Of a stretch of DNA of 46,459 bases, positions 1 to 46,459 are shown piece after piece. The translations under genes were made by a program, and so were the position numbers. The notes beneath the pieces were generated by a model, which was not told where the DNA came from, made no database searches, and worked only from the letters and a program-made list of their open reading frames with translations. Source of the stretch: Gammaproteobacteria bacterium (lineage in GTDB: Bacteria; Pseudomonadota; Gammaproteobacteria; S012-40). The DNA lies in NCBI GenBank assembly GCA_029884425.1, contig JAOUHV010000017.1, positions 1 through 46,459 of the forward strand, given 5' to 3'. How positions within the stretch are numbered: position 1 is the first letter of the stretch; each line of letters starts with the position of its first letter.

Positions 1-1857
1 TTCGTTCAGCTTGATCATCGCCTCGTTAATTTGCTCCGCCCCTTGAGATTGGAAATGCATCGCTTGATGCACCGCCTCAAAACGCGGACTGAGCGTTTCT
101 ACCAGATCGATAATTTCCGACTGCTGTTTGCTGACGATCTGCACCTCGTTGACCCCGTGACGCACCAGATCGGTAAAGAAACGAATACTGTCAACTCCCA
201 CAGCAACCGAGTCCTGCATCTCGCGAATCATGTGCTCAATGTCCAGAGTCGATACCGCAGCCTGGTCGGCAAGGCGGCGAATTTCCACAGCGACCACCGC
301 AAAGCCACGACCAGATTCGCCGGCTTTTTCCGCCTCGATTGCCGCGTTTAGCGACAACAGATTGGTCTGATCGGCCACTTTGGAAATGGTAGTCACGACG
401 CCGCTGATGCTGGAGGCTTTTTCTTTAAGCAGTTCCAGTTTGTCACCCACGGTGACAACACCCTCGGCCAACTGGCGCATAATATTTTCCATGCGCGACA
501 AGCCAGCGTGACTGTCTTCTGCCGAATTGGAGGCGCGCTCTGCCACACGCCCCACTTCATCCATGGTGAGTACCAGATCTTTGGTGGTAGCAGAAATTTC
601 AGTCGCCGTCGCGGCGATGTCGTGCGTGGTTTGCGCCTGATTTTCTGCGGTTACTTCCAGTTGCGACATGGAGGCAGAAATTTCGGTGGCAGCGGCGGCC
701 AGTTGCACTCCAGAATGTTGAATCTGCGCGACCAGTTCGTTCAAACTTTGAATCATCCCTTGTACGCCCATCGCCAGCTTGGCGAAGGCATCTTCACCTT
801 CCATGTGGACGCTGGCGGTCAGATCCCCTTCGGCAACGTGATTAGCCACCTGTAGCAGCAAATCCACTTTTTGTTGCAATACATCAACTGCTTCACGTTT
901 CTCTTCAATCGAGCCACGAATGTAGTCGACCATCACCTGCAACCGAGTACCCAACTCACCGATCGCATCTTTACCATCAAAACCAACCGTAGCGCTGTAA
1001 TCCCCCTCAGCCACGCGATTGACCACCGCGAGCAGACTGTCCACTTTGGATTTCAATTCATTGGCGGTGGCATGTTCACGCTCGTGCGCGACGCTGATAT
1101 TGTCCGCCATGGTGTTGAAGACTTCACCCAAACGTCCCATTTCGTCATTGCTGTCCCATTCCATCCGTGCGTTTTCATCGCCTTCAGAACGAGATTGCAA
1201 TACTTCCATCATGTGACTGACTGGGCGATTAAACCAACGATTGATGAGCAGGTTGGCGATCAACAATCCAAGCGCAAACAAACCCAGGTTCATCGCGATG
1301 TTGAACAGGGTTTCTTCTTTGACTTTGGCATCCATTTCTTCCAGTGAGAAACTGACGCGCACTGCACCATTGACCGAACCTTCGGGCACTTCATGACAGG
1401 CCAGACAGTCAACGCCGCGGGTGTCGCGCGTCGCTTCAAACGGCGTCAGGATCGTCAATATCCGTCCTGTGTCGGTTTCGCTGACCACGGTTTGTGGCTC
1501 ACCTTGCAGTGCCAGGTTATCCAGATCATCCACCGCTTGGGCATCAGCTGAACCTGAACCGTATTGAATCGATACTGGTAGGCCGCGAATCACTCGCGCC
1601 TCTCGTACGTGATCACGCGACAGCAACTTTTCGCGCAGCAATCCTCGCTGATCCATCGTGCCAGTCAGCATCATGGTGTTCAGACTGTCGAAATACCAGG
1701 TGGTCAAGTCAGTGACCTGCTGCTTGGCAACGGAAAGCGCATATTGGCGCTCGCGGTCAACCGACACCAGGGTGCTCACCACCATTACGGCCAAAAAGAT
1801 AAGCGCAATGCTGATATTCAGCTTTGCGCGAATAGACAATCCACCAGAAAAAGCCAT
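1..1857 (-). CDS. WspA-like methyl-accepting chemotaxis protein with periplasmic c-type haem motif (partial, C-terminus off the left edge)
   Basis: Reading the minus strand from ATG at 1857 gives an open frame of 619 codons that is still open at base 1. Residues 12-33 and about 186-206 are membrane helices; the periplasmic part between them contains C151-L-A-C154-H155, a CXXCH c-type haem motif. Cytoplasmic HAMP-like repeats follow (two clear copies with the VAEGD pattern), then a signalling domain with the tip EAEKAGESGRGFAVVAVEIR. The part near the left edge (LSPRFEAVHQAM...GAEQINEA) resembles WspA-type receptors, which in pseudomonads feed the diguanylate cyclase WspR; that link is inference here. 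A strong ribosome-binding site, GGGAG, lies 5 nt before the ATG. The likely role is a redox, oxygen or nitric-oxide-responsive receptor. Downstream genes would lie beyond the left edge. Confidence 0.9.
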   Translation of the reverse strand, partial: MAFSGGLSIRAKLNISIALIFLAVMVVSTLVSVDRERQYALSVAKQQVTDLTTWYFDSLNTMMLTGTMDQRGLLREKLLSRDHVREARVIRGLPVSIQYGSGSADAQAVDDLDNLALQGEPQTVVSETDTGRILTILTPFEATRDTRGVDCLACHEVPEGSVNGAVRVSFSLEEMDAKVKEETLFNIAMNLGLFALGLLIANLLINRWFNRPVSHMMEVLQSRSEGDENARMEWDSNDEMGRLGEVFNTMADNISVAHEREHATANELKSKVDSLLAVVNRVAEGDYSATVGFDGKDAIGELGTRLQVMVDYIRGSIEEKREAVDVLQQKVDLLLQVANHVAEGDLTASVHMEGEDAFAKLAMGVQGMIQSLNELVAQIQHSGVQLAAAATEISASMSQLEVTAENQAQTTHDIAATATEISATTKDLVLTMDEVGRVAERASNSAEDSHAGLSRMENIMRQLAEGVVTVGDKLELLKEKASSISGVVTTISKVADQTNLLSLNAAIEAEKAGESGRGFAVVAVEIRRLADQAAVSTLDIEHMIREMQDSVAVGVDSIRFFTDLVRHGVNEVQIVSKQQSEIIDLVETLSPRFEAVHQAMHFQSQGAEQINEAMIKLNE

Positions 1858-1905
1858 GCCAGCTCCCTTTGCCACATTTTCTAACAAAATCATTGGGCTA
1901 CTGCG

Positions 1906-1931
1906 CTCCCAACCGGCTAGGCGGTTGAGAG
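1906..1931 (-). promoter_or_regulatory. 5' leader hairpin of the chemoreceptor gene
   Basis: On the minus strand, CTCTCAACCG pairs with CGGTTGGGAG (one G-U pair) around the loop CCTAGC, about 50 nt before the chemoreceptor start. No T-run follows, so it is not a terminator. I tested it against the GEMM cyclic-di-GMP riboswitch pattern and the conserved elements are absent. Function unknown. Confidence 0.35.
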
Positions 1932-1956
1932 CTAACAGTTAATCGGTCGCACAGGC

Positions 1957-1993
1957 AAAAAAATGAAATCGAATCCAGAAAATTGGATTCGAT
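1957..1993 (-). terminator. Rho-independent terminator after the Ig-like lipoprotein gene
   Basis: On the minus strand a 10-bp perfect stem, ATCGAATCCA with TGGATTCGAT around a 6-nt loop, is followed by TTC, A and seven Ts. It starts 7 nt after the stop codon of the lipoprotein gene, so the lipoprotein and the chemoreceptor downstream are probably separate transcription units. Confidence 0.8.
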
Positions 1994-1999
1994 GCTGAG

Positions 2000-4900
2000 T
2001 TACAGCGCTTTGCTGAATTGCAGATTGTAGGACGCACCGCCAATGGCTGACGCACCGGGTTCGGCCAAACCCTCCTTATGACCATACACCCGCAAGGTCA
2101 GGTTCCCGGCGTCCGGCGGCGAAATAAATTCGCAGCGCTGCACCGTGGACGGCAAGGCACTCGCCACTGCCGCAGAATCAGGTACCTGAGGACACAAATC
2201 ACCCGCCGAGTCGGAATACAAATTCATGTAGACCACTTCGGTTTGGCCGCTCATTGTCAACACGTAGCTTGTATTGGCCTCCAAACCTGCCAGTTTGTAA
2301 ATGCTTAGCGCATCCCCCATAGCCGCATTCGATGACACCATGCCGCTGACTGCAGCCGCCGCCGGCTGTAGTGTCTTTGCAGGATACGCCGTGCTACCTT
2401 CGTTTTCGTAGACTTCAGGCATCACCTGCAGCCTGTAAGGCACTCCACCCAGGTCATCAAGCACGCCAACGTATAACTTACCGCTACTGGTCAGGGCTCC
2501 ACAGGCCAAACTATTGCGATTCGCCGCCAGGGCCAAACAGGACTCACCAAAACTATAGGGCCGCTGCGCAACCCACAGACGGCTCTTATCCAGTCGCAAC
2601 GTAGCACCGTTGGCGGTCACCACCTTTACCGTGTAACGCCGATTCAGTGGCAACCCGTTGATCACATGGCTATACCGCTGGACCGGGTCCAATTCACGAA
2701 CAGAACTGATGTCATAGACCGCACCCTCTTGGAACGTACCGAGGCTGGGCAGTTCGGTCACGTTGATCTGCGTCGTTGACGAGACTGCACCGCCACTGCC
2801 GTCTTCGATAACCAGCGAAGTCGTTCCCACCCCCATGGCGGTCACACTACACAACTGGTTATCCACATCGAAAACGCTGCCTTGGGCAACCCCGATATTT
2901 GCCGTCATGCACAGCAAATCACTGGGCGTATTGCCCAGATTACCGTCAGCATTGACGTAGGTCACTGAAAAATCACGCACTTCACCAACCACCATGTTGA
3001 TCACCGCAGGCAACGATACCGATATGCTGGGTAGCCCCGCCGCGGTCACCTGCAGCACCAGATTTGCGACGTGATTGGTGTTAACCCGGGCGGAGACAAT
3101 CACATTGCCCGGCCCATTCAGCTGCAACACGCCGTTAATCACTTCCGCGACATTGGCATCGCTGGTTTGCCACTGTACCGAATATTCATAATCGGCCAGT
3201 ATCGAACCATCGGTACCAATCACTGTCAGGATCGGAGTCAGATAAATACCTGCTGGAAACTGACGGGCGGGCACCGGCAAATCAATCGCCACACTGGCCA
3301 CCCCCTTGGGAGCAATCTCGAACACCAGCGGATTACTGGGCACGCCTTCGTAAGTACCAACCAACGTCACATTGCCGATGTTGTAGCTAACAAATTCGCC
3401 CTTGGTGGTCACCGCCCCCATGCCCGGAGGATCCACTTGCCAACTGATCAGGTCGCTACGCAGATCGACCACAGGCTTGGCACCGTTGTAGTCCGCCCGC
3501 ACAGACAAGCCAACTTTTTCACCCAGCGACAACAGCGTCTTGCCACCCACGGCGCTCAATACCAGTTTGCTCGGTTTCATCGGCGTAACACTGATATCCG
3601 CAGTAGCCTGCAACGTACCCTTGGCCGTACCGGTCAATGTGGCTCCAATACGGGCAACCCCTTCCTTCAAACCGGTCACCTTGCCATCGGCAGCCACCGA
3701 CGCGAATTCCGCGCCGCTTTCCACCGACCTGGTGGCATCATAGGCAGGATCAGTGCGGTCGGTGTATATCGCGTTAACCATCAATTGCAGCACACCGCCC
3801 ACTGCCACCTGGGTGTCGGTTTTGTCGATTTCTATGCGCTCAATCGCTGCCGGCGTAATTTCTATCTTTTGCTCAACCGATTTGTCCTGATAGGTCAGCT
3901 TCAGCACCGCCGACTCATTCGCCCGCAGGCCGCGATAAAAGGTACCGCTCTCCGTCGTCACCCGCTCAAGGATGCCTGTTGGCGTCACCGTCCACAGCAC
4001 GTCAGGATTGCTGGTAATATCGTAACGAGTGTCGTCATTGACGTATTTGGCTTTTACCGTCAATCCAACTTCCTCGCCCTTGGGCCATTTCCAGATATTT
4101 TTGCTGGAAACCACACTGATGCTTTCCAACTGCGCGGGCACCACTTCAACCGACAGTTTGGCCTGTGCGCCGGCAAAATCCACTCCCAGATTACCTTCCC
4201 CTTCCTGATCTCCGCGCAATGCATACCCCGTCAACACACCATTCTCGCCGAACTTGCGCAGCAATTGGAAATTATCGGATAAATACTCGGAGACCGCCGC
4301 CCAGCGGGTCACATCCTGCGTGCGCCCCCCCTCGTAATGCGCAATCACTTTTACATCCACCTGCTGGTACAGGGGCAATTTGGTCAGGCTGGGGACAGTT
4401 ACAATCTCCAGCGACTTGGGGGTAATGCGTCCACCAAACCGCATCTGCCCCTGGTTCACGTCCACCTGGTATTCAAACGAATGATGGCCGCCTTCCGAGG
4501 GAAAAATATTGTTCAAAACCATCGACCCCGAACCCTCATTGAGGATTTGCGCAACACCCGAGGAAGAAATTGTGAATAACTCTGGATTGGTGGAATAGAA
4601 GAAATAGTTGTACGTCAAATCCTGCACGTACCGCTGTTTGGTCGCACCATATCCGCGTTCGAACCGACCGGTCAGACGCACTTCGCCATTGACCAACTGC
4701 GGCTCCAGAGCCATCAGATCCGCACGAACCAGTTTTACATCAAACCGTCCGACATATTTCTTGTCGGTGGTCATCAATTTGATGGTGCACTTGCTACCAT
4801 CGTTAGTGCCTCGCGTCTGCAGCAAGTTTTTCGATTTGTTCGGCCCTACGTAGGCACGCGCAACAGATTCATCATTGGTTTCCCACAAAACCTCGCCATC

Positions 4901-5101
4901 GTACGGACGGGAAGTACCGTCAGAATATTCCATCTTGGGCTGAAGCTGAACAATGTAACCGGAGGGAAGGCTGACCTCCTCGACGCCCAGGGTCAGACCG
5001 GTGGGCGTGGGCTCCATGACTTGTGATGTACCCAAACCGCAGGCCGACAACAGCAGCAACAGCGCTAATCCGAGAATTCGAGAGATGACTGACATATGCA
5101 T
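2000..5101 (-). CDS. Large lipoprotein with bacterial Ig-like (Big2-type) repeats
   Basis: The product is about 1033 residues. It begins with a short positive segment, a hydrophobic stretch and the lipobox LLSAC followed by GLG, so it should be lipidated and kept at the cell envelope. The body is a chain of beta-rich repeats; the clearest (AIERIEIDKTDTQVAVGG then ASVAADGKVTGLKEG) has the Big2 pattern of variable spacer, V/A-S-V, G-x-V-T-G-x-x-x-G. A different C-terminal region begins near PSLGTFQEGAVYD and has paired cysteines. Such proteins are usually adhesins or surface-displayed scaffolds; no enzyme motif is visible. An AGGTGGG site at 5115-5121 is 13 nt before ATG 5101 and 7 nt before an in-frame GTG at 5107, so the start may be the GTG or ATG 5095. 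Its own terminator separates it from the chemoreceptor. Confidence 0.8.
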   Translation of the reverse strand: MHMSVISRILGLALLLLLSACGLGTSQVMEPTPTGLTLGVEEVSLPSGYIVQLQPKMEYSDGTSRPYDGEVLWETNDESVARAYVGPNKSKNLLQTRGTNDGSKCTIKLMTTDKKYVGRFDVKLVRADLMALEPQLVNGEVRLTGRFERGYGATKQRYVQDLTYNYFFYSTNPELFTISSSGVAQILNEGSGSMVLNNIFPSEGGHHSFEYQVDVNQGQMRFGGRITPKSLEIVTVPSLTKLPLYQQVDVKVIAHYEGGRTQDVTRWAAVSEYLSDNFQLLRKFGENGVLTGYALRGDQEGEGNLGVDFAGAQAKLSVEVVPAQLESISVVSSKNIWKWPKGEEVGLTVKAKYVNDDTRYDITSNPDVLWTVTPTGILERVTTESGTFYRGLRANESAVLKLTYQDKSVEQKIEITPAAIERIEIDKTDTQVAVGGVLQLMVNAIYTDRTDPAYDATRSVESGAEFASVAADGKVTGLKEGVARIGATLTGTAKGTLQATADISVTPMKPSKLVLSAVGGKTLLSLGEKVGLSVRADYNGAKPVVDLRSDLISWQVDPPGMGAVTTKGEFVSYNIGNVTLVGTYEGVPSNPLVFEIAPKGVASVAIDLPVPARQFPAGIYLTPILTVIGTDGSILADYEYSVQWQTSDANVAEVINGVLQLNGPGNVIVSARVNTNHVANLVLQVTAAGLPSISVSLPAVINMVVGEVRDFSVTYVNADGNLGNTPSDLLCMTANIGVAQGSVFDVDNQLCSVTAMGVGTTSLVIEDGSGGAVSSTTQINVTELPSLGTFQEGAVYDISSVRELDPVQRYSHVINGLPLNRRYTVKVVTANGATLRLDKSRLWVAQRPYSFGESCLALAANRNSLACGALTSSGKLYVGVLDDLGGVPYRLQVMPEVYENEGSTAYPAKTLQPAAAAVSGMVSSNAAMGDALSIYKLAGLEANTSYVLTMSGQTEVVYMNLYSDSAGDLCPQVPDSAAVASALPSTVQRCEFISPPDAGNLTLRVYGHKEGLAEPGASAIGGASYNLQFSKAL

Positions 5102-5277
5102 GAGCACCAAAATAACCCACCTGACTTAGGGAAACCTTATTTTACTGGATATGCACCCGGGCGCTACTGACGTTTTTACCTGACACCCCATGGCAAAACT
5201 CGCCCTCAGACACTCAAGCACGCCCCACTTTGACACGATAAACACCGTGAATTGTACGCCAACGACCGGGAAGCGCC

Positions 5278-5535
5278 ATGAGTACCGTACACAATTATTA
5301 CGAAAACCTGGTATTCAGCCAGATTCGCAAGCAAACTGCGCAACTGAACCTGATTTTGGATCAAGAACAGTTCGAGGACGCTGCCTGCCTGGCATTAAAC
5401 CGCCTGCCGCCGCGCTATGTCCGTTTTGACGTTGATACCACGTTTTACCTCAGCTATGACGAAATGATGGACATCGAACGACGCGTGGTAGCTGCCGTGA
5501 CCGAAGCATTAGCCATCGTTCGGCAGCCGTCCTGA
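5278..5535 (+). CDS. ComFB-family (late competence development) protein
   Basis: This 85-residue protein has the family signature CLALNRLPPRYVRFDVD, followed by a long amphipathic helix. ComFB-type proteins are small cytoplasmic proteins; some cyanobacterial members have been reported as cyclic-di-nucleotide receptors, but I cannot assign a ligand here. GGGAAG lies 5 nt before the ATG. A good -35-like TTGACA sits about 50 nt upstream, with no convincing -10. It stands alone, about 130 bp before tal, with no competence genes nearby. Confidence 0.75.
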   Translation: MSTVHNYYENLVFSQIRKQTAQLNLILDQEQFEDAACLALNRLPPRYVRFDVDTTFYLSYDEMMDIERRVVAAVTEALAIVRQPS

Positions 5536-5669
5536 GGCTACCGTGCACCATATTTGCAACCCAATAATTAACCGGGCAACGACTAAACTACTCTAAGACA
5601 TTAAAGTCTAACTTAGCCCCGTCGACGTAGTTGCTCAGCAAACCCGTAATCAAGCGCAAGGAATCAACC

Positions 5670-6797
5670 ATGACACGCAACGCACTCAAACAACTTCGAA
5701 AATTTGAACAAAGCTTCTGGTTCGACAATATCCAGCGCAGCATGCTGGACAACGGCGACATCGAACGCATGATCGCAGATCAGGATCTGCGCGGCATCAC
5801 CTCCAACCCATCCATTTTCGAAAAAGCCATTACCAGCGGCAGCGACTACGACAGCCAAATCCGTCAGTTGCTGCGGGAAAAACCCAGCGCCGACAACCGC
5901 GCATTTTTCTTCGAACTGGCCATTCGCGACATCCAGGGCGCGGCTGACAAACTGCGCGGCGTGTATGATCAAAGCAAGGGTCTGGACGGTTACGTCAGCC
6001 TGGAAGTCTCACCCGACCTGGCACACAACACTCAGGCCAGCATTGACGAAGCCCGCGAGCTGTTCCGCCGCATTAACCGCCCCAACGCGATGATTAAAAT
6101 TCCTGCCACCAAGGCTGGCATTCCGGTCATCGAGCAACTGATCGCCGACGGCATTCACGTCAACGCCACGCTGCTGTTCTCGGTGGAACGTTATGTCGAA
6201 GTGGCCAAAGCCTACATCCGTGGCCTGCAAGCCCGCAAACAACGCAGCGAATCACTGGCCGTCGCCTCGGTCGCCAGCTTCTTCGTCAGTCGCGTCGACA
6301 GCAAACTTGACCCACTGCTGGACAAATGCGCCGGCAAAACTGCGGCTCATGATGCGTTGCATGGCCAGATCGCCGTCCTCAACGCCAAAGCCGCCTACGT
6401 CGAATATCAAAAACTGTTCGACGGCAAAGACTTCGCTGCACTGAAATCCGCAGGCGCAGTACCTCAGCGTCTGCTGTGGGCCAGCACCGGCACCAAAAAT
6501 GCGGCTTACAGCGATGTGCTGTACATCGAACAACTGATCGGTCCACACACCGTCAACACCATTCCGCCAGCGACCGCCAAAGCGTTCCACGAGCACGGCA
6601 ATGCCGCCAACACCCTGATGCAAAATTTGGCTCAGGCACCGGCGCAATTCGGTCAACTGGCCAAGCTGGGCATCGACATGAACAAGGCCATGCAGGAGTT
6701 GGAAGACGAGGGTGTGTCCACGTTTGCCAAATCGTTTGACAATCTGCTCGCCGCCATAGGTGAAAAGCGCAACAAATTAGCGCAAAATGCCGCTTGA
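5670..6797 (+). CDS. tal: Transaldolase
   Basis: Transaldolase moves a dihydroxyacetone unit between sugar phosphates in the non-oxidative pentose phosphate pathway (sedoheptulose 7-phosphate plus glyceraldehyde 3-phosphate to erythrose 4-phosphate plus fructose 6-phosphate). The 375-residue length fits the longer bacterial class (about 360-380 residues). Diagnostic pieces are GITSNPSIFEKAI (about 42-54), SLEVSPDLAHNT (110-121) and MIKIPATKAGIPVIEQL, where K143 is the expected Schiff-base lysine. AAGGA lies 7 nt before the ATG. An upstream in-frame extension exists but lacks a ribosome-binding site. It is the first gene of tal-pgl-glk-apaG, followed by a hairpin before pgl. Confidence 0.95.
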   Translation: MTRNALKQLRKFEQSFWFDNIQRSMLDNGDIERMIADQDLRGITSNPSIFEKAITSGSDYDSQIRQLLREKPSADNRAFFFELAIRDIQGAADKLRGVYDQSKGLDGYVSLEVSPDLAHNTQASIDEARELFRRINRPNAMIKIPATKAGIPVIEQLIADGIHVNATLLFSVERYVEVAKAYIRGLQARKQRSESLAVASVASFFVSRVDSKLDPLLDKCAGKTAAHDALHGQIAVLNAKAAYVEYQKLFDGKDFAALKSAGAVPQRLLWASTGTKNAAYSDVLYIEQLIGPHTVNTIPPATAKAFHEHGNAANTLMQNLAQAPAQFGQLAKLGIDMNKAMQELEDEGVSTFAKSFDNLLAAIGEKRNKLAQNAA

Positions 6798-6807
6798 ACC
6801 GAACCAC

Positions 6808-6831
6808 CGATCCCGCCACCAGGCGGGATCG
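6808..6831 (+). promoter_or_regulatory. Intercistronic hairpin between tal and pgl
   Basis: A perfect 10-bp inverted repeat, CGATCCCGCC and GGCGGGATCG around the loop ACCA, begins 11 nt after the tal stop and ends just before the AGGAG site for pgl. No T-run follows. It probably stabilises the tal 3' end or partly attenuates transcription, giving more tal than pgl-glk message. Confidence 0.6.
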
Positions 6832-6856
6832 GCCTAATAGGAGTCTCAACATCGAC

Positions 6857-7588
6857 ATGGAAAGCCAACTGCGAATTTTTGCTGGCATCGAACAACTCAA
6901 CCAAGCCGCCGCCGAACTGTGGCTAAGTCTGGCCCAACAAGCCATCGCCCAACGTGGCAGCTTTCACATCGCCCTGTCCGGTGGCAGCACTCCAAAGCTG
7001 CTGTACCAGCGCATCGCCACACTGGCCAATGCCGAGCTGCTGCAACACAGCCATTTTTACTTTGGCGACGAGCGCTGCGTACCACCGGATCACCCGGACA
7101 GCAACTACCGCATGGCAAGGGAAGCGTTGTTTGACCGCGCAGCCATTCCTGCCGCCAATATTCATCGCATCGACGCCGAATTGCCTGCAGCGCAGGCCGC
7201 GCAGCGCTACCAGGCGCTGCTGCAGCGCCAGCTTCCCAGCGTCGACGGCATGGGCTGCTTCGACCTGATTTTGCTGGGCATGGGCGAAGACGGCCACACT
7301 GCCTCACTGTTCCCCGGCACCACCGCCCTGAGCGAACAACACAACTGGGTCTGCGCCAACGAAGTGCCACAACTTCACACCTGGCGCATCACCTTCAGCT
7401 ATCCGTTGATCAACCATGCCCGCCATGTCGCCATTCTTTCCGCCGGCGCCGGAAAGGCCGAGGTCATGCGTCAGGTCCACCAGCACAGCCAGCAGCCGCC
7501 CTATCCGATCGAGAACATCCGCGCCAGCCACACATTGCACTGGTTGCTCGACCACGCGGCCGCCAGCCGCCTGGAACCTCAGTCATGA
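6857..7588 (+). CDS. pgl: 6-phosphogluconolactonase
   Basis: This enzyme hydrolyses 6-phosphogluconolactone to 6-phosphogluconate in the oxidative pentose phosphate and Entner-Doudoroff pathways. The 243-residue product has the SGGSTPKLLYQRIA phosphate-binding segment (41-54), FGDERCVPPDHPDSNYRMA (69-87) and GMGEDGHTASLFPGT, all typical of the DevB/NagB-like lactonase fold. ATG 6857 is preceded by AGGAG at a long 13-nt spacing; the open frame extends upstream into the tal 3' end, but that part is not conserved-looking. The stop overlaps the glk start by 4 nt (ATGA), indicating translational coupling. Confidence 0.93.
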   Translation: MESQLRIFAGIEQLNQAAAELWLSLAQQAIAQRGSFHIALSGGSTPKLLYQRIATLANAELLQHSHFYFGDERCVPPDHPDSNYRMAREALFDRAAIPAANIHRIDAELPAAQAAQRYQALLQRQLPSVDGMGCFDLILLGMGEDGHTASLFPGTTALSEQHNWVCANEVPQLHTWRITFSYPLINHARHVAILSAGAGKAEVMRQVHQHSQQPPYPIENIRASHTLHWLLDHAAASRLEPQS

Positions 7589-8571
7589 GTTTGCGGCTGG
7601 CCGCTGACATTGGCGGCACCCGCAGTCGGATATTGGTCAAAGACGTCCAGCAGCGCGAGATCTGGCGACAAAGCTACCCCAGCGCCAACTACGCCAGCCT
7701 CACCCAACTGCTGCGCGAAGTCATTGCCCAAACCGGCCCGATTGATGCCGCCTGCCTGGCGGTCGCCGGCCCGGTCAACCCAACCAGGGAGGGACAGCAG
7801 GCCCAGGTCACCAACCTGCCCTGGCTGCTGGACAGCGAGCAGCTCAAGGCTGAACTCAACATCCCCTGGCTACTGCTGATCAACGATTTTGCTGCCGTCG
7901 GCTACGGCCTGGATGAACTGGCCGAATCCGACCTGCTCACCTTGCAACCCGGAAAACCTCAGCCAAACGCGCCACGGGCGCTGATCGGCGCAGGCACCGG
8001 TCTGGGGCAAGCCCTGCTACTGCCGCAACCACAGGGATACCGGGTACACGCCACCGAAGGTGGTCATGTGGACTTCGCCCCCAACAATGCCCTGCAGCAG
8101 GAATTGCTGACTACTCTGAATCAGCGCTACCCACACGTGTCGGTGGAGCGCGTCCTGTCCGGGCCGGGACTCGTCGCCATTTTTTCGTTTCTCGCCGATC
8201 GGGCGGCGCTGCCGTCTGACGCCCTGGAGGCCATACTCAGCCAGGACGACGCCGCCGCCCACATCAGCCACCTGGCCAACCAGCAACAGCATCCGCTGGC
8301 GCGACAGGCGCTGGACATGTTCGTGCAAATCTATGGCGCTCAAGCAGGCAATCTGGCCCTGAGCGTGCTACCCTATGGTGGTCTGTACATCGCCGGTGGA
8401 ATTGCCGCTAAGATACTGCCCCGACTACAAAAAGGGGATTTTATGGCGGCGTTTCTGCACAAGGGGCGGATGAACAAGTTACTGACCCAGATCCCGGTCA
8501 ACATCGTGCTCAATCCAGACGTAGGTCTGCTGGGCGCACTCAAATTAGCCAGCTCACGCCAACGACCATGA
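7585..8571 (+). CDS. glk: Glucokinase
   Basis: Glucokinase phosphorylates glucose with ATP. The 328-residue length matches the proteobacterial Glk family. The N-terminal phosphate loop LAADIGGTRSR (5-15), the adenosine-binding LIGAGTGLGQALL (about 133-145) and the E-G-G-H-V-D-F-A-P segment with the family's conserved Glu-His pair are all present. It is not a ROK-type kinase because the ROK zinc motif is missing. It overlaps pgl by 4 nt at the 5' end and apaG by 4 nt at the 3' end. With pgl and tal it routes glucose to glucose 6-phosphate, the lactone and the pentose phosphates; zwf is not in the window. Confidence 0.94.
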   Translation: MSLRLAADIGGTRSRILVKDVQQREIWRQSYPSANYASLTQLLREVIAQTGPIDAACLAVAGPVNPTREGQQAQVTNLPWLLDSEQLKAELNIPWLLLINDFAAVGYGLDELAESDLLTLQPGKPQPNAPRALIGAGTGLGQALLLPQPQGYRVHATEGGHVDFAPNNALQQELLTTLNQRYPHVSVERVLSGPGLVAIFSFLADRAALPSDALEAILSQDDAAAHISHLANQQQHPLARQALDMFVQIYGAQAGNLALSVLPYGGLYIAGGIAAKILPRLQKGDFMAAFLHKGRMNKLLTQIPVNIVLNPDVGLLGALKLASSRQRP

Positions 8572-8951
8572 TTCAGCAGAAAATTTACGATATCCAGGTA
8601 CACGTCAAACCCCAATACCTGCCCGACCAGTCGTCACCGACATTGGGCCGGTACACTTTCGCCTACACCGTCACCATCACCAACACCGGCAACCAGGCCG
8701 CACGCCTGCTCAGCCGCCACTGGATCATCACCGACGCCACCGGCAAGGTGCAGGAAACCCGAGGTGAAGGTGTGGTCGGAGAAACCCCCTATTTGCGTCC
8801 CGGCGACAGCTACGAGTACACCAGCGGCACCGTCATGGACAGCCCGGTCGGCTGCATGGAAGGCAGCTACCAGATGCTGGCAGACGACGGCATCCAGTTC
8901 GACGCCACCATCCCTGCCTTTACCCTGAGCATCCCCCGAGCCCTGCACTAG
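8568..8951 (+). CDS. apaG: ApaG domain protein
   Basis: ApaG is a 125-130-residue beta-sandwich protein (this one is 127) whose biochemical role remains unsettled. The family signature is complete: YTFAYTVTITNTG, LLSRHWIITDATGK, GEGVVGETPYLRPGDSYEYTSG and the G-x-M-x-G-S-Y pattern near the C-terminus. The start overlaps the glk stop (ATGA), so it is co-translated with glk. In many gammaproteobacteria apaG sits beside ksgA and apaH; its position behind glucokinase here is a different arrangement. Confidence 0.93.
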   Translation: MIQQKIYDIQVHVKPQYLPDQSSPTLGRYTFAYTVTITNTGNQAARLLSRHWIITDATGKVQETRGEGVVGETPYLRPGDSYEYTSGTVMDSPVGCMEGSYQMLADDGIQFDATIPAFTLSIPRALH

Positions 8952-9192
8952 TTCACATTCCGCATAAACACTGCCTCCAGCCCCTTAAACCTTGGAAAGT
9001 CGCTGCCGCTAACGGCCTAGAACCCTTGTTGTTTGGACCAGCTGGAGAGCGAGTGCTAAACACCCAACGCCCGTTTTTGATCGACGACCCTGCGTCGTCG
9101 CTGCCAGAGACACCTCGTCTGATGATGCCCTGTGGCGTCAGGCTGGCGCACATCGGTTCGCCAAATCTCGTCAAACACCACAAGGATCCGTG

Positions 9193-10836
9193 ATGATTTC
9201 GCCGTCGGACATTCTGTCACGCATTGAAAAGCTCAACAGCCTGGGTATTTCCCTGTCTGCTGAAAAGGACAAACACAAACTTCTGAAAAAAATTCTAGAA
9301 GGCGTGCAGACCATCACCAATGCCGATGGCGGCACCCTGTATCTGCTCGACGAGCCCAAAAAGCACCTGCGGTTTGAAATTTTGCAAAACCATTCCAAAG
9401 GCATTTATCTGGGCGGCCCCGGTCAACCCCCCATCAACCTGGCCCCAGTGCGTCTACGCCTGGCCAATGGCAAATCCGATACCTCGACCGTCGCGGCGTA
9501 CGCGGCCAACACCGGCACCACCGTCAACATTGCCGATGCCTACGAAAGCCAGGGATTTGATTTTAGCGGCACCAAAGAATACGACCGCATCATTGGCTAT
9601 CGTTCCAAATCGTTCTTAACCATCCCGATGCGTAATCACGAAAGCGATGTCATCGGTGTGCTGCAATTGATTAACAGCACCGACAAATCCACCGGCGAAG
9701 TTGTCCCCTTCACCAGCGAAGACCAACGTCTGGCCGAATCGCTGGCCTCACAGGCCGCCGTGGCATTGACCACCCACATTTTGATCACCGACTTGCAGGT
9801 ATTGCTGGAAAAATTTATTGGCGTTATCGCCGACGCCATCGACGAAAAATCACCTTACACCGGCTCTCACTGCCGACGCATTCCAGAAATTGCAATGATG
9901 TTTGCCCAGGCCATTCACGACAATGAACACGGCCCGCTGGCAGAGGTGCGCTTTTCTGACGAGCACATGTACGAAATTAAAATTGCTGCGCTGATGCACG
10001 ACTGCGGCAAAATCACCACGCCGGTGCATGTCATCGAAAAGTCCACCAAACTGGAAACCATTTTCGACCGCATGGAATTAATCAATTCACGATTTGAAAC
10101 GCTGTATCGCGATGCTGAAATTGATTGGCTGAAGGTGCAACTTGACGCTAATGGCGACAAGAAAAAACTCAAAGCGGCAGAAAAGCACTATCGCGATACG
10201 CTTGCCCAGCTCAATGACGACCAGCGTTTTTTGCAGCAAAGCAACAAAGGCAGCGAGTCCATGAGCGCCGATGCACAGAATCGCGTCAAAGAGATTGCCA
10301 AACGCCAATGGCGCGACAGCGAAGGCCAGCAGCGGCCGTTGCTCACTGAAAATGAAGTCCTCAATCTCAACATCGTCAAAGGCACCTTGACCAGCGACGA
10401 ACGCGCCATCATCAACGGCCACATTTCCACCACCCTTCGCATGCTGGAATCACTGCCCTTCCCCAAGCATCTGAAAAATGTGCCCGAGATCGCCGGTGGT
10501 CATCACGAGCACATGGACGGCAGCGGCTATCCACGCGGTTTAACCCGAGACCAAATGTCAGTGCAGGCGCGCATGATGGGCATCACCGATATTTTTGAAG
10601 CGCTCACTTCCGCCGACCGCCCCTACAAAAAACCCATGCCCCTCAGCCAGGCATTGGGCATCCTGGCAAAAATGCGCGATGACCAGCACATTGATGCCGA
10701 CTTGTTCGAAATTTTTATTCGGCAAAAAGTCTATCTGCAATACGCGGAAAAATTCCTCAAACCCGAGCAGATGGATCACATCGACGAAGCTGCGCTGTTA
10801 CAGCGTTCGCGTGCGCACCAGCGCAAAAGCGCCTAG
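9193..10836 (+). CDS. GAF and HD-GYP domain protein, probable cyclic-di-GMP phosphodiesterase
   Basis: HD-GYP domains hydrolyse cyclic-di-GMP, lowering the signal that favours biofilm growth. Of 547 residues, about 15-195 form a GAF sensor domain (TNADGGTLYLLDE, SFLTIPMRNHESDVIGVLQLIN). The catalytic part has H269-D270-C-G-K and H437-H-E-H-M-D-G-S-G-Y-P, so the metal ligands and the GYP motif are intact. About 165 residues separate HD from HHE, roughly 100 more than usual; the extra part is charged and helical. AAGGA precedes ATG 9193; a GTG one codon upstream is the alternative start. The stop overlaps the convergent gene at 10833. It may oppose the WspA-like receptor output. Confidence 0.9.
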   Translation: MISPSDILSRIEKLNSLGISLSAEKDKHKLLKKILEGVQTITNADGGTLYLLDEPKKHLRFEILQNHSKGIYLGGPGQPPINLAPVRLRLANGKSDTSTVAAYAANTGTTVNIADAYESQGFDFSGTKEYDRIIGYRSKSFLTIPMRNHESDVIGVLQLINSTDKSTGEVVPFTSEDQRLAESLASQAAVALTTHILITDLQVLLEKFIGVIADAIDEKSPYTGSHCRRIPEIAMMFAQAIHDNEHGPLAEVRFSDEHMYEIKIAALMHDCGKITTPVHVIEKSTKLETIFDRMELINSRFETLYRDAEIDWLKVQLDANGDKKKLKAAEKHYRDTLAQLNDDQRFLQQSNKGSESMSADAQNRVKEIAKRQWRDSEGQQRPLLTENEVLNLNIVKGTLTSDERAIINGHISTTLRMLESLPFPKHLKNVPEIAGGHHEHMDGSGYPRGLTRDQMSVQARMMGITDIFEALTSADRPYKKPMPLSQALGILAKMRDDQHIDADLFEIFIRQKVYLQYAEKFLKPEQMDHIDEAALLQRSRAHQRKSA

Positions 10837-11105
10837 CCACGAAATCGGCCATCGTCTTTGAACAAACTATTGCGATTATTCAGCACCCACGTCACGAACC
10901 GTTCCTCACGCAACGCCAAACGCACCAACAGCGGCAAACGGCCATGAACCTGCCGCAACACCATTGCCATCACCTTGTCATTCTGCGCGAACGCCGCCAT
11001 TGACTGGCCACTTTGCTGCGCGGCCTGCTGCAGCATCAACTGAACCATGGGTAAATGCGGTTCAATCAATCGTTCTATTCGCTGACGAACTTGTTCCACT
11101 GACAT
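10833..11105 (-). CDS. Small helical protein of unknown function
   Basis: I do not recognise this 90-residue protein. It is predicted to be mostly amphipathic helix, with no signal peptide, membrane segment or cysteine. The ATG at 11105 follows GGAGGGA at good spacing, which supports it being real. Its stop codon TAG shares four bases (CTAG) with the stop of the convergent HD-GYP gene. It lies between a phosphodiesterase and a helicase-nuclease on the opposite strand. Confidence 0.7.
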   Translation of the reverse strand: MSVEQVRQRIERLIEPHLPMVQLMLQQAAQQSGQSMAAFAQNDKVMAMVLRQVHGRLPLLVRLALREERFVTWVLNNRNSLFKDDGRFRG

Positions 11106-11186
11106 GCTTAATTCCCTCCTGCAATCACTTCATTCTAACCGTCCTGCCCCTGCCGTACAGCCTGGAGCCATGTTATTCTTGCCCCC

Positions 11187-14100
11187 ATGCAAAATAATCC
11201 CTTGTTGGCCGCCCATCCCCGACACAACGCCGTGGTTAAAGCCTCTGCCGGCGTGGGCAAGACCTATCTGCTCGTGACCCGCCTGCTGCGTCTGCTGCTG
11301 GCCGGCGCACAGCCCGATGCCATCCTCGCAGTCACCTTTACCCGCAAAGCGGCGGCAGAAATGCAAACCCGCCTGCTCGAACGCCTGCTGGAACTGTGCG
11401 CCAGCGACGATCAACAACTGCGCAAACAACTTCGCGACATTGGCGAAGATGACAGCGACGCCACCTGTCAGCGCGCCCGCCAGTTGTTCGAACAACTGCT
11501 ACGCCATCCCATCAAGGTTAAAACCACCACCTTCCACGCCTTCTGCCAGGACATTCTGCGCCGATTTCCGCTGGAAGCCGACGTGCCGCCAGGTTTCGCC
11601 CTGCTGGACAAAACCACCTTGCTGTTGGACAGCGCCTGGGACGCAATGTGCGATCAGGCCACGCGTGCGCCCAACGACGAACTGGCGCTCGCACTGGAAA
11701 CCCTGTTCAGCCACTGCGGCACGCTCAACAGTGCCCGCGAAGCCCTGGATCAATTTATCAATTTCCGTGCGGACTGGTGGGCCTACATCGCCGACCAGAC
11801 TGATCCCGTTGCCTATGCCAGCCAGCGCCTGCAACAACAACTCGACATCAATGCCGACGACAAACCGCTCGCGCTGTTGCAAAACGAATCCACACAACAA
11901 CAATTGCGCACTTTTGCGCAACTGCTGGCCAAACATCAGACTGCCACCAACGAGAAATTCGCCCAAACCCTTGCCGATGCGCTCGCCAATACACCGGACC
12001 ACGAGGCGTTTTTCAGCAGCGTGCAGGAAGTATTTTTCAGCCAAAGCGGACCTCGCTCACGCAAGGCCAGCAAAGCCCAGCAAAAATCCATGGGCGTGGA
12101 TGGTGAACAACAGTTTCTGCAAATTCACAGCGAAATGTGCGCATTGCTCGATCGCATCAACGACCTCCGGGCACGACATAAAACCTATCAGCGCAGCCAT
12201 GCCTGGTATCTGGCCGGCAATCATTTTTTGCAACAATACCAGCGCCTGAAACAGGAACAACGCCAACTGGATTTTGGTGATCTGGAATGGAAGGCGTATC
12301 AACTGCTGAGCAACAGCGACAATGCCCACTGGGTGCAATTCAAACTCGACCAGCGCATTGATCATTTGCTGGTGGATGAATTTCAGGACACCAACCCCAC
12401 GCAATGGCGACTGCTGCTGCCACTGCTGGAAGAAATGGCCCAGGCACAACGCGACAGTCGTTCAGTGTTTCTGGTGGGTGATGACAAACAATCCATTTAC
12501 GGATTTCGTCGCGCCGATCCGCGCCTGCTTGATCAAGCCGGTCAATGGCTGAAACACCATCTGGATGCGCGCCAGTATCCGATGGATAAATCACGCCGAT
12601 CCTCACCAGCCATCATGGATGTGGTCAACAACACGTTTGCGCACGAGCAAATGCAACCGCTCATGCCGTTTTTTACGCCGCATGATACGCATCAAACACT
12701 GTGGGGCCAGGCAGAATTACTGCCCCTTTGTCGCGCCGAAGACAGCGATGCCAACGATGAAGAAGAAATCAGCATCGAACTGCGCAATCCACTCGAACAA
12801 CCACGCGCTGGCGGTGAAGCCCATGCCAGCACGCTTGAAGCCAGTTTGGTCGCGCAAAAAATCCGTCAATTGATCGATCAGCAAACGCCGATTGGCGACG
12901 AAAAAAATGCCCGCGCCTGTCGCTATCGCGACATCATGTTGCTGTTGCGCTCACGCACCCACGTTCAGGCATTTGAAACGGCGCTGCGCGAACACGGCAT
13001 TCCCTATCTGGGCGCGGACCGTGGCACTCTGCTTGAAACGCGCGAAGTTCAGGACATGGTGGCGCTGCTGGAATTGCTCACGCTGCCATTCAACAATCTG
13101 GCGCTGGCCACCTGCCTCAAGTCGCCACTGTTTTCCTGCAGCGATGACGATCTAACGCTCATTGCACAACATTGTTCCGCACAAAAAAGCTGGATGGATA
13201 CGCTACTGGCCGATGACAATTTTGCCGCGCCGCTCTCGCCTGCCTTGCAGCGCGCCCGCGAATTATTGTCGCAATGGCTGCCGCTGGCCTTGCACACGCC
13301 CATTCATGATCTGGTTGATCACATTTATCACCAGGGCGATGTGCTGGCGCGTTACCAAGCCAGTATCCCGTTTTTTTTACGCCAACGGGCACAGCGCAAT
13401 CTGGGCAAATTTCTGCAACTGGCGCTTGAGGTCGACAGTGGCCGCTATCCCAGCAGTGGTCGCTTTCTGGCTACGCTGGCTGAAATGCGTGGCAACACTG
13501 ACGAAGCGCCCAACGAAGCCAGTCCAGGTGAAAGTGCCGATGCAGTGCGCATCATGACCATTCACTCTGCCAAGGGACTGGAGGCGCCGGTGGTGTTTTT
13601 GCTCGACAGCGCGCGCGAAACCCAGGCCCGCCACGCCAACAAGGCGCTGGTCTACTGGGCAGATGACAACACCTCCGAGCAAAACAAACCGGAGTATTTT
13701 TTCCTGCTCGGCAAAAAAGACGATCAGGACGCGATCAGCCAACAACTGCTGCAACAACTGGCCACGCGCAACCAGCAGGAAGATGCCAATCTGCTGTACG
13801 TTGCCATCACGCGCGCACGGCAATTGTTGTTCATCTCCGGCAGTCAGGGAAAACGCAGCAGCAACGGCGGCTGGTACGGCCAGTTGCAACAATCGTGGCC
13901 GCATGATGACGAACAACAGCCACAAATTATTTGTTCCAACACACCGCCGGCAATTCGCCAAACTGACACAACCACCACGCCGCAACCACAACCGCAGCTG
14001 GATTGGTTGCATCAAGCGGCCACCAGCGACAGTAACGAACAGGCGTCCAGCCCCAGTGAACTCGGCAACGATGAACTGGTCGACAGCGAATGGCAGGGCG

Positions 14101-14597
14101 AACACAATCGCCAGCGCGGCAATGCGATTCATCGCTGCTTGCAATTGCTCAGCGAGCAGCCCACGCTGGATCGGATGCAATTAAAAAATCAGTTGGCGTT
14201 TGAAATTAACGTCAGCCACGATGCCGATATTTTGCAACTGGCCATTGACGAAGCCATGCAAACACAACAGCATCCGGCAACGCATCATCTGTTCGATAGC
14301 ACCAGCATTCAACGCAGCTGGAACGAGGTCCCGGTGCAATATCGTCAACGCCAACAGCAGCAACACGGCATCATCGACCGTCTGGTGGAAACCGACAACG
14401 GCATTATCATCTGCGATTACAAAACCCATCGCGTGCAAGGCGAGCAACTGGCACAAACCGCGCAACACTATTTCCCACAACTACAGGCCTATGTCGATGG
14501 CATACGCCAATTGTGGCCAAACAAAACCATACAGGCACAACTGGTATTCACTCACACCAACACCGTCGTTGCGGTCCCCCTGGAAACACGCCCTTAG
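11187..14597 (+). CDS. AddA/RecB-like UvrD-family helicase with C-terminal nuclease domain
   Basis: The 1136-residue product unites a superfamily 1 helicase and a PD-(D/E)XK nuclease, as in the AddA and RecB subunits that resect DNA double-strand ends. Helicase motifs: Walker A KASAGVGKTYLL (about 18-29), AVTFTRKAAAEM (motif Ia), LLVDEFQDTNPTQW (motif II, about 394-407), FLVGDDKQSIYGFRRADP (motif III), IMTIHSAKGLEAPVVF (motif V) and LLYVAITRARQLLF (motif VI). The nuclease core GIIDRLVETDNGIIICDYKT is near residues 1060-1080. No AddB, RecC or RecD partner is in the window; the AddB-like gene that often accompanies such proteins is missing upstream. CnoX follows 9 nt downstream and is probably co-transcribed. 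Confidence 0.9.
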   Translation: MQNNPLLAAHPRHNAVVKASAGVGKTYLLVTRLLRLLLAGAQPDAILAVTFTRKAAAEMQTRLLERLLELCASDDQQLRKQLRDIGEDDSDATCQRARQLFEQLLRHPIKVKTTTFHAFCQDILRRFPLEADVPPGFALLDKTTLLLDSAWDAMCDQATRAPNDELALALETLFSHCGTLNSAREALDQFINFRADWWAYIADQTDPVAYASQRLQQQLDINADDKPLALLQNESTQQQLRTFAQLLAKHQTATNEKFAQTLADALANTPDHEAFFSSVQEVFFSQSGPRSRKASKAQQKSMGVDGEQQFLQIHSEMCALLDRINDLRARHKTYQRSHAWYLAGNHFLQQYQRLKQEQRQLDFGDLEWKAYQLLSNSDNAHWVQFKLDQRIDHLLVDEFQDTNPTQWRLLLPLLEEMAQAQRDSRSVFLVGDDKQSIYGFRRADPRLLDQAGQWLKHHLDARQYPMDKSRRSSPAIMDVVNNTFAHEQMQPLMPFFTPHDTHQTLWGQAELLPLCRAEDSDANDEEEISIELRNPLEQPRAGGEAHASTLEASLVAQKIRQLIDQQTPIGDEKNARACRYRDIMLLLRSRTHVQAFETALREHGIPYLGADRGTLLETREVQDMVALLELLTLPFNNLALATCLKSPLFSCSDDDLTLIAQHCSAQKSWMDTLLADDNFAAPLSPALQRARELLSQWLPLALHTPIHDLVDHIYHQGDVLARYQASIPFFLRQRAQRNLGKFLQLALEVDSGRYPSSGRFLATLAEMRGNTDEAPNEASPGESADAVRIMTIHSAKGLEAPVVFLLDSARETQARHANKALVYWADDNTSEQNKPEYFFLLGKKDDQDAISQQLLQQLATRNQQEDANLLYVAITRARQLLFISGSQGKRSSNGGWYGQLQQSWPHDDEQQPQIICSNTPPAIRQTDTTTTPQPQPQLDWLHQAATSDSNEQASSPSELGNDELVDSEWQGEHNRQRGNAIHRCLQLLSEQPTLDRMQLKNQLAFEINVSHDADILQLAIDEAMQTQQHPATHHLFDSTSIQRSWNEVPVQYRQRQQQQHGIIDRLVETDNGIIICDYKTHRVQGEQLAQTAQHYFPQLQAYVDGIRQLWPNKTIQAQLVFTHTNTVVAVPLETRP

Positions 14598-14606
14598 GAG
14601 CAATCA

Positions 14607-15470
14607 ATGAGCACTAACGAATTTGTTCACGTTGTCACCGAAACCAGTTTCGAGCAAGACGTCATACAGCGCTCACAACACGTTCCTGTTGTGGTCGACT
14701 ATTGGGCTGACTGGTGCAACCCCTGCAAAATTCTGATGCCTATCCTGGCCAAACTCGCCGGTGAATATAAAGGCGCGTTTCATCTGGCCAAGATCAACAC
14801 CGAACAACAGCGCAATTTGTCCGCACAGCACGGAATACGCTCGCTGCCCACGGTGCGCATTTATCGCCACGGTGAAGTGGTTGACGAGTTCAACGGCGCG
14901 ATTCCGGAAAGTCGGGTGCGCGAAATTATTGAAAAACACATCCACCGCCCGGAAGATGAATTGCTGCAGCAAGCGCTTCCGCTTCTTGCCTCGCAGCAAA
15001 CAGCCCAGGCAGTTCCGCTGCTGCAACAGGCACTGCAACTCAATCCACACAGCATAAAAACACTCACGTCATTAGCCGATGCCTATTTGGCGCTGAACAT
15101 GAGTGATGAACTGGCGACAATGATACAAAATTTGCCGGTCAATCTGGCCGAAGACAGCAGTTTGCAAGTCTATGTTTCACGCATGCGCTTCGTTCAACGG
15201 CTGCAAAACGCACCGGATCAGGCCAGCCTGGAACAACGCATTGCCGCCAATGACAGCGATGTGGAAGCCCATTATCTGCTCGCAGCCTATCGGGCCACTC
15301 AGCAACAATGGGAAGCAGCGATGGATGGTTTTTTGAAAGTCATTTCGCTGGATCGAAAATTCGGCGATGACGCCGGACGCAAAGCCGTGCTGGAAATTTT
15401 TAATATTCTCGGCGGCAGCGGCCCAGTGGTAACCATGTATCGAGTAAAAATGGCGCGCCTGCTTCACTAG
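14607..15470 (+). CDS. cnoX: CnoX/YbbN-like thioredoxin-TPR chaperedoxin
   Basis: An N-terminal thioredoxin domain (1-110) is followed by a tetratricopeptide region (about 115-287), the architecture of CnoX, a holdase that protects proteins from over-oxidation and passes them to GroEL or DnaK. The active site is W-C37-N-P-C40-K, so both redox cysteines are present; Escherichia coli CnoX lacks the first one (SXXC). The protein may therefore be a working thiol reductase, as described for alphaproteobacterial CnoX. GGAGCAATCA precedes the ATG, 9 nt after the helicase-nuclease stop. Length 287 fits the family. Confidence 0.88.
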   Translation: MSTNEFVHVVTETSFEQDVIQRSQHVPVVVDYWADWCNPCKILMPILAKLAGEYKGAFHLAKINTEQQRNLSAQHGIRSLPTVRIYRHGEVVDEFNGAIPESRVREIIEKHIHRPEDELLQQALPLLASQQTAQAVPLLQQALQLNPHSIKTLTSLADAYLALNMSDELATMIQNLPVNLAEDSSLQVYVSRMRFVQRLQNAPDQASLEQRIAANDSDVEAHYLLAAYRATQQQWEAAMDGFLKVISLDRKFGDDAGRKAVLEIFNILGGSGPVVTMYRVKMARLLH

Positions 15471-15494
15471 CCCGGCGCGCCCAACAAGTTACGA

Positions 15495-16454
15495 TCATTG
15501 CACCGCGTAACCGCGGCCACGCCAGGCGCGCATGCCGCCTTTCACCACACGCAAGTGGCTAAACGCATGCCGCGCCAGCAGCTCCGCAGCCTTGCTGGAA
15601 CGTCGATCTGTATGACAAATCAGTGCAATCGGTTGTGCCTTATCCGCACCCAATTCGGCCAGACGCTGCGGCAGAGCCTCCAGCGGAATATTGATCGCGC
15701 CAGCAATGTGCCCCAATTCGCCACGAAATTCGTCAGCATTGCGCACATCCACTACCAGCAATGACTCCGCATTTTGTTGACGCTGCTGCAGTTCATCAAC
15801 GCTAATCATCTGCCGCTTCATTTGCTTGATAAAGCGCGGCAAAAACATCGCCACCGCCAACAAAGCCACAGCCAACAGAATTTTTTGAATTAAACCATCA
15901 CCACCGGCAACGGCTTCGCGACCTGCATAACCAAGATAGGTGTAGGCAATTGCGCCAGGCAGCATGAAAACATACGACGCCAGCACAAATTGCAGCAGCG
16001 GAATTCGCGTCAATCCCAACGCATAGTTCAGTAAATTAAACGGAAACAGCGGCACCAAACGAACAAAGGCGACAAACCGCCAGCCTTCGTTTTCCACGCC
16101 CTGTTTGAGCTGTTTCACCCGGCCTGTGGATTTCTGCTCAACCCAATCCGAAGCAATGTAGCGCGCTAACAAAAATGCCACCGTGGCCCCCAAGGTCGCG
16201 CCGGTCAGGTTATAAACCGTTCCCAGCACTGGGCCAAACAAGGCTCCACCAACAAGTGTCAACACCGCACCAGGAAAAAACAGCACCGTGCCCAAGGCGT
16301 AAATCAGCATGAACAGCAAACCGCCAGCCGCACCCGTATCGCTGATTTGCGCCTGCAATGCCGCCACATCCAATTGATCACGAAAATAACTGGCAACCAA
16401 CACGCCTGCGACAATCAGCACCAACAACAACCATTTGCCAAGATTATTTTTCAT
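15495..16454 (-). CDS. VTT-domain (DedA/TVP38-like) membrane protein fused to a rhodanese domain
   Basis: Residues 1-210 of 319 are a membrane protein with helices near 7-24, 45-70, 75-98, 150-175 and 188-205; segments FFPGAVLTLVGGALFG and RLVPLFPFNLLNYALGLTR are typical of VTT/SNARE-associated proteins, some of which scramble or transport lipids. Residues 220-319 form a cytoplasmic rhodanese domain with the active loop C280-H-T-D-R-R-S, which could carry a persulfide sulfur. ATG 16454 was chosen because hydrophobic sequence begins there. The start overlaps the sterol-desaturase-like gene by 11 nt, so the two are one operon, facing the ArsR-rhodanese regulator. Confidence 0.85.
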   Translation of the reverse strand: MKNNLGKWLLLVLIVAGVLVASYFRDQLDVAALQAQISDTGAAGGLLFMLIYALGTVLFFPGAVLTLVGGALFGPVLGTVYNLTGATLGATVAFLLARYIASDWVEQKSTGRVKQLKQGVENEGWRFVAFVRLVPLFPFNLLNYALGLTRIPLLQFVLASYVFMLPGAIAYTYLGYAGREAVAGGDGLIQKILLAVALLAVAMFLPRFIKQMKRQMISVDELQQRQQNAESLLVVDVRNADEFRGELGHIAGAINIPLEALPQRLAELGADKAQPIALICHTDRRSSKAAELLARHAFSHLRVVKGGMRAWRGRGYAVQ

Positions 16455-17307
16455 CGCTGTTACTCCACTGCCGACGATTAATGGCATAGCCAGTAATCTT
16501 GCCTTTAAAAGGCAAACTCAACATTCCCGGCAACCACGTCACCTGCTTGGCCTCACGATAGTGATGAATACCGATGGTCATTCCCTGATGACCATGTCGC
16601 GGCTGCGCGATGTATGTGCCAAACAATCTATCCCAGATCGCCAGATTAAAACCAAAATTGCTGTTGGCTTCGTTATCCTCCACCGAGTGATGCACGCGGT
16701 GCATGTCCGGTGTCACAATCAACCAGCGCAGCACCGCATCCAGCGAAGCTGGCAAACGCACATTACCGTGATTAAACATCGCCATCGCATTCAAAATCAC
16801 TTCAAACACCACGATGGCAATCACCGGCGGCCCCAGCACAATGATGGCGGCAAACTTGATCAGCATCGACAAAATGATTTCCAGCGGATGAAAACGCGCG
16901 CCAGTCGTCACGTCGTAATCAGGATCTGCGTGATGCACGCGATGCAAACGCCACAACGTCGGCACGGCATGCACCAGCACATGTTGCAGATAAATAATGA
17001 AATCCAGCGCCACCACCGACACCAGCACCGCCAGCGGCAATGACAGTGGATAGTGGTTCAACAATCCCCAGCCCTGCTGCGCCGCAAACGCAGCCATGCC
17101 CACGGCCGCCGCCGGAAACAGCAGTCGCAGAATAAAACTGTTGAGAAAGACCAGGCCAAGATTGTTCAGCCAGCGCACACCTCTGGAAACCGTCAGCATC
17201 CGCGCCGGTGCCAGCGTCTCCCACACCCCCATCAACATCAGGGTGCCAAAAAAGAAGCCCATGCGAATGGTTACTTCATGCTGGGCAACAAACTCTGCAA
17301 AAGCCAT
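16444..17307 (-). CDS. Sterol desaturase/fatty acid hydroxylase family membrane protein
   Basis: This 287-residue protein has the eight-histidine di-iron pattern of the family: Q-H109-V-L-V-H113, H122-R-V-H125-H126, a lone H140, N-H180-G-N, and H203-R-V-H206-H207. Membrane helices flank these motifs. Family members use oxygen to hydroxylate or desaturate lipids; the substrate cannot be read from sequence. ATG 17307 is preferred; the longer frame starting at TTG 17349 is an artefact of an inverted repeat that serves as operator DNA. The VTT-rhodanese gene overlaps its 3' end. A promoter with -35 TTGAAT and -10 TATATT is visible upstream. Confidence 0.88.
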   Translation of the reverse strand: MAFAEFVAQHEVTIRMGFFFGTLMLMGVWETLAPARMLTVSRGVRWLNNLGLVFLNSFILRLLFPAAAVGMAAFAAQQGWGLLNHYPLSLPLAVLVSVVALDFIIYLQHVLVHAVPTLWRLHRVHHADPDYDVTTGARFHPLEIILSMLIKFAAIIVLGPPVIAIVVFEVILNAMAMFNHGNVRLPASLDAVLRWLIVTPDMHRVHHSVEDNEANSNFGFNLAIWDRLFGTYIAQPRHGHQGMTIGIHHYREAKQVTWLPGMLSLPFKGKITGYAINRRQWSNSDEK

Positions 17308-17325
17308 AATGCGCCTCGGGTTAAT

Positions 17326-17345
17326 ATTCAAATGATTACTTGAAT
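17326..17345. promoter_or_regulatory. Left palindromic operator in the ArsR-rhodanese/hydroxylase intergenic region
   Basis: ATTCAAATGATTACTTGAAT has perfectly matching ATTCAA and TTGAAT ends around 8 nt. It overlaps a possible -35 (TTCAAA) for the regulator gene, 17 nt before TATAGT. ArsR-family repressors commonly bind such imperfect AT-rich palindromes, so autoregulation by the adjacent ArsR-rhodanese protein is the simplest reading. Confidence 0.7.
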
Positions 17346-17347
17346 AC

Positions 17348-17376
17348 AATATAGTCCAGCACTACCTTGTATTCAA
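17348..17376 (-). promoter_or_regulatory. Candidate sigma-70 promoter for the hydroxylase/VTT-rhodanese operon
   Basis: On the minus strand TTGAAT (17371-17376) is separated by exactly 17 nt from TATATT (17348-17353). The -35 box lies inside the right operator palindrome and the left palindrome lies just downstream, so a protein bound to either site should block it. Confidence 0.6.
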
Positions 17377-17390
17377 GTAATTATTTGAAT
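17371..17390. promoter_or_regulatory. Right palindromic operator, mirror copy of the left one
   Basis: ATTCAAGTAATTATTTGAAT is the reverse complement of the left site with one mismatch; the match extends outward to 24 bp on each side. The two centres are 45 bp apart, a little over four helical turns. The site covers the -35 box of the minus-strand promoter. Confidence 0.7.
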
Positions 17391-17423
17391 ACCATGAACC
17401 CAGTCACACAACAGGTTCATGGC

Positions 17424-18089
17424 ATGAGCAGTTTTAAAAAACAGCTATTCACCCAGTTTGCCCATATTGCCAAGGCAATGAGCAGCGCCAACCGATTGGA
17501 AATACTGGAATTTTTAGCCCAGCGTGAATACTCGGTCGAAGACCTGGCGCAGCGGATGGACCTGAGCATTGCCAACACCTCACATCACCTGCAGCAACTG
17601 CGCCACGCCGGCCTTGTCACCAGCCGCAAGGACGGCCTGCGGGTGTTTTATCGACTCAGTGGCAACGATGTTTCAATGCTACTTGATCAATTACGCGGTG
17701 TCGCTGAACGCCATCTGGACGAGGTTGGGACGCTCATTGACACCTACCTGCGCGCCAAGGACGACATGGAACCCATCCCCCGCGACACCCTGCTACAACG
17801 CGCCAAGGAAGGCTCGGTCACTGTTTTGGACGTCCGCCCTGCCGAAGAGTTCGCCGCGGGTCACCTTCCCGGTGCCATTAACATTCCGCTGGCGGATTTG
17901 AAAAAACAACTGGGACAACTGGATAGCCAACACGAAATCGTGGCCTACTGCCGAGGCCCTTACTGCGTATTGGCGTTTGATGCGGTAAAACTATTGCGCG
18001 AACAAGGACTGTCAGCGCGACGTTTGGAAGATGGCTTTCCCGAATGGCAAAATGCGGGGTTGCCGGTTGAGAAAACAGACAAACAATAA
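17424..18089 (+). CDS. ArsR-family transcriptional regulator with C-terminal rhodanese domain
   Basis: The product is 221 residues from ATG 17424; ATG 17394 is an alternative. Residues 8-100 are an ArsR-type winged helix (YSVEDLAQRMDLSIANTSHHLQQLRHAGLV is the reading head). Residues about 118-215 are a rhodanese domain with DVRPAEEFAAGHLPGAINIP and the active loop C176-R-G-P-Y-C181. The winged-helix domain contains no cysteine, so metal or persulfide sensing of the usual ArsR or SqrR kind is not possible there; the rhodanese loop is the likely sensor. It faces the hydroxylase and VTT-rhodanese genes, probably its targets, across two mirrored operators. Confidence 0.88.
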   Translation: MSSFKKQLFTQFAHIAKAMSSANRLEILEFLAQREYSVEDLAQRMDLSIANTSHHLQQLRHAGLVTSRKDGLRVFYRLSGNDVSMLLDQLRGVAERHLDEVGTLIDTYLRAKDDMEPIPRDTLLQRAKEGSVTVLDVRPAEEFAAGHLPGAINIPLADLKKQLGQLDSQHEIVAYCRGPYCVLAFDAVKLLREQGLSARRLEDGFPEWQNAGLPVEKTDKQ

Positions 18090-18126
18090 TACCGATTGAA
18101 TATTTCTGCCACGGCAAACGGTCATG

Positions 18127-18981
18127 CTACAGCCCAAACTGCTTGCGTAAAATGGCATCCATCCAGCGGCTGGGCAGCAGCCAGGCCAGCGGCGCAACGA
18201 TTTTGGCCTGGCCAACGCGATAACGCGGTTTAGGATTGGTTGCACGCAACGCAGTTTCAATCACCTGCACCACACAATCCACAGACACGGCATTTTTATC
18301 CGGTGCCCCTACCGTTGCCAAGTACCTGGAAATCGCCGGCTCGTAGGGCTGCAACCGCTGCGCATCGAACGTTTTCTGCGATGTCTCACTGCGAGATCGA
18401 CTGCGCTCCCAAATCGAGGTTTTTATCGGCCCCGGTTCAACGATGCTGACCTTGATGCCTTGCCCCTGGGTTTCCATACGCAGCGCATCAGTCATGCCTT
18501 CCAGCGCGAACTTTGACGCAACATATGCTCCCCAGAATGGAAACGCCACACGTCCCGACAACGAAGTCACCATCACCACCCGACCTTGGGTCTGCCGCAA
18601 CAATGGCATGAACGCCTGCGTCACCGCCAACGTGCCGATGACATTCACTTCCAGTTGCTGACGCGCATCATCAATATTGACGCATTCCAGCGGCGCAATC
18701 ATCGCAACTGCGCCGGCGTTATTGATCAACGAAAATGTCTCGTTTTCCGTCATTTCCTGACTAATGCGACGATAGGCGTTGGCAATCGACATGCTGTCGC
18801 AAACATCAAGAATCAATGGCCGGATATTGTTGTCTATTTTCTTTAAGGCTTCTGCATCTTTTTCTTTGCGCACCGATGCATAAACGGTGAAACCCTGCGC
18901 CGCGAATTTTGCCGCGCAAGCGGCACCAATACCACTGGAGGCACCGGTAACAAGAATCGTATGCTTGTTGGCCATTTCCAT
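18127..18981 (-). CDS. Short-chain dehydrogenase/reductase
   Basis: A classical SDR of 284 residues: NAD(P)-binding T12-G-A-S-S-G-I-G, structural N87-N-A-G, catalytic S140 and Y153-V-A-S-K157. A basic residue after the first strand (SVRKEKD) suggests NADPH preference. The extended C-terminus (RYRVGQAKIVAPLAWLLPSRWMDAILRK) resembles SDRs acting on lipids or retinoid-like substrates, but the substrate is unknown. ATG 18981 or 18975 may be used. It follows the RND pump gene on the same strand, separated by about 140 bp with a hairpin, so it is probably a separate unit. Confidence 0.85.
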   Translation of the reverse strand: MEMANKHTILVTGASSGIGAACAAKFAAQGFTVYASVRKEKDAEALKKIDNNIRPLILDVCDSMSIANAYRRISQEMTENETFSLINNAGAVAMIAPLECVNIDDARQQLEVNVIGTLAVTQAFMPLLRQTQGRVVMVTSLSGRVAFPFWGAYVASKFALEGMTDALRMETQGQGIKVSIVEPGPIKTSIWERSRSRSETSQKTFDAQRLQPYEPAISRYLATVGAPDKNAVSVDCVVQVIETALRATNPKPRYRVGQAKIVAPLAWLLPSRWMDAILRKQFGL

Positions 18982-19084
18982 CTAACCTGATTTTTCTCAT
19001 TGAAGATTGGCCGCCATGCTAACCCCATTACCATGGAATTAGCAATTCCCGTTACGGCAGAAAAAATTGGCAGAATTGTATTGA

Positions 19085-19113
19085 GCGACGAGTGATATTC
19101 ACTCACTCGTCGC
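19085..19113 (-). terminator. Stem-loop after the RND pump gene
   Basis: A perfect 11-bp stem, GCGACGAGTGA with TCACTCGTCGC around a 7-nt loop, starts about 10 nt past the RND stop codon. No T-run follows on the minus strand, so it may be a 3'-end stabilising hairpin or a weak terminator. Confidence 0.5.
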
Positions 19114-19122
19114 AGGGAAAAA

Positions 19123-22100
19123 TCAGCGTGATGCGGCCTGAGCAATCCAGCGCATTCCGCGTTTTAACAATTGCAGAAAATCATCGACGTAAGTAAACAC
19201 CACAGGAATCACCAGCAATGACAACACCGTCGATGTCAGCAATCCACCAATTACCGCCACCGCCATCGGTGAGCGAAAACTGGGCTCGGCTCCCAGGCCC
19301 ATTGCCACCGGCAACATGCCCGCGCCCATGGCAATGGTAGTCATGATAATCGGTCGCGCACGTTTGGCACACGCATCAACCAGCGCCTCAAAACGCGGCA
19401 TGTTATGTTCACGCCGCGCCTTCACCGCATATTCCACCAACAGAATAGAATTTTTACTCACGACGCCCATCAACATCAGCAAGCCGATAATGACCGGCAT
19501 TGAAAACGCATGATCCATCATCAACAAGCCAAGGAACGCGCCACCCACCGAGAACGGCAATGCCGCCAAAATAGTCACCGGCTGCAAAAAGTCATGGAAC
19601 AACAACACCAGCACGATATAGATGCACAACACGCCGATCAGCATCGCATAGCCGAAACTGCCAAACAGCTCCATCATGCGCTCCGCTTCACCGGAAGCAG
19701 GCTGGCTAATACCCGCAGGCAATTGTTGCAGCGACTGCATGTTATTAATCTGCTCCTGCAGCGTTCCCACCTGCTGCCCCGCCAATTCGATTTCGATGCT
19801 CACATTTCGCTTTCGGTCCAACCGATCAATTTCGCTGGGGCCACTTCCCAGCGTTACTTCAGCCAATGCCGACAAGGGCACAAAGCCGTGTTTCGCGGGC
19901 ACCTGCAATTGTTTTAGCGCTTCGATATTCTGTCGAACATCTTCTTGCAAGCGAACCCGAATGGGAATTTGTCGTTGTGGCAAATTCAGTTTTGGCAAAC
20001 GCACTGCGTAATCGCCACCTGTTGCCACCCGAATGGCATTTGCCAACGCTTCGCTGGTCACACCCAAATCTGCCGCGCGAGCATAATCGGGCGTGATATG
20101 AATTTCCGGGCGCTGTAAACTCGCACTGGAGGTGATATTGCCGATATCTTTCAACGTCCGCAGTTCGTTTTCCACCACACGCGCGGTATCGTTCAGGGCA
20201 ACCGCATCTTCGCCCTGCAATACCAACTGGAATTTTTCACCTGACCCACCCAGGCCAACCGAGGTGCGAACCCCCGCCAGCGGTTTCAAACGCTCGCGAA
20301 TTTCATTCTCCACTTCCGCCTGTTTTCGCGGCCTGTCGTTGCGGTGTTTCAGCGTAATGGTCAAGGTCGCCTTGCGGATGTCACTGCTGGCACCTTCACC
20401 AAACGGTCCGTGCCCGGCACTCACACCAACGGCGGTAAATATCGACACAATGTCATCAACCGGCAGCAATAATTCACGCGCCTGCTGTGCCGCAACAATG
20501 GTGTCTTCCAGGGTACTGCCCGGCTGTAATTCCAGCTTTACGGCGGTTTGATTTCGATCCGCCGCAGGCAAAAATCCCTTGGGCAACAAGGGCACCAGCA
20601 TCAGCGATCCAATAAAAAACAGCAACGCCAGCGAAATGGTGATTTTGCGATGCGCCAGAGTCCAGCGCATCCAGCCCAGATAGCGCTGCTTCAGTGGACC
20701 ATCTGGCTTTTGCGAGCCGTGTTCCTTGAGAAAATACGCCGCCATCATCGGTGTCAGCATTCGCGCCACCAACAATGAGGTTAGTACCGCCACCGCTGCG
20801 GTAATCCCAAATTGTTTGAAGAATTTCCCTGGAATGCCGCCCATAAACGCCGTCGGCAAAAACACAGCTACCAGGGTCATGGTGGTGGCAATCACCGCCA
20901 GACCAATTTCTCCTGCGGCTTCGGTCGCAGCCTCCAGCGGCTTTTTGCCCATACGTAAGTGACGCACAATATTTTCGATTTCAACAATGGCGTCATCGAC
21001 CAAAATGCCGACCACCAACGCCATCGCCAACAGGGTCAGCACGTTGAGACTGAAATCGAGATAGTTCATCACGATGAAGGTTGGAATAATCGATAACGGC
21101 AAGGCCGTCGCCGACACCAGGGTCGCACGCCAATCCCGCAGGAAAAGAAACACCACCAGAATCGCCAGGAAGGCGCCTTCGTACAACAATTCCATCGAAC
21201 CGTGATAATTGTCTTCAACCGCATCGACGGTATTGTAGGCTTCGACAATTTTTATTTGCGGAAACTGCTGCTGAAGTGTCTGCGCTACTTTGCGCACCTT
21301 GTTCGCCAGCTCCACTTCGCTCACACCACGCAGGCGCGTGATGTTAAAGCCAATCACCGGCTTTCCATCCAGGAAAGTATAGGTCGACCGTTCCGCCACG
21401 GTGTCACGCACGTGCGCAACTTCACCCAGGCGAATCGTACGCCCATCGGCCAAAGGAATTTCCAGCGCAGCAATATCCTGCGTGGTATGAGCAGCCGCCA
21501 GGGTGCGTATGGTTTGAATCGCACCACCGACATCTCCCCGCCCACCGGAGGTGTCCTGCTGAACCGATTTCAATCGTTCAGTAATTTGTGCCGGGGTAAT
21601 GCCCAGTGCATTCATTTTCAGTGGATCAAGATCAACCGCGATTTCACGATCAACACCACCAATCCGTGAAAATGCGCCCACACCTTCCACTGCGCGCATG
21701 GCTTTGCCGATTTCATTATCGACAAACCAGGACAACTCTTCTTCATCCATGTGCTCCGACTGCACCGTGAAGGTGGCAATCGCCGCTCCGGTAGTGGTGA
21801 TTTTGGAAACGATGGGATCATTCATGCTTGCCGGCAGCTTGGCACGAATACTGTCGATGGCATTGCGCACATCATTGACAGCCACTTCGGTGTCTTGATC
21901 AATATCGTATTCGACAATGATCGTAGCTGTGCTATCTGCGATGGTGGTACGTAAATGCTTTACGCCACCCAGATTGGCCAGTTTATCCTCAATCAACCGC
22001 GCCACTTCGGTTTCCAACTGACTGGGGGATGCTCCTTCCAGCGTCGCAGTCACCACCACGTTGGGCAGTTCAATATCAGGAAAGTTTTGAATACCTAATT

Positions 22101-22191
22101 CGCGAAAACTTTGAATCCCCAGCAGTGTCAGCAGGACAAACAGCAGAATGCCGGGAACCGGATTTTTTATCGACCAGGCCGAAACATTCAT
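19123..22191 (-). CDS. RND-family efflux pump inner-membrane transporter
   Basis: The 1022-residue length and repeated layout (a membrane helix, large periplasmic loop, then six helices, twice) are those of hydrophobe/amphiphile RND transporters, which export drugs, dyes or lipids using the proton gradient. The proton-relay pair is visible in GILVDDAIVEIENIV, and the matching lysine in VVSKNSILLVEYA. The ATG overlaps the stop of the membrane-fusion gene by 4 nt (ATGA). No outer-membrane TolC-like gene is in the operon, so a channel from elsewhere must be used. Confidence 0.93.
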   Translation of the reverse strand: MNVSAWSIKNPVPGILLFVLLTLLGIQSFRELGIQNFPDIELPNVVVTATLEGASPSQLETEVARLIEDKLANLGGVKHLRTTIADSTATIIVEYDIDQDTEVAVNDVRNAIDSIRAKLPASMNDPIVSKITTTGAAIATFTVQSEHMDEEELSWFVDNEIGKAMRAVEGVGAFSRIGGVDREIAVDLDPLKMNALGITPAQITERLKSVQQDTSGGRGDVGGAIQTIRTLAAAHTTQDIAALEIPLADGRTIRLGEVAHVRDTVAERSTYTFLDGKPVIGFNITRLRGVSEVELANKVRKVAQTLQQQFPQIKIVEAYNTVDAVEDNYHGSMELLYEGAFLAILVVFLFLRDWRATLVSATALPLSIIPTFIVMNYLDFSLNVLTLLAMALVVGILVDDAIVEIENIVRHLRMGKKPLEAATEAAGEIGLAVIATTMTLVAVFLPTAFMGGIPGKFFKQFGITAAVAVLTSLLVARMLTPMMAAYFLKEHGSQKPDGPLKQRYLGWMRWTLAHRKITISLALLFFIGSLMLVPLLPKGFLPAADRNQTAVKLELQPGSTLEDTIVAAQQARELLLPVDDIVSIFTAVGVSAGHGPFGEGASSDIRKATLTITLKHRNDRPRKQAEVENEIRERLKPLAGVRTSVGLGGSGEKFQLVLQGEDAVALNDTARVVENELRTLKDIGNITSSASLQRPEIHITPDYARAADLGVTSEALANAIRVATGGDYAVRLPKLNLPQRQIPIRVRLQEDVRQNIEALKQLQVPAKHGFVPLSALAEVTLGSGPSEIDRLDRKRNVSIEIELAGQQVGTLQEQINNMQSLQQLPAGISQPASGEAERMMELFGSFGYAMLIGVLCIYIVLVLLFHDFLQPVTILAALPFSVGGAFLGLLMMDHAFSMPVIIGLLMLMGVVSKNSILLVEYAVKARREHNMPRFEALVDACAKRARPIIMTTIAMGAGMLPVAMGLGAEPSFRSPMAVAVIGGLLTSTVLSLLVIPVVFTYVDDFLQLLKRGMRWIAQAASR

Positions 22192-23300
22192 TGCTTAACT
22201 ACCTTGGGTGCAGCGGCATTTTCACTGACCTGCACGGCATCACCACCGTTGAGGAATGCGCCGCCACTGAGCACAATGCGCGCATTGGCACTGAGCCCCT
22301 TGACGACTTCAACCCGGTTATTGGATCGCTGCCCTGTTGTCACTTTGCGTTGAATTACGCGCTGATCGCTACCCACTTCGAATATGTAGCTGTAGCCATC
22401 ACGCAACACCACAGCGGATTCAGGCACGGTCATTACTTGTTTTTTCTCGAACAAAATTTCGCCTTGGGCAAACATTCCTGCGCGTGCATTTTTGCTCGAC
22501 AACAAATCCACATACACCAACGTCTTGCGCGAACTGACGTCCGCCACGGGCGATTTCATCCGCACTTTGCCTTCGATTTGTTCGCCACTGGACAATCGCA
22601 AACGAGCATCTTGTCCTGGCTTCACTTTCGCCACCTGCTCGGCCATCAATTCCGCTCGCCATTCCAGACGGTTTTTCCGTACCAAACGAAACAATTCAGC
22701 ACCCACCTGGGGCACAGCACCAAGCATGGCGCTGCGAGCGGATACCACGCCGTCATCCACGGCAACAATTTCGGTTTGTCTCAGGCGGATTTTTTGACTT
22801 TGCAATTGCGCTTCTGCGGATGACAAATTAGCGCGCGCCTTGTCGCGAGCCACCAAATACTGGGTCACCATTTGCTCAGAGTAAACACCACTCAGTTTTG
22901 CTTCCTCAGCACGCTTGGCATTTTCTTCCGCTTCACGCATCTCGGCATTGGCCTGCGCAACCAGTGCTTCTTTTTGTGCCAGATCGGCCCTTACCATGTC
23001 GGATGCCAGTAACGCCATTTTTTGCCCGCGTTTCACTTCATCACCCACATCCACCAGAATGTCGGTCACGCGCAATCCTGTCGTTTCTGCTGCCACAATC
23101 GCCTCTTGCCAAGGCCAAATTCCGCCACTGGCCAATTGGGTTTCGCTCCAGCTTTCAACGCTGGGAGTAATCGTTTTGACCGCCAATACCGGCCTTTCTT
23201 TTTTTGCCGCGTCGGGCTTGTCAGCTGCATTAGGCATGGTCACAGGCGTCAAACTTAGTAGCGCCAGCATCAACAGCGCATTGGTCTTTTTAAAATTCAT
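22188..23300 (-). CDS. RND efflux periplasmic adaptor (membrane fusion protein)
   Basis: This 370-residue protein starts with a signal peptide (MNFKKTNALLMLALLSLTPV), followed by an adaptor fold: lipoyl-like half motif VAAETTGLRVTDILVDVGDEVKRGQ, a coiled hairpin (KEALVAQANAEMREAEENAK...), the second lipoyl half (VAVDDGVVSARSAMLGAVPQVG) and beta-barrel segments. It links the RND pump to an outer-membrane channel. No lipobox cysteine is present. GAGGAA precedes the ATG, which is 2 nt after the TetR stop; its own stop overlaps the pump start. Confidence 0.9.
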   Translation of the reverse strand: MNFKKTNALLMLALLSLTPVTMPNAADKPDAAKKERPVLAVKTITPSVESWSETQLASGGIWPWQEAIVAAETTGLRVTDILVDVGDEVKRGQKMALLASDMVRADLAQKEALVAQANAEMREAEENAKRAEEAKLSGVYSEQMVTQYLVARDKARANLSSAEAQLQSQKIRLRQTEIVAVDDGVVSARSAMLGAVPQVGAELFRLVRKNRLEWRAELMAEQVAKVKPGQDARLRLSSGEQIEGKVRMKSPVADVSSRKTLVYVDLLSSKNARAGMFAQGEILFEKKQVMTVPESAVVLRDGYSYIFEVGSDQRVIQRKVTTGQRSNNRVEVVKGLSANARIVLSGGAFLNGGDAVQVSENAAAPKVVKQ

Positions 23301-23302
23301 TG

Positions 23303-23977
23303 TTATTCCTCGACACTGGCCAGTGTCTTTGACGTCAAACCTAACGCATTAAAAATTAGTTCGCCTGCGGTGGCCGATGCCTGCGTTAATACATCTACGC
23401 ATGGCTGCCCAGCCCCCATAGTCGCCAGCAGCGCGTGACGTGAAACGATCACATTCAGCATCGTTCCCATCAATACATACGCTTGTAATTTCGCACGATC
23501 GGAGTTTTCATCGATGTGCTGCAATCCGGCAATAATTCGGGTAAATATTTGCTGCGAAGGCTGCGCGCGGCGCTGGTAAATCAGCTCAAATCCCAGACCG
23601 GGAAACGACAGCTCGCGCACTACTAACATCGCATACCAACGACGATGTGGCTCACAGGGAAAGCGACTGAAAAAACTGTCTATGTAAACACTCAGAGTAA
23701 TGGCCAGGGCATCGCGATCGCCTTGCGCCTCATCAATCATTGCCTGCAGTTGCTGCATGGCATGGCTAAAATTTGCTTCATCTTCCGCCAGCAGCGCCTC
23801 AAACACCGCCCGGTACAGACCTTCCTTGCCGTCAAAATGGTATTGCACTGCCGCCACATTGGCACCGGCAGCCGCACAGATCTCGCGCACGGACACGCCT
23901 TTAAATCCCGATTCGGCAAACAACGGAATCGCCGCCTGAATCAAGCTGTCCCGGGTTTCTGCGCTTTTGCCGTCCAT
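23303..23977 (-). CDS. TetR/AcrR-family repressor of the efflux operon
   Basis: A 224-residue TetR-type regulator. The HTH reads RDSLIQAAIPLFAESGFKG then ICAAAGANVAAVQYHFDGKE; the C-terminal ligand domain resembles the CerR/YbiH group of efflux regulators. It is the first gene of a three-gene operon with the adaptor and pump, spaced 2 nt from the adaptor. A perfect 22-bp palindrome 55 nt upstream is the probable operator, implying autorepression relieved by a pump substrate. Confidence 0.9.
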   Translation of the reverse strand: MDGKSAETRDSLIQAAIPLFAESGFKGVSVREICAAAGANVAAVQYHFDGKEGLYRAVFEALLAEDEANFSHAMQQLQAMIDEAQGDRDALAITLSVYIDSFFSRFPCEPHRRWYAMLVVRELSFPGLGFELIYQRRAQPSQQIFTRIIAGLQHIDENSDRAKLQAYVLMGTMLNVIVSRHALLATMGAGQPCVDVLTQASATAGELIFNALGLTSKTLASVEE

Positions 23978-24031
23978 ACCTTTTTTCCATCAAAATCTAA
24001 CCTGCACCTATAGTACGGCTAAATATTCAAC

Positions 24032-24053
24032 GATTCAAACAAATGTTTGAATC
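24032..24053. promoter_or_regulatory. Perfect palindromic operator upstream of the TetR-MFP-RND operon
   Basis: GATTCAAACA, AA, TGTTTGAATC: two 10-bp arms match without error around 2 nt, the size and symmetry of a TetR-dimer site. It ends 55 nt before the tetR start, in the region where the promoter should lie. Confidence 0.75.
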
Positions 24054-24093
24054 TTGCCAACCTATAAAAACAAGGTGATTTATGCCCTAGAAG

Positions 24094-24122
24094 ACAAAAA
24101 AAGGGAGGTCTCTTGACCTCCC
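24094..24122 (-). terminator. Rho-independent terminator after the ATP-grasp/CNB gene
   Basis: On the minus strand GGGAGGTC pairs with GACCTCCC around a 4-nt loop and is followed by seven Ts. It lies about 35 nt past the stop of the ATP-grasp gene and isolates it from the efflux operon. Confidence 0.85.
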
Positions 24123-24155
24123 CTGGGGATTCGCTTACCGGTAATCCGCAGACCG

Positions 24156-25682
24156 TCAGGGGGCCTTGCCCACCAATTTACGGTCCATTTCCCGCACTCG
24201 CACCACTTGCTGCCAGAACAAATCCTCAAGAATATCCGGGACGCGACTGATCAACTTGCGAAACACATGGGCATAAATACGTATACACACGCAGTCGGTT
24301 TTGGCGCGGGCACTGGCCGAGCGAGGTAAACCATCCAGCGCCGACAATTCACCCAACGTCGAGCCCGCCTGCAAATCATCCAGCACAACTTCTCGCTGAT
24401 CGCGATCGCTGACAAAGGCCTCGATATTGCCCTGCAGAATCAACAGCAGATAATCACCAAGATCGCCCTCACGCCAAATCATTGTGCCGGCAGGAATGCG
24501 CATTTCCACACCGCAACGATACAACTCGCGCAGCGAGGCTTCGGAATATTTTTTCTTCTGAATAAAAAACCCGCTGAACTCGACATTCAACAACTCATAA
24601 ATTCGCTCAACACTGTCTTCTTCGATGTACACCACTGAAAATGCCAGTTGATGCTGATAGTCCAGCGCCAGATCGGAAATGATGTTGGAGAACAATGCGC
24701 GGAAGCCTCGATAGTCCGGACGATACTGACTGACATCCACGGCAGTGCCGTTGTAGCCGATGTAAAACGCAAACACTTTGCTTTCCTTGCCACGCCACAG
24801 CTTCTGCCAATCAGGACGAATGTCATTGGCAAAGCATGCAAACGGATCCAGGCCAAAGGCGTGAAAACTCAAATCCGACAGACCATCACTGCCGTAGCGC
24901 AATGGATTCAGCTCAATCGGGATAAACTGATCTTTGTAAAACCGAAACTCACCATGCAGCGGCAATGATTTCGCCTGCAGGGTTTTATTCATCTCGGTGA
25001 AAAACACCACCAGCTTATCGTGCAAATCCTGATAAATCTCATGCGTGGTGTAGTACACCACGTGCAGATAGGCTTTGTTGTCAGGAATGGGGTGATGGCA
25101 AATGTTGGTAATGACCGGTTTGCCTTCGGCGTCGAAAAACATGTCAGCCGCATATTCTTCGCCTTCGATAAATTCTTCAATCAGAAAATCTTCCGTCGAC
25201 AACACCTTGTCGGAAAAAATACTGACTTTGCGCGTCAGCTCCTGTTCGATGTCGCGCACAACTGCGGACAAATCCATTTTTCCCTGCAGCATTCGTCCGC
25301 CACTGCCCCAGTAACCTTTCACTGGTTTGACGAAATATTTTTTGCTGGGGTCCAACTGCTGCGTGGGCAAATCACTCAACTTGATCGGTTTGAAATACAA
25401 GTTGGGAAACATGCCCTGCAACAACTGCCGACTGGAAACTTTGTTCTTCAGTTGCTCGACCGCATGGCAACGCTGCGGATCATCCCAGCGCTGCAACACC
25501 AATTCCAATACAGTTTCAGAGGTGATGCAGACTTTGTCCTGGGCGGCAAAACGGATTCCGGGATCATCCAACAGTTGCTGTCGCGACAACACGCGCAGGT
25601 GTTCGCCTTGAGGGATCACATTCAAAATCCCTGCTCCTGCATGGTCCGCAACGATAAACCAGGTGGTTGCTGCATTGCTCAT
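24156..25682 (-). CDS. ATP-grasp domain protein fused to a cyclic-nucleotide-binding domain
   Basis: The 508-residue protein has two parts. Residues about 75-300 look like an ATP-grasp ligase: YFVKPVKGYWGSGG (116-129, nucleotide lysine and glycine loop), FLIEEFIEGEEYAADM (166-181) and IPIELNPLRYG (254-264, metal-binding E257 and N259). Residues about 385-500 form a cyclic-nucleotide-binding domain with the phosphate cassette G444-E-L-S-A-L-D-G-L-P-R454-S-A-S; the arginine that grips the cyclic phosphate is present, and there is no HTH after it. ATP-grasp enzymes join a carboxylate to an amine or thiol; the substrate here is unknown. The gene stands alone with its own terminator. The start lacks a strong ribosome-binding site. 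Confidence 0.85.
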   Translation of the reverse strand: MSNAATTWFIVADHAGAGILNVIPQGEHLRVLSRQQLLDDPGIRFAAQDKVCITSETVLELVLQRWDDPQRCHAVEQLKNKVSSRQLLQGMFPNLYFKPIKLSDLPTQQLDPSKKYFVKPVKGYWGSGGRMLQGKMDLSAVVRDIEQELTRKVSIFSDKVLSTEDFLIEEFIEGEEYAADMFFDAEGKPVITNICHHPIPDNKAYLHVVYYTTHEIYQDLHDKLVVFFTEMNKTLQAKSLPLHGEFRFYKDQFIPIELNPLRYGSDGLSDLSFHAFGLDPFACFANDIRPDWQKLWRGKESKVFAFYIGYNGTAVDVSQYRPDYRGFRALFSNIISDLALDYQHQLAFSVVYIEEDSVERIYELLNVEFSGFFIQKKKYSEASLRELYRCGVEMRIPAGTMIWREGDLGDYLLLILQGNIEAFVSDRDQREVVLDDLQAGSTLGELSALDGLPRSASARAKTDCVCIRIYAHVFRKLISRVPDILEDLFWQQVVRVREMDRKLVGKAP

Positions 25683-25844
25683 ACACTGTCAGCGCTCATC
25701 AAGTGTTGGCCGGAAATCAGTTACGATGGGAGTTTTTCTGTGAACGTCAGGGGCGTACTAACCGGCATTCATCCTCACCCCATCCTTGCAAATCATCGCT
25801 ATCCGCACATTTGCAAGATTTAGCCTCCCATGACATGGACTTAT

Positions 25845-25897
25845 ATCGGCGCAATCCAGCATCGGCTTGACGCGACCAATAACACAATCGCGCCGAT
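25845..25897 (-). promoter_or_regulatory. Imperfect inverted repeat at the 3' end of the TSUP exporter gene
   Basis: ATCGGCGC-a-AT at 25845-25855 matches in reverse ATCGCGCCGAT at 25887-25897 with one mismatch; the right arm includes the stop codon of the exporter gene. A long spacer of about 31 nt and no T-run make it a weak terminator candidate. Confidence 0.3.
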
Positions 25898-26652
25898 TAT
25901 GCCGCCGCCAACACCTGCCAGAGCCCCAGGCCACTGACGATGGTCAGCGCGCCGCCTATTACCTGCTTAAACAGCGCATCATTGCGCAATATGTAGTCAT
26001 GCGCCTTAAGACCTAGAACATGACCAATCGCCGCGATGGGAATCAATACCAGCGATGATTGCCAGTGCAGCGTTACTCCCAAACTGACAAACGCCGTCAT
26101 TTTGATTGACACCAGAATGAACCACAGCACAAACAGGGTATTGCGCAATTGTTCGCGCACCACGTTACGCATGAACACCGCAATCATCAGCGGCGCACCG
26201 GTCAGTGAAGTACCTGCCACATAGCCGCCCAGTGCCAGCAATACTTTGTCACTCCAGGTACTGCTGCTGGTAATCGCAATATTCAACGTCCACAGCACTG
26301 CGTAAAACAGCGTAATGCTGTAGATAAACACCACCAGCCACAGGTTGGGCAAATTCACCAGGCCCAACACCCCAACCAAGGCCGCAGGAATAACGTAGGG
26401 CGCGACCAGTTTTAGATATCGCCAATCGACATTGTCGATGCGGGTACGCAGGGTGATAGCGGAAAAAAACAATAAATGCAGACCGATAACCGGCAACCAG
26501 AACAGCGGCTGATCATAAATGAACAGCATCAGCGGCAAGCCCAGCGCCGCACCGCCAAAACCCAGTCCACTGCGAACAAAACCGGTCCAGACAAACAACA
26601 CGGCAACGCCGATTAGTTGCCACAGGGAAAAATCCAATAATGGGGAGTTCAA
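25897..26652 (-). CDS. TSUP (TauE/SafE) family membrane transporter
   Basis: This 251-residue, roughly eight-helix membrane protein has the family motif near the first helix (FVRSGLGFGGAALGLPLMLF) and its related half-repeat later (GGYVAGTSLTGAPLMIAVFM). TSUP members export sulfite, sulfoacetate or other organosulfur anions; the substrate cannot be told. No ATG is available near the N-terminus: TTG 26652 gives a complete first helix, but no good ribosome-binding site is visible, so the start is uncertain. It lies between the flavin amine oxidase and the ATP-grasp gene on the same strand. Confidence 0.82.
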   Translation of the reverse strand: MNSPLLDFSLWQLIGVAVLFVWTGFVRSGLGFGGAALGLPLMLFIYDQPLFWLPVIGLHLLFFSAITLRTRIDNVDWRYLKLVAPYVIPAALVGVLGLVNLPNLWLVVFIYSITLFYAVLWTLNIAITSSSTWSDKVLLALGGYVAGTSLTGAPLMIAVFMRNVVREQLRNTLFVLWFILVSIKMTAFVSLGVTLHWQSSLVLIPIAAIGHVLGLKAHDYILRNDALFKQVIGGALTIVSGLGLWQVLAAA

Positions 26653-26723
26653 AATAAGATCATCGCAACAAGACAGAAAGCGACATTATAGCGCGCCCAA
26701 TCTCAGTGATACACCGCACACTA

Positions 26724-28313
26724 TCACAAACGCCAATCGCGAATCTGTTGTGCTGCCCGAATTCCTGAGCGCAACGCACCTTCCATCGTGCCTTGCCAGT
26801 CATACACTGAATCCGTATGTTCACCGGCAAACAACACATTGCCCACAGGCAGTGCCTCCAGACCAGCTATCCCGGTGAAATACCCCGGGGCATTGCAACT
26901 GTAACTGCCTTTGGCAAATTCATTGTGCGGCCATGCCTGCAACACTGCGGCGATTTGCGCATCGTCGGTGCGAATTTCCAATCCCTGAATGCCGGGATAA
27001 ACCAGATTCAAATCGCGCAAAAACGCAGCCGCGTTTTTCTGCACAGCATCAGGCAACAAACTGGCACCGCGCTTTCCAGAAGAAAAATCTGTCAAAATCG
27101 CATGCTGACTGGTCGCCAAGGTAGGATTGGTTTCCCAGGTTGTTTGATGATTGGGCAAATCAGCTTCCGCCAGACCGTCGTAGCCTAGCTCACGCCAATA
27201 GGGACGCTGAAATGCGTACATGGTTTTCGCGTTGGTTCCTGACTGCAACGAGGCAATCGCATGGTTTTTCCATGCAGGAAACTGCAGCGAATCGTCCAGC
27301 GCAATATTTTTCAGCACACTGAATGGAATAGCCAGCACGACCAGATCGTGCTTGATCACCTGGCCGTTGGCAAAACTCAACTGCACTTGACCATTGGCTG
27401 TGCGTCCAATGTGTTCCAGCGCCATTTGATAGTGAATCTGTGTCTCCAGTTGTGCAGCCATGCGCAGCGGAATCTGCTGATTGCCTTCAACCACGTGATA
27501 GCGCTCGTCACTAAACAGCCCCCAAGGCCGCCAATAGGTATTGCGATCAGAGTTCATAAACAGCAAGAAACTCAAGCAACTTTGCTGTTCCAGCGGCACG
27601 CCGTATTCGCCTTCGCAGGCAGTGCGAAATACGGCTTTAAGCAGCGGGCTGGCACCCTTGCTGTCCAGGTAATCCGACAAATTAATTTTGTCCAGCCGCG
27701 CATCATGTTCAGTGTGTTGCTGTGCTGTGGGTTGCGCCGACAGCATTTGCAAATCATCCTGCATTGCGGCAACCAACGCATTGTAGTCTTCGATAATATC
27801 CTGATCGCGATAATGTTGACCGAAGAAATAATAGGCGTGTTCGCCCGGTATTTTTGTGATGTCTTCCAGGGTCAAACCAAATTCACGTGCGTAGGCCAGC
27901 ATGTGATCATGACGTGAGTCAATCAGCTCGCCCCCCAGCTCGATGTTGTGGCCAAAAAAATTCGTCTGTGAATAGCAACGACCACCCACACGTTCGGAGC
28001 CTTCATAAAGGCTGGCGCGGATTCCTCGTTTGGCTAATTCATAGCCACAACTGAGTCCGGCAATCCCTGCGCCGACAATGCCAATACTTGGCGCGTGCGA
28101 ATGCGGGTGTTTTTTCCTTTTGAGATTGGTCAACGCCTTTGACGCCAGCGAAGTGACTGCGCCGCGTGCTGACTCTAGCGACTGTGCGATCGTTGGCGAT
28201 TTATCGAATTGGAAAATCTCAATGCCTTCGTCAACAGGCACCTTGTTGATCAGGCATAAATGCGCAATCGCCTGAAGCTCTTGCAATCGGATAAAAGATT
28301 TGCTCCTTGACAT
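26724..28313 (-). CDS. Flavin monoamine oxidase family protein, cytoplasmic-type paralogue
   Basis: The 529-residue product binds FAD through GIVGAGIAGLSCGYELAKRG (about 78-97) with E-G-S-E-R-V-G-G-R next, the ELGGELIDS motif, and the C-terminal FAGEHTDSVYDWQGTMEGA. These mark the flavin amine oxidase superfamily, which oxidises amines and releases hydrogen peroxide or reduces an acceptor. It aligns along its whole length with the protein at 43311-44996. It lacks that protein's twin-arginine motif and its CXXCH insert; its N-terminal 75 residues are basic and not a convincing signal. GAGA precedes the ATG by 7 nt. The substrate is unknown. Confidence 0.88.
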   Translation of the reverse strand: MSRSKSFIRLQELQAIAHLCLINKVPVDEGIEIFQFDKSPTIAQSLESARGAVTSLASKALTNLKRKKHPHSHAPSIGIVGAGIAGLSCGYELAKRGIRASLYEGSERVGGRCYSQTNFFGHNIELGGELIDSRHDHMLAYAREFGLTLEDITKIPGEHAYYFFGQHYRDQDIIEDYNALVAAMQDDLQMLSAQPTAQQHTEHDARLDKINLSDYLDSKGASPLLKAVFRTACEGEYGVPLEQQSCLSFLLFMNSDRNTYWRPWGLFSDERYHVVEGNQQIPLRMAAQLETQIHYQMALEHIGRTANGQVQLSFANGQVIKHDLVVLAIPFSVLKNIALDDSLQFPAWKNHAIASLQSGTNAKTMYAFQRPYWRELGYDGLAEADLPNHQTTWETNPTLATSQHAILTDFSSGKRGASLLPDAVQKNAAAFLRDLNLVYPGIQGLEIRTDDAQIAAVLQAWPHNEFAKGSYSCNAPGYFTGIAGLEALPVGNVLFAGEHTDSVYDWQGTMEGALRSGIRAAQQIRDWRL

Positions 28314-28723
28314 ACATTTTCTCTGATTCGTAATTCAATATTCGTCGTTGATGCATTTCAAACAGGAGTCTTTTCAAAAAATATTGATAAGGGGTGATGC
28401 CTCTATTTATCGTCCACTTTTTTGCAAAGCTGTAATACCTCCAAAATAATATGAACAACCTAGCGCCCCGTCACAAAACCAAAGCTATATAGATCACGCA
28501 CAAAATCTGCCGAACGCCGCAACGGCGCAGCCCCAAGACACACGGCGCTATTCGAATTCCTGCCCAATCGCCACGCCGGCACCAAACACTCCGCCATTTC
28601 GATAAAAAACTGTGACGCACTTCTCACTTTGCAGCGAATTCACTAAAATCCCCGAGGCAAACTCCGTTAATGGATACAAGATTTGGGAATTTTTTCCCAA
28701 AACACAAACCTCGGAGAAGCGCC
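28314..28723. other. Intergenic region, 410 bp, between divergent genes
   Basis: This region separates the minus-strand amine oxidase from the plus-strand HDOD-like gene and must hold both promoters. I see no gene in it: a small minus-strand frame entering the oxidase start (28231-28458) has no ribosome-binding site. The only structured element is the hairpin at 28682-28701. Confidence 0.6.
28682..28701 (+). promoter_or_regulatory. Perfect hairpin in the leader of the HDOD-like gene
   Basis: TTTGGGAA and TTCCCAAA pair around TTTT, ending 22 nt before the ATG and just before the GGAG site. It could be an operator or a leader structure that affects translation. Confidence 0.4.
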
Positions 28724-29032
28724 ATGATGTCTACCAGCACACGCAAAGTAATCAAGACAGTCCCCAAACAACAACCATCACAAGGCTACCTGTTGCCCAT
28801 CGAAGGCGTGCTGGCAAAAATCCGCAACGTTGCCAAAGATGAAAATGTAACCACCTTGCAGATCTGCCAGATCATTGCGCAAAACCCCATGCTGCAATAT
28901 GACATCATTTACGTCGCTAACACATTGCGCGCTTCGCAAACAAAAATCGCTAACATTTATCATGCGGTTCTGTTTCTGGGCTTGGAAAAAGTGGATTCCA
29001 TCATTGCAGCACGCGTTGCGCTAATTCAATAA
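28724..29032 (+). CDS. Short HDOD-domain-like protein (N-terminal half only)
   Basis: This 102-residue protein matches the first half of the HDOD domain: LLPIEGVLAKIRNVAKDENVT, ICQIIAQNPMLQYDIIYVAN (compare 'DPxLxxxlLxlaNS') and AVLFLGLEKVDSIIAARVAL (compare 'AixxLGlxxlrxlvl'). A normal HDOD domain is about 200 residues; here the frame ends early and no continuation is seen in any plus-strand frame downstream. HDOD proteins act in signalling linked to cyclic-di-GMP or growth, by binding rather than catalysis. GGAGAAGCGCC precedes the ATG. It is either a genuine mini-protein or a truncated remnant. Confidence 0.7.
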   Translation: MMSTSTRKVIKTVPKQQPSQGYLLPIEGVLAKIRNVAKDENVTTLQICQIIAQNPMLQYDIIYVANTLRASQTKIANIYHAVLFLGLEKVDSIIAARVALIQ

Positions 29033-29254
29033 ACTTCGTGACTGCGCAAAAAAATGCACTGGCAGCACATTCACGACACGACTTTTTCTCACACTAACGA
29101 ACAATCAATCGAATGCATCACGCCGCGCGCTGACGTCGCCGACTGACATCAACAAAAAACACCACGGCGTATACTCACGCCACACTGCATTGCTCATGCT
29201 GCCACAGCAGCATACACTGACGTTCTGTACTCTGAATGACTCTCGACTCACAAC

Positions 29255-30514
29255 ATGACGCAAGCGCCTCAACGCCACTCATCCATCATTGCGACGGCAT
29301 GGCTATTCATCCGCGCAATCAGCACCGATATCCGCTCGGGCAGAATAACGCTGTGGGCCGGCAGCATGGTGTACACCACTCTGCTATCACTGGTGCCCTT
29401 GATCGCCGTCAGCTTTTCATTACTCAAAGCCTTTGGTGTGCACAACCAGTTACGCCCGTTGCTAAACGAGTTACTCACACCGCTGGGAGAACAGGGACAA
29501 ATCCTCAGTCACAACATCATCACTGCAGTCGATCAAGTGCAGGTCGGCGTGTTGGGCGTGGTGGGTGTGGTGTTCCTGTTTGTGACCGTGGTGCTGATGA
29601 TTTCAAGGGTTGAAGAGGCTCTGAACGAACAATGGCAAACCCAGGACGTGCGTCCGTGGCACAGCCGAATCGGCTATTATTTGAGCGCCTTAATCTTGGC
29701 TCCACCACTGGTAGTGTCAGCTTTCAGTTTTTTGGGTGCCTTGTTTTCGGCTTCCCTGCCCTACGCGCCCGCCCTGTTGTTGACACTGTGGCCAAAAATC
29801 ACCATCGCTGTGCCGCTGTTCGTCACCGTGCTGGCCTTCATGCTGATTTATCTTTTTTTGCCGTTTACCACGGTTCGCCCCGGCGCGGCGCTGATTGGCG
29901 CACTGTTTTCCACTGCTACCTGGAAACTGTCAGGCTGGGCTTTTGCCTCGATTATCAGCCACGCCAGCCATTACGACGCCATTTATTCCGGTTTTACCAT
30001 TGTCATTGTGCTGATGATGTGGCTGTACCTGAGCTGGTTGATTTTCATTCTGGGTGCTCGCATCGCCTTCTATTGTCAGCAGCCCCACGCCATGCACTTC
30101 CCCAGTCGCATGCCGCCGAGCACCGACCAGGAACTGCTGGCACTGAACCTGATGTTCCGCATTGGGCTGCACTTTCGCCAGGGAATTCCCGGCCCCACCC
30201 AGGCCCAGCTCAGTCTTGCGCTGGGACAAAACGACCATGCCGTGGCACAGCTTCTGCACAGACTGGAGCAGTCGGGGCTGGTCAACCAGCTGCGCAAGGG
30301 GAAGTTTGTGCCGGCCAAGGCACTGGACAGCATCAGCCTGTTTGACATTGTCAGCGCCGTTGATGACACCGCCAGCCAGGCTCCCCTGCCAGACTGCCCA
30401 GCCCTGCAGGAAGTGCGACAACAATACGCTCGAGCACGACAACAAGCGTTGGTCGCCATCAGTCTGAACCATTGGTTACAACAATCTTTGATAAAGAACC
30501 CCACACTAAAATGA
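29255..30514 (+). CDS. YihY/BrkB-family inner-membrane protein with C-terminal winged-helix-like region
   Basis: The 419-residue protein carries the family's opening block (AGSMVYTTLLSLVPLIAVSFSLL), about six membrane helices over residues 30-265, and the conserved FLPFTTVRPGAALIGALF and YSGFTIVIVLMMWLYLSWLI. The family was once called ribonuclease BN in error; its role is envelope-related but undefined. Residues 285-400 form a soluble region (PTQAQLSLALGQNDHAVAQLLHRLEQSGLV) resembling a winged helix. The stop overlaps the next gene's ATG by 4 nt, so the two are translationally coupled. Confidence 0.88.
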   Translation: MTQAPQRHSSIIATAWLFIRAISTDIRSGRITLWAGSMVYTTLLSLVPLIAVSFSLLKAFGVHNQLRPLLNELLTPLGEQGQILSHNIITAVDQVQVGVLGVVGVVFLFVTVVLMISRVEEALNEQWQTQDVRPWHSRIGYYLSALILAPPLVVSAFSFLGALFSASLPYAPALLLTLWPKITIAVPLFVTVLAFMLIYLFLPFTTVRPGAALIGALFSTATWKLSGWAFASIISHASHYDAIYSGFTIVIVLMMWLYLSWLIFILGARIAFYCQQPHAMHFPSRMPPSTDQELLALNLMFRIGLHFRQGIPGPTQAQLSLALGQNDHAVAQLLHRLEQSGLVNQLRKGKFVPAKALDSISLFDIVSAVDDTASQAPLPDCPALQEVRQQYARARQQALVAISLNHWLQQSLIKNPTLK

Positions 30515-32802
30515 AGCGCGTGTTTGTCCGTTTGCTGCAAGTGGTGATGCTACTTTTGTTGCTGGCGTTTATTGCGCTGTATCTGGCAACGCAGCGGTTC
30601 GTGGCGGAGACGCTGTATGCCTATCTTAAGCAACAAGGCGCGAGCAATATTGTGTTGGGCGACCTCAGCCTGGATCTGCTGTTGGGAAAGGCGAGCCTGT
30701 TCGAACTCAACTTCAATGGCAAAAACGGCCAGCCGGTGAAAATTACCTACGCGTCAGTCAATCTTTCCTGGATCGCATTGACCCAAGAAAAAATCGTATT
30801 CACCCAAATCAATATTCATCAGAGTGATTTGCCAATTCGAATCGCCGACAATCGCGTCAGCATTGCCGGCATTCCATTGCCCGGCGAACATGAAAATTCC
30901 AACATCTGGCCGGTTTCTTTTGAACAAATTGATGGCCGCGACAACAAAATCGCCCTGACCTACGACAATCAAACCTACGATCTTGCTATCCGCCAACTGC
31001 TTTTACGTCAAACTGGCCCCAGCTCGCTCAAACTGGATGTATCGCTCAAACACAAAAGCACCGAGCTACGCACCCAGGGAAATATCAGCTGGAAACCATC
31101 TGTGGCACTGGATCTGAACATCGATGCTGAAAAACTTTTTTTGCAGGACTATACCGGCGTTGTTTCTCTGCCAGAAGCCATCGACTTCGACGGAGAACTC
31201 AAAGGCAACATTTCACTCAAATGGCAAAATAAGGCATTGGAAATCAATGGCGAAGTCCGCAGCGATGATTTCAATCTGCAACTGCCCTCTGACTTATTGC
31301 TTCATGCCGACAAGGCTGTTTGGCAAGGACATTACACCGTATCACCCAGCCAGCCCTGGCAATTGTTCGGCGACCTGCACCTTTATCAAGCCTTTCTGCA
31401 AAATGAACCGGCAAAATATCGCTACATACACACCGACCATATCGTTGCCCAGGAATTAATGATCGACAGCAGCGAATCCATAACTGCCGGCTCTATTGTT
31501 GCTGATTATGTCGATGCGTTTGGCCCGACAGAAGGCGCGAGCAAATCGTATCTGCTGTCCGCTGAATCACTACAGCTCAATGACAACGTACTCAAACAGC
31601 TTCAACGCCTTGATGTCGGCGCAGCCAATATTCGTGGTGCCACAATACGCATCACCCGCAATCCGCAGAAAAAAATCGAAGAGTTGTTGCCATACGCAGC
31701 AACCCAGACTGACCAAAGCGACACTGAAAGTCTGACAGAAAAAAAACGCGAAACGGAAAAATCACCGTTTGTATACCACATCCAGCAGCTGGATATTTTG
31801 GCGGACAGTCGGCTGCAGTTTACCGATAACAGCATCACACCGGATGCCAAACTGCTGATCATGCCACTGGAAATTCAGGCGACCAATGTCAACAGCAACG
31901 ACGAAGTTCGTGCCAAAGTCACCGTCAACGCCACCATAAACCGCTATGCCAGCCTGCATGCGGAAGGTGAGATGTTCCCCCTATCTCCCACCAAACTAAC
32001 CGACCTGGATGCGGAGATTCGCGACCTGGAATTACCTGCACTCAGTGGCTACAGCGCCAAAAATGGTGGATTCAATATCAAGCGCGGCCTGCTCAACAGC
32101 ACCTCAAAAATCCATATCGAACGGCAAAAACTGCGTATCGATAATCAGGTTTTCATTACCAATTTCGCCCTGGAAAATTTGCTGGCTCAACAGGAACAAA
32201 ACGAAGATCTTGGCCACATTGGCATGCCGTTGAACCAGGGACTGCGCTTACTGAAAGATAAAAATGGCGATGTTCGCTTCAGCCTGCCTATTCGCGGCAA
32301 CATCGACAATCCGGACATTTCCTATCGCGACATCACCCAACAGGCGGTGAAAGGTGCGTCACAGGGTGCGGCTATTTTGTTCCTGCAGCAATTTCTCCAG
32401 CCCTGGAGTTCGATCTATGCCATCACAAAATTCAGCATCGGTCAGTTTTCCTCCACTCGCTTGCAACCGATCACCTTCTCGGCCAATGACAAACAACTCA
32501 GCGATGACATGCAGGCTTATCTCGCCAAGCTGGCTGAGTTGCTGACGCAGAAAGACGATCTGCGCCTGGAAATTTGCGGTGTCAGCGGCAAAGCTGACGC
32601 GGAAAAATTGCAGGGGAAAGACCCGCAATTGAGTCAGACAGAACTTAGCCAAATTCAATTGCGCCTGGCTGAACAGCGCGCACAATTAATCAAGCAACAA
32701 CTGGTGGAAACCCACGGCATCAAACCATCGCGGTTATTTATCTGCCAAGCGCGGATTGATGACAATCCCAAAGGCGAACCTCGCGTCAGTCTCAGACTGT
32801 AA
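30511..32802 (+). CDS. DUF748/AsmA-like periplasmic protein with OmpA-like C-terminus
   Basis: From ATG 30511, which overlaps the preceding stop, the product is 763 residues. One N-terminal membrane helix (about 4-27) anchors a long beta-rich periplasmic body with AsmA/DUF748 features (SDLPIRIADNRVSIAGIPLP, DFDGELKGNISLKW, GLRLLKDKNGDVRFSLPIRG). The last 110 residues (AYLAKLAELLTQKDDLRLEICG...RLAEQRAQLIKQQLVE) resemble an OmpA-type domain that could bind peptidoglycan. AsmA-like proteins are implicated in lipid traffic between membranes; coupling to a YihY-type protein fits an envelope function. Confidence 0.85.
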   Translation: MKRVFVRLLQVVMLLLLLAFIALYLATQRFVAETLYAYLKQQGASNIVLGDLSLDLLLGKASLFELNFNGKNGQPVKITYASVNLSWIALTQEKIVFTQINIHQSDLPIRIADNRVSIAGIPLPGEHENSNIWPVSFEQIDGRDNKIALTYDNQTYDLAIRQLLLRQTGPSSLKLDVSLKHKSTELRTQGNISWKPSVALDLNIDAEKLFLQDYTGVVSLPEAIDFDGELKGNISLKWQNKALEINGEVRSDDFNLQLPSDLLLHADKAVWQGHYTVSPSQPWQLFGDLHLYQAFLQNEPAKYRYIHTDHIVAQELMIDSSESITAGSIVADYVDAFGPTEGASKSYLLSAESLQLNDNVLKQLQRLDVGAANIRGATIRITRNPQKKIEELLPYAATQTDQSDTESLTEKKRETEKSPFVYHIQQLDILADSRLQFTDNSITPDAKLLIMPLEIQATNVNSNDEVRAKVTVNATINRYASLHAEGEMFPLSPTKLTDLDAEIRDLELPALSGYSAKNGGFNIKRGLLNSTSKIHIERQKLRIDNQVFITNFALENLLAQQEQNEDLGHIGMPLNQGLRLLKDKNGDVRFSLPIRGNIDNPDISYRDITQQAVKGASQGAAILFLQQFLQPWSSIYAITKFSIGQFSSTRLQPITFSANDKQLSDDMQAYLAKLAELLTQKDDLRLEICGVSGKADAEKLQGKDPQLSQTELSQIQLRLAEQRAQLIKQQLVETHGIKPSRLFICQARIDDNPKGEPRVSLRL

Positions 32803-32820
32803 TCAGTCAAGGCTGGCGCA

Positions 32821-33189
32821 CTATTTCTCCCGCAATTGCTGACAGACAATGCAGCGCGCTGCAGCGGGCTGAGCCTGCAATCGCTTCAAACTGATGTATT
32901 CACCACACTCGGCGCAAAAGCCATATTCGCCGCGCTCCATCTTTGCCAGCGCCTGCTCAGTCTCCATCAACTCCTGTCGATGCTTTTGCACCAGCACCGT
33001 ATCCACATCCTGCAATAGTGTCGAAACAGCTTCTTCACCACGATCATGCACTGCGCCTGCAAGCGTTTGCAGATGCGCTTGTTCGGTTTGCAGCAATTCT
33101 TCCTGAATGTCGCCCAGTAATTGTTGGCGACGCTGTTGCAACTGCACACGCAACGCGGCCATTTGTTCTGCGGTTATCGCTTTGCTCAT
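32821..33189 (-). CDS. DksA/TraR-family zinc-finger protein
   Basis: The 122-residue product has a coiled-coil N-terminal half and a four-cysteine zinc finger, C92-A-E-C95 and C113-I-V-C116, as in DksA, which enters the RNA polymerase secondary channel and acts with ppGpp. At the coiled-coil tip the DksA motif DxxDxA appears as D49-R-G-E-E-A54, so the second aspartate is replaced by glutamate. Length is shorter than DksA (about 150). ATG 33189 starts MSKAITAEQ; two upstream ATGs are less likely. It converges with the DUF748 gene and precedes OxyR's 3' end by 45 nt. Confidence 0.85.
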   Translation of the reverse strand: MSKAITAEQMAALRVQLQQRRQQLLGDIQEELLQTEQAHLQTLAGAVHDRGEEAVSTLLQDVDTVLVQKHRQELMETEQALAKMERGEYGFCAECGEYISLKRLQAQPAAARCIVCQQLREK

Positions 33190-33234
33190 AAACATCTCCA
33201 CACTCATCAAATCATCGTCGTAATTGCAGCTCAG

Positions 33235-34146
33235 CTACTCCACTACCTGCGTCAAAATGGACTGCATGCAGCTTAGCAACCGCGCCAAATCGTCTTTGCG
33301 CACATACGTGGGACGCCACACCAGTGCGATCTGCCGATGCGGTCCAGGTTCGGCCAATGGTCGCAAATTGATTCCGCTTTGCGCCACCAACGCACTGTCT
33401 GCCGCCATTTGCGGAATAAAGGTAATGCCCTGACCTCCGGCCACCATTTCAATCATGGTGTACAAGCTGGTGCCCTGCACCGTAGTGGCACTCTGCCGAC
33501 TGGCGCGCCAATGACACGCCGCCAAAGCATGATCACGCAAACAGTGACCTTCCTCGAGCAGCATGATTTCGTCGGCAGGCAATTGGGTGGAAGATAATGC
33601 CCGCGCCTGCGCCAGGCGATGTCCCGGCGGAAAAGCGATGCAGAAATTTTCCTCGAAAATAACCCCGTGCTCCAATCCACCCAGCTCGTACGGCAACGCC
33701 ATCAGCGCGCAATCAATCATGCCGTTATTCAGGCGCTCCAACAATGCCGCGCTTTGTTCCTCCACCAACTGCAATCGCAACTGTGGAAACATCTCCCGCA
33801 CTCCCGGCAAAATTTTCGGCAGCAAAAACGGCCCGATGGTGGGAATGACCCCCAACCGCAATGTCCCGATCAACACGCCGCGCCGCCCCTTGGCCAGCTC
33901 CACCATTTGCGCGGCTTCATCGACAATTTGTCTGGCTTTTGGCTCCAGCATCACTCCCAGCGGGGTCGGCATAACCTTGCGTTTGCTACGCTCAAACAAA
34001 ACACCACCAAGAACACTTTCCAATTCCTGAATTCCGGCGCTTAATGTCGATTGGGTGACAAAGCAACGCTCTGCCGCCTGACCAAAATGATTAAGCTCCA
34101 GTACAGCGAGAAAATATTGCAACTGACGAACGGAGGGGAGATGCAT
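33235..34146 (-). CDS. oxyR: Hydrogen peroxide-responsive LysR regulator OxyR
   Basis: This 303-residue LysR protein has the N-terminal HTH (HFGQAAERCFVTQSTLSAGIQELE) and the OxyR redox pair: G-H-C202-L-R-D-H-A-L-A-A-C211, the same spacing as Cys199 and Cys208 of E. coli. Peroxide joins these cysteines into a disulfide and turns the protein into an activator. It is divergent from the diheme cytochrome c peroxidase with 108 bp between the starts, and the rubrerythrin cluster follows, a natural regulon. Confidence 0.94.
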   Translation of the reverse strand: MHLPSVRQLQYFLAVLELNHFGQAAERCFVTQSTLSAGIQELESVLGGVLFERSKRKVMPTPLGVMLEPKARQIVDEAAQMVELAKGRRGVLIGTLRLGVIPTIGPFLLPKILPGVREMFPQLRLQLVEEQSAALLERLNNGMIDCALMALPYELGGLEHGVIFEENFCIAFPPGHRLAQARALSSTQLPADEIMLLEEGHCLRDHALAACHWRASRQSATTVQGTSLYTMIEMVAGGQGITFIPQMAADSALVAQSGINLRPLAEPGPHRQIALVWRPTYVRKDDLARLLSCMQSILTQVVE

Positions 34147-34254
34147 GATCGAATTTCTCTCTTACAGAAACAGATTTAATCCATTGGAGCCATGTTAGCC
34201 CCATTCCTACACTGTTGCCAGCGTTCCACCGTCTTACTCACAAGGAGAAACTGT

Positions 34255-35268
34255 ATGAAATATTTAGTGATTTCACTGGGGCTGATCACCAGCGGCTCGG
34301 CCTGGGCCATGGCCCCCCTGCCTGACAGCGTCCCCGTGCCTGCCGACAACCCCATGACTGCTGCCAAAGTGGAACTGGGCAAGCAGCTGTTCTTTGATCC
34401 ACGCCTGTCGGTTGACGGCACCGTATCGTGCAACTCCTGCCACAACGTCATGGCCAGCGGTACCGACAATCGCGCCACTTCTGTCGGCATCAACGGTCAA
34501 CGCGGCGGTCGCAGTGCCCCCACCGTCTGGAATGCGGCGTACCTGAGCGCGCAATTCTGGGATGGTCGCGCCGCCACCCTGGAAGATCAGGCCAAGGGCC
34601 CACCCTTGAACCCGATCGAAATGGGCATGCCCTCTGCCAAGGCAGTAGAAGATCGTCTGTCCAGCATCCCCGGCTACAAGGCACAGTTTGAAGCTGTATT
34701 TGGCGGCGTCAGCTACGACAACATGGCCAAAGCCATCGCCGCCTACGAGCGCACCCTGATCACTCGCAACAGCCCATTTGATCGCTACATGAAAGGTGAC
34801 AAAACCGCCATGAGCGAACAAGCCGTCAAAGGGATGAAGCGCTTTGAAGAGCTGGGTTGCTCCGGCTGTCACAGCGGTGCCAATTTTGCCGGCCCGGAAA
34901 TGGCCGTCGGTGAGGGTTTCTACCAGAAGTTCCCCACCCACGACAGCGAATACACCCAGAAATATGACCTCAAGTCAGACCAAGGCCGCTTTGGCGTCAC
35001 CAAAAAGCCAGAGGACATGAACGTCTGGCGCGTCCCTAGTCTGCGTAACATCGCCACCACCGCGCCCTATTTCCACAATGGCTCGGTGAAAACCCTGGGC
35101 GAGGCCATCCGCGTCATGGGTGCCACTCAGCTGAACAAAACCTTGAGTGACGAAGAGGTTGCCGACCTCAGTGCCTTCCTCAAAAGCCTGACCGGCGACT
35201 TCCCTGAACAAACCATGCCCCGCCTGCCCGGCATAGCCGGCACCAGCATGGTGGGTGACGAGAAGTAA
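34255..35268 (+). CDS. Diheme cytochrome c peroxidase
   Basis: The 337-residue precursor starts with an 18-residue signal peptide ending SAWA. Two c-type haem sites are present: C59-N-S-C62-H63 and C202-S-G-C205-H206, with the conserved FDPRLS and FWDGRAATLEDQAKGP segments near the first. The enzyme reduces hydrogen peroxide to water in the periplasm with electrons from a small cytochrome c or azurin. AAGGAG lies 7 nt before the ATG; the longer upstream frame would bury the signal peptide. It is divergent from oxyR and ends in a terminator. Confidence 0.95.
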   Translation: MKYLVISLGLITSGSAWAMAPLPDSVPVPADNPMTAAKVELGKQLFFDPRLSVDGTVSCNSCHNVMASGTDNRATSVGINGQRGGRSAPTVWNAAYLSAQFWDGRAATLEDQAKGPPLNPIEMGMPSAKAVEDRLSSIPGYKAQFEAVFGGVSYDNMAKAIAAYERTLITRNSPFDRYMKGDKTAMSEQAVKGMKRFEELGCSGCHSGANFAGPEMAVGEGFYQKFPTHDSEYTQKYDLKSDQGRFGVTKKPEDMNVWRVPSLRNIATTAPYFHNGSVKTLGEAIRVMGATQLNKTLSDEEVADLSAFLKSLTGDFPEQTMPRLPGIAGTSMVGDEK

Positions 35269-35279
35269 TCCCCCCTCTC

Positions 35280-35306
35280 AGCCCGGCCACCGCGCCGGGC
35301 TTTCTT
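35280..35306 (+). terminator. Terminator after cytochrome c peroxidase
   Basis: AGCCCGGC and GCCGGGCT pair around a 6-nt loop, followed by TTCTT, 11 nt after the peroxidase stop. The T-tract is short, so termination may be partial. Confidence 0.7.
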
Positions 35307-35405
35307 CGACAAAAGCGATTACAGATTCAATTTTAATCAATTTCACCAATCATGGTTTAACCCGCTACAGTGTCTGTCAGTCCCACCCAAACCTAGGAGC
35401 CTCAC

Positions 35406-35867
35406 ATGAACAGTAGCACCGCCAAAACCGTGAAAAACCTGGAAGCCGCCTTCGCCGGCGAATCCATGGCCAACCGCAAATACCTGTATTTCGCCAAACT
35501 CTGCCGCGAAATGGGCGCAAATGACGTAGCCGAAGTATTTGAACAAACGGCCGAACAAGAAACCGCCCACGCCTTTGGCCATCTGGATCTGCTGTATCCC
35601 AAGCACACCCTGACCCCGCAAAAAATGCTGCAAATGGCGATTGACGGCGAAACCTACGAATACACCGAAATGTACCCCGCCTTCCGCCACACCGCCCTGG
35701 AAGAAAAAGATCACGCTGCGGTCAAAGAAATGGATGAGCAGATCAGCGAGTCAAAACAGCATGCGCAACTGTTCGAGACAGCCGCTAAACGTTTCGCTGC
35801 CCTGGCCAAAGTAGAAGAGCGCCACGCCAACCACTACCGCGACACGCTGGCCAAGGTCAGCAAGTAA
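35406..35867 (+). CDS. Rubrerythrin (ferritin-like domain only)
   Basis: Rubrerythrin reduces hydrogen peroxide at a di-iron centre. The 153-residue protein has the ferritin-like pattern F[10 protein letters not shown], [35 protein letters not shown] and [12 protein letters not shown], which supply the Glu/His ligands. The usual C-terminal rubredoxin domain is missing; a separate rubredoxin gene follows after 25 nt and presumably donates electrons. TAGGAG lies 6 nt before the ATG. The cluster sits beside oxyR and cytochrome c peroxidase, giving cytoplasmic and periplasmic peroxide removal. Confidence 0.93.
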
Positions 35868-35892
35868 TCACCACAAAACAAGGAGAATCAAC

Positions 35893-36057
35893 ATGAAAGT
35901 CTACCAATGCATCGTATGTGGCTACACCTATGACGAAAGCGCCGGCGATCCCGACCACGGCATTGAACCCGGCACCCGCTGGAAAGACGTCCCCGCTGAC
36001 TGGAGCTGTCCTGATTGCGGTGTCAGCAAAGACGATTTTGAAATGGTCGAGGTATAA
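35893..36057 (+). CDS. Rubredoxin
   Basis: This 54-residue protein is a one-iron electron carrier: C6-I-V-C9-G-Y at the start and C39-P-D-C42-G-V at the end hold the iron, with conserved Y4, Y11, W30 (in GTRWKDVP) and W37. AAGGAG precedes the ATG by 7 nt. It lies between rubrerythrin and the rubredoxin reductase, 2 nt before the latter, and most likely carries electrons from one to the other. Confidence 0.95.
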
Positions 36058-36059
36058 CG

Positions 36060-37180
36060 ATGTCCCCTATTGTCATCATCGGCAGTGGTCTGGCGGGTTA
36101 TTCGCTGGCGCGCGAGTTTCGCAAGCTGGACGCCACAACACCGCTGACCATCATTACTGCCGATGATGGCCGTGCCTACTCCAAACCGATGCTCTCCAAC
36201 GCCCTCACCCAGGGCAAGGAGGCATCGGCTCTGGCCAGTGCTGATGCAGAAAAAATGGCAGCGCAATTCAATGCCCGCATCATCACCGGGCAAACCGTAC
36301 AGGCCATTGAGCCAAAACAACAGCGCATCGTTTTAAACAATGAAACGCTGGCCTATCGACAACTGGTGTTAGCCGTCGGAGCAACACCGTTTCGTGCCGA
36401 CATTGACGGTGACAGCGATGCCATCTTGTCGGTCAATAATCTGCGCGACTACGAAATCTTCCGCGCCCAGCTGCAAGGCAAAAAGAGAGTCGCATTGCTT
36501 GGCGCTGGCCTGATCGGCAGTGAATTTGCCAATGATCTGGCCAACGCCGGCCTGCTGGTCGATGTGATTGATCGCAACGCCTGGCCACTGGGACAACTGG
36601 TGCCGCAACAGATTGGGCAGGCTCTACAGTCCGCATTGCAAAAGCTCGGCGTCACATTTCATTTCAACACCAGCCTGAAACGCATCGACAAAACCAATAA
36701 CGGATTCAGTTACAACTGGAGAGCGGCGAAGTGTTGCACAGCGACGTGGTGCTCTCTGCCATCGGCCTGCGCGCCAATACCCAGCTGGCACAACACGCTG
36801 GACTGGACACAAATCGCGGCATTGTCGTCGACGATTTTCTACAAACCTCAGACAAACATATTTTTGCATTGGGTGACTGTGCCGAAATTAATGGAAAAGT
36901 GCTGCCCTTTGTATTGCCACTGATGCACAGCGCCCGCGCATTGGCAAAAACCTTGGCCGGAGACGCAACACCGGTGCAATTTCCTCCCATGCCGGTAGCA
37001 GTGAAAACCGCAGCCCTCCCCATCAGCGTACTGCCTCCCGGTGACGCACACGGACAATGGCAGATTTTGCAACAAGACAACCATATTCAGGCTCTGTTTC
37101 GCGATGCTGAACGACTTAAAGGCTTCGTACTCAGCGGTGACTACGCCAAACAAGCGCAGTCACTGTGCAAACAGCTATAG
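36060..37180 (+). pseudogene. FAD-dependent rubredoxin reductase, reading frame broken by one base
   Basis: The first frame (36060 to about 36715) encodes the FAD site IVIIGSGLAGYSLAREFRK and the NAD site VALLGAGLIGSEFANDLANA, ending NNGFSYN. The family continues in another frame from CTGGAGAGC at 36715 (LESGEVLHSDVVLSAIGLR, then HIFALGDCAEI) to the stop at 37180. Restoring one base near 36714, for instance a lost C in AACCTG, gives a normal 373-residue enzyme of the AlkT/rubredoxin-NAD reductase type. Both halves keep intact coding character, so this is a recent mutation or a sequencing error. No slippery sequence for programmed frameshifting is present. Read as one frame it stops at 36923 with a nonsense tail. 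Confidence 0.9.
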
Positions 37181-37257
37181 CTGAGCACGTACATGCCGTA
37201 TACTTGGCGTGTTTATTCCGAATTCGAACTTTTTACTTTATTCGAACAGGTGCCCTG

Positions 37258-37386
37258 ATGCCCAGCAAAAACAAACTATTCCTTTCCACCCTGCTGTTGA
37301 TCGCCGTATTGTTCGGCGGCTGCATGCCTACTGACCGCAATCCGCAGGATGACGAATCCAACAATGTCAGCGAACCGGTGTATTAA
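37258..37386 (+). CDS. Small lipoprotein of unknown function
   Basis: The 42-residue product starts MPSKNK, has a hydrophobic stretch FLSTLLLIAVLFGGC ending in a lipobox (F-G-G-C), and a short acidic mature part of about 20 residues. I do not recognise a family; it is in the size class of small lipoproteins such as LptM or entericidin, but no motif of either is visible. ATG 37258 fits the signal peptide; a longer frame from 37165 would bury it. The upstream region has two TTCGAAC copies 20 bp apart. Confidence 0.6.
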   Translation: MPSKNKLFLSTLLLIAVLFGGCMPTDRNPQDDESNNVSEPVY

Positions 37387-37559
37387 AATCGTTTGCTACA
37401 CCCGGCCAAACGTCTACGGTACTGAAAATTGTTTTTCGCAAACCCGAAACCTGCGAACGAATCCAGCGTCCGCCATCAGACACACGATCGGCACACTGTC
37501 GCTCCTGCGCAATTATTCAGCAAACACCAAAAATATCGCATAATTTCAGTCACTAAGGC

Positions 37560-37589
37560 ATGACAACCGGCCTGGTATTTGCCTATAAT
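37560..37589 (+). promoter_or_regulatory. Sigma-70 promoter for the NlpC/P60 gene
   Basis: ATGACA (37560-37565) and a perfect TATAAT (37584-37589) are 18 nt apart. Transcription would begin at about 37595-37597, at the ATG of the gene itself. Confidence 0.65.
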
Positions 37590-37595
37590 CCCAAG

Positions 37596-38105
37596 ATGAT
37601 AACGCTACTCCGCCCTTTTCGTTGCAGCCGTGGTCTGCCTGTTTTACTGGCAGCCGCGTTGCTGTCTGCCTGCAGCAGTCTCACACCTCGCGAGACTGGC
37701 GAATTGGCATCCATTGAGGCACCTGCTCCTCTGCCGGAAACGGTGATCGTTGCCATGTCTGTCATCGATACGCCATATCGGCGCGGCGGCAGCTCTCCCA
37801 GCAGCGGCTTTGATTGCAGCGGTCTGGTTTACTATGCCTATCGTCAATTAGGAGTTGAGATCGCGCGCAGCGCCATTGAACAATTCCGTCAGGTCCGTCG
37901 CATTGCGCAACAGGAACTGGCAGCTGGCGATCTGGTATTTTTCCGCCTCAACAGCAAAGCAGTTTCCCACGTCGGCATTTATCGCGGTGACGGCCAATTC
38001 ATTCACGCGCCGTCTACCGGCAAACGCGTCAGCTATGCACGCCTGGACGACCCCTACTGGCGCAAGCGCTACGTTGGCGCTGGTCGCTACGAAATCCCCA
38101 GCTGA
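37596..38105 (+). CDS. NlpC/P60-family lipoprotein, probable peptidoglycan endopeptidase
   Basis: The 169-residue product has a 25-residue lipoprotein signal ending LLSAC26. The catalytic domain shows D-C74-S-G-L-V, S-H125-V-G-I-Y and I-H137-A-P-S, the Cys-His-His triad of NlpC/P60 cell-wall hydrolases such as Spr/MepS and NlpC, which cut stem peptides or cross-links. ATG 37596 is chosen because it gives a proper signal peptide. No ribosome-binding site precedes it and the promoter places the transcript start at the ATG, so translation may be leaderless. Confidence 0.88.
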   Translation: MITLLRPFRCSRGLPVLLAAALLSACSSLTPRETGELASIEAPAPLPETVIVAMSVIDTPYRRGGSSPSSGFDCSGLVYYAYRQLGVEIARSAIEQFRQVRRIAQQELAAGDLVFFRLNSKAVSHVGIYRGDGQFIHAPSTGKRVSYARLDDPYWRKRYVGAGRYEIPS

Positions 38106-38148
38106 GTTTTAATCATTTCTGATCTGCCCTCAACCAGGGATGTTTGCG

Positions 38149-39078
38149 CTATTTTTCGATCACGCTGCGACTATGATCAATAACTACGTCGTATTCCTTG
38201 ATCTTGTTACGCAAGGTCGTGTGATTCATCCCCAGATAGTCCGCCGTTTCCTGGATTTTTCCCTGGTGTTTTTCCAACGCTTCAAGAATGAACTGTTTCT
38301 CCACCGCCTTGGTATATCCACGCATATCCGACTTGGTGTTGCCAATCTCCAGCAGCGCATACGCCAATTTCAGGCGATGCATAAAAAAGCGAATCCCCAC
38401 CGACAAATACACCACCCGCTCACGATGCAGGTAATAAAACGCCACGGCTGCATACAAAATGACCATCGGACCAATCATAGTTACCGGTATTGCGTACGGC
38501 GTGCGCGACAACAAATCAACCACAACCAGCGCAGCTATCAATGGCACAAACGAGACCAGCGCCACAATATTGCGTGACGCAACCACTTTATCCTCCATAT
38601 GCACGCGAACATTCCGCCACAATGTCGCGATGGTCGCCATCGCGGCTAACAGCGCAAACAAATCAAAACTCCAGCCCAGCACGCCGTCATTGTGCAAAAT
38701 GGCGTAGTGTTCAACGCGATAATCATCCACCATCAAACCCGCCAGGTGAAACACCGTCAACAGCACAGGTACGGCATAAAGCGCATTGCGCAGCATCGAA
38801 TTGACGGGTTTGCCAGAAAGCGAAACGGCAAACAACCACAGATGCGCACACATAAAGTAAACCGAAATTAAATAAGCATCCGCAACATAATCAATGTCGT
38901 TAGGGAAAAACGGCCAAGTCAGGTAAAACAGCACCGTTACGATGTTCATCACCCCCAGATTGGCAAACAGCGCAATCGACTCCCGCGCCACGCCCTTTGC
39001 CAACAGCCGCTTTAACAAATAAATACAACCGGACGCCGACAACGCCGGCAGTACCGCATAAATCCATGTTTCCATCAT
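38149..39078 (-). CDS. Seven-transmembrane protein with C-terminal Fis-type HTH
   Basis: The 309-residue protein has seven hydrophobic helices (about 6-24, 36-57, 64-87, 97-116, 136-154, 170-190, 197-216), like the 7TM sensor module at the N-terminus of some histidine kinases, then a short linker and a Fis-type HTH at about 260-300 (QFILEALEKHQGKIQETADYLGMNHTTLRNKIKE). No kinase, receiver or AAA+ domain is present. It would be a one-component regulator that reads a membrane signal and binds DNA from the membrane. GGAAGG precedes the ATG pair. It lies 101 bp downstream of the alpha/beta hydrolase on the same strand, with a hairpin between. Confidence 0.8.
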   Translation of the reverse strand: MMETWIYAVLPALSASGCIYLLKRLLAKGVARESIALFANLGVMNIVTVLFYLTWPFFPNDIDYVADAYLISVYFMCAHLWLFAVSLSGKPVNSMLRNALYAVPVLLTVFHLAGLMVDDYRVEHYAILHNDGVLGWSFDLFALLAAMATIATLWRNVRVHMEDKVVASRNIVALVSFVPLIAALVVVDLLSRTPYAIPVTMIGPMVILYAAVAFYYLHRERVVYLSVGIRFFMHRLKLAYALLEIGNTKSDMRGYTKAVEKQFILEALEKHQGKIQETADYLGMNHTTLRNKIKEYDVVIDHSRSVIEK

Positions 39079-39126
39079 GCAAGCCTTCCTTTTTTATTGA
39101 TGATTCATGTTGCACTTTATTCACAA

Positions 39127-39161
39127 CTGCCCTCCTGCCACATCCACCGGCAAGAGGGCAG
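39127..39161 (-). promoter_or_regulatory. Hairpin between the alpha/beta hydrolase and the 7TM-Fis gene
   Basis: CTGCCCTC pairs with GAGGGCAG and, inside it, TGCC pairs with GGCA around a 9-nt loop, with one opposed base pair mismatch. No T-run follows on the minus strand. It may set a difference in expression between the two genes. Confidence 0.5.
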
Positions 39162-39179
39162 AGCCTAAACTAATTTACC

Positions 39180-39902
39180 TTACGCAGCCTGCAAATACTT
39201 GCTCAATGGCAGGCAAGAATTTACCAGTGCCGCAAACTCAGTTGGTTTTTCATACATGGGACTATGTCCGCATTGATTGATGATATTCAATGAAATATCA
39301 AACTGCTTAAATGCCTCAAGCGTTTCCGATAAGGGAGTAATCACATCATCCCTTCCCCAAATAGCGTGAATTGGGCAACGAATATTCGGCAAAATATCCA
39401 CCGCCCGCAAGGCGTTACTCTCCCTCATCAAACCTGCAATATTCCGCAAATTATCTCTAAACACCTCTGCGGTCCGCTCCACAATCTCCGCAGGCAAAAG
39501 ATCTCGGTCAAACATGATCAAATCACCCAGCTTTCGCGCCGTCTCCATCGCATTGTGTCGCGACAAGCGAATCGGCAGAATCGCCTCGCCAAACCCTGCT
39601 GAACCGGAAATGATCACCCGACTGACCCGGTCAGGCTCCAGTGCGGCGACATTCATGCAAACGTAGCTCCCCAGCGAATTCCCCACCAAGGTCACGGGCT
39701 CATCAATCTTGGTCAGCGCTTCGATAATTTTATCCGACAACTCGCCAACTGAACCACCCAACTCGCTAAGCGGCTCACTCATGATGTAACAACGTGACGC
39801 ATTAGGAATCTTGGGATAGGTATCCTGCCACATCCACCCCCCCGCAAACATTCCACTCACAAAAAACAGGGTATTTTCGTTATTCAATTTAACAACATTC
39901 AT
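39180..39902 (-). CDS. Alpha/beta hydrolase
   Basis: The 240-residue protein has an alpha/beta hydrolase layout: oxyanion region FFVSGMFAGGWMW, nucleophile elbow G-N-S76-L-G-S, acid in G-R-D185-D186-V and histidine in C-G-H213-S-P-M. No signal peptide. Family members hydrolyse esters, lactones, thioesters or C-C bonds; the substrate is not known. AGGAG precedes ATG 39902. Together with the downstream 7TM-Fis regulator it may make or destroy a small lipophilic signal. Upstream DNA has unusual inverted repeats. Confidence 0.82.
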   Translation of the reverse strand: MNVVKLNNENTLFFVSGMFAGGWMWQDTYPKIPNASRCYIMSEPLSELGGSVGELSDKIIEALTKIDEPVTLVGNSLGSYVCMNVAALEPDRVSRVIISGSAGFGEAILPIRLSRHNAMETARKLGDLIMFDRDLLPAEIVERTAEVFRDNLRNIAGLMRESNALRAVDILPNIRCPIHAIWGRDDVITPLSETLEAFKQFDISLNIINQCGHSPMYEKPTEFAALVNSCLPLSKYLQAA

Positions 39903-39930
39903 CTCTTTTCTCCTATAGGAATGATTCAAA

Positions 39931-39956
39931 GGCAGGTCGAAAAAAATCGACCAGCC
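39931..39956 (-). promoter_or_regulatory. Hairpin in the leader of the alpha/beta hydrolase gene
   Basis: GGC-A-GGTCGA pairs with TCGACC-A-GCC (one A-A mismatch) around a run of six identical bases, A on the plus strand and T in the transcript. It lies 29-54 nt upstream of the hydrolase start, in the likely 5' leader. Confidence 0.45.
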
Positions 39957-40000
39957 CTAGCATGCATCGCCCAAAGGAACCTGTAAAAGAGTGTGTTTTT

Positions 40001-40128
40001 TGTAACTTATTGATTTAGTTTAATATAAAAAAATCGAATGTCATTCACCCCGGATTGTGAACGTTCGATTTTTTTCAATTAAAAAATATTTTTTTATCCA
40101 TTAAACCACCCTAAATCAATAAGTTACA
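40001..40128. repeat. 128-bp inverted-repeat element between the hydrolase gene and the unknown gene at 40180
   Basis: TGTAACTTATTGATTTAG at 40001-40018 and its exact reverse complement at 40111-40128 enclose an AT-rich core. The core contains a second inverted repeat, AAAAAATCGAA with TTCGATTTTTT, and inside it TTCAC with GTGAA. The outer arms could be a pair of identical operators for divergent genes, or the ends of a small non-autonomous mobile element; no target-site duplication is seen next to the arms and no second copy exists in the window. The inner hairpin could end transcription both ways. Confidence 0.7.
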
Positions 40129-40179
40129 CTGGCTAGACATCTGTTAACCATAGCAAAAGCAGTGTACTTGCGGGGTTTT

Positions 40180-40662
40180 ATGGAACAAAGCACTAGCGAT
40201 AAAAATATCCTCACTTTCCCGGTCGATCTGGCAGCAGAGCGAGGCAAGCCCAATGTACGCGACCTAAATCTCACCACGCCGTTTACTGCTCATGGGCTGA
40301 GTTTTTGGATGCCGGTGAACTGCCGATTTTCAGTAGGCACGGACACCCTGGTTTGTTTTCAGTTGCTGCCAACCACCGTCGGAGAAACGCCCTACCCCGA
40401 CGTACGCTACTGGATACTGAATAACACCTCGGTTAAAAAGGACTATTACTATCGAGCGAGGGAAATTGACTTCACTCAGGCTGTGGGCATCACCCTGATC
40501 CCTCGCCTAGCGCGAGTCGATGACACAGGGCAGGTTTCACACTATTTTCTGGAAGCGTTTCATCAAGCGGACAACATCCGCCTGGTGCTGAAATATCCCA
40601 ACCCGTTTACCTCGGCATTTTTCATTGATGGCGTATTGATTCCGAAAATTCTGCCAAAGTAG
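40180..40662 (+). CDS. Protein of unknown function
   Basis: I do not recognise this 160-residue protein. It is soluble, beta-rich and aromatic-rich, with no signal peptide, membrane helix or catalytic motif; notable segments are ILTFPVDLAAERGKPNVRDL and HGLSFWMPVNCRFSVG. ATG 40180 is preceded only by GGGG; GTG 40162 is the alternative start. It is divergent from the hydrolase and 7TM-Fis genes across the inverted-repeat element, and converges with the gene at 40673 with only 10 nt between stops. Confidence 0.6.
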   Translation: MEQSTSDKNILTFPVDLAAERGKPNVRDLNLTTPFTAHGLSFWMPVNCRFSVGTDTLVCFQLLPTTVGETPYPDVRYWILNNTSVKKDYYYRAREIDFTQAVGITLIPRLARVDDTGQVSHYFLEAFHQADNIRLVLKYPNPFTSAFFIDGVLIPKILPK

Positions 40663-40672
40663 CGAAACGGGG

Positions 40673-41230
40673 CTAAAACACACCGAACACGACACTGATA
40701 TTGAAGGATGTACCACTCAAATCGCTGTTCGAGATCCCCGCATAGTCAACGCCACTGACATGCCTATAGGACACCCCGGCATTCACCTTGACCACTTTCG
40801 CCACGTTCATGGCAACGCCAGCTGACGGCTCCAGCAGCATCACCCCGTCACTGCGCACCGGAAGATTTGAATTGGCGGCACTGGACTCCTGCAAATCACC
40901 CGAGCTGATCAAGCAATCCGCGTAGTAGTGCACACTGTCAAAGGGGCGAATGAATGTGCCAAGCAATAACCCGCCATAGCTGAAGTTGCCGTAATCACCC
41001 ACATCCTTGATGCTGGAAAAACCGCCACCGCCCAGATAGAAGTGATGATTTACCAACCAGGCACCATAGCCGCCAACCATCAAATGATCTTCCCCTTGCA
41101 GCTGAGTCATCCGAACCATCGGACCACCAAGGCCGCCGGAGTCCATCTCCCCCGTCACCAACAGCTGGCGCTCTTCCGCCATCGCTGACGCCGAACAAAC
41201 CAATAACGCACAGACCAGCCACTTTTTCAT
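40673..41230 (-). CDS. Exported, probably outer-membrane beta-barrel protein
   Basis: The 185-residue precursor has a clear signal peptide (MKKWLVCALLVCSASAMAEE, cut after AMA). The mature part has alternating hydrophobic strands rich in glycine and tyrosine (GGYGAWLVNHHFYLGGGGF, FSYGGLLLGTFI) and ends in phenylalanine, the usual terminal signal for barrel assembly. No known family. AGAGGA precedes the ATG; the gene follows the VOC gene by 19 nt and is probably co-transcribed with it. Confidence 0.72.
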   Translation of the reverse strand: MKKWLVCALLVCSASAMAEERQLLVTGEMDSGGLGGPMVRMTQLQGEDHLMVGGYGAWLVNHHFYLGGGGFSSIKDVGDYGNFSYGGLLLGTFIRPFDSVHYYADCLISSGDLQESSAANSNLPVRSDGVMLLEPSAGVAMNVAKVVKVNAGVSYRHVSGVDYAGISNSDLSGTSFNISVVFGVF

Positions 41231-41249
41231 TGCACATCCTCTCTATAAA

Positions 41250-41600
41250 CTACTCCGACCAAACCGCGAACTCATTGCCGGTTGGGTCCTCAAAATGAAA
41301 CCTCCGCCCTCCAGGGAAGGAAAAGGTCGGCTTGGTGATCTTGCCGCAGTGCTGCTCTATCAGCCTCTGGCTGGCCTCCAGATCCTTGCTGTAGAGCACC
41401 ACCAGCGCGCTACCGTGGCGGGTCGACATGCTTTTGTCCGTGGCGTAAAACCCTCCGTTAATTCCCTCGCCCAAAAAGCTGGCGTACTCAGGACCATGAT
41501 CCATAAACATCCACTCGAATACTTCCGCAAAAAACGCCTTGGTCGCCTCCATGTTGGTGGTTGGCATTTCCAGGTAATCAATCTTGTTATGGGCACTCAC
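41250..41600 (-). CDS. VOC (glyoxalase/bleomycin-resistance) superfamily protein
   Basis: The 116-residue protein has the VOC fold pattern: IDYLEMPTTNMEATKAFFAEVFEW at the start and RRFHFEDPTGNEFAVWSE at the end, with an internal GGFYATD. VOC proteins are metal enzymes or ligand-binding proteins; this single-domain type usually has unknown substrate. GTG 41600 is chosen because GAGGAG lies 7 nt before it; the open frame extends to 41639 without a ribosome-binding site. It is followed by the outer-membrane-type gene. Confidence 0.82.
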   Translation of the reverse strand: MSAHNKIDYLEMPTTNMEATKAFFAEVFEWMFMDHGPEYASFLGEGINGGFYATDKSMSTRHGSALVVLYSKDLEASQRLIEQHCGKITKPTFSFPGGRRFHFEDPTGNEFAVWSE

Positions 41601-41685
41601 GCAAGACTCCTCTAACGAGAACAACGGCAACCAATCCATTATGTTTCACAAGGACATTGAGCGCAACCTTGGCCGCTTAAAACGC

Positions 41686-41711
41686 AAAAAGGCCCCTAAG
41701 GGGCCTTTTTT
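41686..41711 (-). terminator. Strong bidirectional-type terminator
   Basis: GGCCCC and GGGGCC pair around TAA, extended by a run of As on one side and Ts on the other. On the minus strand it lies 18 nt beyond the stop of the 35-residue protein and ends in five Ts. Confidence 0.85.
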
Positions 41712-41729
41712 ATCGTACCGGCAATCAGC

Positions 41730-41837
41730 TTACACGCTGGTCATGTACCAACCAACAGCAACCACCATCAGTACGAACAAGGGGATACCCACAGCGCTCC
41801 ATGGGCTATCGAATGTTTCCAATTTAGGTGCAGACAT
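41730..41837 (-). CDS. Single-helix membrane mini-protein, 35 residues
   Basis: The frame starting at ATG 41837 encodes MSAPKLETFDSPW and one membrane helix (about 15-33, VGIPLFVLMVVAVGWYM). An unusually good ribosome-binding site, GGAGGA, precedes it, and a strong terminator follows, so it looks like a small, well-expressed transcription unit. A tandem ATG at 41840 is the alternative. It resembles, in size and shape only, small accessory subunits of respiratory or transport complexes such as CydX or CcoM; no sequence match to these is evident. No neighbouring complex genes are present. Confidence 0.65.
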   Translation of the reverse strand: MSAPKLETFDSPWSAVGIPLFVLMVVAVGWYMTSV

Positions 41838-41987
41838 CATTTCCTCCAGAACATCAATTACGTCTACTACGCTGGATACCGCAAACCGGTCAGCGACAGT
41901 CACACTACAGGCAGCCCTTGCCAGGGTCAAGTCACTCGAGCGCATAACTGGCGAATCTGGCGCCAAATCGAACAAAAAACGCTCAGC

Positions 41988-42347
41988 CTATCCCGCCGCG
42001 TATCCGTCCCACAATACCAATGTTGCTTGGGCGGATTCCAAATTTAGCCGAATTTCCAGTTCGCAATATTCGTTGTAGGTCTCCTCCGGGGTGGGATCAT
42101 CCGCGCAGGCACATCCAGGGATCGCCCCTTTAAAAAACACGCCTACATGCAGCGACAACCAACCGGATTGCAGTTCCGCACTCAACAACATCGTGCTGAT
42201 ATCGTCGGGCAGCGCATAGGCAGAGTAGCGTAACTGCGACTGCAGCGGTAAAACTTCCAGCCCCAAGCCTGCCACCTCGCGCTGCAGTGTTTGCGCGAAC
42301 GTCGCTTGCCCCCAGGCCGCAGCCGATTCAGGAAGATATAAAGACAT
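41988..42347 (-). CDS. Protein of unknown function with a cysteine motif, partner of the MTHFR-like gene
   Basis: This 119-residue protein contains the striking segment PGCACADDPTPEETYNEYC, three cysteines amid acidic residues, in an otherwise beta-rich soluble protein. I recall no function for this type. It starts 18 nt after the MTHFR-like stop and is probably co-transcribed with it. No signal peptide, so it is cytoplasmic. The cysteines could bind a metal, but this is not shown by sequence. Confidence 0.65.
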   Translation of the reverse strand: MSLYLPESAAAWGQATFAQTLQREVAGLGLEVLPLQSQLRYSAYALPDDISTMLLSAELQSGWLSLHVGVFFKGAIPGCACADDPTPEETYNEYCELEIRLNLESAQATLVLWDGYAAG

Positions 42348-42365
42348 GAGCTAGACTCTGATTTA

Positions 42366-43277
42366 TTATCCGCGCCGAATTCGCTGCAGCAACTCGATGG
42401 AGGCATCGACCTCGACTTTGCGCACTGCGACACTTTCCACGTTCACTCCCAGCGGAATATTTTTTTCTGCGGCAAACGCCTGCAGTTCTTGCCAGGTTTG
42501 CACACAGACATCGACGGATTTTTGCAGAATATCCTCTGAGTAACGCAAATCATTTTCCAGCCAACGAGGAATACTGATTCCCAGCCACTTCATAAATTGC
42601 AGTGTTTTTTCCGAACCACACGGCGTCAGCGTTAAGATCATCGGCACCAGCGGGATTCCGTGATCACGGCCGAAATAATAGTAATCGGACAGAAAATTCT
42701 TGGTAGCATTAACGTCATACACACCCTGCGTCACAAAAAACGAACAACCCTGCTGAATTTTGCCAAACACGCGCTGATGCTCATCGCCTTTCAACTGATG
42801 CCGTTCAGGTATCGCCACGCCGCCCAGCAACACATCGGGGCGCAGCGCAGCTTTCAACGCATACGCCTCGCGCATGCTCATCGTGACTGGCTGATCCCGC
42901 GATGCGGCGCCAACAAACACCGTCGCGCTATCGGTTGCTGACAAATTAACCAAAAAATCGCTCAACGCCTGCCGACTGTATTTTCCGGCGGCGCGATACA
43001 GAATTTTTGCCATTGGCAACGACGCCAGATGTTGGCGACTGTATTCAAAACAATCCAGAGTTGCCATAAATGGAAACGGACGCTCGTCATCGGTGCGCGT
43101 GGCTTCGTCCTGAATGTCGTACAACACCAAGCCATCAATGGGCAATCCCAGTAAACGCTCAACCTGCCTGGCGGCAATTTCACGCACTTTATCTTCTGCC
43201 GTATCCGCTTTGGGCGGCACCATGCCGTAAAGCACAATACCACTTTCACGCTGCCTGATTTTATCCGCCAATGTCAT
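42366..43277 (-). CDS. Methylenetetrahydrofolate reductase-like protein
   Basis: The 303-residue product fits the MTHFR superfamily, a flavin-containing TIM barrel: LYGMVPPKADTAEDKVRE near the start, LGGVAIPERHQLKGDEHQRV, GCSFFVTQGVYDVNATKNFL, and LVPMILTLTPCGSEKTLQFM. True MetF reduces methylene-THF to methyl-THF for methionine. Here the usual R-G-D region is replaced by FVGAASRDQPVTMSMREAY, so it is more likely a paralogue with related but unknown C1 chemistry. ATG 43277 is preferred over an upstream TTG. It lies 33 bp downstream of the haem-bearing amine oxidase on the same strand and before the cysteine-motif gene. Confidence 0.8.
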   Translation of the reverse strand: MTLADKIRQRESGIVLYGMVPPKADTAEDKVREIAARQVERLLGLPIDGLVLYDIQDEATRTDDERPFPFMATLDCFEYSRQHLASLPMAKILYRAAGKYSRQALSDFLVNLSATDSATVFVGAASRDQPVTMSMREAYALKAALRPDVLLGGVAIPERHQLKGDEHQRVFGKIQQGCSFFVTQGVYDVNATKNFLSDYYYFGRDHGIPLVPMILTLTPCGSEKTLQFMKWLGISIPRWLENDLRYSEDILQKSVDVCVQTWQELQAFAAEKNIPLGVNVESVAVRKVEVDASIELLQRIRRG

Positions 43278-43310
43278 ACGCAAACCTGATCACCAAACAA
43301 AGTAGCCATC

Positions 43311-44996
43311 CTATCCCGAAATACGACGCGCGCGAATGTCGGCCAGTAATTCCTTCGCAGCGGCGACACCGGACATCGCCGCACCTTCCATGTAGCCTTG
43401 CCAATCATAAAACGAACTGGTGTGCTCGCCAGCAAATTTCAGTGCGCCTGCCGATTGTGCTTCCAGACCGGCAATGCCAGTGAAATAACCAGGCTGATTG
43501 CCCACATACGAACCTCGACTGAACTGCTGTGCACTCCAATGCGCACGCTCAAGCACATAACGACCTTCACTGTCTTTCAGTGCAACCGCCTTCGCGCCGG
43601 GAATGACCTTGTCGTAATCAGTCAAGAATTGCTCTGCCTGAGCCTGTAAAACATTTGGTTTGATTTGCATGAAACTACTGCCTTCACCATGACAGTCACT
43701 GCAATTTCCCGCAGAACCATTCAGCGAACCTTGTAAGCGTCGCGCCAGATTGCCGCCGGAATAATTGGTAATCACCCCCACCTCCGTGTGCTGCGACCAA
43801 TTGGTTTCCCAAGTATTTTGCAACTGAGGCAAATCGCTAAGCACATCTCCGCTGTTACCAGCCTTGATCCACGGACGACCGTTAAACGCATACATGGTCT
43901 TGACGTTATCACCATATCGCAGCGTATTGATCGCGCGCATTTTATCCGCTGACAATTTCAACGATGCATCCAGTTCGACCGTACGCAACACAGTGAACGG
44001 GATTGCCAGCACCACTGCATCGGCGATTTCCGCAGTTGGCAAATTATTGAAATACAATTCAAATTGATTTTGACCATTGCGCGCCAAGCGCGTCAGACGC
44101 ATGCCTTGTTCAATTTTTCCGGGCAAGGTTTTAGCCAGACGAATGGGAATTTGATCCGAACCTTCAGTGATGTGATAACGCTCGTCACTGTAAATCCCCA
44201 ACGGAGAAAATTCATCGTCAACTTCCAGCGACAACAATAAATTCAGCGCGCTCTGTTCCGAGGTTTCCAATCCGTACTCGATATTGCACGCAAGATCCAG
44301 CGCCACTCTGGCCAATGGCAAATCGCGAGCATGTTTGTCCAGATAGGCGGCCAAATCCATGCTGTCTAACGCGACTTCTACCTTGGTATGCTTGAAGAAT
44401 GTCGGCTCATGAATTTTGGCCTGATCCGGCGCAATGCGTTTGGCAAACACCCGAATTTGTTCAACCACACTTTCCTCTGAATGCGCCTTGCCATTCAAAA
44501 AGAAAAAACTCTCGCCAGGAATATCTTCCACATCCTCCAGCGTTAATCCTAACTGTTTAGCGTAGGCCAGCAGCAACGGATTTTCTGAATCAACAAATTC
44601 ACCACCGCGTTCAATCACTTTGCCGGCAATGCGCCGGCTCGAACACATGCGCCCGCCCAGGCGATGCGGATTGGCTTCGTAAATGGTCGCTGTCACACCT
44701 TGCTTGGCCAATTCCGCTGCACACACAATTCCCGCCGTGCCACCGCCAACAATGGCAATACGCGCCTTGGTTTTGATTCTATCCGCTGCCAGCAACGCCT
44801 CAGGAAACATCGTTGCACCGGCCAATGCACCAGAAATTTTCAAAAACTTGCGACGCTCCAGCAGATGCTGCCGAAAGTAAAAAGTCGCCTCATCCCGTCG
44901 CACCATGGCTTCTTGAGTTGAGATGCCGTGTGCATTAGCCATACGGGCCAAACGGAATGCCTGTTTCACTTTTCGGAACAACTGACTTTTGGCCAT
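43311..44996 (-). CDS. Flavin monoamine oxidase family protein with inserted c-type haem motif and a twin-arginine-like segment
   Basis: The 561-residue protein has the FAD motif IAIVGGGTAGIVCAAELAKQG (80-100), R-L-G-G-R-M, ERGGEFVDS and C-terminal FAGEHTSSFYDWQGYMEGAA, placing it in the flavin amine oxidase superfamily. Before the FAD domain lies E47-R-R-K-F-L-K followed by a hydrophobic stretch (ISGALAGATMFPEALLAA), a Tat-like signal but preceded by about 45 extra residues. Residues about 424-447 form an insertion relative to its paralogue at 26724-28313 and contain C432-S-D-C435-H436-G, a c-type haem motif (codons 43689-43703). Haem c is attached in the periplasm, which agrees with Tat export of a folded flavoprotein. 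The haem would pass flavin electrons to respiratory carriers. Substrate unknown. Confidence 0.9.
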   Translation of the reverse strand: MAKSQLFRKVKQAFRLARMANAHGISTQEAMVRRDEATFYFRQHLLERRKFLKISGALAGATMFPEALLAADRIKTKARIAIVGGGTAGIVCAAELAKQGVTATIYEANPHRLGGRMCSSRRIAGKVIERGGEFVDSENPLLLAYAKQLGLTLEDVEDIPGESFFFLNGKAHSEESVVEQIRVFAKRIAPDQAKIHEPTFFKHTKVEVALDSMDLAAYLDKHARDLPLARVALDLACNIEYGLETSEQSALNLLLSLEVDDEFSPLGIYSDERYHITEGSDQIPIRLAKTLPGKIEQGMRLTRLARNGQNQFELYFNNLPTAEIADAVVLAIPFTVLRTVELDASLKLSADKMRAINTLRYGDNVKTMYAFNGRPWIKAGNSGDVLSDLPQLQNTWETNWSQHTEVGVITNYSGGNLARRLQGSLNGSAGNCSDCHGEGSSFMQIKPNVLQAQAEQFLTDYDKVIPGAKAVALKDSEGRYVLERAHWSAQQFSRGSYVGNQPGYFTGIAGLEAQSAGALKFAGEHTSSFYDWQGYMEGAAMSGVAAAKELLADIRARRISG

Positions 44997-45034
44997 ACGA
45001 CTCCCTCTGATGACATTTAGTCGCAGAAAACTAC

Positions 45035-45532
45035 TCAGTTTCGCGCATTTTCTACCGAATTAAAACCGAACAAAATACTCGCACGCCAGCCTTTATTGGA
45101 CGTAGCCACACTGAAATTCACCGGGAAATTAACCTCGCCAACGCGATATGTTTTACCCATCGCAAACGCCATTCCGATTCCGCTGATGGAAACATTAGGC
45201 CCAATAACGTATTCATAGCCGCTGGGCATACGCAGCCCCGTCACCCAGGAAACACTGGGCAACAACACCCCCTGATCCGCCCCGCCCAGCAACGGTACTA
45301 GCGCAGTGATTCCCTGTGGGCCCTGATTGGTTGTGAAAAAATTCCGCTCAAATTGCCAGCCAAACTGAGTAATGGTGTCGGACAAATACAAATCATGAGA
45401 ACGCGCAAACGCCAACGTTTCCGACGATAACACGGTCACACCAATCCTCGGTCCCGACAAATTTTCCGCATGGCAAACCGCACTCGCCGCACCAATCAAC
45501 AATGCAACACACCATCGCAGCCAACGTTCCAT
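45035..45532 (-). CDS. Exported protein of unknown function, beta-rich
   Basis: The 165-residue precursor starts MERWLRWCVALLIGAASAVCHAEN with a cleavable signal peptide (after CHA). The mature part has alternating hydrophobic strands (YEYVIGPNVSISGIGMAFAMG, NFPVNFSVATSNKGWRASILFGF) suggestive of an outer-membrane barrel or periplasmic beta protein. No family recognised. GGGGAGAG lies 2 nt before the ATG. It is upstream of the haem-bearing amine oxidase on the same strand, about 40 bp away, and could be co-transcribed with it. Confidence 0.65.
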   Translation of the reverse strand: MERWLRWCVALLIGAASAVCHAENLSGPRIGVTVLSSETLAFARSHDLYLSDTITQFGWQFERNFFTTNQGPQGITALVPLLGGADQGVLLPSVSWVTGLRMPSGYEYVIGPNVSISGIGMAFAMGKTYRVGEVNFPVNFSVATSNKGWRASILFGFNSVENARN

Positions 45533-45640
45533 AACTCTCCCCAGTCAACAAATTCAGATTGTTCAAACTAACACAAAACAGGCAACCACTGCGTCGATGA
45601 CCAATTTGTTTACCAACTGGCAATTGTCCGCCAAAAAGCT

Positions 45641-46147
45641 CTACATCAGATTCCAGGTATTCAAATCCGCCAAACTCATGCCCAAACCACCACCGAGAGC
45701 AATATAGGCGTCGCGAATAGCTGTCCCTTTTGCCACTTCCACCAACAATTGATCGCGCAATATCGCCAGATTGGCCGGATCACCCGCAGCCACAGAAAGC
45801 AGCGAAGGCCACAGTGCCGTGTCATATTGTGGCGGGGTCAGCATCAGCAAATGGGCAAACACCAGCCGGGCATTGTCGTTATCAGCAATGGCAATTTCCA
45901 AACTCTCTGCATGCGCCAGAATCGTCACATTCGAAATACCACGCTTTACCGCCAAGTCCGGAATTGGCATCCATACTTTGAGAGCGCTATTTTTTTGCAG
46001 TTCGGTGATCTGCAGATTGGCACTATCCAATTGCTGCTGCACCTGTGTACAGTCGGACCCGTTCTCGCTAATACACCCAGCCAGAGGGATAGCAGCGATG
46101 ATAGTGAACGTCCGCAATGGACGGGAAATGTTCAAAAAAGTAACCAT
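45641..46147 (-). CDS. Lipoprotein of unknown function
   Basis: The 168-residue precursor has a signal peptide with lipobox I-P-L-A-G-C25 and a short coiled segment (CTQVQQQLDSANLQITELQKN), followed by a helical soluble domain with no motif I recognise. It would be attached to the envelope. AGGGTG precedes the ATG. It stands apart on the minus strand, about 220 bp from the 5S rRNA terminator. Confidence 0.65.
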   Translation of the reverse strand: MVTFLNISRPLRTFTIIAAIPLAGCISENGSDCTQVQQQLDSANLQITELQKNSALKVWMPIPDLAVKRGISNVTILAHAESLEIAIADNDNARLVFAHLLMLTPPQYDTALWPSLLSVAAGDPANLAILRDQLLVEVAKGTAIRDAYIALGGGLGMSLADLNTWNLM

Positions 46148-46297
46148 GCTCGCACCCTAATTTAGTCTGAAGCCCATGAGGAAATACTTCCCCAAAAACC
46201 AGATTTATATCAGGTAAATATTTTGGATGATAGATGACTGACAACTGGAAGCCACATTGTGCATCCGAGATAAAACGAGCTCAAGGTAAAAGCAAAC

Positions 46298-46312
46298 GCA
46301 CGCAGTGCGTGC
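46298..46312 (-). promoter_or_regulatory. Short hairpin downstream of the rRNA terminator
   Basis: GCACGC and GCGTGC pair around a 3-nt loop, 50 nt beyond the 5S terminator on the minus strand, followed by a T-rich stretch (GTTTGCTTTT). It may be a second, weaker terminator of the rRNA operon. Confidence 0.35.
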
Positions 46313-46364
46313 TTGTGACAGGTAACTTTTACGGTTAAAAACCGCTACCGCATTTTCGCCCGCA

Positions 46365-46400
46365 CAAAGAAAACCGCCCCTGTCGTAAGACAGGGGCGGT
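46365..46400 (-). terminator. rRNA operon terminator
   Basis: On the minus strand ACCGCCCCTGTC and GACAGGGGCGGT form a 12-bp stem around TTAC, followed by TTTCTTTG. It lies 12 nt after the 5S 3' end. Confidence 0.9.
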
Positions 46401-46412
46401 TTGGGTATAGAA

Positions 46413-46459
46413 GCCTGGCGATAACCTACTTTCACATGGCAGCTGCCACACTATCATCG
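46413..46459 (-). rRNA. rrf: 5S ribosomal RNA, 3' part (continues past the right edge)
   Basis: Read on the minus strand, the end of the window gives CGATGATAGTGTGGCAGC, then CCATGTGAAAGTAGGT and TCGCCAGGC. This matches the 3' third of bacterial 5S rRNA (GATGGTAGTGTGG, CCATGCGAGAGTAGG, GCCAGGC), the end of an rRNA operon. The 16S and 23S genes would lie to the right, outside the window. Transcription runs into the window and stops at the adjacent terminator. Confidence 0.92.

Follow-up and report, generated by a model that had tools for sequence, protein, structure and literature searches.

A conserved CXXCH loop within a flavin amine oxidoreductase: a candidate haem c site in a putative flavocytochrome

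Introduction

Can a flavoprotein amine oxidoreductase (FAO) be turned into a haem protein by a single short loop? FAO enzymes were long all named oxidases, and the question is raised by one such gene in a gammaproteobacterial contig (hereafter the window, 46,459 nucleotides in full), in which an earlier note had recognized a c-type haem motif. The same note held that known flavin amine oxidases use only oxygen or separate acceptors, which is outdated in view of the haem b of spermidine dehydrogenase (PMC12564564) and the FAO-cytochrome c fusion of subclade 3F (PMC12224317). Many bacterial FAOs are in fact cytochrome c-reducing dehydrogenases with twin-arginine (Tat) signals (PMC12224317). The oxidase of the window is compared here with its insert-less relatives and with these known systems.

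Results

The oxidase, its fold and its predicted export signal

The features under discussion are the following, in window coordinates.

43311-44996, minus strand: flavoprotein amine oxidoreductase (FAO, PF01593, NAD_binding_8), 561 aa, by Pfam and fold match; carries the CXXCH insertion
44838-44858, minus strand: twin-arginine (Tat-type) motif E47-R48-R49-K50-F51-L52-K53, located before the FAD GxGxxG and preceded by an N-terminal extension
43899-43901, minus strand: K366, candidate FAO active-site lysine beside flavin N5, by presumed equivalence
43656-43730, minus strand: inserted loop, residues 423-447, GSLNGSAGNCSDCHGEGSSFMQIKP, without counterpart in insert-less homologues
43689-43703, minus strand: C432-S-D-C435-H436, predicted c-type haem attachment motif, TGC AGT GAC TGT CAT
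26724-28313, minus strand: insert-less paralogue, 529 aa, 40% identical to the oxidase, used for comparison only

The open reading frame of the oxidase is complete, and the match of its product to PF01593 (E 1.4e-38; 133.8 bits, gathering threshold 19.8) places it in the FAO family. A structure search of the PDB with the oxidase model returns monoamine oxidases at the top (E 6.5e-25), which indicates the FAO fold, and the Rossmann GxGxxG of the FAD domain is conserved at approximately residue 83; the protein is thus a predicted FAD-binding amine oxidoreductase. The AlphaFold model is of moderate quality (mean pLDDT 73.5); the insert is blurred in it, as are parts of the active site. K366 does not vary among the 16 homologues of the first alignment, and the role of the active-site lysine in FAOs has been described (PMC12224317). 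Monoamine oxidases A and B share the fold, and the invariant lysine probably corresponds to their active-site lysine, but these enzymes use oxygen and are free of haem. They are not known to contain the insertion or a CXXCH motif.

The motif, an insertion of about 23 residues that the paralogue lacks and a twin-arginine-like segment ahead of the FAD domain had all been proposed in the earlier note, and each was recovered here. The flavocytochrome c class calls for an export signal, which the oxidase carries in the form of the RRxFL-type motif, and an RRxFL or RRxLL sequence lies 34-37 residues ahead of the FAD GxGxxG in all nine members that bear CXXCH. From the Tat motif we infer that the oxidase is exported to the periplasm. 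The insert-less paralogue contains neither the insertion nor a recognizable twin-arginine motif.

Upstream of the twin-arginine motif, a helical N-terminal extension of approximately 45 residues (M-x-[RK]-[ST]...; window 44859-44996, minus strand) is present. It is common to most of the FAO family members compared, including the window paralogue without a Tat motif, and it is long for the n-region of a Tat signal.

The insertion and its conservation

In the multiple alignment, residues 423-447 of the oxidase stand against a single residue in the insert-less homologues, which gives a net insertion of 24 residues. The AlphaFold pLDDT is below 50 over loop residues 424-444, and Pfam detects no cytochrome c domain in the oxidase, the motif being located within the insert. 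Given the composition of the protein, approximately 0.001 chance CxxCH motifs are expected in its 561 residues, and conservation among homologues is stronger evidence for the motif than this statistic.

Retention of both cysteines and the histidine among homologues had been set beforehand as a test of the haem proposal. The alignment contains 35 homologues, 9 with and 26 without the insertion. A C-x-x-C-H sequence occurs in every one of the nine insert-bearing proteins, which belong to several lineages and in which the three residues are invariant, and in none of the 26 others. The insert ranges from 24 to 31 residues among the nine carriers (aligned segment). Outside the C, C and H, its mean pairwise identity is 25% (lowest value, 9%), compared with 60% over the rest of the domain, and the invariance of these three residues against such a variable background therefore indicates that selection acts on the motif.

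A second insert-bearing copy exists in the same genome (G000:C64:6639-8321), 57% identical to the window oxidase and containing CGGCH. A gammaproteobacterial MAG (nzgw582, L010) encodes a form with CSDCH, whose sequence is identical to that of L005, and two Nitrosomonas MAGs encode forms with CSLCH (UBA6494, L009) and CSHCH (L015). A further member, with CGGCH, is found in a MAG labelled delta proteobacterium (L011), and three other genomes of the same class contain CGNCH (L041), CGACH (L042) and CSTCH (L043). The insert-bearing proteins thus occur in Gammaproteobacteria, in Nitrosomonas MAGs and in a deltaproteobacteria-like class.

Scanning the genome contigs with a single protein gave no matches, and an alignment-based scan of the contigs yielded nine loci. 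In class and phylum searches around the host of the window, the insert-bearing form was found only in G319 and G376, which indicates that it is rare and scattered, and a genome search around G1104 did not reveal further members. Plasmid homologues from Calothrix and Nostoc (two full-length among 12 matches, the other ten weaker) do not contain the insert.

Evolutionary history

A maximum-likelihood tree was computed after removal of the insert columns. The nine insert-bearing proteins form one group (bootstrap 87, SH-aLRT 97), whose neighbours are insert-less homologues from Armatimonadetes and Planctomycetes; a single gain would be enough to account for the distribution of the insert. Most close relatives of each insert-bearing host lack the gene, which, together with the taxonomic scatter, suggests horizontal spread or frequent loss. 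Twin-arginine motifs are also present in many insert-less homologues, and export therefore probably came earlier than the haem motif.

Host machinery and gene neighbourhood

The host genome contains TatC, several proteins of the COX1 family (haem-copper oxidases) and two Cytochrom_C_asm genes close together (C11), whose size and order point to CcmC- and CcmF-like proteins. The cytochrome c maturation that the flavocytochrome c class also calls for is represented by the latter two genes. Judging from this gene content, the host can draw on protein export, on haem attachment and on a respiratory sink.

The neighbourhood comparison rests on five loci with usable flanks (the window, L009, L010, L015 and L018), the flanks of L011 and L041-L043 being short. 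None of the five has a directly adjacent cytochrome c gene, an arrangement to be expected of an oxidase with its own haem; the nearest such genes are separated from the oxidase by 2.3 kb in L015 and by 2.9 kb in L018. Comparison of the neighbourhoods revealed neither a shared partner nor a common clue to the substrate.

Several individual neighbours are recorded here for their own sake. In the window, the oxidase is followed 27 bases downstream by a gene (42366-43283, minus strand) for a weakly methylenetetrahydrofolate reductase-like protein (PF02219, 28.5 bits), and no gene of this type was recognized beside the other CXXCH-bearing homologues. The window also encodes a di-haem cytochrome c peroxidase (CCP_MauG) in which CXXCH occurs twice (34192-35268, plus strand), a protein with an unusual pairing of ATP-grasp and cyclic nucleotide-binding domains (24156-25682, minus strand) and a membrane protein of the BrkB family whose C-terminal region resembles an Rrf2/MarR winged helix (29255-30514, plus strand). 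In the Nitrosomonas MAG UBA6494, two genes come after the oxidase on its strand, first one of the NAD-dependent epimerase type and then one with a class I/II aminotransferase fold (L009:5726-7952); the pair resembles threonine dehydrogenase and 2-amino-3-ketobutyrate ligase, with a possible link to aminoacetone or threonine, and is not conserved at the other insert-bearing loci. In the nzgw582 MAG, a FeeM-type N-acyl amino acid synthase gene (L010:2651-3355) lies upstream of the CXXCH oxidase.

Discussion

A probable haem on the loop

The conserved residues make covalent attachment of haem c to the loop quite likely. System I (Ccm, as in the host) reads little beyond the CXXCH motif. Likewise, the bacterial cytochrome c synthase CcsBA loads haem on an 11-mer CXXCH peptide, for which both thiols and the histidine are needed (PMC8112865), and a short CXXCH fragment within a Cache domain binds haem c (PMC12889525); these two precedents render attachment to a loop of this kind plausible. 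The earlier proposal of a haem is sustained in its conserved c-type motif, its Tat-type FAO and the maturation genes of the host, and falls short in the contrast it drew with known FAOs.

A difficulty is that Tat substrates fold before export and haem c is attached outside, so maturation of the oxidase would depend on the loop remaining accessible. In the mechanism that we propose, a loop of 24-31 residues would have been inserted between a strand-turn segment and the next helix, with the gain of one covalent c-type haem. The folded flavoprotein would be exported by Tat, and the exposed loop would then be loaded with haem by Ccm System I. A substrate would be oxidized at the FAD, single electrons would be passed on to the loop haem, which would deliver them to a periplasmic acceptor, either a soluble cytochrome c or some other, and a haem-copper oxidase would receive them at the end. 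Transfer from FAD through haem to the respiratory chain is the best inference at present and is somewhat favoured, less firmly than the attachment itself. The simplest reading is that the insert clade bears its own electron-accepting haem, and the oxidase probably functions like a flavocytochrome c. Overall, the oxidase would be a periplasmic, Tat-exported flavocytochrome amine dehydrogenase with a haem c loop inside its FAO domain, a reading to which we assign a probability of roughly 0.6.

Predicted haem ligation and alternative functions

A normal cytochrome c domain buries its haem, and the loop has too few residues to do the same, which speaks against the proposed flavocytochrome. An identifiable sixth ligand is typical of most electron-transfer cytochromes and is not required of all c-type haem proteins. 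The motif aside, the alignment shows no histidine or methionine whose conservation is particular to the insert-bearing group; no candidate for the sixth ligand thus emerges, and the haem may be five-coordinate, with an open sixth position. An F-M-x-I segment is present in four of the nine insert-bearing proteins and is not universal. These properties, the lack of a conserved sixth ligand and a short, probably exposed insert, would also suit a different function, in which the enzyme carries the covalent haem c and yet works as an oxidase on oxygen, the open haem serving as a built-in peroxidase for the H2O2 produced by the flavin or as a binder of gas ligands. Such a function stays alive because most of the assayed Tat-signal FAOs without a neighbouring cytochrome gene are oxidases that react fast with oxygen (PMC12224317). 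It is nevertheless unlikely: both FAO dehydrogenases that use cytochrome c (PMC12224317) and the internal transfer from FAD to haem in spermidine dehydrogenase (PMC12564564) are firmly documented, and the sequence contains no sign of a peroxidase distal pocket.

Readings that dispense with haem fare worse. As the flavoprotein is probably periplasmic and its two invariant cysteines are spaced as CxxC, the pair could form a redox-active disulphide near the flavin that supplies thiol-disulphide partners with electrons in the manner of sulfhydryl oxidases. However, the histidine that immediately follows the second cysteine varies no more than the cysteines do, and it is needed for haem c attachment but not for a disulphide; additionally, Pfam finds no thiol-oxidase domain in the oxidase, and a periplasmic CXXCH would meet the Ccm system of the host, which leaves a disulphide function improbable. 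A metal-ion site or a structural loop with no redox role, which would accord with the variable length and low modelling confidence of the loop, is slightly less probable still, as only three potential ligands are conserved, with the exact CXXCH spacing, and no fourth is found in the loop. The brevity of the motif is all that could be said for a functionless chance or assembly feature, against which stands its very low expectation from composition. This origin is ruled out by the retention of the motif in nine separate proteins from different assemblies, including the second copy in the same genome.

Comparison with known systems

A flavocytochrome of the kind preferred here has partial parallels. 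NicA2 and Pnao with CycN, and their relatives (PMC12224317), are likewise members of the FAO superfamily with a Tat signal and act as periplasmic dehydrogenases feeding cytochrome c, as predicted for the window oxidase, but theirs is usually a separate, neighbouring cytochrome, whereas the CXXCH loop here lies inside the flavoprotein. Of the Tat signal and adjacent cytochrome c gene that mark the NicA2 type, the window oxidase possesses the Tat motif only. Subclade 3F, a Tat-bearing FAO-cytochrome c fusion (PMC12224317), combines a Tat signal, an FAO and a c-type haem (the last predicted in the window oxidase) in one polypeptide. Subclade 3F differs in that it is described as a fusion of two genes that includes a CytC domain, in contrast to a loop of 24-31 residues within the FAO domain, and no cytochrome c gene is fused to the FAO gene of the window.

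Spermidine dehydrogenase (SpDH, PDB 7D9G) carries a haem b on His54 and His562, which is located at the protein surface and reduced by FAD (PMC12564564), and thus resembles the window oxidase, with its predicted haem, as an FAD amine dehydrogenase with an internal haem. As far as its description allows comparison, it differs in that the haem b is held by two histidines, and neither a covalent haem c nor a CXXCH loop is described; SpDH is also absent from the sequence search output listed and from the best 50 fold matches. The sCache_heme (DUF3365) domains (PMC12889525) similarly contain a short cytochrome-like CXXCH fragment inside an unrelated fold, but they are sensor domains rather than flavoenzymes, and their haem has been demonstrated experimentally, whereas that of the oxidase is predicted from sequence. 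A search of an open-access literature library for an amine oxidase combining CXXCH and flavin returned one unrelated review and no description of such a protein. Internal haem in FAD amine dehydrogenases and FAO-cytochrome c fusions being already known, the difference here is the means, namely a loop in the catalytic domain, a few tens of residues long, with no cytochrome domain.

Implications

For the insert clade as a whole, the chances appear evenly balanced that a monophyletic, taxonomically scattered FAO lineage became flavocytochromes through the CXXCH loop alone, with no cytochrome domain. An oxidase would then have been turned into a respiratory dehydrogenase by a minimal route, an exposed haem wiring the flavin directly to the periplasmic electron pool. 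If the loop does make a one-protein flavocytochrome, the switch between oxygen and cytochrome c is directly testable against the insert-less sister enzymes. A CXXCH-loop FAO may also offer a compact scaffold for direct-electron-transfer biosensors. If the proposal is true, the loop would be a second case, and one from an enzyme, in which an existing fold is made into a haem protein by a short CXXCH fragment.
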